DNA from: Bacteroidales bacterium
Lineage (GTDB): Bacteria > Bacteroidota > Bacteroidia > Bacteroidales > UBA12170
Reading direction: 5' to 3'
Length of the DNA: 46,185 nt
Assembly (NCBI GenBank): GCA_029938465.1
Contig: JAOZUW010000002.1
Location: forward strand, 10,403-56,587
Each line of letters opens with the position of its first letter. Position 1 is the stretch's first letter. The position numbers and the translations under genes were made by a program. This document shows, piece by piece, positions 1 through 46,185 of the stretch. The notes under the pieces are model-generated. The model was not told where the DNA came from, did no database searches, and worked only from the letters and a program-made list of their open reading frames with translations.

Positions 1-116
1 AAATCTTAAGTATTTCTCTGAATTCAAATAAAATAAATTCAAAAAACATCAGTTTGCAAACTTTGTCTGTTATTTTTGTAGAATAATATGGAATTAATTT
101 GTAAAAATATACAGAT

Positions 117-1331
117 ATGATAACACAAGCAGTAGCTGGAAATAAAGGTAAGAAAGTAAGATCTGATTGCCATATTGAAATGGAAATTTGCAATAGTGGT
201 GGTAGACAAATTGAAATACAGTCGAAAGTGGATGTAATGTTTGGCAAAGCCAATCGGGAACTTATAAATGATATCTTAGATTTTTACAATATCGAGAATG
301 TGAAAATTCAAATGTTTGATACTGGTGCTTTGCCGTTTGTAATAGCTGCACGAATGGAGGCTTGTATACGGAAAATAGAGAATACGGATAAAGCATTTTT
401 ATTGAATATTGAGGATTTTAATACCACAGATACACTCAAAGAACAGCAGCGTTTTAGCCGATTATATTTACCTGGAAACTCACCAAGCATGATGCTTAAT
501 GCTGGTATTCATAAACCAAACGGATTAATTTTAGATTTGGAAGATGCTGTGGCTCCCCTTAAAAAGCATGAAGCACGTTTCTTAGTAAGAAATGCATTAC
601 GATCTTTAAATTTTTATGGTGCCGAGCGCATGGTGCGTATCAATCAAGGTGAAAGAGGATTGGAAGATTTAAAATATGTAGTACCACATCATGTTAATTT
701 GATATTGATACCAAAAGTAGAGGAGGCTCAACAGCTTATTGATGTTCAAAATAAGATTGACGAAATAAAAGAAGAATATAATATCACTCATCCTATTTGG
801 TTAATGCCTATTATTGAAAGTGCAAAAGGCGTTTTGAATGCCTATGCCATTGCTCAGGCTACTCCAACTGTTTCTTCTATGGCTATTGGATTAGAAGATT
901 ATACTGCCGATTTGGGAGTTAGACGAACACAAGAGGCTCATGAATCTAATTTTGCCCGAAATATGGTGGTTACAGCTTCTGTTGCAGCTGGTATCCAGGC
1001 CATTGATTCGGTTTATTCCGATGTTTCAGATATGAAAGGTTTGGCTGAAAATGTTAAAACATCTAAGAGCATTGGCTTTACAGGAATGGGTTGCATTCAT
1101 CCAAGGCAAGTACGAGTGATTCATGATAATTATGCCCCTGATATGGTTGAAATAGAAAAAGCCAAGAAGATTTATCGTGCTTTTATTGAAGCTAAAGAAA
1201 AAGGATTGGGAGTGGTTTCACTTGGGACAAAGATGATAGATGCTCCTGTAGTGAAAAGAGCAGAAAAGCTGATTAAGCTAGCTATTGATACTGGTAAGTT
1301 GGATAAGGATTGGATAAATATAGGAGATTAA
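117..1331 (+). CDS. citE: Citrate lyase acyl-carrier (gamma, CitD-like) domain fused to citrate lyase beta subunit (CitE-like)
   Basis: N-term ~90 aa resembles CitD (SDCHIEMEI...VDVMFGKANRELINDILDFYNIENVKIQMFDTGALPFVIAARMEA); remainder is CitE/HpcH-like (RLYLPGNSPSMMLNAGIHKPNGLILDLEDAVAPLKKHEARFLVRN). Confidence 0.88.
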   Translation: MITQAVAGNKGKKVRSDCHIEMEICNSGGRQIEIQSKVDVMFGKANRELINDILDFYNIENVKIQMFDTGALPFVIAARMEACIRKIENTDKAFLLNIEDFNTTDTLKEQQRFSRLYLPGNSPSMMLNAGIHKPNGLILDLEDAVAPLKKHEARFLVRNALRSLNFYGAERMVRINQGERGLEDLKYVVPHHVNLILIPKVEEAQQLIDVQNKIDEIKEEYNITHPIWLMPIIESAKGVLNAYAIAQATPTVSSMAIGLEDYTADLGVRRTQEAHESNFARNMVVTASVAAGIQAIDSVYSDVSDMKGLAENVKTSKSIGFTGMGCIHPRQVRVIHDNYAPDMVEIEKAKKIYRAFIEAKEKGLGVVSLGTKMIDAPVVKRAEKLIKLAIDTGKLDKDWINIGD

Positions 1332-1335
1332 CAAG

Positions 1336-2907
1336 ATGAAGAAATACGATAAATTAGTAACAAATGCTGTGGGAAGAATAGTTCCTGAAATTATTAATGG
1401 AGAAGCGCATGTTGCTTTTCAAGGAGTTGGAAAATATAAACCAACTGGGCGTAAACATGCACCCCTTATTCCTACTTGTGCTGATTTTCCGGATGACGGT
1501 AATAAGTTACAGCCAAATCTTAAAGAAGCTTTAATAAAAGCGGGCTTAAAAGACGGGATGACCATTAGTACCCATCACCATTTTAGAAATGGAGATTTGA
1601 TAGCGGTTCAAATCTTTGATATTGCTCACGAACTGGGTGTAAAAAATCTTCGTTGGTTTCCTTCAGCTTCCTTTCCAAGTCAAGCTCGCTTAACTGAATA
1701 CTTAGCCGACGGAACCATTAGCCATATTGAAGGAAGTATGAATGGCCCTTTGGGAAAATTTTGCTCTGATGGGAAAATGGAAAAATTGGCTATTTTACGT
1801 TCTCATGGAGGACGTTACCAAGCCATACAAGATGGAGATGTGAAAATAGATATTGCAGTGATAGCAGCTCCATCTGCCGATGCTTTTGGAAATGCCAATG
1901 GTACTAATGGGCCTGCCGCTTGTGGGCTTCTTGGTTTTGCTTTAGGTGATTCGCAATATGCCGATAAAGTAATTGTAGTTACCGATAACTTGGTTCCTTT
2001 TCCTTGCGTGCCATGGCAAATACATGGTAATCATGTAGATTATACAGTACTTGTTGATAAGGTTGGAGATCCTAGTAAAATTGTCTCAGGAACTACCAAT
2101 ATTACCAAAAGCCCTGACCGATTATTAATTGCTGAAATGACAGCTCAGTTTTGTGAAGAAGCAGGCATTGTTCAGGATGGATTTTCATATCAGGCAGGTG
2201 CCGGCGGAACAGCTTTAAGTATAGGTGTTTACTTTGAAGAAATTTTAAGAACAAGAGGTTGGAAAGCCCGTTTTATTCGTGCCGGTAGTAACCAATATCC
2301 AGTAAGTATGTTAGAAAACGGTTTGGTAGATTATATTCTTGATGGACAAACCTTTGATCTAGAAGGCGTTAGGTCTATGAGAGAAAATGCAAATCACCTC
2401 GATACTAGTCCGTTTACTAGTTATAATTATCATAGTAAAGGCAACTTTGCCAGTATGGTTGATGTAGTTATCTTAGGCGCTACAGAGGTTGATGTCAATT
2501 TTAATGCCAATGTAGTCACCCATTCCGATGGGCAGTTATTACATGGTATTGGAGGTTGGCAAAACTGCTTATTTTCTAAATGTACTATACTTCCTATTCC
2601 ATTATTTCGCGATCGTATTCCGGTGATTGTAGATGAAGTAATAACTCTTTGTGGACCAGGTGAATTGATAGATGTGATAGCCACTGAAAGAGGTATTGCT
2701 ATTAACCCACGAAGAACAGACTTGATAGAAAAACTTAAAGATTCTGATCTGCCTATAAAAACAATAGAAGAACTTAAAGCAGAAGCAGAAGCCATTTGTG
2801 GGAAGCCGGAAAAACCAGAGTTTACTGATGAAATAGTAGCCGCTATTAAATGGGTAGATGGAACTATAATAGATGTGGTTCGAAAGGTTAAAGAAGAGTT
2901 AGAATAA
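1336..2907 (+). CDS. citF: Citrate lyase alpha subunit (citrate CoA-transferase)
   Basis: 4 bp after the CitDE ORF; CitF-like motifs (IVSGTTNITKSPDRLLIAEMTAQF, GAGGTALSIGVYF, GIAINPRRTDLIEKLKDS). Confidence 0.9.
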   Translation: MKKYDKLVTNAVGRIVPEIINGEAHVAFQGVGKYKPTGRKHAPLIPTCADFPDDGNKLQPNLKEALIKAGLKDGMTISTHHHFRNGDLIAVQIFDIAHELGVKNLRWFPSASFPSQARLTEYLADGTISHIEGSMNGPLGKFCSDGKMEKLAILRSHGGRYQAIQDGDVKIDIAVIAAPSADAFGNANGTNGPAACGLLGFALGDSQYADKVIVVTDNLVPFPCVPWQIHGNHVDYTVLVDKVGDPSKIVSGTTNITKSPDRLLIAEMTAQFCEEAGIVQDGFSYQAGAGGTALSIGVYFEEILRTRGWKARFIRAGSNQYPVSMLENGLVDYILDGQTFDLEGVRSMRENANHLDTSPFTSYNYHSKGNFASMVDVVILGATEVDVNFNANVVTHSDGQLLHGIGGWQNCLFSKCTILPIPLFRDRIPVIVDEVITLCGPGELIDVIATERGIAINPRRTDLIEKLKDSDLPIKTIEELKAEAEAICGKPEKPEFTDEIVAAIKWVDGTIIDVVRKVKEELE

Positions 2908-2967
2908 GGATTTCTGAGTTAAATATTTACAAATAAATGAATAAGGTAAAACTTATATTTCATTATT

Positions 2968-3157
2968 ATGCCAACATATATAGTATTACAAAACCTAATT
3001 ATTCCCAAGCTGGTTAAAAACCAATGGTATTTTTGCTTGGCATAAAGCCAGCGAACCGAAAAAAATAAAATTGGCACAAGAAATTGCTGAAACATCTATA
3101 GATGATATTAAAGAAGCAATGGAAAGAGGTGAGAGTCCTTTGGAAACTATTTATTAG
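2968..3157 (+). pseudogene. Possible frameshifted or internally deleted small gene
   Basis: ATG at 2968 opens MPTYIVLQNLIIPKLVKNQWYFCLA*; another frame then reads KTNGIFAWHKASEPKKIKLAQEIAETSIDDIKEAMERGESPLETIY* to 3157. The second segment looks protein-coding but has no start in frame. Confidence 0.35.
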
Positions 3158-3270
3158 TTGTAACTGATCTTATTCATTCGGGTTTGAAGTCTGAGATTTT
3201 ATTTATTAATCTTCTAAAATGCAAGATTTTTGCAGTTAGATTGTTATCTTTAATTCGCTTGAGTCTTATA

Positions 3271-4545
3271 TTATAAATAAAATCCTATTCCAAAAGTAGC
3301 TCTGATTGAACTGAATTTTAATGTATGTTCTGGAAGGTTCACGATTCCAGAGTTAATAGTGATATTTTGATATATATTCCCTTGCAAGCCAACAGAAATT
3401 GACATTCCAGGAAAAATATAATAAAAAGCTGCTGTTCTTAATTGAAGTCCATATATACTATATTCTTTTTGGAAATACTCATTATTATTTTTTAAATTAT
3501 CCCAAGAATTATAAATGTAATGTACATCAGGTTTTAAATGTAGTAAACCTGCGCCAACTGAAAACTCTGTTTTCTTAGTGAAATATTTGGTGATAGGTTT
3601 TATAACGTAATCAAGATATAAGATTGTTCCATTTGCATTATTGTAATAATGGTAGGATTTTTTAGTTTCCCCGGTAGGATCATTATAATATATTAATGTA
3701 TAGTCATCTCTAGACTTGAAATAATTCCATCCTACAATATATCGATTAGCAAAACGCCAAGAGATGTTAAAGAAATCAAAATACATTATTGTATAGTCGT
3801 GTTCTTTTATCGTTGGCCTGTCAGTAGAGTTATGTGGTTCTATTAGAGCTTTCGTGGTGGCAGAAGACCCTGCGTTAAGACCAAAGTAAATTCTGAAACG
3901 TTTTTTAGGGAATGCTTGACGCATTATTTTTGAATGTTCACGCATTTGGTTAATGTCTTGATAAAAAACAGTATCGTTATAGATAGAAAGATTTTGGAAT
4001 TTGTTAATCTTATTTTTTTTAGCATTTGTATTCAGGATTACTGTTGAATTTCTTTTGGCTTTTTGTATTTTTGAGCCAACCCATCCTCCTAATGCTATTC
4101 CTCCTGCTCCAAGTGCAATTGCTGGAATGAGAGACCATCCGTCAGATATTAATAAACCGGTGATTACACCTGCTGCTCCTACAATAACCATCCCTGTGAC
4201 CATCCCAGCAGTATTTGATCCTTCTTTCATTTTTAAAAGAATCACTCTGTCTATATCGTTAATAGGAATACGAACCATATCATCAAACTGATCTGGGTTA
4301 ATCATTAACTCATTGCTTGGATATATTATTATTGTTTCATTATTAGCATAAATTAACTGACCTCTAATTGTATCCCCAGTAATAAGTATTACATCTGCAG
4401 ATGGTTGCATAATATCCCATTTCTTTTGAATCTTTTCCCATTCAGCTTCAGTAAACTCTGGTTTTTCTGGTTTTATGGCAACAATATTCTGTGAATATAC
4501 GTTCAGTGTAGAAATTGTGATGATTAATGCTAACAAATGTTTCAT
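3271..4545 (-). CDS. Hypothetical secreted/outer-membrane protein with signal peptide, Gly-rich hydrophobic segment and probable C-terminal beta-barrel
   Basis: MKHLLALIITISTLNVYSQ signal; GMVTGMVIVGAAGVITGLLISDG...GAGGIALGGWVGSKIQ; C-term TFGIGFYL. Confidence 0.7.
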   Translation of the reverse strand: MKHLLALIITISTLNVYSQNIVAIKPEKPEFTEAEWEKIQKKWDIMQPSADVILITGDTIRGQLIYANNETIIIYPSNELMINPDQFDDMVRIPINDIDRVILLKMKEGSNTAGMVTGMVIVGAAGVITGLLISDGWSLIPAIALGAGGIALGGWVGSKIQKAKRNSTVILNTNAKKNKINKFQNLSIYNDTVFYQDINQMREHSKIMRQAFPKKRFRIYFGLNAGSSATTKALIEPHNSTDRPTIKEHDYTIMYFDFFNISWRFANRYIVGWNYFKSRDDYTLIYYNDPTGETKKSYHYYNNANGTILYLDYVIKPITKYFTKKTEFSVGAGLLHLKPDVHYIYNSWDNLKNNNEYFQKEYSIYGLQLRTAAFYYIFPGMSISVGLQGNIYQNITINSGIVNLPEHTLKFSSIRATFGIGFYL

Positions 4546-4815
4546 TCGTTTATAATTATATGATATTATATCAATAAAATTTTGAAAACGGATGTGACAA
4601 TGTCAGATTGTGCAGTCAAGGCAAGGTCACCCAAGTAGATTAAATATTTTGTTATACTTAGTTCCGTTGTTCAACTTTTCTTAATTATCTTTTGGTGAAT
4701 TATCTGAAAAATAGTATTTCTTTGGTTGCTTTGGTTATTTTTTTCGAATCAGTTTGTTGCTAATTATATATTATGTGCTTATTAGTTTTTGCATTAGGCT
4801 CAAATATAACCAAAA

Positions 4816-4847
4816 AATGAGCCGATTACAAATTTAATCGGCTCATT
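4816..4847 (-). terminator. Intrinsic terminator downstream of queA
   Basis: Perfect 12-bp stem AATGAGCCGATT/AATCGGCTCATT, followed on the minus strand by TTTTTG. Confidence 0.8.
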
Positions 4848-4871
4848 CATTTATATCTTCTATTATTAAGC

Positions 4872-5918
4872 TTACAAAATCAACATCGCATCACCATAGG
4901 TGAAGAATTTATACTTTTCTTTGATAGCTTCTTGATACACATCTTTTATAAAATCATAACCAGCAAAAGCCGATACCATCATCAACATTGGTGAATAGGG
5001 TAAGTGGAAATTTGTGATCATGGAATTAGCTATTTTAAATTCATAAAGAGGAAAAATAAACTTATTAGTCCAGCCAGAGAAAGGTTTTAAATGACCACTA
5101 ATGCTTGTGGAGGTCTCCATGCCTTTCATAACTGTAGTCCCAATAGAGCAAATATTTCTTTTAGCATCTATGGCTCTATTCACTCTGTCAGCCGTTAATT
5201 CTGGAATAAACAGCTGTTCGCTATCCATTTTATGTTTGGTTAAATCTTCTACTTCAATATCACGGAAGTTACCTAAACCTGCATGCAATGTTAGCTCCGA
5301 GAAATTAACCCCTTTTAACTCTAATCGTTTTAATACTTCACGAGTAAAATGCATACCAGCAGTTGGTGCTGCCACAGCTCCTTCGTGCTTTGCAAAAATG
5401 GTTTGATAACGCTCATAATCTAAAGGTTCAACATCACGGCCATGCACTTTAGGTAGTGGCGTTTCACCTAATCTTTTTATTGTCTTCTTAAATTCATCAT
5501 AAGAGCCATCAAATAAAAAGCGTAAAGTTCTACCACGACTTGTAGTATTATCTATAACTTCGGCAACTAATTCATCATTCCCAAAGTACAGTTTATTTCC
5601 TATTCTTATTTTTCTAGCAGGATCAACCAAAACATCCCATAATCGAGAATCTTTATCTAGTTCACGTAAAAGAAAAACTTCGATTTTTGCACCTGTTTTT
5701 TCTTTTTCACCATGTAAACGTGCTGGGAATACTTTTGTATTATTCATCACAAACATATCTCCATCATCAAAATATTCTAAGACATCTTTAAAGGTTCTGT
5801 GCTCTATTTTTTGAGTGTCTCTATGGATAACCATTAATCGGGATTCGTCTCTATTTTCAATAGGGTAGTTGGTAATTAGCTCTGAGGGTAGATTAAATTT
5901 GAATTTTGATAACTTCAT
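4872..5918 (-). CDS. queA: S-adenosylmethionine:tRNA ribosyltransferase-isomerase
   Basis: [33 protein letters not shown]...[13 protein letters not shown]...[10 protein letters not shown], characteristic QueA motifs. Confidence 0.95.
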
Positions 5919-6289
5919 TTAGTTCTATTTTCTAAAAAAATTTATGAATAATTCTTCCAAAAGTGCATAATTTTCACGAACTTAAGGTCTAAAAAAATGG
6001 TTTGCAAAGATAATGCAAAAAGGAGCCTTTGTCAAGTGATTAGTTTGATATTTTTATCTTTCTGTTGCTAGGGTGGCAAAACATTAGTAAAACCTATATA
6101 AAAATGGCTTTTATTATTAAGGAAAATACTGATTTTACATCATAATTTCTTAAAAATGATACTTATGAAAAGAATTTTATTCACCTTTGTGAACCTATAA
6201 CATCAAAAAATACCTGATAGATTCATTTTTTTTGATGATATTCGTGCAATAATAATCCGGATTATCGAGTTCTTTTTAAAATATTGATT

Positions 6290-7792
6290 ATGAGCAAAAA
6301 AATAATAAAGAGTCCGAACCCATTGGTTCAATATATTCAAAAGCAACCCAAAGATTTTACAAAATCTGATATCATTAATTATATTATGGAGAATGATATT
6401 GAAATGTTGAATTTTAGGTATACTGGTGGTGATGGTCGTTTGAAAACCTTGAATTTTGTGGTATATGATGAAGAGCAATTGGATGAAGTATTAAGTTCAG
6501 GTGAACGTGTAGATGGCTCAAGCTTATTCCCATATATTGAAGCTGGAAACAGTGATTTATATGTTGTGCCACGTTTTCGCACAGCTTTTTATAATCCTTT
6601 TAATGAAATACCTACCGTAGATATTTTATGTGGCTTTTATGATAAAGAAGGTAATCCTTTTGATGGATCACCCGCTTATACTTTGCATAAAGCTCATCAA
6701 ATATTGCAGAAAAAAACGGGTTTGGATTTTGAAGTAATGGGTGAGTTGGAGTATTATGTGATTAGTGAAAAAGAACCTTATTTTGTTACTGATGATCAAA
6801 AGGGATATCACGAAAGTACACCTTTTAATAAATGGGAAGAACTCAGACGTGAAGCTATTTTTGCTATTGCTTCAGTAGGAGGAAGTATTAAATATGCGCA
6901 CTCCGAAGTAGGCAATTTCACAGTAGGTAATTTGGAATATGAACAAAATGAAATAGAATTTAAGCCTTGCCATATAGAAGATGCAGCAGATCAGTTAGTT
7001 ATAGGAAAATGGGTATTGCGTTCTTTAGCTCATCGTTATGGTGTTACGGTCACTTTTTCACCAAAAATAACGGTAGGAAAAGCAGGTAGCGGATTACATA
7101 TTCATACCCGCTTAATGAAAAATGGAAAAAATGCCATGTTGAAAGATGGTATTATTAGCGATATAGCTCGTAAAGCAATTGCTGGATATTTAAAATTAGC
7201 ACCTTCTTTATCTGCATTTGGAAATACCAATCCAACTAGTTACTTCCGTTTAGTTCCACATCAAGAAGCGCCTACAAATATTTGTTGGGGCGATAGAAAT
7301 CGCTCGGTTTTGGTAAGAGTTCCTCTTGGATGGACTGGGCAAAAAGATATGCTGAAAGACGCCAATCCACTTGAAAAAGGTAAGGCGAAAGATTTTTCTG
7401 GTAAACAAACAGTAGAGTTTCGTTGCCCCGATGGTAGTGCTGATATTTATTTATTATTGGCTGGATTAACGGTGGCGGCACGATTGGGATTAGAGGCTAA
7501 AGACAGTTTAAGCTATGCCGAAGAAACTTATGTTGATGTGAATATTTTTGATGACAAACATAAAGATAAAGCTGATTCTTTAGCACAGCTTCCTGTAAGT
7601 TGTTGGGATTCGGCGAAAGAATTGGATAGGCAACGTGACGAATATTTAAAATATGGCGTGTTTAATGAAATGGCTATTAACGGAATCATTCAGCAACTTA
7701 AAGGTTATAATGATGAAAGTCTAAGAGAAGAAATTGAAAAAGATGAAGAAAAAATATTAGCTCTTGTAGATCGTTTCTATCATTGCGGATAA
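6290..7792 (+). CDS. glnA: Glutamine synthetase
   Basis: GS catalytic motifs (MGELEYYV, KITVGKAGSGLHIHTRL, NPTSYFRLVPHQEAPTNICWGDRNRSVLVRVP, VEFRCPDGSADIYLLLAGL); ATG at 6290 preferred over the upstream TTG at 6284. Confidence 0.93.
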   Translation: MSKKIIKSPNPLVQYIQKQPKDFTKSDIINYIMENDIEMLNFRYTGGDGRLKTLNFVVYDEEQLDEVLSSGERVDGSSLFPYIEAGNSDLYVVPRFRTAFYNPFNEIPTVDILCGFYDKEGNPFDGSPAYTLHKAHQILQKKTGLDFEVMGELEYYVISEKEPYFVTDDQKGYHESTPFNKWEELRREAIFAIASVGGSIKYAHSEVGNFTVGNLEYEQNEIEFKPCHIEDAADQLVIGKWVLRSLAHRYGVTVTFSPKITVGKAGSGLHIHTRLMKNGKNAMLKDGIISDIARKAIAGYLKLAPSLSAFGNTNPTSYFRLVPHQEAPTNICWGDRNRSVLVRVPLGWTGQKDMLKDANPLEKGKAKDFSGKQTVEFRCPDGSADIYLLLAGLTVAARLGLEAKDSLSYAEETYVDVNIFDDKHKDKADSLAQLPVSCWDSAKELDRQRDEYLKYGVFNEMAINGIIQQLKGYNDESLREEIEKDEEKILALVDRFYHCG

Positions 7793-7802
7793 GTTTTTAT
7801 TT

Positions 7803-7894
7803 AAAAGAGTATTATATTTAAGATTCGACAAGTTCTAAATACCCTATTTTTTGATTTATACGTTTAACTAAAAATTATGATATAATACTCTTTT
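7803..7894 (+). terminator. Long-loop inverted repeat / possible terminator after glnA
   Basis: Perfect 15-bp arms AAAAGAGTATTATAT (7803-7817) and ATATAATACTCTTTT (7880-7894), ~62-nt loop, T-run after right arm. Confidence 0.5.
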
Positions 7895-8103
7895 TTGCTA
7901 TTAAACCTTTCGAAAAACCTAATATGAAGCGTTTTCAATAGGTCATACTTTAGTATGAAAAATGCCTGGAAATAAAATACAAAACACACATTAACAGGTG
8001 TTTTGTTGTAATATAGGATATGAGCTTAATGATAATCGCCATTTTTATTTCTTATATGATTAAAAATATTAATTTTACAAAAAAATTAAAACAAAAAATG
8101 ATT

Positions 8104-8667
8104 ATGAAAAAATTAATGTTAATCGCGTTCTCATTAGTAATGATGACTTTTGCTGCAAACGCACAGCACGTTTTTGAAAAAGGGGATATTGGTATTAATG
8201 CTGGCCTTGGCCTTGGAGGTCATGGTGGTTTTTTTCCGGCTATTGAAGCTTCTGTAGAATTTGGCGTTATTCCTACAGGTGACGTAGGTTTGGTTTCTTT
8301 TGGTGGAGCTGTAGGTTATAAATACTCCAAATATGTTTATGATTCTTGGTGGTATGATGGAGATGATTATCATTATAATCAGTTTACTTTTGGTGGAAGA
8401 GCAGCATGGCATTTGCATACATTTGATAGCGACAAATGGGATGTATATGGTGGTTTAGGCTTGGGTCTTCGCATTTGGACTGATTATACTTATGATCATG
8501 ATTATTGGGATGATCATAATGAATTGAAAACAACAGCTAATACTGGTACTTATACGGAACTCTTTGTAGGTGGCAGAATGATGATTAATCCTGGATTTGG
8601 ATTATTTGCTGAGATAGGTTATAGTGCATTGTCTTATGCAAGATTTGGATTAACTTTCAAGATGTAA
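8104..8667 (+). CDS. Outer-membrane beta-barrel family protein
   Basis: MKKLMLIAFSLVMMTFAANAQ signal peptide; alternating aromatic/Gly strands; C-term ARFGLTFKM. The upstream part of the 8020 ORF is probably untranslated leader. Confidence 0.75.
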   Translation: MKKLMLIAFSLVMMTFAANAQHVFEKGDIGINAGLGLGGHGGFFPAIEASVEFGVIPTGDVGLVSFGGAVGYKYSKYVYDSWWYDGDDYHYNQFTFGGRAAWHLHTFDSDKWDVYGGLGLGLRIWTDYTYDHDYWDDHNELKTTANTGTYTELFVGGRMMINPGFGLFAEIGYSALSYARFGLTFKM

Positions 8668-8688
8668 GACGATTTTTTAAAAATATTG

Positions 8689-8720
8689 AAAGGCTACTTC
8701 TAAATTTAGAAGTAGCCTTT
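8689..8720 (+). terminator. Intrinsic terminator
   Basis: Perfect palindrome AAAGGCTACTTCTAAATTTAGAAGTAGCCTTT followed by T-run. Confidence 0.85.
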
Positions 8721-8926
8721 TTTGGTATATGTGAAAATACTTTTGCTTGATATAAGAAATAAATTAAACAAAAGATTGCTTAAATCATCACAAAAAGACA
8801 CCAGCTGCAAGGGTTTTAAATACTTATTCAATTGTAATTTTTCGGTCATATTTGGCCTTTTGTTAGCTAATATTCTCGTATCTTCGCCATATGTTTGATA
8901 TAATAAGTATACAATCCTGTGGTAAA

Positions 8927-10303
8927 ATGAAAATAAAAAAACAATCATTCGCATTTATTTTTAGTCTTCTTCTTCTTCTTCCTTCTTTGCAAGCGCAGCT
9001 CCCCATCGAAAGTAAAAAAGCAAAACAAGAACGTATGGAATGGTGGACCCAAGATCGCTTTGGGATGTTTATTCATTGGGGTATTTATTCAGTGGCAGCA
9101 CGCCATGAATGGGTAAAAAAGTATGAACGATTAAACAATGAAGAATATCAAAAATATTTCGAGATATTTAATCCCGATCTGTATCAACCTCAAGAATGGG
9201 CAAAAATTGCCAAAAATGCAGGAATGAAATATGCAGTGATTACTACTAAGCATCACGATGGTTTTTGTTTGTTTGATAGTAAATATACCGATTATAATGC
9301 TACCAATACACCCATTGGTCGTGATTTAATACAGGAGTTTGTAGAGGCTTTTCGAGCTGAAGGCTTAAAAATAGGTTTTTATTATTCCTTACTCGATTGG
9401 CATCACTCCGATTATACCATAGATCGTAATCATCCTCAAAGTGCGAGTAGCATCGAAGAATATGAGCAGTTGAACAAGGGGAAAGACATGGATGTTTATA
9501 GAAAATATATTAAAGATCAAGTGAGAGAAATCTTGTCTAATTATGGAAAGATAGATATCATATGGTTAGATTATTCTTTCCCCGGTGGTAAACACGGTAA
9601 AGGGAGAAATGATTGGGACTCAGAAAACCTTTTAGCTATGGTACGTAAATTACAACCCGAAATCATTGTGAACGATCGTCTTGATTTATTGGATATTGAA
9701 GGAGGTTGGGATTTTACAACACCTGAACAATATAAAGTTTCAAAATGGCCTGAAAAAAATGGAATTAAAGTGCCCTGGGAAACCTGTCAGACCTTTTCAG
9801 GTTCATGGGGTTACTACCGTGATGAAAAAACCTGGAAAGATAATAAACAACTTTTGGTTTTATTGATAGAATCAGTGAGTAAAGGAGGTAATCTTTTACT
9901 TAATGTAGGGCCAACAGCTCGTGGATATATTGATTATCGTGCTCAGGATCGTTTGGCAGATATGGGTGAATGGATGAAGTTTAATTCCCAATCTATCTAT
10001 GGATGTACTCAAGCCCCTAATGATTACAAAACTCCTGACAACACTTTGCTCACCTATAATGAGGAAACAAACCGTCTTTATGTGCATCTTCTCGATTATC
10101 CTATGAAATGGTTAAGTTTAAAAGGCTTTGCAGGAAAAGTAAAATATGCACAATTTTTGCACGATGGTTCAGAGATAAAATTTGGAAAACCCAGACATAA
10201 TGTAACCCATCAAGAGAAATTGGGGGAAGAAGAAATAATATTGATACTCCCTATGGTAAAGCCGAATATGGAAATACCTGTGATTGAATTAATACTAGAA
10301 TAA
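8927..10303 (+). CDS. Alpha-L-fucosidase, GH29
   Basis: Signal peptide MKIKKQSFAFIFSLLLLLPSLQAQ; WWTQDRFGMFIHWGIYS, TTKHHDGFCLFDSKYTDYN, DIIWLDYSFPGG, KGGNLLLNVGPTARG: GH29 signatures. Confidence 0.93.
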   Translation: MKIKKQSFAFIFSLLLLLPSLQAQLPIESKKAKQERMEWWTQDRFGMFIHWGIYSVAARHEWVKKYERLNNEEYQKYFEIFNPDLYQPQEWAKIAKNAGMKYAVITTKHHDGFCLFDSKYTDYNATNTPIGRDLIQEFVEAFRAEGLKIGFYYSLLDWHHSDYTIDRNHPQSASSIEEYEQLNKGKDMDVYRKYIKDQVREILSNYGKIDIIWLDYSFPGGKHGKGRNDWDSENLLAMVRKLQPEIIVNDRLDLLDIEGGWDFTTPEQYKVSKWPEKNGIKVPWETCQTFSGSWGYYRDEKTWKDNKQLLVLLIESVSKGGNLLLNVGPTARGYIDYRAQDRLADMGEWMKFNSQSIYGCTQAPNDYKTPDNTLLTYNEETNRLYVHLLDYPMKWLSLKGFAGKVKYAQFLHDGSEIKFGKPRHNVTHQEKLGEEEIILILPMVKPNMEIPVIELILE

Positions 10304-10315
10304 ACACAAAATATA

Positions 10316-11131
10316 ATGAGAATAACAGATCAAAACCCTCTATTAAAAAAATTAATTGAGAATGTTGCCGAAGTGGCAGGATATCTTTGGGAAAGAGGCT
10401 GGGCAGAACGAAATGCTGGAAATATTTCTGTGAATATAAGTGCTCTGATTTCTGGAGAAACAATAGGCATTAATAGTCATCCTTTTGTTGAGATGACCAC
10501 TCCATATCCTGAACTTGCTTCTATGTTATTTTTAGTTACAGGAACAGGAAAAAGAATGCGTGATTTGGCACGTAAACCATTAGATAATGCTTTGCTTATT
10601 CAGTTAAATAAAAAAGGAAGTGGTTATTATGTTCTTTCTCGTGAAAAAAGTTCAGATGATATTTTTATGCCTACTTCCGAATTCCCTACACATTTGGGTA
10701 TTCATCAAATGGTAAAACGAAGAGGTTCAAAAGAAACGGTGGTACTACATACTCATGCCACTGAATTAGTAGCGCTTACACAAATTCAAGAGTATTGCAA
10801 TCAAGAAAAATTAAATAAGTTGTTATGGGGAATGCACCCCGAAACTATGGTTTTTTTACCTCAAGGGATTGGTTTTGTACCCTATGTAACTCCCGGAACT
10901 GATGATATTGCCACCGAATCGCTTAAAGTATTAAAGAAGCATCCTATTGTATTATGGGAAAAGCATGGTGTATTTTGTATTGGGGACTCTATTATTGATA
11001 CTTTTGATAATATTGATATTATGACAAAATCGGCAAAAATTTTCTTCCTCACCAGAAGCGCAGGTTATTCCCCTGAGGGTCTGAGTGATAAAGAGCTAGA
11101 AACACTAAAAGTAATAGCTTCAAATTTTTAA
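10316..11131 (+). CDS. Class II aldolase, rhamnulose-1-phosphate aldolase (RhaD)-like; in this context probably acts on L-fuculose-1-phosphate
   Basis: GWAERNAGNISVN, TGTGKRMRD, HLGIHQMVKRRGSKETVVLHTHATELVALT, VLWEKHGVFCIG. Confidence 0.85.
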   Translation: MRITDQNPLLKKLIENVAEVAGYLWERGWAERNAGNISVNISALISGETIGINSHPFVEMTTPYPELASMLFLVTGTGKRMRDLARKPLDNALLIQLNKKGSGYYVLSREKSSDDIFMPTSEFPTHLGIHQMVKRRGSKETVVLHTHATELVALTQIQEYCNQEKLNKLLWGMHPETMVFLPQGIGFVPYVTPGTDDIATESLKVLKKHPIVLWEKHGVFCIGDSIIDTFDNIDIMTKSAKIFFLTRSAGYSPEGLSDKELETLKVIASNF

Positions 11132-11133
11132 TC

Positions 11134-11255
11134 ATGCAAAATAAAGAAGTTGGAGTATTCAAAAAAGCTTTTTTACCCTTTATTGTTGTTATCAGTTTAT
11201 GAGCTTTGTAGTGATTGCTATTTATGGTTTTTGTACTGTTAAAATTCATGTCTAA
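11134..11255 (+). pseudogene. Remnant of an MFS L-fucose permease (FucP-like): N-terminus and probable C-terminus only
   Basis: ATG at 11134: MQNKEVGVFKKAFLPFIVVISL* (FucP-like N-terminus), overlapped by SFVVIAIYGFCTVKIHV* (11199-11255, resembles a last TM helix) in another frame; sits between aldolase and mutarotase. Confidence 0.55.
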
Positions 11256-11273
11256 TTAAAAATCAAGAAGATT

Positions 11274-11705
11274 ATGCTAAAAGGAATATCACCTATTATA
11301 AGCCCCAAATTATTAGAGACACTTGCCAGAATGGGACATGGAGATGAGATTGTTTTAGCCGATGCTCATTATCCGGCTGAGAAATACAATCATAATGTAT
11401 TACGTGCAGATGGTTTAAAAATAGCAGATTTATTGACCGCCATTTTGCCGCTTTTTGAGTTAGATGCCTATGTGGAGCAACCATTAATAATGATGGCTGC
11501 AGTAAAAGGAGACCAACTAGATACTAAGGTTGAGGAATCCTATTTAAAGAGTATTCATAAAACAAACCCTACTATAGTCTTCCTCAAACGAATAGATCGC
11601 TTTGCTTTTTATGAGCGTTCGAAAGAGGCTTTTGCTATTGTAATGACTGGAGAAACTGCTAAATATGGAAATATTATTTTAAAAAAAGGCGTAACACCTA
11701 TTTAG
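11274..11705 (+). CDS. fucU: L-fucose mutarotase
   Basis: [35 protein letters not shown]...[29 protein letters not shown]: RbsD/FucU family. Confidence 0.93.
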
Positions 11706-11796
11706 TAACTATTTCGGAACGTAGTGAAGCGGTGAAAAAGTGAAATACAATATTCCAAATTATATGCTACTATTTAGTTAGAGATGAAAGAATAAA

Positions 11797-11868
11797 ATGA
11801 AAACATATCCAAAAATTGGAATTTATCCAATCATAGATGGTATACAAGGAGAAGAAAAAAATAAATGA
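11797..11868 (+). pseudogene. Remnant of L-fucose isomerase (FucI): N-terminal ~18 codons plus a short tail
   Basis: ATGAAAACATATCCAAAAATTGGAATTTATCCAATCATAGATGGTATACAAGGA encodes MKTYPKIGIYPIIDGIQG, close to the FucI N-terminus as remembered (K.PKIGIRP.IDGR..G); stop at 11866-11868 overlaps the fucK ATG as ATGA. Confidence 0.65.
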
Positions 11869-13235
11869 AGCAAAAGATAATCATTGTTTTAGATTGCGGA
11901 GCAACTAATGTACGTTCAGTTGCAGTGGATGATAAAGGTGTTATTCTAGCTGAAAAATCTTATTTCAATAAAACTCAAGCTGATCCTTTTTACAAAGAGG
12001 GTATAATTTGGAATGTGGATGAAATTTGGCAAAAATTAGCTAAGGCTACAAAGCAAGTAGTAGGTGAGGTAAATAAAGAAGCTATTATGGGTATTACTAT
12101 TACTACTTTTGGTGTAGATGGTGCTCCTTTTAATAAAAGCGGTAAACAAATATATCCTGTTATCAGTTGGGCTTGCCAACGTACCAACGATATTTTGGAT
12201 GACTTTTATGATCAAATTTCATTGGAAAAATTATATAAGACTTCTGGAGTTAATCATTTCCATTTTAACACTATTTATAAACTGTACTGGTTATTAAAAA
12301 ACAAGCCGGAAGTGATGGTAGAAATGGATCAATGGTTATTTATGCCCTCCATTATAGCCAGAAAAATATGCAACACATTATACACCGATGTTTCTATGAT
12401 GGGTACATCTATGTTGGGTGATCTTAAAACCAGACAATTCTCAAATGAAATTCTCTCTACACTAAAATTATCGGTTAATCATTTTCCTCCACTAAAAGAA
12501 GCAGGAGAGCAGGTAGGTATTGTTAGTGCCAAAGCAAGTAAAATACTGGGATTAAATGAAGGATTACCTCTTTTTTCCGCTGGTCATGATACCCAATTTG
12601 CTTTATTTGGATCGGGAGCTAAAGAGAATGAAGTTGTTTTAAGTTCAGGAACCTGGGAGATCTTGATGATGCGTACTGAGAAAGTAAATATAAAGAATAG
12701 TTTTGTGGAGAAAGGCGTAACTATAGAGCTAGATGCAAAATTACCATTATTTAATCCTGGAATACAGTGGCTGGGCTCTGGTATATTGGAGCAGATCAAG
12801 CGGCAATTATTTACAGATATTCAAGATAGAGATGATATTTATGATATTATGATTGCTGAAGCTGAAGCGGTTAAGGAGTGTAAATTACAAATTGACCTAG
12901 ATTTTCTAAATCATAAAAGTTTTATTCAAGAGCTTCATTTGCAATCAAGCAGAGGTGAAATATATCTGGCAACATTAAATGCTTTAGCTGAAAAAACAAA
13001 AGCTAGTCTAAAAATTTTGGAAGATTTAAGTGGTGTAAAAGTAAAATCTCTTTTGGTCGTTGGTGGAGGTTCAAAAAACAAACTTTGGAATAAAATAAGA
13101 GCCAAAAAACTTGGAATAGAAGTAAAAACCAATGCCCAGACAGAAACTACCGTTTTGGGGGCGGCTATGTTTGCTTTTGGAGCCAGTAAGGTATATGATT
13201 CCGTTGAACAAGCGAGAGAATACTTTCTCAAGTAG
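11865..13235 (+). CDS. fucK: FGGY-family L-fuculokinase
   Basis: MKQKIIIVLDCGATNVRSVAVD..., SAGHDTQFALFGSG, LSSGTWEILMMRTE, VKSLLVVGGGSKNKLWN: FGGY kinase next to fucU. Confidence 0.88.
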   Translation: MKQKIIIVLDCGATNVRSVAVDDKGVILAEKSYFNKTQADPFYKEGIIWNVDEIWQKLAKATKQVVGEVNKEAIMGITITTFGVDGAPFNKSGKQIYPVISWACQRTNDILDDFYDQISLEKLYKTSGVNHFHFNTIYKLYWLLKNKPEVMVEMDQWLFMPSIIARKICNTLYTDVSMMGTSMLGDLKTRQFSNEILSTLKLSVNHFPPLKEAGEQVGIVSAKASKILGLNEGLPLFSAGHDTQFALFGSGAKENEVVLSSGTWEILMMRTEKVNIKNSFVEKGVTIELDAKLPLFNPGIQWLGSGILEQIKRQLFTDIQDRDDIYDIMIAEAEAVKECKLQIDLDFLNHKSFIQELHLQSSRGEIYLATLNALAEKTKASLKILEDLSGVKVKSLLVVGGGSKNKLWNKIRAKKLGIEVKTNAQTETTVLGAAMFAFGASKVYDSVEQAREYFLK

Positions 13236-13256
13236 CTCGCTCAAAAAACCATAAAA

Positions 13257-13286
13257 AAACCTCTAATTCACAAGAAAAAGAGGTTT
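13257..13286. terminator. Bidirectional intrinsic terminator between convergent genes
   Basis: Stem AAACCTCT/AGAGGTTT with flanking A and T tracts. Confidence 0.7.
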
Positions 13287-13311
13287 ATTATATAAGTCAT
13301 ATTTGAATTAA

Positions 13312-14037
13312 TTAATCACTAAAAAGAGAATAAGCAATACCTACTTTAAATCCACCATAAGCATTATGAGATGGTGCATAAACACCGTTTCTATCTGGAG
13401 TTTGCCAATCAGAAGCATTAATATCCTTAAGTCCATATCCAAAGTTAAAAGTGGCATCTACATAAAGGTGGTCTACAATATTAATACGAGCTCCTACTTC
13501 TAAGTTTAAGATGATATCACTTTTTTCAAAACGATCTGTAACATCTGTTGCACCTACATTAGGATGATCTTCATTGCCTAGCCAATCTTCACCCTCTTTG
13601 GTCCATGTTTGTTCTGCTTCACTAAGCATAGCATATAAAATACCAATACCACCAATAAAATTTACCGCTTGTTCCGACCCTGTATATTTAAACATAATAG
13701 GAATTATATTATATTTTAATTTTAATTTTCTTTCCCAATTAACATCAGCATCTCCAGTGTATTCACCATAAGAGTCAGAATAATCTTGACCAAAATTCAT
13801 ACGACTAAAACCAGTGTATAAGCCTAGGTTATCTTTAAAATTATAGCCAATATCAAAACCATAGAAATAATCAAAGGTTATCTCATAATCATATTCGTGA
13901 CCAACACCCCAGGAATTTTGGTTTATTATGGTAGGTATCATTGATCCACCATTAACTCCCACATTTAGTCCTTTTTGAGCATAGGTAGCAGGTAATGCAA
14001 GCATTAGTGCTAAAAGTACAGTGTAAATTTTTTTCAT
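13312..14037 (-). CDS. PorT-like outer-membrane beta-barrel protein
   Basis: MKKIYTVLLALMLALPATYAQKGLNVGVNGG signal; DIGYNFKDNLGLYTGFSRM; LEVGARINIVDHLYVDATFNFGYGLKDI. Confidence 0.78.
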   Translation of the reverse strand: MKKIYTVLLALMLALPATYAQKGLNVGVNGGSMIPTIINQNSWGVGHEYDYEITFDYFYGFDIGYNFKDNLGLYTGFSRMNFGQDYSDSYGEYTGDADVNWERKLKLKYNIIPIMFKYTGSEQAVNFIGGIGILYAMLSEAEQTWTKEGEDWLGNEDHPNVGATDVTDRFEKSDIILNLEVGARINIVDHLYVDATFNFGYGLKDINASDWQTPDRNGVYAPSHNAYGGFKVGIAYSLFSD

Positions 14038-14180
14038 TTGTAAATTTTTTAAGTTTTAAAGTTCAAAGATAATTGTTTTTAGGACTAGTATTATAAAAGA
14101 GTCTGGTATAATTATGAATAAATGATTGTTAATGATTTTAACACCTTTTGCAATTCCTTCTATTGGTTCTCTTTGCATAA

Positions 14181-14211
14181 AAAAACTCCAGATCAATAAT
14201 CTGGAGTTTTT
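14181..14211. terminator. Intrinsic terminator downstream of the ribonucleotide reductase gene
   Basis: Perfect 13-bp stem AAAAACTCCAGAT/ATCTGGAGTTTTT. Confidence 0.8.
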
Positions 14212-14220
14212 TGTATTCTA

Positions 14221-16911
14221 TTATTCACATTTTGAATATCCGCAATGTTTACATGTTAAGCAACCTTCTTTGTAAACAAGAGCATCGGCAGCACCGCACT
14301 CCGGACATTTATTTCTGGCAGCTTGCGTACCATCCGGAATATATCTTTTTAAGGCACGAACCACACCATTTTTCCAAGTGTTGATATTTTCTATATCTAG
14401 CGTAAGATTTGAGATTAAATCCACAGCTTGATATAAAGGCATACCATGGCGCAGGATCCCTGAGATAAGTTTAGCGTAATTCCAGAATGTTTTATCAAAA
14501 CTTCGGCTTAAACCTTCTATAGTTACTTTATATCCTTGCTTATCGGCAAATTGGAAATCGTATCTAGCTCTTTCACCTTCTTCTTTATAGCGAATAACTT
14601 CACCATCGTTAACCCAAGGTGGTAAATAAAAATCATCAGCCTTACCTGTAAATACTTCGTAGGGCTTACCATCAAGTAAACCTACTACTGCTATCCATTT
14701 TTCGTAATCGTTTTGAAAACGCAAAATATCGGCAGTCAATCTTTTAGGTCGTTTTGGAGCTTGAGTATCTTTAAAAGTAGAATCATCTTCTTTACCTTCA
14801 TCATGGCTGACCAACACTCCTGATCGGGATCCATCACGATAGATGGTCATTCCTTTACAGCCTTCTTGCCAAGCTGTTTTATACACATCACTTACTAATT
14901 CTTCAGTGGCATCGCTAGGTAAATTAACAGTTACACTTATAGAGTGATCTATCCATTTTTGAATAGAACCTTGCATTTTTACTTTAGAAACCCAATCGAT
15001 ATCATTTGAAGTGGCTTTGTGATAAGGTGATAAAGCAACAATTTCCTGTAAGTCTTTATCTGAATAATTTTTCACTTCTTCAACATTATAATTGTTAATT
15101 TTAAGCCACTTTAAAAATTTAGGATGAAATACATTATATTCTTCCCAGCTATCACCTACTTCATCAACAAAGCTAATATTTGCATTTTGATCATTAGGGT
15201 TTACCTTTTTTCTTCTTTTATAGGATACTAAAAAAACAGGCTCAATTCCTGAGGAAGTTTGAGTACAAATACTTACACTACCAGTAGGGGCAATGGTAAG
15301 TAATGCAATATTTCTTCTTCCATATTTTTCCATATCAGCAATAACATCAGGAGCAGCTTCTTTGATGCGATTAATAAATGGATTATTCCTTTCACGATCG
15401 TAGTTAAAAATTGGGAAAGAGCCACGGTCTTTAGCTAACTGAACACTACTACGATAAGCTTCGATAGCTAGTGTTTTATGCACTTCGGTAGAGAATCTTA
15501 TGGCTTCTTTTGAACCGTATTGGATGCCTAGAGCAGCTAGCATATCGCCCTCGGCAGTAATACCAACACCTGTACGGCGGCCTTCAATACTTTTTCTTTT
15601 AATATTTTCCCAAAGATTTTTTTCTACTCTTTTTACTTCATTAGATTCAGGATCAGCATCAATCTTTGAAATAATAGCATCTACTTTTTCAATTTCTAAA
15701 TCAATAATATCGTCCATTATCCTTTGGGCATAATGCACATGTTTAATAAATTTTTCGCTATTAAAGGCGGCTTGTTCAGAGAATGGTTGATCTACGTAAC
15801 TATATAAGTTGATAGCTAATAATCGGCAACTATCGTAAGGACATAAAGGAATTTCGCCACATGGATTAGTAGAAACTGTTTTAAAACCTAAATCAGCATA
15901 ATTATCTGGTATTGATTCTTTTATTATGGTATCCCAGAATAAGATTCCTGGTTCGGCAGAAGCCCATGCATTATGAATAATCTTATCCCAAATTTTATTA
16001 GCATCTACATTTTTAACAACGGTTGGATTAGAAGATTCTACAGGATATTGCTGTCGGTAAGGTTTGTTTTCAATAACGGCTTTCATAAAGTCATCATCTA
16101 GTTTTACTGATACATTGGCTCCTGTAACTTTGCCTTCTTCCATTTTGGCATTAATAAAACTCTCGGTATCAGGGTGCTTAACAGATATGCTTAACATTAG
16201 AGCTCCTCTACGCCCGTCTTGTGCTACTTCGCGAGTAGAATTGGAGTAGCGCTCCATAAAAGGTACAATACCTGTAGAAGTAAGGGCGCTATTTTTTACT
16301 TTAGAACCAGCTGGACGAATATGAGAAAGGTCGTGACCCACACCACCACGGCGTTTCATAAGCTGTACTTGCTCCTGATCAATTTTCATGATGCCACCAT
16401 AGCTATCAGAATGGCCATCATTTCCTATTACAAAGCAATTAGAAAGACTGGAGGCTTGTTGGTTATTACCAATACCTGCCATTGGGCTTCCTGCGGGAAT
16501 AATATATTGAAAATTCTTAAAGAGATGGTAAAGAGTTTCTCTTTCAATAGGATTGGGATGCTTTTGTTCTATCCGGAAAATTTCATCTGCAATTCTATTG
16601 TGCATTTCATCTGGATTTTTCTCAAAAATATCGCCTGCAGAATTTTTTAAAGCATATTTGTTCATCCATACACCAGCGGCCAATGTATCGCCTTTAAAAT
16701 ATTCGGTAGCTGATGCTAAAACTTCTTCATGTTTATATGAAATTTGTTTTGCATCTTCTTTTGTGTCTTGCAAAACTCTGTATGGTTCTGAGTTTTTTGT
16801 GATCTCTGGGCGAATACGCTCAGTCTCTAGCTTAGTGTATATATCTGCTTTTGTTGCTGTGCTGTTTTCCCCTTTTTCAATGTGCACATCGGCAAATAAA
16901 TCTTTCTCCAT
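14221..16911 (-). CDS. nrdJ: Adenosylcobalamin-dependent (class II) ribonucleoside-diphosphate reductase
   Basis: NNQQASSLSNCFVIGNDGHSDSYGGIMKIDQEQVQLMKRRGGVGHDLSHIRPAGSKVK, STNPCGEIPLCPYDSCRLLAINLYSY, APTGSVSICTQTSSGIEPVF; C-terminal CPECG...CKHCGYSKCE zinc-ribbon-like tail. Confidence 0.93.
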   Translation of the reverse strand: MEKDLFADVHIEKGENSTATKADIYTKLETERIRPEITKNSEPYRVLQDTKEDAKQISYKHEEVLASATEYFKGDTLAAGVWMNKYALKNSAGDIFEKNPDEMHNRIADEIFRIEQKHPNPIERETLYHLFKNFQYIIPAGSPMAGIGNNQQASSLSNCFVIGNDGHSDSYGGIMKIDQEQVQLMKRRGGVGHDLSHIRPAGSKVKNSALTSTGIVPFMERYSNSTREVAQDGRRGALMLSISVKHPDTESFINAKMEEGKVTGANVSVKLDDDFMKAVIENKPYRQQYPVESSNPTVVKNVDANKIWDKIIHNAWASAEPGILFWDTIIKESIPDNYADLGFKTVSTNPCGEIPLCPYDSCRLLAINLYSYVDQPFSEQAAFNSEKFIKHVHYAQRIMDDIIDLEIEKVDAIISKIDADPESNEVKRVEKNLWENIKRKSIEGRRTGVGITAEGDMLAALGIQYGSKEAIRFSTEVHKTLAIEAYRSSVQLAKDRGSFPIFNYDRERNNPFINRIKEAAPDVIADMEKYGRRNIALLTIAPTGSVSICTQTSSGIEPVFLVSYKRRKKVNPNDQNANISFVDEVGDSWEEYNVFHPKFLKWLKINNYNVEEVKNYSDKDLQEIVALSPYHKATSNDIDWVSKVKMQGSIQKWIDHSISVTVNLPSDATEELVSDVYKTAWQEGCKGMTIYRDGSRSGVLVSHDEGKEDDSTFKDTQAPKRPKRLTADILRFQNDYEKWIAVVGLLDGKPYEVFTGKADDFYLPPWVNDGEVIRYKEEGERARYDFQFADKQGYKVTIEGLSRSFDKTFWNYAKLISGILRHGMPLYQAVDLISNLTLDIENINTWKNGVVRALKRYIPDGTQAARNKCPECGAADALVYKEGCLTCKHCGYSKCE

Positions 16912-17524
16912 ATTGGTTACTTTTATAAATGATAATCTGTGATATAAATTGTTTTTTTCTCTTTCTTATTGACCTTTCAAAAGTATCAAAAATTCTGATA
17001 AATTTTCCTTATTCTTATTAACATTGGCTGTTGATTATTTTATTAAAATTGGCAATTGCTTGATATTGTTGAGGAAAAGGAAATTTAAAAAATCGAGTTT
17101 TATTTTTAGTGAAAAATCCATAAAAGGCGTACAATGAGACTGGTACACTGTTTTTCGGATTGAAAAAAACGCTTTTTTTTACTTTTTTAATAAAAAAATG
17201 TTTATAATTATATTTTTCTTATTCATTTTTTTGGCATATCAATTGTGTCTGTAAGCATAACAGCCTACATATCATATCATTTGTAATAATTGGGAGAAAA
17301 TAGCACTCTTATTAAATGATAGATTTCACTCACAAAAGATTTAAAATTATGAGCAATAAAACATAAAAAATTTTAAAAAATGAAAGAAGATTACACCAAA
17401 AAAGAGCTATCCTTAAAAATAATTGCAAAATGCAGTTTATAAAGTGTTTATTTTTTGATAATTCTGATTCGATAAGTTTCTTTCTAATATTACAAGCCTA
17501 AATTCAAAGTAAACAATTGTTTAC

Positions 17525-17555
17525 TTGATAACAATAAATATTATCCTTACCTTTG
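17525..17555 (+). promoter_or_regulatory. Bacteroidota-type promoter (-33 TTG / -7 TACCTTTG)
   Basis: TTG at 17525-17527 and TACCTTTG at 17548-17555, 20-nt spacing, upstream of ATG 17580. Confidence 0.55.
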
Positions 17556-17579
17556 GATTTCCCAAAAAAAATTGACATT

Positions 17580-19055
17580 ATGAAAAAACAAATAATTTAC
17601 CTTTTGGTAACTTTTGCAGCTCTGCAATTAACTTCTTATGGGCAAACCGGTCAACAAAGAGATGATGCTAACGGTGATTGGACCGAACAGCATGTAACAC
17701 TTTACGATACACCTGAAGCCGACATGATGGTTCGCGCTGGAGATATAGATAACTTAAGTTTTGGATGGCCAAATGACTTTGATCCTTTTTCAGGCAATTC
17801 TACTTATTCGCATGGTTTTCCTTGGACACTGGATGATACCGATGCAATGGGAACTGATAGAATTATGGTCATCAGCAGTTTTGGGTATAGTCCTTTTGGA
17901 AAAGATGGTTATACAAGCTCAACCTCTAGACCTGAAAACTTACCCAGACCTATTCTTTTAGCATACAGCCTTAATAACATGGAATTAGAGTCTGCAGTCC
18001 TTCAGTTATTTGCAGATGATTTTCAGGCTCCTAATTGGGGAGCTCAATATTTCGCTACTATCAATGGTGAAAGTGCCCCATATGTTGCAAAAGTTATCAA
18101 TCAATTAAGTCAAACAGGTCCCATTGGAAAAATAGTTAATATTTCTATTCCAGAAAATCATCTTTATCTATTGGAGCGAGATTCTTTTAATATTTTTATC
18201 GATGATACGATTACCGGAGTTGCAGAGGGCTACGCCATTGATTTTGTAAAACTTCTATTAAATCCCAAGGGCTTTAGTTATACAGCAAAAGTTTTTGGTT
18301 ATGTAGTTGATATAGACACAGGTGAGCCTATTGAAAATGCTGTAATTTCAGCCTCGGGATCGGGTGAAGTAATATCAGATGAAGAAGGATATTATATTTT
18401 TGAAAACCTGCCAGCAGGAATAACCAACCTATATGTCACCAAATTTAGCTACGATACAATAAATATACTAGTCGATCTTATCAATGGGGATTCCATTCAA
18501 AGGGACTTCCAGCTAAACGAAGTCCTTGAAGCCGATTTTGTTGCCGATAATCAAAATAGTTCTACGGCTCCTCATAGTGTACAGTTTACTGATTTAACTT
18601 CTATGAATCCAACAGATTGGACATGGAATTTTGGTGATGGCGGTACTTCGGAAGAGCAAAATCCATTACATACTTATGAAACTAATGGTAACTATACGGT
18701 AACACTAACAGCAAGCAATAGCGAAGAAACAAATACCAAAATCCGAATCAATTATATTAGTATTGGAGTAGAAGGCATAGAAGAGCATTCAACTATATCT
18801 GCTTACCAAATAGCACCAAATCCTATAAGCTCCTCGGCAAAGATTTCTTTGGATTTAAAGAATTCCGGCTCGTTGACAATCTATATACAAGATATCACCG
18901 GCAAAGCGGTAAAAACGGTATATAAGCAATATCAACAAAAAGGAAAATGTGATATAGAAATGAATGTCGATGATTTAATAAATGGAATCTATTTTATGAC
19001 TATTCAGCTCAATAATAATTCACTTACCAAGAAAATATTAATTCTGCACGAATAA
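17580..19055 (+). CDS. T9SS type A sorting-domain protein with carboxypeptidase-regulatory-like and PKD domains
   Basis: Signal MKKQIIYLLVTFAALQLTSYGQ; VFGYVVDIDTGEPIENAVISASGSGEVISDEEGYYIFENLPAG; PTDWTWNFGDGGTSEEQNPLHTYETNGNYTVTLTASN; C-term YQIAPNPISSSAKISL...IYFMTIQLNNNSLTKKILI. Confidence 0.88.
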   Translation: MKKQIIYLLVTFAALQLTSYGQTGQQRDDANGDWTEQHVTLYDTPEADMMVRAGDIDNLSFGWPNDFDPFSGNSTYSHGFPWTLDDTDAMGTDRIMVISSFGYSPFGKDGYTSSTSRPENLPRPILLAYSLNNMELESAVLQLFADDFQAPNWGAQYFATINGESAPYVAKVINQLSQTGPIGKIVNISIPENHLYLLERDSFNIFIDDTITGVAEGYAIDFVKLLLNPKGFSYTAKVFGYVVDIDTGEPIENAVISASGSGEVISDEEGYYIFENLPAGITNLYVTKFSYDTINILVDLINGDSIQRDFQLNEVLEADFVADNQNSSTAPHSVQFTDLTSMNPTDWTWNFGDGGTSEEQNPLHTYETNGNYTVTLTASNSEETNTKIRINYISIGVEGIEEHSTISAYQIAPNPISSSAKISLDLKNSGSLTIYIQDITGKAVKTVYKQYQQKGKCDIEMNVDDLINGIYFMTIQLNNNSLTKKILILHE

Positions 19056-19136
19056 TAAGTGCTCCTAATTTTTTGGCAAGAGTAATACATATTTGCAAAT
19101 GCGCTATTCGTAAATATTTTTAGCTTACAAGCATAG

Positions 19137-19169
19137 CAAAAGGCTGTTCCCCGAGAAAACAGCCTTTTG
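19137..19169 (+). terminator. Intrinsic terminator
   Basis: 12-bp stem CAAAAGGCTGTT/AACAGCCTTTTG between convergent genes. Confidence 0.75.
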
Positions 19170-19233
19170 AAAAAAATTCATTTATGGTATCTTTATTACT
19201 AACTAAATGTCAAATTGATTGATATGAATAATT

Positions 19234-20637
19234 TTATTCTTTAATAAATTTCAAAACGGTTTTACTCTCTTTAGTGATGATCTCCACCATATAAATGCCA
19301 TTACCAGTGATATCTAGGGTCAATTTTTGTGATGTAATATCTTGATAATTTCTTAATAGTTTTCCTTCCATATTCCAAATATTCACCTGAAGAACCTTAA
19401 TGTTTTTATCAAATTCCAATATAGCCAATCCATTTGTAGGGTTTGGATAAAGTTTGATGTTATTTTTCAATACACTTTCATCAATGGCATCGTTATTCCC
19501 TTCTATCTCTATCCATTTACTATATGGAAGTCCGCCGGGAACTTTTATTGTAGCCTCCTCATTTTCTATATCATACTCAAAAATACCTCCGTGATAGGTA
19601 GTCCCAGTATAAGCTGCATACAGTTTATTGTTTGAGGCTTGAAAAAAACCAGTTCGAGGATTTCTAACGGCATCATTTAAATTAACTAATTTAGTTAAGG
19701 AATGATTATTGATATTAAATGAATATATTATCCCTGCTAGATTATCATCACCACCTTCTCTGGTGAGTCCAATCAATGATCCATCTGCTAATTGCAATAA
19801 TCCTCCTATAGGATAACGACCATCTTCAGCCCAATTAAAATCAAAAACCTTCTTCAGGCTATCTTCTTCAATATTGTATTCAAAGATGACTCCATTATAG
19901 TAATCTCCACCCACAGTAGCTGTACCATAAATTTTTCCATTATTAGCTTGTATAAGGTTTCCGGTTGGACCTTTGCCATTGGCGGCCTCATTAAAGCTTT
20001 CAATAAGATTATATTCATTGTTTTCGAGATCAAATTCAAATAAAACGCCAAAACCCATAGCACCTCCAGCATTTGCACAACCGTATAGCTTTCCGTTATT
20101 GGCCTGCAATAATACCCCGTTAGGCCATCTGCCATCGCTGCTATTGAAATAATGTATAACAATGTACTGATCATTCTCGATATCGTATTCAAAGAGTGTA
20201 CCCCAGTCACTAATACCGCCTTTTTCAGCAACACCATACAGGCGACCATTACTTGCCTGAATCATAGATGTCCTAGGTTTCTTCCCTTCAGTTTCTACAA
20301 AGTCATACTTCTTTGTGAAAGTATTATTTGCTGGGTCATATTCAAAAATAACCCCACAATCATTTTCACCTCCAGCAAAGCAGTTGCCATATAATTTTTT
20401 ATTAGTTGCTTGTACTAAACCTGCAGAAGGGCTATAGCCATTTAAGCCACCATCATTGCTATAAAAATTATATACCACTTCCATATTGTTAGCATTGGCA
20501 TCGGTTTTATAGATACATCCATGAGAAACACCATCAAAACCTGCTGATGAAGTACTCCAAAGCTCTAATGTTTGAGACCAAGAACTTGTAGTAAACAAAC
20601 CAACAATAAAGACTACGAATAATAGTTTTGCTTTCAT
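19234..20637 (-). CDS. T9SS type A sorting-domain protein with TIGR03803-like repeats
   Basis: Repeats of ~50 aa (LIQANNGKIYGTATVGGDYYNGVIFEYNIEEDSLKKVFDFN and similar); C-term IKLYPNPTNGLAILEFD...NGIYMVEIITKESKTVLKFIKE. Confidence 0.85.
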   Translation of the reverse strand: MKAKLLFVVFIVGLFTTSSWSQTLELWSTSSAGFDGVSHGCIYKTDANANNMEVVYNFYSNDGGLNGYSPSAGLVQATNKKLYGNCFAGGENDCGVIFEYDPANNTFTKKYDFVETEGKKPRTSMIQASNGRLYGVAEKGGISDWGTLFEYDIENDQYIVIHYFNSSDGRWPNGVLLQANNGKLYGCANAGGAMGFGVLFEFDLENNEYNLIESFNEAANGKGPTGNLIQANNGKIYGTATVGGDYYNGVIFEYNIEEDSLKKVFDFNWAEDGRYPIGGLLQLADGSLIGLTREGGDDNLAGIIYSFNINNHSLTKLVNLNDAVRNPRTGFFQASNNKLYAAYTGTTYHGGIFEYDIENEEATIKVPGGLPYSKWIEIEGNNDAIDESVLKNNIKLYPNPTNGLAILEFDKNIKVLQVNIWNMEGKLLRNYQDITSQKLTLDITGNGIYMVEIITKESKTVLKFIKE

Positions 20638-20848
20638 TTTATTAGTTTTTTTAAATTAGAACAATATGTTATTTAGCTTGGCTTATGGTTTTATGTGGCA
20701 AGAAATAGTATTCAATAACAATTCAAATTAATTCCTTTTTATTTAAAGAATTGTAAAGTTAAACTATTTATTTGCCTATGGCAAATAAATTGCAGTATAT
20801 TTATAAACTAAGTCGCAAAACCAAATGTTTTGTATAATGAGGATGTAT

Positions 20849-21012
20849 TAAGACCGTTGCAAGAGCAAATATTTTGTTCAAATATGAGGCATGAAAATTT
20901 TTAAACCCGCAGCATACTATTGTATTCGAGGACTTTAAAAATTTGACAACGAAGTAGTTGGGCAAAAGATTGCTCATTTGTCTAAATATCTCGCCTTTTT
21001 GCAACGGTCTTA
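20849..21012. mobile_element. MITE-like element, 164 bp with perfect 14-bp terminal inverted repeats
   Basis: TAAGACCGTTGCAA at 20849 and its reverse complement TTGCAACGGTCTTA ending at 21012; flanking TAT on both sides (20846-20848, 21013-21015) as possible target-site duplication. Confidence 0.6.
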
Positions 21013-21065
21013 TATTGTCATAATATAACCAGATTGATAAAGGAGGATTAGACTTGATAGAAAGT

Positions 21066-21102
21066 AACAACCCTCCAGAGAAAAAATCTCAGGAGGGTTG
21101 TT
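21066..21102. terminator. Intrinsic terminator downstream of iorB
   Basis: 11-bp stem AACAACCCTCC/GGAGGGTTGTT with T-rich + strand tail. Confidence 0.7.
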
Positions 21103-21123
21103 TTATATTTATATTGATTTCAG

Positions 21124-21711
21124 CTACTGCTTTAAAGTCTCATCTGCAACAGCACGCCCAGCTCTTAGAGCTTCAATATTAGCATTAATAATACGCTCAC
21201 CTTTTTTCATAAATATTTGTTTTAGAGCTTCCTCAAAAGCTGCAAATGGAATATCGATAAAAGGAGTGGCTGCACCCAAAGCTACAATGTTTGAAGATCG
21301 TGGTGAACCTATTTCTTTAGCTATTTTGTCAGCATCAAGAATAATTACATTTTTACGTGTTTTTATTTTCTCAATAACTTTTTCCAAATCCGGATAATTG
21401 GTAATATTAATAAATGGTGTGGAGTTAGTAATGATCCAACTATCTTTATGTAAAAATTCAATATACCTTAAAGATTCCATAGGCTCTACCGATAAAATAA
21501 TATCGCAAGCTCCCTTAGGGATAAGGTCAGAAGCAATAGGTTTTGATGAAATTCGCAAATGCGATTGTACAGCACCACCTCTTTGACTCATACCATGAAC
21601 TTCAGCTTGTTTTAAATGCAAATCATTTGAAAGTGCAGCTGTTCCAATAGTTGCGGCAATAGAAAGAATTCCTTGGCCACCTACTCCTGCTAAAATTATA
21701 TCTGTTTTCAT
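21124..21711 (-). CDS. iorB: Indolepyruvate ferredoxin oxidoreductase, beta subunit
   Basis: MKTDIILAGVGGQGILSIAATIGTAAL...KQAEVHGMSQRGGAVQSHLRIS: 2-oxoacid oxidoreductase gamma-domain signature. Confidence 0.92.
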   Translation of the reverse strand: MKTDIILAGVGGQGILSIAATIGTAALSNDLHLKQAEVHGMSQRGGAVQSHLRISSKPIASDLIPKGACDIILSVEPMESLRYIEFLHKDSWIITNSTPFINITNYPDLEKVIEKIKTRKNVIILDADKIAKEIGSPRSSNIVALGAATPFIDIPFAAFEEALKQIFMKKGERIINANIEALRAGRAVADETLKQ

Positions 21712-21717
21712 CTGTTT

Positions 21718-23346
21718 TTATCTCAAGTTTAGTTCTTTAATTTTTTCGTTTAAGGAAATATTTCGTGTGGTTTGAACACACTGACGACGAGGGATAACAA
21801 CCGAAACACCATCGTAAGCCAATTCCTTTCTAATAATATCAACCATCATGTCATGGTTTTTCTTTAAAGGAGTAAATACTATAATATGGTCGGGATCAAC
21901 ACCTATTCCTTCACAAATATTTTCTATTTTACCTAGAGCTGCAGAGTCTTGTCCTCCAGTCATTCCGGTTGTAAAATTATCGGATATTAAAATAGTAATG
22001 GGAGAATTTTCATTCACAGCATCAATTAAACCGGTCATACCTGAATGGGTAAATGTAGAATCACCAATAACCGAAACGGCAGGAATTAAACCTGCATCAG
22101 CGGCACCTTTGGCCATGGTTATTGATGCTCCCATGTCTACACAAGTATTAATGGCATTATAAGGAGGTAAAGCTCCTAAAGTATAACAGCCAATATCGCT
22201 AAACACACGACCTATTCCATAATCGCTTAATGCTTCATTTAGGGCGTCATAGGCGTCAATATGACCACAGCCTACACACATGGCAGGAGGCCGGTTGGCT
22301 ACTACATCAGCAATAGATTTATCTACTTCTAAAATCTCTTCTTCGCTAGCTAGCTTTAAAGCTTTTGCAATAAGATTAGGATTTAATTCACCGTCGCGAG
22401 GTAAAGAACCATCTAAACGACCACGAACTTTCTCTTTGGCTAAATAACCTTTTAATAACTCTTCAATAATTGGATAACCATCTTCAAGAATGAGAACTTC
22501 ATCACATTCTTCCATTATTTTCTCCACTTTTGTGCGTGGTAAAGGATACTGACCAATTTTAAGTAATGGGAAGTTTAAATCATCATCCTGATAATTCTCC
22601 ATTAAATAATTATAAGCCAATCCACAAGCAATAATTCCTAATTTCTTGTCTGTTCCATCATAGTAATGATTAAAAGAAGAGTTTTCTGAATCTTCAACAA
22701 AACCGGAGAAACTGTTTAGTAAATCTTTGTATTGCGCTCGCGCAATTGAAGGTAACAAAACAAATTGTTTTGGGTTAGAAGGAAGAACAACTTCATTTTG
22801 ATCTAAAAGCTCTTTTCTTTCAACACCCGCTCTGGAGTGAGCCAATCGAGTAGTAATTCGGACCATTACAGGTATTCTGAATTTTTCAGACAATTGAAAA
22901 CCATAATAAGCCATATCGTAGGCTTCTTGTTGGCTTGATGGTTCTAAAATAGGAATTTGTGCAAATTTACCGTAAAATCTACTATCCTGTTCGTTTTGCG
23001 AAGAGTGCATAGACGGATCATCTGCAACAGTAACTAAAAGGCCACCGTTTGAACCTGTAATGGCAGAGTTGATAAAGGCATCAGCTGCTACATTTAACCC
23101 AACGTGTTTCATACATACCATAGCACGTTTCCCAGCATATGACATACCTAAACCTGATTCCATGGCTGTTTTTTCGTTGGATGACCATTGGCTGTGGATA
23201 TTACGCTCTTTAGCCAACTCGTCATGTTGAACATATTCTGTTATTTCCGTTGAAGGAGTGCCTGGATAGGCATAAACACCTGACATACCGCCGTCAATTG
23301 CTCCTTGCGCAATGGCTTCAGCACCTAACAATAATAACTTTTGCAT
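21718..23346 (-). CDS. iorA: Indolepyruvate ferredoxin oxidoreductase, alpha subunit
   Basis: MQKLLLLGAEAIAQGAIDGGMSGVYAYPGTPSTEITEYV, WSSNEKTAMESGLGMSYAGKRAMVCMKHVGLNVAADAF, ADVVANRPPAMCVGCGH, TPP motif GDSTFTHSGMTGLIDAVNENSPITILISDN. Confidence 0.92.
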   Translation of the reverse strand: MQKLLLLGAEAIAQGAIDGGMSGVYAYPGTPSTEITEYVQHDELAKERNIHSQWSSNEKTAMESGLGMSYAGKRAMVCMKHVGLNVAADAFINSAITGSNGGLLVTVADDPSMHSSQNEQDSRFYGKFAQIPILEPSSQQEAYDMAYYGFQLSEKFRIPVMVRITTRLAHSRAGVERKELLDQNEVVLPSNPKQFVLLPSIARAQYKDLLNSFSGFVEDSENSSFNHYYDGTDKKLGIIACGLAYNYLMENYQDDDLNFPLLKIGQYPLPRTKVEKIMEECDEVLILEDGYPIIEELLKGYLAKEKVRGRLDGSLPRDGELNPNLIAKALKLASEEEILEVDKSIADVVANRPPAMCVGCGHIDAYDALNEALSDYGIGRVFSDIGCYTLGALPPYNAINTCVDMGASITMAKGAADAGLIPAVSVIGDSTFTHSGMTGLIDAVNENSPITILISDNFTTGMTGGQDSAALGKIENICEGIGVDPDHIIVFTPLKKNHDMMVDIIRKELAYDGVSVVIPRRQCVQTTRNISLNEKIKELNLR

Positions 23347-23552
23347 GTATTTTTTTGTTTTTCTTGACCCCAAAACTATTTTGAGGTTTCTTGTGGGCGT
23401 GTTTTATTATATTGGAGTAGTAAATGGTTCCAAGCTCCCCAGCCCTAGGGATTTTTCAATTTTGCTACAAAGGTAATGAAAATACTTTTGAGTTTTTATA
23501 GTAGATTTACTGAAAATGAAATTTGGAATTATTATAAGTTAGAAGATAAATA

Positions 23553-25238
23553 CTACTTTTTCCAGCTATCACGTAAACTTACAGTACGGTTAAAAATCAT
23601 CTTTTCGTCTGTACTATCTTTATCAATATTGAAATATCCGGTTCGTTCAAACTGAAAATGAGTTAAATATGCTTTTCCTTGAACTGAGGGTTCTATATAG
23701 GTTTTTTCAATAATTTGAAGGCTATCAGTGTTTAAAAAGTCTTTAAAGTCCTTTTCTTTATCACCATCAGGAGCTTCGGTAGAAAACAGACGATCGTATA
23801 ATCGCACTTCAGCTTCTATATTATTATTGGCATCCACCCAGTGCATAGCTCCTTTTACCTTTCTTCCATCTGGCGACTTGCCACCTTTTGAAAGTGGATC
23901 ATAGGTGCAACGCAGCTCTACTACTTTTCCGTTTTCATCTTTAATAGCCTCATTGCATGTTACAAAATAAGCATACTTTAAGCGTACTTCTTTTCCTACC
24001 GACATACGAAAGAATTTCTTTGGAGCATCTTCCATATAGTCTGATTGTTCAATATATAAATTGCGGCTAAAAGGTAACATACGGCTACCTGCACTTTCAT
24101 CTTCTGGGTTGTTAATAGCCGAAACTTCTTCACTTTCTCCTTCAGGGTAATTAGTAATCACCACTTTTAATGGATCAAGAACAGCCATTACTCTATTGGC
24201 TTTTTGATTAAGGTCTTCTCTAACCAAATTTTCTAACAAAGCTACATCTATTATATTATTTCGTTTGGCAATTCCAATTCTATCAGAGAAATTCCGGATA
24301 CTGGTAGGAGTATAACCTCTACGACGCATGCCCGAAATAGTAGGCATTCTTGGGTCATCCCATCCATTAACTAATTTTTCTTCTACCAATTGTAGCAATT
24401 TACGTTTGCTCATCACAGTGTAAGTGAGATTTAGGCGTGCAAATTCTATTTGTTGAGGATGAAAAACCTCTAATTGATTAAGAAACCAATCGTATAAGGG
24501 ACGATGGTTTTCGAATTCTAAAGTACAAAGAGAATGGGTGATTTTCTCAAAACTATCTTCTAGCCCGTGAGCCCAATCATACATTGGATAAATACACCAT
24601 TTATTTCCAGTTCTATGATGTTCAGCATGACGAATGCGATAAAGAGCAGGGTCACGCATATGCATGTTTGGAGAAGTCAAGTCAATTTTTGCTCTCAGTG
24701 TTTTGGCACCATCAGGAAAATCACCATTCTTCATTTTCGCTAATAAATCCAGGTTTTCTTCAATACTTCTGTTTCTATAAGGGCTGGCTTGAGCAGGTTT
24801 TTGTGGTGTGCCACGCATTTGGCTAACTTCTTGGGCACTTAAATCGCAAACAAAAGCTTTTTCTTGCCTAACAAGATCTTGAGCTAGTTCGTACATCTTA
24901 TCAAAATAATCGCTGGCAAAATACAAACGATCTTCCCAATCGAAACCCAACCATTTTACATCTTCTTTTATAGAATCTACATATTCTACATCTTCCTTGG
25001 TAGGATTGGTATCATCAAAACGAAGATTGCATTTTCCATTATATTTTTTGGCTATACCAAAATTTAAACAGATGGATTTAGCATGCCCAATATGCAGATA
25101 GCCATTAGGTTCAGGAGGGAAACGAGTATGTACTCTAGATTCGTTTTTTCCATCTTTAAGATCTTGTTCTATTATTTGTTCAATAAAATTGAGCGGTGCT
25201 TTGCTCTCAGTGGCTTTTATATCGGGTTTATTCATCAT
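23553..25238 (-). CDS. glnS: Glutaminyl-tRNA synthetase
   Basis: [59 protein letters not shown]: class I aaRS GlnRS. Confidence 0.95.
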
Positions 25239-25307
25239 TCAATACTTAAGTTTTGCGCAAAAATAGGTAGAATTATTAAATAGTCACCGCAAAACAAATT
25301 TAAATAA

Positions 25308-26996
25308 TTAAGCTTTTAGTTTTTTATATTTAATCCGTTTTGGACCTTCATCACCCAATCGCTTTTTACGGTTTTCTTCGTATTCAGAATAACTACCTTC
25401 GAACCAATACACTTGTGAATTGCCTTCGAAAGCAAGAATATGAGTAGCTACACGATCTAGGAACCAACGGTCGTGAGAGATAATAACAGCACAGCCTGCA
25501 AAATTCTCCAAGCCTTCTTCTAAAGCACGAAGTGTATTCACATCAATATCGTTGGTGGGCTCATCGAGCAAAAGAACGTTGGCTTCTTGTTTGAGGGTGA
25601 GTGCCAAATGCATTCTGTTTCTTTCTCCACCGGAAAGAACGGCAGCTTTTTTCTGCTGATCCACACCACTAAAGTTAAAGCGAGAAACATAGGCGCGTGA
25701 GTTCATAGTTCTAGAACCTAATTGTAAGTTTTCATTTCCTTCAGAAATAACTTCCCAAACGGTTTTTTCCGGGTCGATATCGGCATGTGCCTGATCTACA
25801 TAACCTACTTTCACAGTAGAGCCCACAATAAATTCTCCTTTGTCGGCTTTTTCCATTTCCATAATTAAACGGAATAGAGTGGTTTTCCCTGCACCATTTG
25901 GGCCGATAATTCCAACGATACCATTGGGAGGAAGAACAAAATTCAAATTTTCATATAAGAGCTTTTCGTCAAAAGCTTTGGCAACGCCATTAGCTTCTAT
26001 AACCTGGCTCCCTAATCGTGGTCCATTAGGAATAAATATTTCTAGTTTTTCGTCTAATGTTTTTACATCTTCTCCAAGGAGTTTGTCGTAAGCGGCCAAA
26101 CGAGCTTTAGATTTAGCATGACGAGCTTTAGGTGCCATTCGTACCCATTCCAGCTCACGCTCCAATGTTTTACGTCTTTTGCTGGCGGTTTTTTCTTCCA
26201 TCGACATGCGTTTGGTTTTTTGGTCGAGCCAAGAGCTGTAATTACCTTTCCATGGGATACCTTCACCACGGTCGAGTTCCAAAATCCATCCTGCTGCATT
26301 ATCTAAAAAATATCTATCGTGAGTTACAGCTATTACCGTTCCTTGATATTTTTGCAAATATATTTCCAACCATTGAATACTTTCTGCATCTAAATGGTTA
26401 GTAGGCTCATCGAGTAATAATACATCGGGTTCGCTAAGCAATAAACGGCAAAGGGCAACTCTTCTTCTTTCACCACCGCTTAAATGCTTTACAGCTGTAT
26501 CTCCAGCAGGGCAGCGTAGCGCATCCATAGCTCTTTCCAGTTTACTATCTAGTTCCCAAGCATCAAGATGATCAAGTTTCTCGGTAAGTTCTCCTTGCTT
26601 TTCGATCAATTTAGTCATTTCATCATCTGACATGGGCTCGGCAAATTTATTATTCACCTCTTCATATTCTTTTAAAAGATTTACAACTTCTGAAACGCCT
26701 TCTTCTACTATTTCTTTTACTGTTTTAGTATCGTCGAGATAAGGCTCTTGATCTAATTTTCCTACACTATATCCAGGAGAAAAAACTACATAACCATCAT
26801 ATGCAGTATCTTGTCCTGCTATAATGTTAAGTAAAGATGATTTCCCAGAGCCATTAAGGCCTATAACCCCAATTTTTGCACCATAATAAAAGGATAAGTA
26901 GATATTTTTTAACACTTGCTTACTGGGAGGGAATTTTTTGGAAACTCCTTCCATGGAGAATATAATTTTTTTGTCTTCAACCGGATCTTTTGCCAT
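25308..26996 (-). CDS. ettA: Energy-dependent translational throttle protein EttA (ABC-F)
   Basis: Two ABC cassettes (IGLNGSGKSSLLNIIAG, LSGGERRRVALCRLLLSEPDVLLLDEPTNHLD; IGPNGAGKTTLFRLI, LSGGERNRMHLALTLKQEANVLLLDEPTNDID). Confidence 0.95.
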   Translation of the reverse strand: MAKDPVEDKKIIFSMEGVSKKFPPSKQVLKNIYLSFYYGAKIGVIGLNGSGKSSLLNIIAGQDTAYDGYVVFSPGYSVGKLDQEPYLDDTKTVKEIVEEGVSEVVNLLKEYEEVNNKFAEPMSDDEMTKLIEKQGELTEKLDHLDAWELDSKLERAMDALRCPAGDTAVKHLSGGERRRVALCRLLLSEPDVLLLDEPTNHLDAESIQWLEIYLQKYQGTVIAVTHDRYFLDNAAGWILELDRGEGIPWKGNYSSWLDQKTKRMSMEEKTASKRRKTLERELEWVRMAPKARHAKSKARLAAYDKLLGEDVKTLDEKLEIFIPNGPRLGSQVIEANGVAKAFDEKLLYENLNFVLPPNGIVGIIGPNGAGKTTLFRLIMEMEKADKGEFIVGSTVKVGYVDQAHADIDPEKTVWEVISEGNENLQLGSRTMNSRAYVSRFNFSGVDQQKKAAVLSGGERNRMHLALTLKQEANVLLLDEPTNDIDVNTLRALEEGLENFAGCAVIISHDRWFLDRVATHILAFEGNSQVYWFEGSYSEYEENRKKRLGDEGPKRIKYKKLKA

Positions 26997-27057
26997 CGTA
27001 TTTCTTTTTCTGCAAAAGTATGGAAAAGTTTTGGGTCAAACTCAGGTTGATAGGTTT

Positions 27058-29982
27058 TTACAATAATTTTTCTAGATCTTCAGCTTTTATTTGCCCATCC
27101 ATCTGCCCTCCAATGAGGCTTTCGCTCATTTCCATTTTGCTTTGTTGAAGTTGAAGTATTTTTTCTTCCAGAGTATCTTTAGTGATAAACTTATAGATAT
27201 TTACTTTTTGAGTTTGACCTATGCGATGAGTGCGGTCAATGGCTTGTTGTTCTACAAAAGGATTCCACCAAGGGTCGATTAAAAGAACATAGGTAGCCGA
27301 AGTAATATTGAGGCCAACACCTCCTGCTTTAATAGAAATTAAAAAGGGTAATATAGAGGCATCATTTTGAAAGTTTTCTACTATCTCTTGTCTTTTACTA
27401 TCTTTTCCAGTGAGCATTGCATATTTTATTCCTTGCTGTTCAAAGTGTTCTTTAATAAGATTTAAATGCTTAACAAAAGATGAAAATATAAGAAATTTGG
27501 ATTTTTGCTCCAAAAGATTCTCCATGTTTTGAATAATAGTTTCAAATTTCCCCGAGGAGATGTTTGTTTCAGGATCTAACATAGCCGGGTGCAAAGCTAA
27601 TTGCCTGAGGCGATTGAGGATAGCTAGTTTTTGTACATAGTTTTTCTTGTTTTTCTCGAAAAGCAATTGATTTCTTACAGAGGATTTTTCTTGCTCATAA
27701 AGATCTTTTTGCTCTTCAGACATATCGCAATAAATTATCTGCTCTGTCTTTTCGGGTAATTCTTTGGCAACATCTTGTTTTAAGCGACGAAGTAATAAGG
27801 GGTTAATAATTTTTTGCAGTTCTATGGCTTCCATGGCTTCTGTATTCTGACCAATGGGTTTTACATAGGTTTTTTCAAAATAATGAAGGTTACCTAACAT
27901 GCCAGGATTAAGGAAATTCATTTGTGCCCAGAGATCTTGAAGTTTATTCTCAAAAGGAGTACCTGTGATGCTAATTTTATTTTCGGCTTGTAGTTGAACT
28001 ATAGCCTGATAATTCATTGAATGTGGATTTTTTATAGATTGGCTCTCATCCAGAATAAGATAACTAAAAGTAGTTTTTCGTAATTCTTTCACATCTTTTC
28101 GGATCACCCCATAAGTGGTAATAATAATATGTTTTTTATGGAGTTCGTTTTTTATTTCCTCTTGTCTTTTGTTACCATAATAAATAAAGAAGCTTAAGGA
28201 GGCTGCAAATTTATTTAGTTCCTCCACCCAATTATAAATCAAAGAGCGCGGCACAACCAATAAAGCAGATTGAAAAATAGGAATATCTCTATTATTTTTT
28301 TCTTTAATTCCATTAAAAAGCGAAAGTTGTGTTTGAGATTTAATATTTTTTTCTTTTTCAGGTCTTTTATTTTGAAAATATTGCTGTAATAGTGTAATAA
28401 CTTGAAGCGTTTTTCCAAGACCCATATCATCAGCTAAACAGGCTCCGAAGTTATTTTTGGTGAGATGATATAACCAACGGAAACCAGTTTTTTGGTAAGA
28501 GCGTAATTGTGCTGTAATATCCTTTGGGATATCTATTTTTTCTAGAGTTTCAGTATTTAAAATCTTGGAGAAGACTTTGTTATCAGGAGCAATAAGTGTG
28601 TTTCCTTTTAATAGTTCGATATGTGTTTTATGAAAAATACTACGGTTGTTTTCTTGTGTTCGTAGAGCTGCTGCATGTAATTCAGAAAACCATGCCAAAG
28701 GGATTAAAAATAATTGATTATTGGGTAATAAATACTCCTGATTCTTTTTAAGAATATGGTTTTTCAGTTTTTTAAATGGAATTTCAAATTCCCCAATTTG
28801 AATAATGATATTTAAATCGAACCAATCTTGTTTTTCAGTAATATGGTGTTTTATTATTGGTGTTTGAAAAGAAATTTCTTGTGAAAAAAGTTTATTTTGA
28901 ATAATAAATCCGAAAGATTCTAGTCTAGATATGTAGAGGGATAGTTGTTCAGTAAAATCATATTTATTATTTACTTTATGAGGTAAATTGAAATAGTTAT
29001 CTATGAGTTGAAAGCCCAGTTTTTTTAGGTTTTCTAGCATAAGATTTTCATAGGAGGCTTTACGCTGGACGTAGTTTAGTGAATATTCATTATTGATTTC
29101 TTTTACTTCCACAAAAAGTTTCTGTTTGTTGTAAAAAGGGACTTCTTGTTGATTGTAAACAAAAATAGGAATCAATAAAAACAAATCATTAAAGCTTCTT
29201 TCTATACGCAATAGCGTTTTTATTGAGGTTTCTGTTCGCCTCATCTCAAAACCTTTTATTTCGTAGTCGAACTTCCTCACAACAGGTTTTATAAATATCT
29301 TAAAGAAATCGCCCTGTAATTTTTTAGGAATTACTATTTCTTCTTTATTTAAAAAAGGTTTAATTTTTTGTGAATTAAAATCATTGTTTTCTATCCAGTG
29401 CAGTCTGTGTTTATTAATAAAAAAGGCAGGCCTATTAGTTATTATTTTTGTTGATGAATGTGTAAGATTAACTTCGTTTTGCTGAAAAAATAGTTTTAAT
29501 TGATAGTGTAGCGTTTCAACTTTGCTTTCAAAGAAGAACTTCAGTTGTGTAGTTTCACCATTAACTGTAATCATTTCTTCCGGATAAATATTAGCAGGGC
29601 TGGATTCTTTATAGAAAACAAGAGGTTGATTTGTCTTTATATGCTTAAAGATCTCTGAACGCAGCTTGTCTACTTCATTTAAAATAAATATCTGTTTTTT
29701 TTTATCTTGTTTTTTAAAGAATTGATGGAAGTTGTATTTTTTAAGCTTTTCGTTGAATCTGTTATTTAGTGCTTCAGCTTTAAGTTGATCATTTTTTTGA
29801 ATAATATCATCTATCCAATCTTGGTAGGGGATGATTTGATGATCGAGATCGGTTTTTGTAAGCTGCTTAAATGTTTTATAGTAATTTTCTTGTTTGTTCT
29901 TTTTCAATAAATAAGGTAAGGGAATAATACCCAAAAGGGTATCATCTTTAAATGCAATTGAAAAAATGATTTCTGTACTCAT
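27058..29982 (-). CDS. SNF2-family DEAD/DEAH-box helicase
   Basis: GACLADDMGLGKTLQVITLLQ, LILDESQSIKNPHSMNYQA, ISITGTPFENKLQDLWAQMNFLNPG, LLIDPWWNPFVEQQAIDRTHRIGQTQKVNIYKF. Confidence 0.93.
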   Translation of the reverse strand: MSTEIIFSIAFKDDTLLGIIPLPYLLKKNKQENYYKTFKQLTKTDLDHQIIPYQDWIDDIIQKNDQLKAEALNNRFNEKLKKYNFHQFFKKQDKKKQIFILNEVDKLRSEIFKHIKTNQPLVFYKESSPANIYPEEMITVNGETTQLKFFFESKVETLHYQLKLFFQQNEVNLTHSSTKIITNRPAFFINKHRLHWIENNDFNSQKIKPFLNKEEIVIPKKLQGDFFKIFIKPVVRKFDYEIKGFEMRRTETSIKTLLRIERSFNDLFLLIPIFVYNQQEVPFYNKQKLFVEVKEINNEYSLNYVQRKASYENLMLENLKKLGFQLIDNYFNLPHKVNNKYDFTEQLSLYISRLESFGFIIQNKLFSQEISFQTPIIKHHITEKQDWFDLNIIIQIGEFEIPFKKLKNHILKKNQEYLLPNNQLFLIPLAWFSELHAAALRTQENNRSIFHKTHIELLKGNTLIAPDNKVFSKILNTETLEKIDIPKDITAQLRSYQKTGFRWLYHLTKNNFGACLADDMGLGKTLQVITLLQQYFQNKRPEKEKNIKSQTQLSLFNGIKEKNNRDIPIFQSALLVVPRSLIYNWVEELNKFAASLSFFIYYGNKRQEEIKNELHKKHIIITTYGVIRKDVKELRKTTFSYLILDESQSIKNPHSMNYQAIVQLQAENKISITGTPFENKLQDLWAQMNFLNPGMLGNLHYFEKTYVKPIGQNTEAMEAIELQKIINPLLLRRLKQDVAKELPEKTEQIIYCDMSEEQKDLYEQEKSSVRNQLLFEKNKKNYVQKLAILNRLRQLALHPAMLDPETNISSGKFETIIQNMENLLEQKSKFLIFSSFVKHLNLIKEHFEQQGIKYAMLTGKDSKRQEIVENFQNDASILPFLISIKAGGVGLNITSATYVLLIDPWWNPFVEQQAIDRTHRIGQTQKVNIYKFITKDTLEEKILQLQQSKMEMSESLIGGQMDGQIKAEDLEKLL

Positions 29983-30087
29983 AATAATTAGAACTACTAT
30001 AACTTACAAAGGTATGAAATTATAGGAATATGTATAATCCAATGCAGAATTAATAATGACGGGTAAATGTCGGGTAGAATATGTAAC

Positions 30088-30115
30088 TTGGTCGGGTGCT
30101 TTGTGTATAGCTTTG
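30088..30115 (+). promoter_or_regulatory. Bacteroidota-type promoter upstream of XRE regulator
   Basis: TTG at 30088-30090 and TAGCTTTG at 30108-30115; lies inside the annotated ORF 5' end, so translation likely starts at 30131 or 30137. Confidence 0.5.
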
Positions 30116-30130
30116 TCACCAAAAAGAATA

Positions 30131-30352
30131 ATGGAAATGATAGGAAGAAAAATTAAAGACCTAAGAGTTTTAAAAGGGCTTACTCAAGAAGATTTAGCAG
30201 AAAGAACTCAATTAAGTGTGAGAACTATTCAGCGGATAGAAAAAGGTGAAGTGGATCCAAGAACTTATACCCTAAACTTATTGGCAGAAGCTCTAAAAGT
30301 GATGACTGATAAACCCTATAAGTATTATGGGAATATTCGGTTTATTAAATAA
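30131..30352 (+). CDS. Small XRE-family helix-turn-helix transcriptional regulator
   Basis: MEMIGRKIKDLRVLKGLTQEDLAERTQLSVRTIQRIEKGEVDPRTYTLNLLAEALKV: canonical HTH_3. Confidence 0.85.
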   Translation: MEMIGRKIKDLRVLKGLTQEDLAERTQLSVRTIQRIEKGEVDPRTYTLNLLAEALKVMTDKPYKYYGNIRFIK

Positions 30353-30540
30353 GTACGGTGCCGTTTGAATTGTTTTACCCCACTCTTTGCTAGAATTAAA
30401 TCCTCTTATCAAGAACCACTAAAAATTAGGGGGCGTAATCAGCATTATTATCACATTATTACAATGCAGGCATAGTATATTTTCTGTATATTTGTGGCTC
30501 AAAAAATCTAATAATAAATTTTATAATAAAACCCAGAATA

Positions 30541-31479
30541 ATGGATAAAATAACTGTAATTGGAGCAGGAAATGTAGGTGCAACAGCAGCGAATGTAATT
30601 GCTCATAAAGACATTGTAAAAGAAGTTGTATTAATTGATATTAAAGAAGGTGTTGCCGAAGGTAAAGCTTTAGATATGTGGCAAACTGCCCCTATCAATG
30701 GTTTTAATACTATGGTAACAGGTGTAACTAATGACTATTCTAAAACTGCTGGTTCTGGAATTATCGTTGTTACTTCTGGTATTCCTCGTAAACCAGGTAT
30801 GAGTCGCGATGACTTGATTTCTACTAACGCTGGTATTGTAAAATCAGTAGTTGCGCAAGCTTTGAAATTCTCTCCAGATGCCATAGTAATTATTGTAGCT
30901 AATCCTTTAGATGTAATGACTTATGCTGCATTTAAAACAGCTGGTATCGATTCTTCTAAAGTATTTGGTATGGCTGGTATTCTTGATACTGCACGTTACA
31001 GAGCATTCTTAGCCACTGAATTACAAGTGTCCCCTAATGATATTCAAGCTTTATTAATGGGTGGTCATGGTGACACTATGGTGCCACTACCACGTTATAC
31101 TACTGTTGGTGGTATTCCTGTTACTGAGCTTATTGATGCTGATAAATTAGAGGCTATTGTGAAACGCACCAAAGGTGGTGGTGGTGAATTAGTGAAGCTA
31201 ATGGGTACTTCTGCCTGGTATGCTCCTGGTGCTGCAGCTGCTCAAATGTGTGAAGCTATTGTGAACGACCAAAATAGAGTTTTCCCTGTTTGCGCACTGC
31301 TTAACGGTGAATATGATCAAGAAGGTGTATACTTGGGCGTGCCTGTAAAATTAGGCAAGAATGGTATTGAGGAAATTGTTAAAATTAACCTTAACAAAGA
31401 CGAACAAGCTTTATTAGATGAATCTTCTATAGCTGTAAAAGGTGTCATGAAAGTTTTGGATGATATGAAATTATTCTAG
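30541..31479 (+). CDS. mdh: Malate dehydrogenase
   Basis: MDKITVIGAGNVGATAANVIAHKD, SGIPRKPGMSRDDLISTNAGIVK, VANPLDVMTYAA, LLMGGHGDTMVPLPRYTTVGGIPV. Confidence 0.96.
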   Translation: MDKITVIGAGNVGATAANVIAHKDIVKEVVLIDIKEGVAEGKALDMWQTAPINGFNTMVTGVTNDYSKTAGSGIIVVTSGIPRKPGMSRDDLISTNAGIVKSVVAQALKFSPDAIVIIVANPLDVMTYAAFKTAGIDSSKVFGMAGILDTARYRAFLATELQVSPNDIQALLMGGHGDTMVPLPRYTTVGGIPVTELIDADKLEAIVKRTKGGGGELVKLMGTSAWYAPGAAAAQMCEAIVNDQNRVFPVCALLNGEYDQEGVYLGVPVKLGKNGIEEIVKINLNKDEQALLDESSIAVKGVMKVLDDMKLF

Positions 31480-31508
31480 ATTAAAAAAACAACCAAATAA
31501 ATAATCAG

Positions 31509-31542
31509 AAAGCCGCCTTAGAATTTTTCTAATGGTGGCTTT
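31509..31542 (+). terminator. Intrinsic terminator after mdh
   Basis: Imperfect stem AAAGCCGCCTTAGAA/TTCTAATGGTGGCTTT, T-rich tail. Confidence 0.7.
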
Positions 31543-31581
31543 TAATTTTTATTCTTATCTTTAGCTGATAAAAAATGACCT

Positions 31582-32505
31582 ATGAACTACAAAACAACTA
31601 TTGTTAAAATTGAAGATGGATTAAAAATACACCTTCATCATTGGATACCAGAAAAACCTAATAAACTAATGTTTTTAATACATGGTTCGGTTGAACACGC
31701 CAAGCGTTACGATTATTTTGCCAGAAAATTAGCGGAACAAGGTTTTATAGTGATTGCACCAGATCAACGAGGTCATGGTTTAACAGCACAAGAAAGTGGT
31801 GTTTTTTCACATTTTGGTGATAAGGATGGCTTTTTGAGAGCAATAAATGATTTAGATGAGATTCTAAATCATATTAAGGAAGAATATCCCAAGCTTCCGA
31901 GAGCAATTTTTGGACATAGTCTGGGGTCTTTTTTAGTGCGTAAATTTATTTCTTTAAGAGGAGATGATTTTAAGGCAGCCATTATCACAGGCTCCAGCTG
32001 GGGAAATACAATGGAATTAAAAGGTGGTTTATTACTCACTAAAATATGGTCCTTATTTACAGATAAGAATACACCGAATCAAAAATTTAATGATTTTTTA
32101 TGGGGACAAATAAATGCGAAAGTAAAAAATAGAAAAGGAAGCTTGGATTTTATCAATAGTGATGAAAAAGAAGTAGAAAAATATATGGCAGATCCTTTGA
32201 ATGGAAATACCATTACTATTGAATTTGGAGCACAAATGTCAAAGGCACTGTTAATGGTTCGTGAGGATGAAGTATTTATAAATACACCCAAAGGGCTTAA
32301 TATTTATCTGGCTTCAGGATTAGACGACCCTCTTTCTAATAAAGGGAAGGACATTAATCTTATTGCTGAAAAATATAGAAAAACTGCTCATGAAAACGTG
32401 ACAGTTAAATTATATTCTAGTGCTAGACATGAAATTATTAATGAACCAAACAAAGACGAAATCATTACCGATATAATTATCTGGCTGAATAATATTTTTA
32501 AATGA
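31582..32505 (+). CDS. Alpha/beta hydrolase, monoacylglycerol-lipase-like
   Basis: FLIHGSVEHAKRYDYFARKLAEQGFIVIAPDQRGHG, AIFGHSLGSFLVRKFISLRG, YSSARHEIINE: lysophospholipase/monoglyceride lipase pattern. Confidence 0.85.
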   Translation: MNYKTTIVKIEDGLKIHLHHWIPEKPNKLMFLIHGSVEHAKRYDYFARKLAEQGFIVIAPDQRGHGLTAQESGVFSHFGDKDGFLRAINDLDEILNHIKEEYPKLPRAIFGHSLGSFLVRKFISLRGDDFKAAIITGSSWGNTMELKGGLLLTKIWSLFTDKNTPNQKFNDFLWGQINAKVKNRKGSLDFINSDEKEVEKYMADPLNGNTITIEFGAQMSKALLMVREDEVFINTPKGLNIYLASGLDDPLSNKGKDINLIAEKYRKTAHENVTVKLYSSARHEIINEPNKDEIITDIIIWLNNIFK

Positions 32506-33983
32506 AAAAGCAATACATCCTTTCAATAGATCAAGGCACAACTAGCTCCAGAGCTATATTGTTTGATAAGAATCAGCAAATTGTTGGTGTGGAACAAGAA
32601 GAAGTAAAAATGTTTTATCCTCACAAAGGATGGGTAGAGCAAGATCCTAATGAAATATGGGAAACAACTTACCAATCGATTATCAAGCTTTTAAAAAATA
32701 ATAATGTATCGGCAAAACAAATTGCTGCTATTGGTATTGCAAATCAGAGAGAAACAACTGTTGTTTGGGATAAGAAAACAGGAGAACCTATTTATAAAGC
32801 TATTGTCTGGCAGGATACCAGAACTCAAAAATACTGTTCAGAAATTAAAAGTGGAGCCTATTCAAATTTTATTTATAACAAAACGGGGCTATATGTAGAT
32901 TCGTATTTCTCAGCCACAAAAATAAAATGGATTCTCGATAAATATGATAAGAATAGAGAACGTTCAAAAAAAGGAGAATTACTTTTTGGAACCATCGATA
33001 CTTGGCTTTTGTGGAAATTAAGCGAAGGAAAATTTCATTATACAGATTATACCAATGCATCGAGAACCATGCTTTTTGACATCAAAGAAAAAAAGTGGAG
33101 TTCGGAGTTGTTAAATTATTTCGATATACCCAAAGAATTACTACCTGAAGTAAGAGCTACAAGTGAAATATACGGCTATACCAGCAAAACCTTTTCAGAA
33201 TGCGAAATCCCTATTGCCTCTATGGTTGGTGATCAGCAATCTGCTCTTTTTGGTCAACAATGCACCAAAACGGGGATGGTAAAAAACACCTACGGAACAG
33301 GTTGCTTTATGCTGATGAATACAGGAGATAAAATAGCACATTCTAAACATGGTTTACTTACCACTATTGCATGGCATAAAAATGGTAAAACTACCTATGC
33401 TTTAGAAGGAAGTGTATTTGTTGCTGGAGCAGTAATACAATGGCTAAGAGATGAAATGGGGCTGATAAAAGATGCTGCCGAGAGTGAATTGATGGCTAAC
33501 AAGGTGAAAGATAATAATGGCGTTTATTTTGTGCCGGCTTTCACCGGTTTAGGAGCTCCCTATTGGGAGGGCTCTGCCCAAGGTGCTATTACTGGACTTA
33601 CAAGAGATTCAAATAAAAACCATATTGTTAGGGCTGCATTAGAATCTATGGCATTTCAAACAAAAGATGTATTAAATGCTATGATTGTGGATAGTCAATT
33701 ATATCTTATAAAATTGCATGTGGATGGAGGTGCTGTTCAAAATAATTTTTTGATGCAATTCCAAGCAGACATCTTGGATGTGGAGATTATTAGACCAGTA
33801 ATTCAAGAATCTACAGCATTGGGAGCCGCATTATTCGCAGGTTTGGCTACAGGTTTTTATTCAGAAGAGGAGATTAATCAAACTCAAAATATTGATAGAA
33901 TTTTTAAACCGTCTATGAAAGAAAAGGATAGACAGAATTACTATAAAGAATGGCTAAAAGCTATTAAAAAAGTGAGAAACTAA
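32502..33983 (+). CDS. glpK: Glycerol kinase
   Basis: MKKQYILSIDQGTTSSRAILFDKNQQIVGVEQEEVKMFYPHKGWVEQDPNEIW, GIANQRETTVVWDKKTGEPIYKAIVWQDTRT; ATGA overlap with the hydrolase. Confidence 0.96.
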   Translation: MKKQYILSIDQGTTSSRAILFDKNQQIVGVEQEEVKMFYPHKGWVEQDPNEIWETTYQSIIKLLKNNNVSAKQIAAIGIANQRETTVVWDKKTGEPIYKAIVWQDTRTQKYCSEIKSGAYSNFIYNKTGLYVDSYFSATKIKWILDKYDKNRERSKKGELLFGTIDTWLLWKLSEGKFHYTDYTNASRTMLFDIKEKKWSSELLNYFDIPKELLPEVRATSEIYGYTSKTFSECEIPIASMVGDQQSALFGQQCTKTGMVKNTYGTGCFMLMNTGDKIAHSKHGLLTTIAWHKNGKTTYALEGSVFVAGAVIQWLRDEMGLIKDAAESELMANKVKDNNGVYFVPAFTGLGAPYWEGSAQGAITGLTRDSNKNHIVRAALESMAFQTKDVLNAMIVDSQLYLIKLHVDGGAVQNNFLMQFQADILDVEIIRPVIQESTALGAALFAGLATGFYSEEEINQTQNIDRIFKPSMKEKDRQNYYKEWLKAIKKVRN

Positions 33984-34065
33984 CTTCAAATATTTAATTC
34001 ACGAATCATAAATACCCATTAGAAATTGTAAAAAATAGAGTCAACATAATTTTGAAACAAGGAAA

Positions 34066-34770
34066 ATGATGAAAAAAAAGAAAACCATAGTGGTGTTAAG
34101 TGGAGCTGGAATAAGTGCCGAAAGTGGCATTTCTACTTTTAGAGATGCGAATGGTTTGTGGCGGAATTATCGAATGGAAGAGGTAGCTAGCCCTATTGCC
34201 TGGGCCAACGATATGGATTTGGTTTTGGAGTTTTATAATATTCGAAGAAAACAGTTGTTTGAAGTAGAACCTAATGCAGGTCATCAAGCCTTAGTAGATT
34301 TAGAGGCCTATTTTAATACTCAAATCGTTACTCAAAATGTAGATGATTTACATGAGCAAGCTGGAAGCTCTAATATATTACACCTCCACGGAGAGCTTAA
34401 AAAAGTACGCAGCACTGAAGATGAGAGTCTGGTATATGAGATGAAGCAATGGGAGCTTAAAAAAGGTGATTTGTGTGAGAGAGGCTCCCAATTACGACCT
34501 CATATTGTTTGGTTTGGTGAAGCAGTTCCGGCTTTAAGTCAAGCAGTGGAAATTGTGCAACAAGCAGATATATTGATTATTGTTGGAACTAGTTTGGTTG
34601 TATACCCGGCTGCAAGCCTTATGGATTATGCCCCTGAAGATGCTCAAATATATTATGTAGACCCTAATGCTTCTCAATTGTCATATAATAAGAGAGTAAA
34701 ATGTATCTCGGAAAAGGCTTCCTTGGCTCTCCCTCTGTTAGTCAATGAATTAATAGAGAATCAAGAATGA
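34066..34770 (+). CDS. Sir2-family NAD-dependent protein deacylase
   Basis: VVLSGAGISAESGISTFRDANGLWRNY, VTQNVDDLHEQAGSSNILHLHGEL, RPHIVWFGEAVP, VGTSLVVYPAASL. Confidence 0.93.
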   Translation: MMKKKKTIVVLSGAGISAESGISTFRDANGLWRNYRMEEVASPIAWANDMDLVLEFYNIRRKQLFEVEPNAGHQALVDLEAYFNTQIVTQNVDDLHEQAGSSNILHLHGELKKVRSTEDESLVYEMKQWELKKGDLCERGSQLRPHIVWFGEAVPALSQAVEIVQQADILIIVGTSLVVYPAASLMDYAPEDAQIYYVDPNASQLSYNKRVKCISEKASLALPLLVNELIENQE

Positions 34771-34804
34771 CAAGAAATTGTATATTTGCAGCAAAATTTA
34801 AAAT

Positions 34805-35263
34805 ATGAGATATTTATCTATCATTTTTACAATGATTATATTTATAGGCTTATCAGCTTGTAAAAAAGAGGATGATCTGAGTCAGAATGAGCAATTGACT
34901 CTTGATATAGAAAAAATAGAGAACTATCTAAATGAACATGATTTAGAAGCAGATAAAACAAATTCAGGATTGTATTACATCATTAGCTCGCCAGGATCTG
35001 GTACCTACCCAAGCGCAACTAGCACTGTAACAGTGCAATATGATGGCAAATTACTAGACGGAACTGCTTTTGATGATGGCACTATAACTTCTCCCTTAAG
35101 CAGATTAATACAAGGATGGATAGAAGGTATTCCTTTGTTAAAATCAGGAGGAAGAGGCCGTTTATTTATTCCTAGTTATATGGGATATGGTGCTGGTGGT
35201 AGTGGTAAAGTACCGGCAAATGCAGTCCTAATATTCGATATTCATCTGATCAGCTATTATTAA
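34805..35263 (+). CDS. FKBP-type peptidyl-prolyl cis-trans isomerase, lipoprotein
   Basis: Lipobox MRYLSIIFTMIIFIGLSACKK; VQYDGKLLDGTAFDDG, IQGWIEGIPLLKSGGRGRLFIPSYMGYG. Confidence 0.9.
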   Translation: MRYLSIIFTMIIFIGLSACKKEDDLSQNEQLTLDIEKIENYLNEHDLEADKTNSGLYYIISSPGSGTYPSATSTVTVQYDGKLLDGTAFDDGTITSPLSRLIQGWIEGIPLLKSGGRGRLFIPSYMGYGAGGSGKVPANAVLIFDIHLISYY

Positions 35264-35268
35264 ACTGT

Positions 35269-36840
35269 TTGAAAATAAACACTAAATATCGTCCGCTTTT
35301 TTGGTTGATTATTATCTCCACTCTTGCACGAATATTTATAGCTTCTTTTGTGGAATTAGGTAATGATGAGGTATATTATTATACCTATGCTTTATTTCCC
35401 GCTTGGAGTCATTTTGATCATCCACCAATGGTGGGTTGGTTTATCCAATTGTTCTCTGCAAACTTCTTTATGCATTCTCAATTATTGTTGCGTTTATCAT
35501 CAATTGTATTAGCAGCTGTTAATACATGGTTGATGTTTGAATTGGGCCGTAAAATAAATAATGAGAGAACAGGTTTGTACGCAGCTGCACTTTATACGGC
35601 TTCCATATATACATCACTTATTGTTGGTGTTTTTATTATGCCAGATACACCTCAAATTTTCTTCTGGATTTTATCCTTATACCTCATGCTTGATATTTTG
35701 CCTGATAAGGAAACTTCACAATCGAGTAAAAGAAATTTTTTGCTACTAGGTGTACTTATCGGTTTTGGAATGCTATCAAAATATACTTCTGTTTTTTTGT
35801 GGTCGGGGGTGTTTCTTTACCTTCTATTCTATAACCGTAACTGGTTGAAGAGTGTAAGCCTTTATATCTCTGGCTTGATCAGCTTATTGATTTTTAGTCC
35901 TGTTTTGTGGTGGAATAATAAGAACCATTTTATTAGTTTCACATTTCATGAGGATAGAGTAAGTTTATTAGATTCTCCCATTCGATTTGATTTTGTAGGA
36001 ACAGAAATGTTGGGGGAGTTTTTATATCAAAATCCTGTTGTGTTTATTTTGGTATGGATAGCAGTAGTTTTTGGCATTAAGCATCGAAATTATTTTATGG
36101 AATGGCAGAAATTTCAGATATTGCTACTTCAGGCACTTCCTATGATAGCGGTATTTCTTTTTGTATCCTTTTTTCGTAAAACCTTGCCACACTGGACCGG
36201 TCCTGCTTATATTTCTTTAATTTTGATAGCTGCTGCATATTTAAGCGATAGGTATAAAGATGATATGAGGATATTCCCGAAATCTATCAGTCTGGCACTA
36301 ATAAGTATCTTTTTGTTGATTTCGATTGGCTTTGCTCAGGTAAATTATGGCATCATTAATTTAAAAAAATGGGCAGGTTCCGATTTAACTTTAGATATGT
36401 ATGGCTGGCGAAAATTAGCAGCTCCTTTTGCAAAGGTAAAGCAAGAGGCTGAGGCCAAGGCGGAAATAACAAAAAATGCACCCATTATTAGCTATCGGTG
36501 GTTCCCGGCTGCTCATATCGATTATTATGTTGCTTTGCCTAACCAAACCAGCGTTTTGGGCTTAGGATCTTTGGAGCGAATTCATAAATACGCTTGGATT
36601 AATAGAGAAAGAGGTGGTTTTTATAAAGGAATGGATGCCTGGTATTTGGCTTTTGATTACGATTATAAGTCTCCCGATTTTTTAAAGCCTTTTTTTAATA
36701 ACATTATCCCTAAAGATACTATTGAAATACAACGTGGTGGCGAAACTGCCAAATTAGTATATGTGTATCTTTTAAAAGATTTAAAGAAACTGCCAAAAAG
36801 TGATTTTGAGGCCTTTTTGAAGAAGTCGAAAAATCCTTAA
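35269..36840 (+). CDS. Glycosyltransferase family 39 (ArnT/PMT-like) membrane protein
   Basis: ELGNDEVYYYTYALFPAWSHFDHPPMVGWFIQLF acidic/DHPP motif; multiple TM helices; TTG start. Confidence 0.85.
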   Translation: MKINTKYRPLFWLIIISTLARIFIASFVELGNDEVYYYTYALFPAWSHFDHPPMVGWFIQLFSANFFMHSQLLLRLSSIVLAAVNTWLMFELGRKINNERTGLYAAALYTASIYTSLIVGVFIMPDTPQIFFWILSLYLMLDILPDKETSQSSKRNFLLLGVLIGFGMLSKYTSVFLWSGVFLYLLFYNRNWLKSVSLYISGLISLLIFSPVLWWNNKNHFISFTFHEDRVSLLDSPIRFDFVGTEMLGEFLYQNPVVFILVWIAVVFGIKHRNYFMEWQKFQILLLQALPMIAVFLFVSFFRKTLPHWTGPAYISLILIAAAYLSDRYKDDMRIFPKSISLALISIFLLISIGFAQVNYGIINLKKWAGSDLTLDMYGWRKLAAPFAKVKQEAEAKAEITKNAPIISYRWFPAAHIDYYVALPNQTSVLGLGSLERIHKYAWINRERGGFYKGMDAWYLAFDYDYKSPDFLKPFFNNIIPKDTIEIQRGGETAKLVYVYLLKDLKKLPKSDFEAFLKKSKNP

Positions 36841-36948
36841 TATCATTTTAAGACAGCATTTTCATTTTTCAATTTCTGATCAATAAATGATACTTTTTAT
36901 CATTTGTTTATTTTTCCAATGACTATACAATTTTATTAATTTTGCAGT

Positions 36949-37863
36949 ATGAATTATCAAGAAGTTTTAAATAGAATACATCAAGAAGTACAACAAAAAA
37001 AGAATCGAGGGAAGGTTGCTACCTATATACCAGCTTTAGCAGAGGCCGATATTCAGAAATTTGGGATGGCTATACACACCATAGATGGTGAAGATTATCA
37101 AGTGGGTGATGCTGAGGAGTTTTTCTCTATTCAAAGTATTGCAAAGGTCTTCACTTTAACCAAAGCTATACAACAACATGATGAAAAAGTATGGAAAAGA
37201 GTAGGAAAAGAGCCATCGGGAACTGCCTTTAATTCTTTGGTGCAATTGGAAGTGGAACAAGGTATTCCTCGTAATCCATTTATGAATGCAGGAGCATTAG
37301 TTATTACAGATATGATAACAAAAGGCACTGGTAAGATGAAAAAGGATCTCATAGCATTTGTTAGAAATCTGTCAGGAAATAATCAGGTTTCATACGATTT
37401 TGAAGTGGCACATTCTGAAGAAGAAACCGGATATAGAAATGTGGCTTTAGCCAATTTTATTAAAAGCTTTGATAATTTAACAAATGAGCCTAAGACAGTT
37501 TTAGATGTTTATTACCATCAGTCTGCCATACAAATGAGCTGTCTTGATTTAAGTCGCGCCTGCATTTTTCTGGCCAATAAAGGGCAATCGCCATTTTGTA
37601 AAGAACAAATATTAACGCCAAGACAAACCAAAAGGATGAACTCTATATTGCTGACTAGCGGAATGTATGATGCCGTAGGAGATTTTGCTTATCGTGTTGG
37701 TCTTCCAGGCAAAAGTGGTGTTGGAGGTGGTATTGTTGCCATTATTCCAGGAAAATTAGCTGTAAGCGTTTGGTCTCCAGGCTTAAATGCCTCCGGAAAT
37801 TCACAAATAGGGCTTAAAGCTTTGGAATTGTTTACTACATATACAGGTATTTCTGTTTTTTAA
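36949..37863 (+). CDS. glsA: Glutaminase A
   Basis: GKVATYIPALAEADIQKFGMAIHTIDGEDYQVGDAEEFFSIQSIAKVFTL, RNPFMNAGALVITDM, GLPGKSGVGGGIVAIIPGKLAVSVWSPGLNASGNS; TAATTTTG -7 motif just upstream. Confidence 0.95.
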   Translation: MNYQEVLNRIHQEVQQKKNRGKVATYIPALAEADIQKFGMAIHTIDGEDYQVGDAEEFFSIQSIAKVFTLTKAIQQHDEKVWKRVGKEPSGTAFNSLVQLEVEQGIPRNPFMNAGALVITDMITKGTGKMKKDLIAFVRNLSGNNQVSYDFEVAHSEEETGYRNVALANFIKSFDNLTNEPKTVLDVYYHQSAIQMSCLDLSRACIFLANKGQSPFCKEQILTPRQTKRMNSILLTSGMYDAVGDFAYRVGLPGKSGVGGGIVAIIPGKLAVSVWSPGLNASGNSQIGLKALELFTTYTGISVF

Positions 37864-37932
37864 TGTTATTGTCATGTAGTCTTTCTATTAAAAAAGCTAT
37901 TGAATTTAAAAATTTCATTACTTTGCAAAGCA

Positions 37933-39195
37933 ATGCTAAAGACGTTTTACAAATCAGAATTTACCAAACAAGTTGCCACACTTTTAACGGGGAGCGTACT
38001 AGCTCAGTCCTTACCATTTATTGCTGAGCCATTTATTACTAGATTATATACGGCTTCGGAATTAGGAATTATTACTCTATTTATTTCTGTAGCCATGATG
38101 TTTTCTATTGTGGCCGCAGGAAGGTATGAATATGCTATTATGCTCCCTAAAAGTAAAAAGAAAAGCATAAATCTATTATTCCTTTCTTTATTTATCACCA
38201 TCTTAGTGAGCGTTCTTTCTTTTATAACAGTTTCGTTAATGAATGACTGGATATGCGATATTAAGGGAAATGATGAACTGGGAAGGTTCCTTTGGTATGT
38301 TCCACTTTCTGTATTATTTGCAGGCGTATTTAATAGTTTTAATCAGTGGGCCAACAGAAATGCTTACCACCGGTGGATGTCGGTATCAAAAGTAACTCAA
38401 AGTGGCACAATGGCAGGTTTAAACGTTTTGTTTGGGTATATGAAAATGGGTAGCGTGGGTTTGGTTATTGCATTTCTAAGTGCACAGTTTCTGTCTGTCT
38501 TTCCCTTGCTTTTCCCTTTCCTGAAAAAAGATAAAAAAATGATTAAAGAGGTTAATAAGCATCAAATGAAATCATTAGCGCTGGAGTATAAGAAATTTCC
38601 AACCACAAACTCACTACATGCATTTACCGATATGTTTTTCTTAAGCCTTTTAGTGTTTCTTATTAGTTATTATTTTGGTGACGATGTAACAGGTTATTAT
38701 GGGCGTACTTACAGATTGCTTTTAGCGCCCTCAATTTTAATTGGAGGCGTTGTAGGGCAAGTTTCTTATAGAAAAATGTCGATAATGAAAGCTAATGGAG
38801 AAAATATGCAAGGATTTTTTAAAAAGATAGTAGCACTCCTTTTTATTATTGGGTTGCCAATTTTTGTTATCACTATGTTTTTTGGGGACGAGATATTTGA
38901 AGTGTATTTAGGTGAAAATTTTCGTATAGCTGGGCGTTATGCTATGGTTTTGGCTCCATGGATCTGGTTAAAATTCATTGCCAGTCCCCTATCAATGATC
39001 CCTGTAGTATATAACAGATTAAACGCCTCATTTTTTTTAGGTGCTCTCACAAATATATTATTAGTTAGTGCTGTTGTTATTGGAGGCTCTTTTAAATGGA
39101 ATGTGATAGACACCTTTAAATTACTAACTTTGCTTCAAATAGTTATTCTTAGTATCTATATATTTTGGACCTATTGGTTGGTAAAAGAAAAATAA
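37933..39195 (+). CDS. Polysaccharide flippase (Wzx/RfbX-like)
   Basis: Multi-TM; LLTGSVLAQSLPFIAEPFITRLYTASELGIITLFISV N-terminus; ATG at 37933 preferred over 37900. Confidence 0.85.
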   Translation: MLKTFYKSEFTKQVATLLTGSVLAQSLPFIAEPFITRLYTASELGIITLFISVAMMFSIVAAGRYEYAIMLPKSKKKSINLLFLSLFITILVSVLSFITVSLMNDWICDIKGNDELGRFLWYVPLSVLFAGVFNSFNQWANRNAYHRWMSVSKVTQSGTMAGLNVLFGYMKMGSVGLVIAFLSAQFLSVFPLLFPFLKKDKKMIKEVNKHQMKSLALEYKKFPTTNSLHAFTDMFFLSLLVFLISYYFGDDVTGYYGRTYRLLLAPSILIGGVVGQVSYRKMSIMKANGENMQGFFKKIVALLFIIGLPIFVITMFFGDEIFEVYLGENFRIAGRYAMVLAPWIWLKFIASPLSMIPVVYNRLNASFFLGALTNILLVSAVVIGGSFKWNVIDTFKLLTLLQIVILSIYIFWTYWLVKEK

Positions 39196-39212
39196 AAAAG
39201 CAATAAACTATT

Positions 39213-39797
39213 ATGAGAAATATTTTTCAGGCGTTAGGGAGGGTATATTTGCGTTTTATTGCTCGTCAGGCAAGACCCATAATGATATATTATTACAAGA
39301 ATTTCCAAGGAAAAAAACATCCTAATATTAGGATCAGTTCATCTACGGTTCTAGGCAACAAGGAGAAACTTATTCTTCAAAAGAATGTTTATATTGGTCA
39401 TTTTAACCGTTTGGATGCCAGTAATGGAATAGAATTAGCCGAAGGGGTACAATTAGCTAGTTATTGTAGTATTGTAACACATTCTAGTCACCAAGCTATT
39501 CGCTTATATGGTGATAAATATCAGGATTTTAAAAATCATATTGGTTATAATAGAGGTCGTGTCTTTATTGGTAAATATACTTTTGTGGGGCCTCATTCTT
39601 TTATTATGCCAAATACTAAAATAGGCAAAGGCTGCTTGATAAAAGCTTATAGCTATGTAAAAGGTGACTTTCCTGATTTTTCTGTCATCTCAGGTAATCC
39701 TGCAAAAATCGTTGGAAATACAAAAGATATAGATGTAAAAACATTAGACAAAAATCCAGAATTATATGCCTTTTATAATACTTGGGCAAAAGAATAA
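39213..39797 (+). CDS. Left-handed beta-helix acyltransferase (WbbJ/LpxA-like)
   Basis: LILQKNVYIGHFNRLDASNGIELAEGVQLASYCSIVTHSSH...VFIGKYTFVGPHSFIMPNTKIGKGCLIKAYSYVKGDFPDFSVISGNPAKIVG. Confidence 0.87.
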   Translation: MRNIFQALGRVYLRFIARQARPIMIYYYKNFQGKKHPNIRISSSTVLGNKEKLILQKNVYIGHFNRLDASNGIELAEGVQLASYCSIVTHSSHQAIRLYGDKYQDFKNHIGYNRGRVFIGKYTFVGPHSFIMPNTKIGKGCLIKAYSYVKGDFPDFSVISGNPAKIVGNTKDIDVKTLDKNPELYAFYNTWAKE

Positions 39798-39798
39798 T

Positions 39799-41643
39799 AT
39801 GATAGGAGAGCCATTTAAATATCTTGTGTTTGGCAATGGCGAAAGCGTTCATCTGCTTAAATGGGTGAGAGAATTACAAAAATATTTCGATGTTATTGTG
39901 GTTTCATCCTTAGGTTTTATGCCCGAATTAGATAAATTACTCACAGAAGACAGAAAATATTCCTTTAAGATAAAACAAAATGAAAATGGTGCTAGTACTG
40001 GTTTTTTGGGGAAATTAAGTCAGTTAAAAAGAATTATTAATCAGACCAAACCTAGTTTTGTAAACGCTCATTATATAAGTAGCCATGGCTTTTTAGTGGC
40101 TTTGGCAAAAATAGGGAGTAAGCATAAATTTACATTTATTGCTTCAGCTTGGGGTACCGATGTATTAGTATTCCCTTGGAAGAATAAACTATTTTTCTAT
40201 TCCATAAAATTCATATTAACAAAAGCCGATTGGGTGACTTCTGATTCTGATTATATGTCATCGATAATAAAAAAGATTAAAAATAGAGAAGTGCTTACCT
40301 TTACTTTTGGTTTAGATAGCTTGCCCAATTATGATGATACTAAAAAGGATGAGAATCTGTATTTTTCTAATCGTATGCTCACCAAGAATTATAATATTGA
40401 TCAGGTGTTGATTGCATTTTCCAAAATATTTCAAAAGAATAACCAAGCTCGTTTATTGCTTTCACATAAAGGTGATGAAAAAGAAAACTTGGAGAAGCTA
40501 AGTATAGATTTGGGTTTAGAGAAAGCGGTTGATTTTATAGGATTTATCCGGGAGGCTGAACAAATTGATATTTACTCTCGAGCTTGTTGTTATTTTTCAT
40601 TACCCACTTCCGATTCTACGAGTGTAAGCTTGCTCGAAGCATTAGCCTACGGTTGTATTCCTATCTTGTCAGATATTCCTGCCAATAAAGAATGGGTGGT
40701 CGATGGCAAAAATGGATTGATAATAAGTGAGGATATACCTTTAGATAAATTACAGAGATTAAAAAAAAATAGAACTCAAATAGCTCAGAAGAATAGAGAG
40801 ATAATTGCTCAGAAGGCAATTTTTCCTCATCTTATAAGTCAGTTTGTTGGTAAAATTGCCAATACTAAAGAAGAATCAAATGAGTTTATAAAGGATCTGG
40901 TTTCTGTGATAACCCCATCATATAATTCAGCTTTATTCATTTCAGAAACTATAGAATCGGTATTGGCACAATCCTATCAAAAGTGGGAAATGATTATTGT
41001 TGATGATTGTTCAACAGATCATAGCCGCGATATTATTCAACAGTATTGTAATAAAGATAAAAGAATTAAACAAATTAATTTAACGGATAATTCGGGCGCT
41101 GCAATAGCTAGAAACACAGCCCTTTTATCAGCAAAAGGTCAATATATAGCATTTTTAGATAGCGATGATATTTGGATGCCCAATAAACTGCATTTACAGT
41201 TATCATTTATGAAAAATAATAATACGCCAATTTCTTTTACAGCGTATCAAGTATTTAATGAAGTATTATCTGATCATTTATATTCCATAGATGTTCCAGA
41301 TATTATTGATTACACAGGATATCTGAAAAACACAATAATTGGTATGTCAACTGCTATTATAGATAAGGCTGAAATTGGTATATTTGAGTTTTATAATATT
41401 AGAACTAGACAGGATACCTATTTGTGGATTTCTTTATTAAAAAAAGGATATAATGCATACGGATTTAATACGCCTTTGATGAAATACAGAGTGAGAAAAG
41501 AGTCTATATCTGCAAATAAATTAAAAGCTGTTCAAAGGGTGTGGTTTCTTTATTATCATTTAGAAAAACTTGGGTTTTTTAAATCACTCTATTATCTATC
41601 CTGTTATGGATTTAATGCATTAAAAAAAAGAAGAAAAAAATGA
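39799..41643 (+). CDS. Bifunctional glycosyltransferase: N-terminal GT4 plus C-terminal GT2
   Basis: GT4: FGNGESVHLLKWVRELQKY...SLPTSDSTSVSLLEALAYGCIPILSDIPANKEWV; GT2: VSVITPSYNSALFISETIESVLAQSYQKWEMIIVDDCSTDHSRDI...IAFLDSDDIWMPNKL. Confidence 0.9.
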   Translation: MIGEPFKYLVFGNGESVHLLKWVRELQKYFDVIVVSSLGFMPELDKLLTEDRKYSFKIKQNENGASTGFLGKLSQLKRIINQTKPSFVNAHYISSHGFLVALAKIGSKHKFTFIASAWGTDVLVFPWKNKLFFYSIKFILTKADWVTSDSDYMSSIIKKIKNREVLTFTFGLDSLPNYDDTKKDENLYFSNRMLTKNYNIDQVLIAFSKIFQKNNQARLLLSHKGDEKENLEKLSIDLGLEKAVDFIGFIREAEQIDIYSRACCYFSLPTSDSTSVSLLEALAYGCIPILSDIPANKEWVVDGKNGLIISEDIPLDKLQRLKKNRTQIAQKNREIIAQKAIFPHLISQFVGKIANTKEESNEFIKDLVSVITPSYNSALFISETIESVLAQSYQKWEMIIVDDCSTDHSRDIIQQYCNKDKRIKQINLTDNSGAAIARNTALLSAKGQYIAFLDSDDIWMPNKLHLQLSFMKNNNTPISFTAYQVFNEVLSDHLYSIDVPDIIDYTGYLKNTIIGMSTAIIDKAEIGIFEFYNIRTRQDTYLWISLLKKGYNAYGFNTPLMKYRVRKESISANKLKAVQRVWFLYYHLEKLGFFKSLYYLSCYGFNALKKRRKK

Positions 41644-42857
41644 TACCTTTCTCACCACCACATATCAAACAAGAAGCTATTGATGAAGTAGTAGACACTC
41701 TAAAGTCGGGATGGATAACCACAGGCCCCAAAACCAAGCTTTTTGAACAAAAAATTACAGAATACTGCGGTGCAAAAAATACACTCTGTGTGGGTTCAGC
41801 CACTTTTGGTTTAGAAATTATTTTACGTTGGTTTGGCATAGGCCAAGGCGATGAAGTAATTATTCCTGCCTATACTTATACAGCTACGGCAAATACTGTG
41901 GTGCATACAGGCGCAAAAGTGATTATGGTGGATGCCAATTCGGATGATTTTAATATGAATTTAGCAGAAATAGAAAAAGCCATAACGCCCAAAACAAAAG
42001 CTATTATTCCGGTAGATATTGCCGGATTACCTGTGGATACTACTAAAATCATTAAGTTATTATCATCCTCAAAGATGAAACAGTTTTTTAAAGCAAGAAA
42101 TACCATACAAGAAAAACTGGGAAGGGTTTTGGTTTTAAGTGATTCAGCTCATTCTTTAGGGGCACAATTACATAAGAAGAAAGTAGGTTCCTTTTCTGAT
42201 ATTACGGTTTTTTCTTTTCATGCCGTTAAAAATCTGACTACTGCTGAAGGTGGTGCTATAGCTTTTAATATGCCAGAAGGATTTGATAATGAAGCTATTT
42301 ATAAGGAAATAAATATGATTTCTTTGCATGGGCAAAGTAAAGATGCTTTTGCAAAAACCAAAAAGGGAGCTTGGCAATACGATGTGTTACAAGCAGGCTA
42401 TAAAGGTAATATGACCGATATTCAAGCTTCATTGGGCTTAGTAGCTCTCAAATATTACGAAATAGACAATTTACCTGTTCGAAAAAAAATAATGACGGCT
42501 TATCAACAAGCTTTTAGTCAATACGATTGGGCAGAGCTACCCATTTTTAAAGAAGAAAACAGAGAAACATCTTATCATATTTATACCCTTAGAATAAAAA
42601 ATATTACCGAAACGGAGAGAAATACAATTATTCAAAAGATATTTGATCAAGAGGTTTCTGTTAATGTGCATTTCAAACCACTTCCTATGTTTTCAGCCTA
42701 TAAAGAAAGAGGTTTTGATATTAAAGATTACCCCATAGCCTATGATAATTATTCTCGCGAAATTAGTTTGCCGGTTTATCAGGACTTAACAGAGGAGCAA
42801 GTAGAAAAAGTGATTATAGCTGTGGTGAATGCAGTGGAGGAAAGTATTCATGTTTAA
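41640..42857 (+). CDS. DegT/DnrJ/EryC1/StrS-family PLP-dependent aminotransferase
   Basis: MIPFSPPHIKQEAIDEVVDTLKSGWITTGPKTKLFEQKI, FSFHAVKNLTTAEGGAIAF (PLP-Lys region); ATGA overlap with the upstream GT. Confidence 0.93.
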   Translation: MIPFSPPHIKQEAIDEVVDTLKSGWITTGPKTKLFEQKITEYCGAKNTLCVGSATFGLEIILRWFGIGQGDEVIIPAYTYTATANTVVHTGAKVIMVDANSDDFNMNLAEIEKAITPKTKAIIPVDIAGLPVDTTKIIKLLSSSKMKQFFKARNTIQEKLGRVLVLSDSAHSLGAQLHKKKVGSFSDITVFSFHAVKNLTTAEGGAIAFNMPEGFDNEAIYKEINMISLHGQSKDAFAKTKKGAWQYDVLQAGYKGNMTDIQASLGLVALKYYEIDNLPVRKKIMTAYQQAFSQYDWAELPIFKEENRETSYHIYTLRIKNITETERNTIIQKIFDQEVSVNVHFKPLPMFSAYKERGFDIKDYPIAYDNYSREISLPVYQDLTEEQVEKVIIAVVNAVEESIHV

Positions 42858-43434
42858 AAGATTATTTAATATTATAGTGTCTTTATTGGGTTTACTTATT
42901 CTGTTGCCTTTATTTATGCTTATTTCTGTTGCCATTTTATTAGAAACCAATGGGAGTATTTTTTATAGACAATGGAGAGTAGGCAAGGATAATCAGGATT
43001 TTCAGATGTTTAAGTTCCGATCTATGATTGTGGATTCCGATAAAAAAGGTTTGCTCACAGTTGGTGCAAAAGACAGTAGAATAACAAAAGTGGGGAGCTT
43101 TATTAGAAGATATAAACTCGATGAATTGCCACAGCTTTTTAATGTGCTTAAAGGGGATATGAATTTGGTAGGTCCTAGACCGGAAGTGCGAAAATATGTT
43201 GATTTGTATACCGAACAACAAAAAGAAGTCTTATCTGTACGGCCGGGGATAACTGATTATGCCTCTATTGAATATGCAAATGAGAACGAGCTTTTAGCAC
43301 ATTCAAATGATCCTGAAAGAACATATATAGAAGAAATAATGCCCCACAAACTGGAGTTAAACAAAAAATATTTGAAGAACCCATCGCTTTTTCATGATTT
43401 AAAAGTTATGGCAAAAACAATAATAAGGATATAA
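42850..43434 (+). CDS. Sugar transferase (PglC/WcaJ-type phosphoglycosyltransferase)
   Basis: FKRLFNIIVSLLGLLILLPLFML...GSIFYRQWRVGKDNQDFQMFKFRSM...RRYKLDELPQLFNVLKGDMNLVGPRPE. Confidence 0.94.
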   Translation: MFKRLFNIIVSLLGLLILLPLFMLISVAILLETNGSIFYRQWRVGKDNQDFQMFKFRSMIVDSDKKGLLTVGAKDSRITKVGSFIRRYKLDELPQLFNVLKGDMNLVGPRPEVRKYVDLYTEQQKEVLSVRPGITDYASIEYANENELLAHSNDPERTYIEEIMPHKLELNKKYLKNPSLFHDLKVMAKTIIRI

Positions 43435-43436
43435 TA

Positions 43437-44630
43437 TTGAATAAGTTGCGTACATATCTACCAAAAATGATTCTATCAACATTTATGCTGATGGTATTTT
43501 TGATGCCCCTTTTAAATAGATTTGTCCCTATATTAATTGCTGTACTTTCTTTACTTATTTTGTGGGATGGCTTTTTAAATAAGAACTTTTCTTTTTCTTA
43601 TAAAAAAATTGTAGTAACAGGTGTACTGTTTTATGTTTTTCATCTTATTTCAGTTTTGTATAGCGATTATAAAGAGGTCGCACTCTTTGATATGGGTGTA
43701 AAATTCTCTTTAGTGCTTTTCCCCTTAATTTTCCTTTTTAAAAATCAATATGTTATTCAAAAAAAGAACTGGGTTCTTTGGGCTTTTGTCACTGGTAGTT
43801 TAGTGTCTTCATTACTTATGCTAAGTTATGCATTTTGGCGCTTTGATGGACAAGATACATCTGTGTTTTATTATGTCAGTTTGAGCTTATTTCATCCATC
43901 TTATATGGCTATGTATTTTATCTTTTCTATTTTAATATTGATAGATTTTATTGGTAGAAAAGAAAGTACGAAAAAGCAAAAACTCTGGAGTTATCTGCTT
44001 GTATTGTTTTTAGTGGTCATCATATTTTTATTACAATCAAAGGCTGGTATTTTAAGTTTGGTACTTATTGTCTTGTATTATTCTGTTTTTGCTTTGATAA
44101 AGAAACGTTTCTCTGTTGTTAAAATAAGCATTCTTGTTTTGGTTGTTTCCATTGGTTTTATTTCTTTACAAAGAAACAGCCGATTACAAACCATGACTCA
44201 ATCCATTGAAAAAATTTCAGAAGAAGGTCAAGCAAAATCATCTACAGGTATCCGATATGATATGTGGAAAGTTACCTTTAGAGCTATTTCTGAGAATTGG
44301 CTTTTTGGGGTGGGTGCCGGTGATATTAAACCAGTACTTTTTAAAAAATACGAGGTACAAAAGCTCGAAGATGCCATTAATAATAATTATAATGTGCATA
44401 ATCAGTATCTGGAAACCTTTTTGGGACAAGGGATATTTGGTTTGGGTTTATTACTGCTACTTTTACTTTTTGGCTTATTAGAAGCTATTAAAAGAAACAG
44501 TTTGTTTTTAAGTGGTTTTGTTCTTTTATTAGCATTGAGTTTGCTTCCAGAATCTATGCTCAATCAGCAGGCAGGAGTTATTTTTATGGCCTTCTTTTAT
44601 TATTTCCTTTTTACTTATGATGATGATTAG
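43437..44630 (+). CDS. O-antigen ligase/polymerase-family membrane protein
   Basis: Multi-TM protein with late loop GVGAGDIKPVLFKKYEVQKLEDAINNNYNVHNQYLETFLGQGIFGL (Wzy_C-like HNQYLE motif). Confidence 0.87.
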   Translation: MNKLRTYLPKMILSTFMLMVFLMPLLNRFVPILIAVLSLLILWDGFLNKNFSFSYKKIVVTGVLFYVFHLISVLYSDYKEVALFDMGVKFSLVLFPLIFLFKNQYVIQKKNWVLWAFVTGSLVSSLLMLSYAFWRFDGQDTSVFYYVSLSLFHPSYMAMYFIFSILILIDFIGRKESTKKQKLWSYLLVLFLVVIIFLLQSKAGILSLVLIVLYYSVFALIKKRFSVVKISILVLVVSIGFISLQRNSRLQTMTQSIEKISEEGQAKSSTGIRYDMWKVTFRAISENWLFGVGAGDIKPVLFKKYEVQKLEDAINNNYNVHNQYLETFLGQGIFGLGLLLLLLLFGLLEAIKRNSLFLSGFVLLLALSLLPESMLNQQAGVIFMAFFYYFLFTYDDD

Positions 44631-44727
44631 TCAGAATTATTAAAAAATCATTCTAAGCTGTTTCTCTTATAATCCGTTGTTATTTCAGAAACATTTTTTA
44701 TCTTAGCCACACGCAAAAATCCTAAAG

Positions 44728-45039
44728 ATGAACATCTTATTAAAAACAAATTCTCATAAAGAAAAGAATGCTTTTGCAGATGTTTATGGTATTAATATCT
44801 CTGTTAAGCCGAATCCTGCGAGAGATTGGGCTGCTTTTGATTATACTATACCCGAAAGCCAATCATCAGCAATACTAACAATAACTGATGGCTCAGGTAG
44901 AATAATAGAAGAATTATACTTAAAGGGACAACAAGGTCAAGAAATTTGGGATACTCGCTCCTTAAAATCAGGAACTTATATTTATGAGTTTGTAAGTGGA
45001 GAATTGAAGCAGACCGGAAAAATTGTGATTATTAACTAA
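44728..45039 (+). CDS. Stand-alone T9SS type A C-terminal sorting domain (orphan CTD)
   Basis: ISVKPNPARDWAAFDYTIPESQSSAILTITDGSGRIIEELYLKGQQGQEIWDTRSLKSGTYIYEFVSGELKQTGKIVIIN; no signal peptide or cargo domain. Confidence 0.75.
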   Translation: MNILLKTNSHKEKNAFADVYGINISVKPNPARDWAAFDYTIPESQSSAILTITDGSGRIIEELYLKGQQGQEIWDTRSLKSGTYIYEFVSGELKQTGKIVIIN

Positions 45040-45050
45040 CTATTTATACT

Positions 45051-45081
45051 AAAATCGGCTTCAAATCTTGAAGTCGATTTT
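45051..45081 (+). terminator. Intrinsic terminator
   Basis: Stem AAAATCGGCTTCAA/TTGAAGTCGATTTT followed by ATTTTTTG. Confidence 0.8.
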
Positions 45082-45100
45082 ATTTTTTGAAACTACAATT

Positions 45101-46185
45101 ATGAAAAATATAATATTAGTTATTCTTTTGTTCCCAATATATGTGTTTTCTCAAAACTTTGTAATGACTTGGCAACAATGCTATGGCGGTACAGAAAATG
45201 ACAAAGTCAAAAGCATTATACCATATGATGATGGTTATTTGTTTTTTGGTCATACAGCATCAATAGATGGTGATGTAACGAATAATAGCTGTGTAAGTGC
45301 AGCTTGGTTAGTAAATATTGATAATAAAGGGGATATTCTTTTCGATAAATCATTTTGTGGTTATAGTGGTGCTTCTGGTACTAAGATTTTAGATGCTGGA
45401 GAAGAGGATTTTTATTTAATAGGTTCTAGTGGACCAAATGATACAGGAGGTATAAATGGTTACTGGCTAGCCAAAGTTGATGCAAATTTCAATATTATTT
45501 GGCAAGATGTATTAGGCGGAAGTTATGTGGAAGATCCCCGAGGAGGCTGTATAGCTCATGATGGCGGTATTATCGAGTCTGGCATTACCGGTTCGCCCGA
45601 TGGCGATATTGAAGAGTATTATGGTAGTTTTGATAATTGGCTTGTAAAAATGAATGCCGATGGCAGCCGCGATTGGGTAAAAACCTATGGTAATATAGGA
45701 GCCGAGGAAGGTGGTAATATTATCCCCACCAGCGATGGCGGTTATATTTATGCTTGTTCTGGTTATAACTATTTACCCGGCAACACCTATTGCGAAGGTC
45801 ACGATGGTATGATGGCAGAAGCTTGGCTAATAAAACTAGATGCTAATGGCGAAAAAGAATGGCATCAGTGTTATGGAGGCTCTTATATTGATTCTTTTAA
45901 AGATATTATAGAGTTAAATGATGGATATATTGTTGTTGGTAATTCCTTTTCTGGTGATGGTGATTTACCAGGTCATAATGGCATTGTGGGTGAAAATAGA
46001 GATATTTGGGTAATTAGTTTTGATATAAATGGCAGTATTATTTGGAGTAGGAATTTTGGAGGAACTGATTGGGAATTCGGAAGGAGAATTTTTCAAAATG
46101 ACGATTCTAGTTTCACAGTATTAGGAACAACAAAATCTCATGATGGTGATGTACAGGGGAATACAGCACCAAATAATCAATCTGT
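45101..46185 (+). CDS. Secreted repeat protein, 3' truncated by the window end (probable T9SS cargo)
   Basis: Absent from the ORF track. Reads MKNIILVILLFPIYVFSQNFVMTWQQCYGGTENDKVKSIIPYDDGYLFFGHTASIDGDV... open to the window end, with ~5 YGG...DGGY repeats. Confidence 0.85.
   Translation, partial: MKNIILVILLFPIYVFSQNFVMTWQQCYGGTENDKVKSIIPYDDGYLFFGHTASIDGDVTNNSCVSAAWLVNIDNKGDILFDKSFCGYSGASGTKILDAGEEDFYLIGSSGPNDTGGINGYWLAKVDANFNIIWQDVLGGSYVEDPRGGCIAHDGGIIESGITGSPDGDIEEYYGSFDNWLVKMNADGSRDWVKTYGNIGAEEGGNIIPTSDGGYIYACSGYNYLPGNTYCEGHDGMMAEAWLIKLDANGEKEWHQCYGGSYIDSFKDIIELNDGYIVVGNSFSGDGDLPGHNGIVGENRDIWVISFDINGSIIWSRNFGGTDWEFGRRIFQNDDSSFTVLGTTKSHDGDVQGNTAPNNQS

Follow-up and report, generated by a model that had tools for sequence, protein, structure and literature searches.

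A fucose operon in this Bacteroidales genome has very likely been eroded by separate internal deletions, and the 23-codon open reading frame directly in front of its fucK gene is, on this reading, the decaying 5' end of fucI. The evidence includes a whole homologous operon in another genome of the same order, a significant FucI remnant, and both ends of FucP preserved out of frame. The closest FucK found (57% identical) lies in that other genome, G154, at a locus designated L051, which serves as the reference below. The window, meaning the whole 46,185-nucleotide stretch of DNA analysed, carries the following features of the operon.

8891 to 10303, plus strand: GH29 alpha-L-fucosidase, intact (PF01120, E=2.9e-94; 82% identical to the first GH29 of L051)
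10316 to 11131, plus strand: RhaD-family aldolase (rhamnulose/fuculose-1-phosphate aldolase), intact (NF002963; catalytic residues conserved)
11134 to 11202, plus strand: fucP remnant, N-terminal end, MQNKEVGVFKKAFLPFIVVISL and a stop, placed by alignment to L051 FucP and with a fitting operon position
11196 to 11255, plus strand: fucP remnant, C-terminal end, FMSFVVIAIYGFCTVKIHV and a stop, placed by alignment to L051 FucP
11274 to 11705, plus strand: fucU, L-fucose mutarotase, intact (NF011949; 77% identical to L051)
11706 to 11796, plus strand: AT-rich spacer, at the slot where L051 has a cytidylyltransferase/GHMP-kinase-like gene
11797 to 11868, plus strand: fucI remnant, its opening 18 codons homologous to the start of FucI and followed by five unrelated codons and a stop
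11865 to 13235, plus strand: fucK, L-fuculokinase, frame intact (TIGR02628; 57% identical to L051)

The L051 operon (minus strand) comprises a NUDIX-type regulator, which we take to be such by eye from its sequence, followed by GH29, a RhaD-family aldolase, FucP, FucU, the cytidylyltransferase/GHMP-kinase-like gene, FucI, FucK, and a second GH29. GH29, RhaD, FucU, and FucK stand in the same order and relative strand as in the window, and FucP and FucI are whole in L051 where the window holds remnants at the matching slots. The L051 operon shows what is missing from the window. Besides having FucP and FucI as remnants, the window has no NUDIX-type regulator upstream, no cytidylyltransferase-like gene, and no second GH29. 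The fucPIKUR and fucAO genes of E. coli K-12, all annotated as intact, have the FucP, FucI, FucK, and FucU functions in common with the operon, whereas they follow another order and include a FucA-type rather than a RhaD-type aldolase. Among roughly 700 genomes from the order and class, no relative of the operon closer than that of G154 was found; an AT-rich stretch of about 36 bases in G002:C109 that matched at the DNA level (E=9.6e-4) was put down to chance.

The product of the 23-codon frame (window 11797-11868, ATG to TGA) is MKTYPKIGIYPIIDGIQGEEKNK. Its first 18 residues align without gaps to residues 1-18 of the intact L051 FucI, with 12 of 18 identical and a BLOSUM62 score of 63; shuffling the 23-mer 5,000 times never gave a score that high (top shuffle 47). 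The last five residues have no counterpart in FucI. The initial annotation had described this frame as the start of fucI with the rest of the gene missing and with its stop overlapping the fucK start, and the comparison upholds that description: about 567 of 585 residues are gone, and the TGA ending at 11868 shares an ATGA with the fucK ATG at 11865. A Pfam search with the 23-mer gave no match, its length being very short for a profile search. The slot directly 5' of fucK is common to the stub and to the fucI genes of L051 and E. coli.

Within the FucI family (TIGR01089/NF008220; PF07881, PF07882, PF02952; structures 1FUI, 3A9R, 4C20, 6K1F), to which the first 18 codons of the stub are homologous, the start follows the consensus P-K-I/V-G-I-R-P-x-I-D-G-R, and both arginines are invariant in 26 of 26 gathered FucI proteins. 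The stub retains a homologous PKIGIRPxIDGR N-terminus, though with Tyr and Ile in place of the two arginines. It has none of the N1, N2, and C domain architecture that extends over about 585 residues, and the region bearing the metal-binding residues Glu337, Asp361, and His528 (PMC6894278, with E. coli FucI also compared) is deleted. Arg16 and Trp88 are among the substrate-recognition residues described in the same structural paper (PMC6894278); this arginine is probably E. coli Arg18, at the DGR position that is Ile in the stub, a tentative placement from the 72-residue spacing, as the numbering in that paper appears mixed. With two invariant residues changed, the stub is not kept for FucI function, and judged by its sequence it is what remains of fucI, a decayed pseudogene.

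Upstream, between the aldolase and fucU, the two ends of fucP abut out of frame at 11134-11255, and about 390 codons are gone. The C-terminal piece aligns to residues 414-432 of L051 FucP with a score of 75, reached by none of 3,000 shuffles, and the corresponding DNA alignment with L051 runs on into fucU at 71% identity. The N-terminal piece aligns to residues 6-25 with a score of 37, which is weak alone (13 of 3,000 shuffles reach it), and carries an Ile where other aligned FucP-type transporters have Thr. Of an MFS protein of about 430 residues that would score above the TIGR00885 cut-off, two ends are present. The initial annotation had named fucU and fucK correctly, both lying above the cut-offs of their NCBIfam equivalog models (NF011949, TIGR02628), but its map of the locus was incomplete: the fucP ends, the RhaD-family membership of the aldolase, the possible loss of a third operon gene, and the faster evolution of FucK had been overlooked.

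The ancestral operon would have run roughly GH29-aldolase-fucP-fucU-(cytidylyltransferase-like)-fucI-fucK. One deletion would have taken out the interior of fucP, sparing its two ends, and another would have cut fucI to 18 codons and fused its start to sequence just 5' of fucK. The third gene, which the nearest relative carries between fucU and fucI, would have been lost too, unless it was never present. We infer that the deletions most likely occurred via short shared sequences, and the order of events and the ancestral bases at the junctions are reconstructed in the same way: at the fucP junction, the codons expected for ISLF and PFMSF would share TTTAT, and at the fucI junction GGAG ends the homology.

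At the slot of the third gene, the spacer shares the 12-base GATGAAAGAATA with the bases just 5' of the start of the L051 cytidylyltransferase-like gene, a match with E about 1 that is backed by position only. Loss of this gene from the window is possible and is put no higher, because other fuc operons lack or relocate it (L102). Genes combining cytidylyltransferase and GHMP-kinase-like parts occur in fuc operons from two of the families in this order (L051:11841-13010, minus strand; L102:8216-9358, plus strand). The spacer region between fucU and the stub also holds a 9-base direct repeat, CTATTTAGT, at 11698-11706 and 11770-11778, bounding 63 bases that have no match in L051 and may stem from a small duplication or insertion.

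The rest of the genome, a 3.07 Mb draft assembly of 260 contigs that is 94% complete, was searched for FucI N1, FucI C, and RhaA. Neither PF07881 (FucI N1) nor PF02952 (FucI C) found a match, and RhaA, considered as a substitute isomerase, was likewise absent from the assembly; the absence of another fucI or rhaA, on which the initial annotation had made the block in the pathway depend, is thus borne out in this 94% complete assembly. Nothing in the assembly exceeded the FucP cut-off. Three FucP-family matches fell under it and look to be of the NagP/GluP type by score and neighbours: the best of them, C126, was rejected as a FucP substitute, its best match being NagP and its setting resembling a hexosamine/aminosugar-type cluster, and a second paralogue, GluP-like and adjoining a GH92-like gene, was also rejected as a replacement. 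Of the 17 other genomes in the order that carry a clear FucK, 16 also have FucI, which makes the lack of FucI here unusual. The exception, G121 (98% complete), has a FucK without any FucI (L095, G121:C7, 8309-9766, minus strand), next to a putative GntR-type regulator gene.

Without FucP and FucI, the usual enzymes would give free L-fucose no entry to the FucK route. The organism is probably unable to use free L-fucose by way of FucP, FucI, and FucK. Counting against erosion, a second fucI could be missing from a 260-contig draft of 94% completeness.

The genes that survive also count against a simple loss. All four frames (GH29, aldolase, fucU, and fucK) are open, with no frameshifts and no stops. 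FucU scores 205.7 bits against NF011949 (cut-off 141), placing it with the L-fucose mutarotases, and FucK, with both FGGY_N and FGGY_C Pfam domains, scores 529.7 bits against TIGR02628 (cut-off 470.9), placing it with the L-fuculokinases. The aldolase, 55% identical to that of L051, scores 258.9 bits against the RhaD equivalog NF002963 (cut-off 170) and 182 against TIGR02624, under the cut-off of 401, and retains the zinc and catalytic residues of E. coli RhaD (N29, E117, H141, H143, E171, H212). By these matches it belongs to the RhaD family, its substrate in the host being putatively rhamnulose- or fuculose-1-phosphate. The fuc-operon aldolases of the window (10316-11131), L051, and L092 are all of the RhaD family and not of the FucA family, despite the company of FucP and FucI. 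Intact frames and an intact aldolase active site are more than a dead operon should long keep, so the loss is either quite recent or has left behind enzymes that are still of some use.

Rates of change differ among these genes. In relative-rate tests against the L051 FucK (L034), the window FucK carried 52-76 unique replacements and the reference 24-36 (chi-square 5.3-27) with 11 more distant outgroups, which are mutually related and do not give independent tests. A further comparison, with L035 as outgroup (112 vs 16), was set aside, since L034 and L035 may be sisters. The window FucK has thus replaced residues at about twice the rate of its nearest relative. FucU showed no excess (11 vs 13 and 8 vs 6, with low power), nor did GH29 (19 vs 18, with distant outgroups), and faster evolution of the aldolase is unsupported at 20 vs 16, with E. 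coli RhaD as a very distant outgroup. FucK departs from 5 of 87 positions that are invariant in other FucK proteins, and two other long-branch FucK proteins depart at 4 and 6. In each of the four genes, third codon positions still carry an excess of the substitutions, over a span that includes the time before the loss. FucK is thus relaxed or shifting rather than neutral across its entire history.

These results bear on a second reading, in which the operon was trimmed and still works: fucP and fucI became dispensable, and the aldolase, FucU, and FucK persisted to process some other ketose, or fuculose supplied by a different isomerase, for example an AraA-like or xylose-isomerase-like one. 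This is compatible with erosion, the difference lying in the role given to the surviving genes. FucK-branch kinases accept several ketoses (PMC3245297). The four intact frames and the conserved aldolase residues speak for continued work, as do the unaccelerated FucU and GH29, a FucK that keeps 82 of the 87 invariant positions even though it evolves faster, and G121, which also has FucK without FucI. Set against this, no dedicated isomerase or transporter was found beside the operon, FucK is altered at five residues invariant elsewhere, and a large share of the divergence may have built up before the loss. We regard a trimmed, working operon as possible, though doubtful. A more specific version, in which the importer and isomerase are gone, the kinase-aldolase-mutarotase set is re-used on a different ketose or on fuculose of other origin, and the specificity of FucK has changed, would fit the faster evolution, intact frame, and five lost invariant residues of FucK, and it is improbable.

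The overlap of the stub with fucK could also be taken as a sign of function, the stub being a putative selected leader peptide that couples fucK translation to the upstream genes. An ATGA overlap and a GGAG 13 bases 5' of the fucK ATG are what such a leader might show, but the fucI deletion would itself create the overlap, making selection unnecessary, and neither among the genus mates nor among the order and class genomes was a relative with the same stub found for a conservation comparison; this role is quite unlikely. A promoter scan returned sites no more frequently than in shuffles. That the assembler collapsed or bridged full-length fucI and fucP genes, as a draft of 260 contigs might suggest, is the least likely reading of all and very improbable, since it needs two independent gaps inside genes less than 700 bases apart, no FucI domain was found elsewhere in the genome, and at invariant positions the remnants carry residues seen in none of the intact homologues, changes that a collapsed functional gene should not carry.

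The operon sits in the right genome, since a ribonucleotide reductase gene on the same contig is 77-81% identical to those of genus mates. FucI and a close FucK are both absent from 10 of 10 genus-mate genomes, and those whose contigs reach far enough have other genes beside the ribonucleotide reductase gene. The operon therefore appears confined to the window lineage within the genus as sampled, through transfer into it or loss elsewhere.

As an eroded operon, the locus represents a known kind of event, a bacterial pathway decaying piecemeal, ordinary in kind and neatly preserved. It provides a snapshot of a catabolic operon that would have lost its entry steps, uptake and isomerisation, with the enzymes on either side intact, and it cautions that fucK, fucU, and a fucosidase alone are insufficient for calling fucose use. 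Should selection still act on the genes that remain, the locus would offer a natural test of whether FucK and the RhaD-type aldolase can take another ketose.
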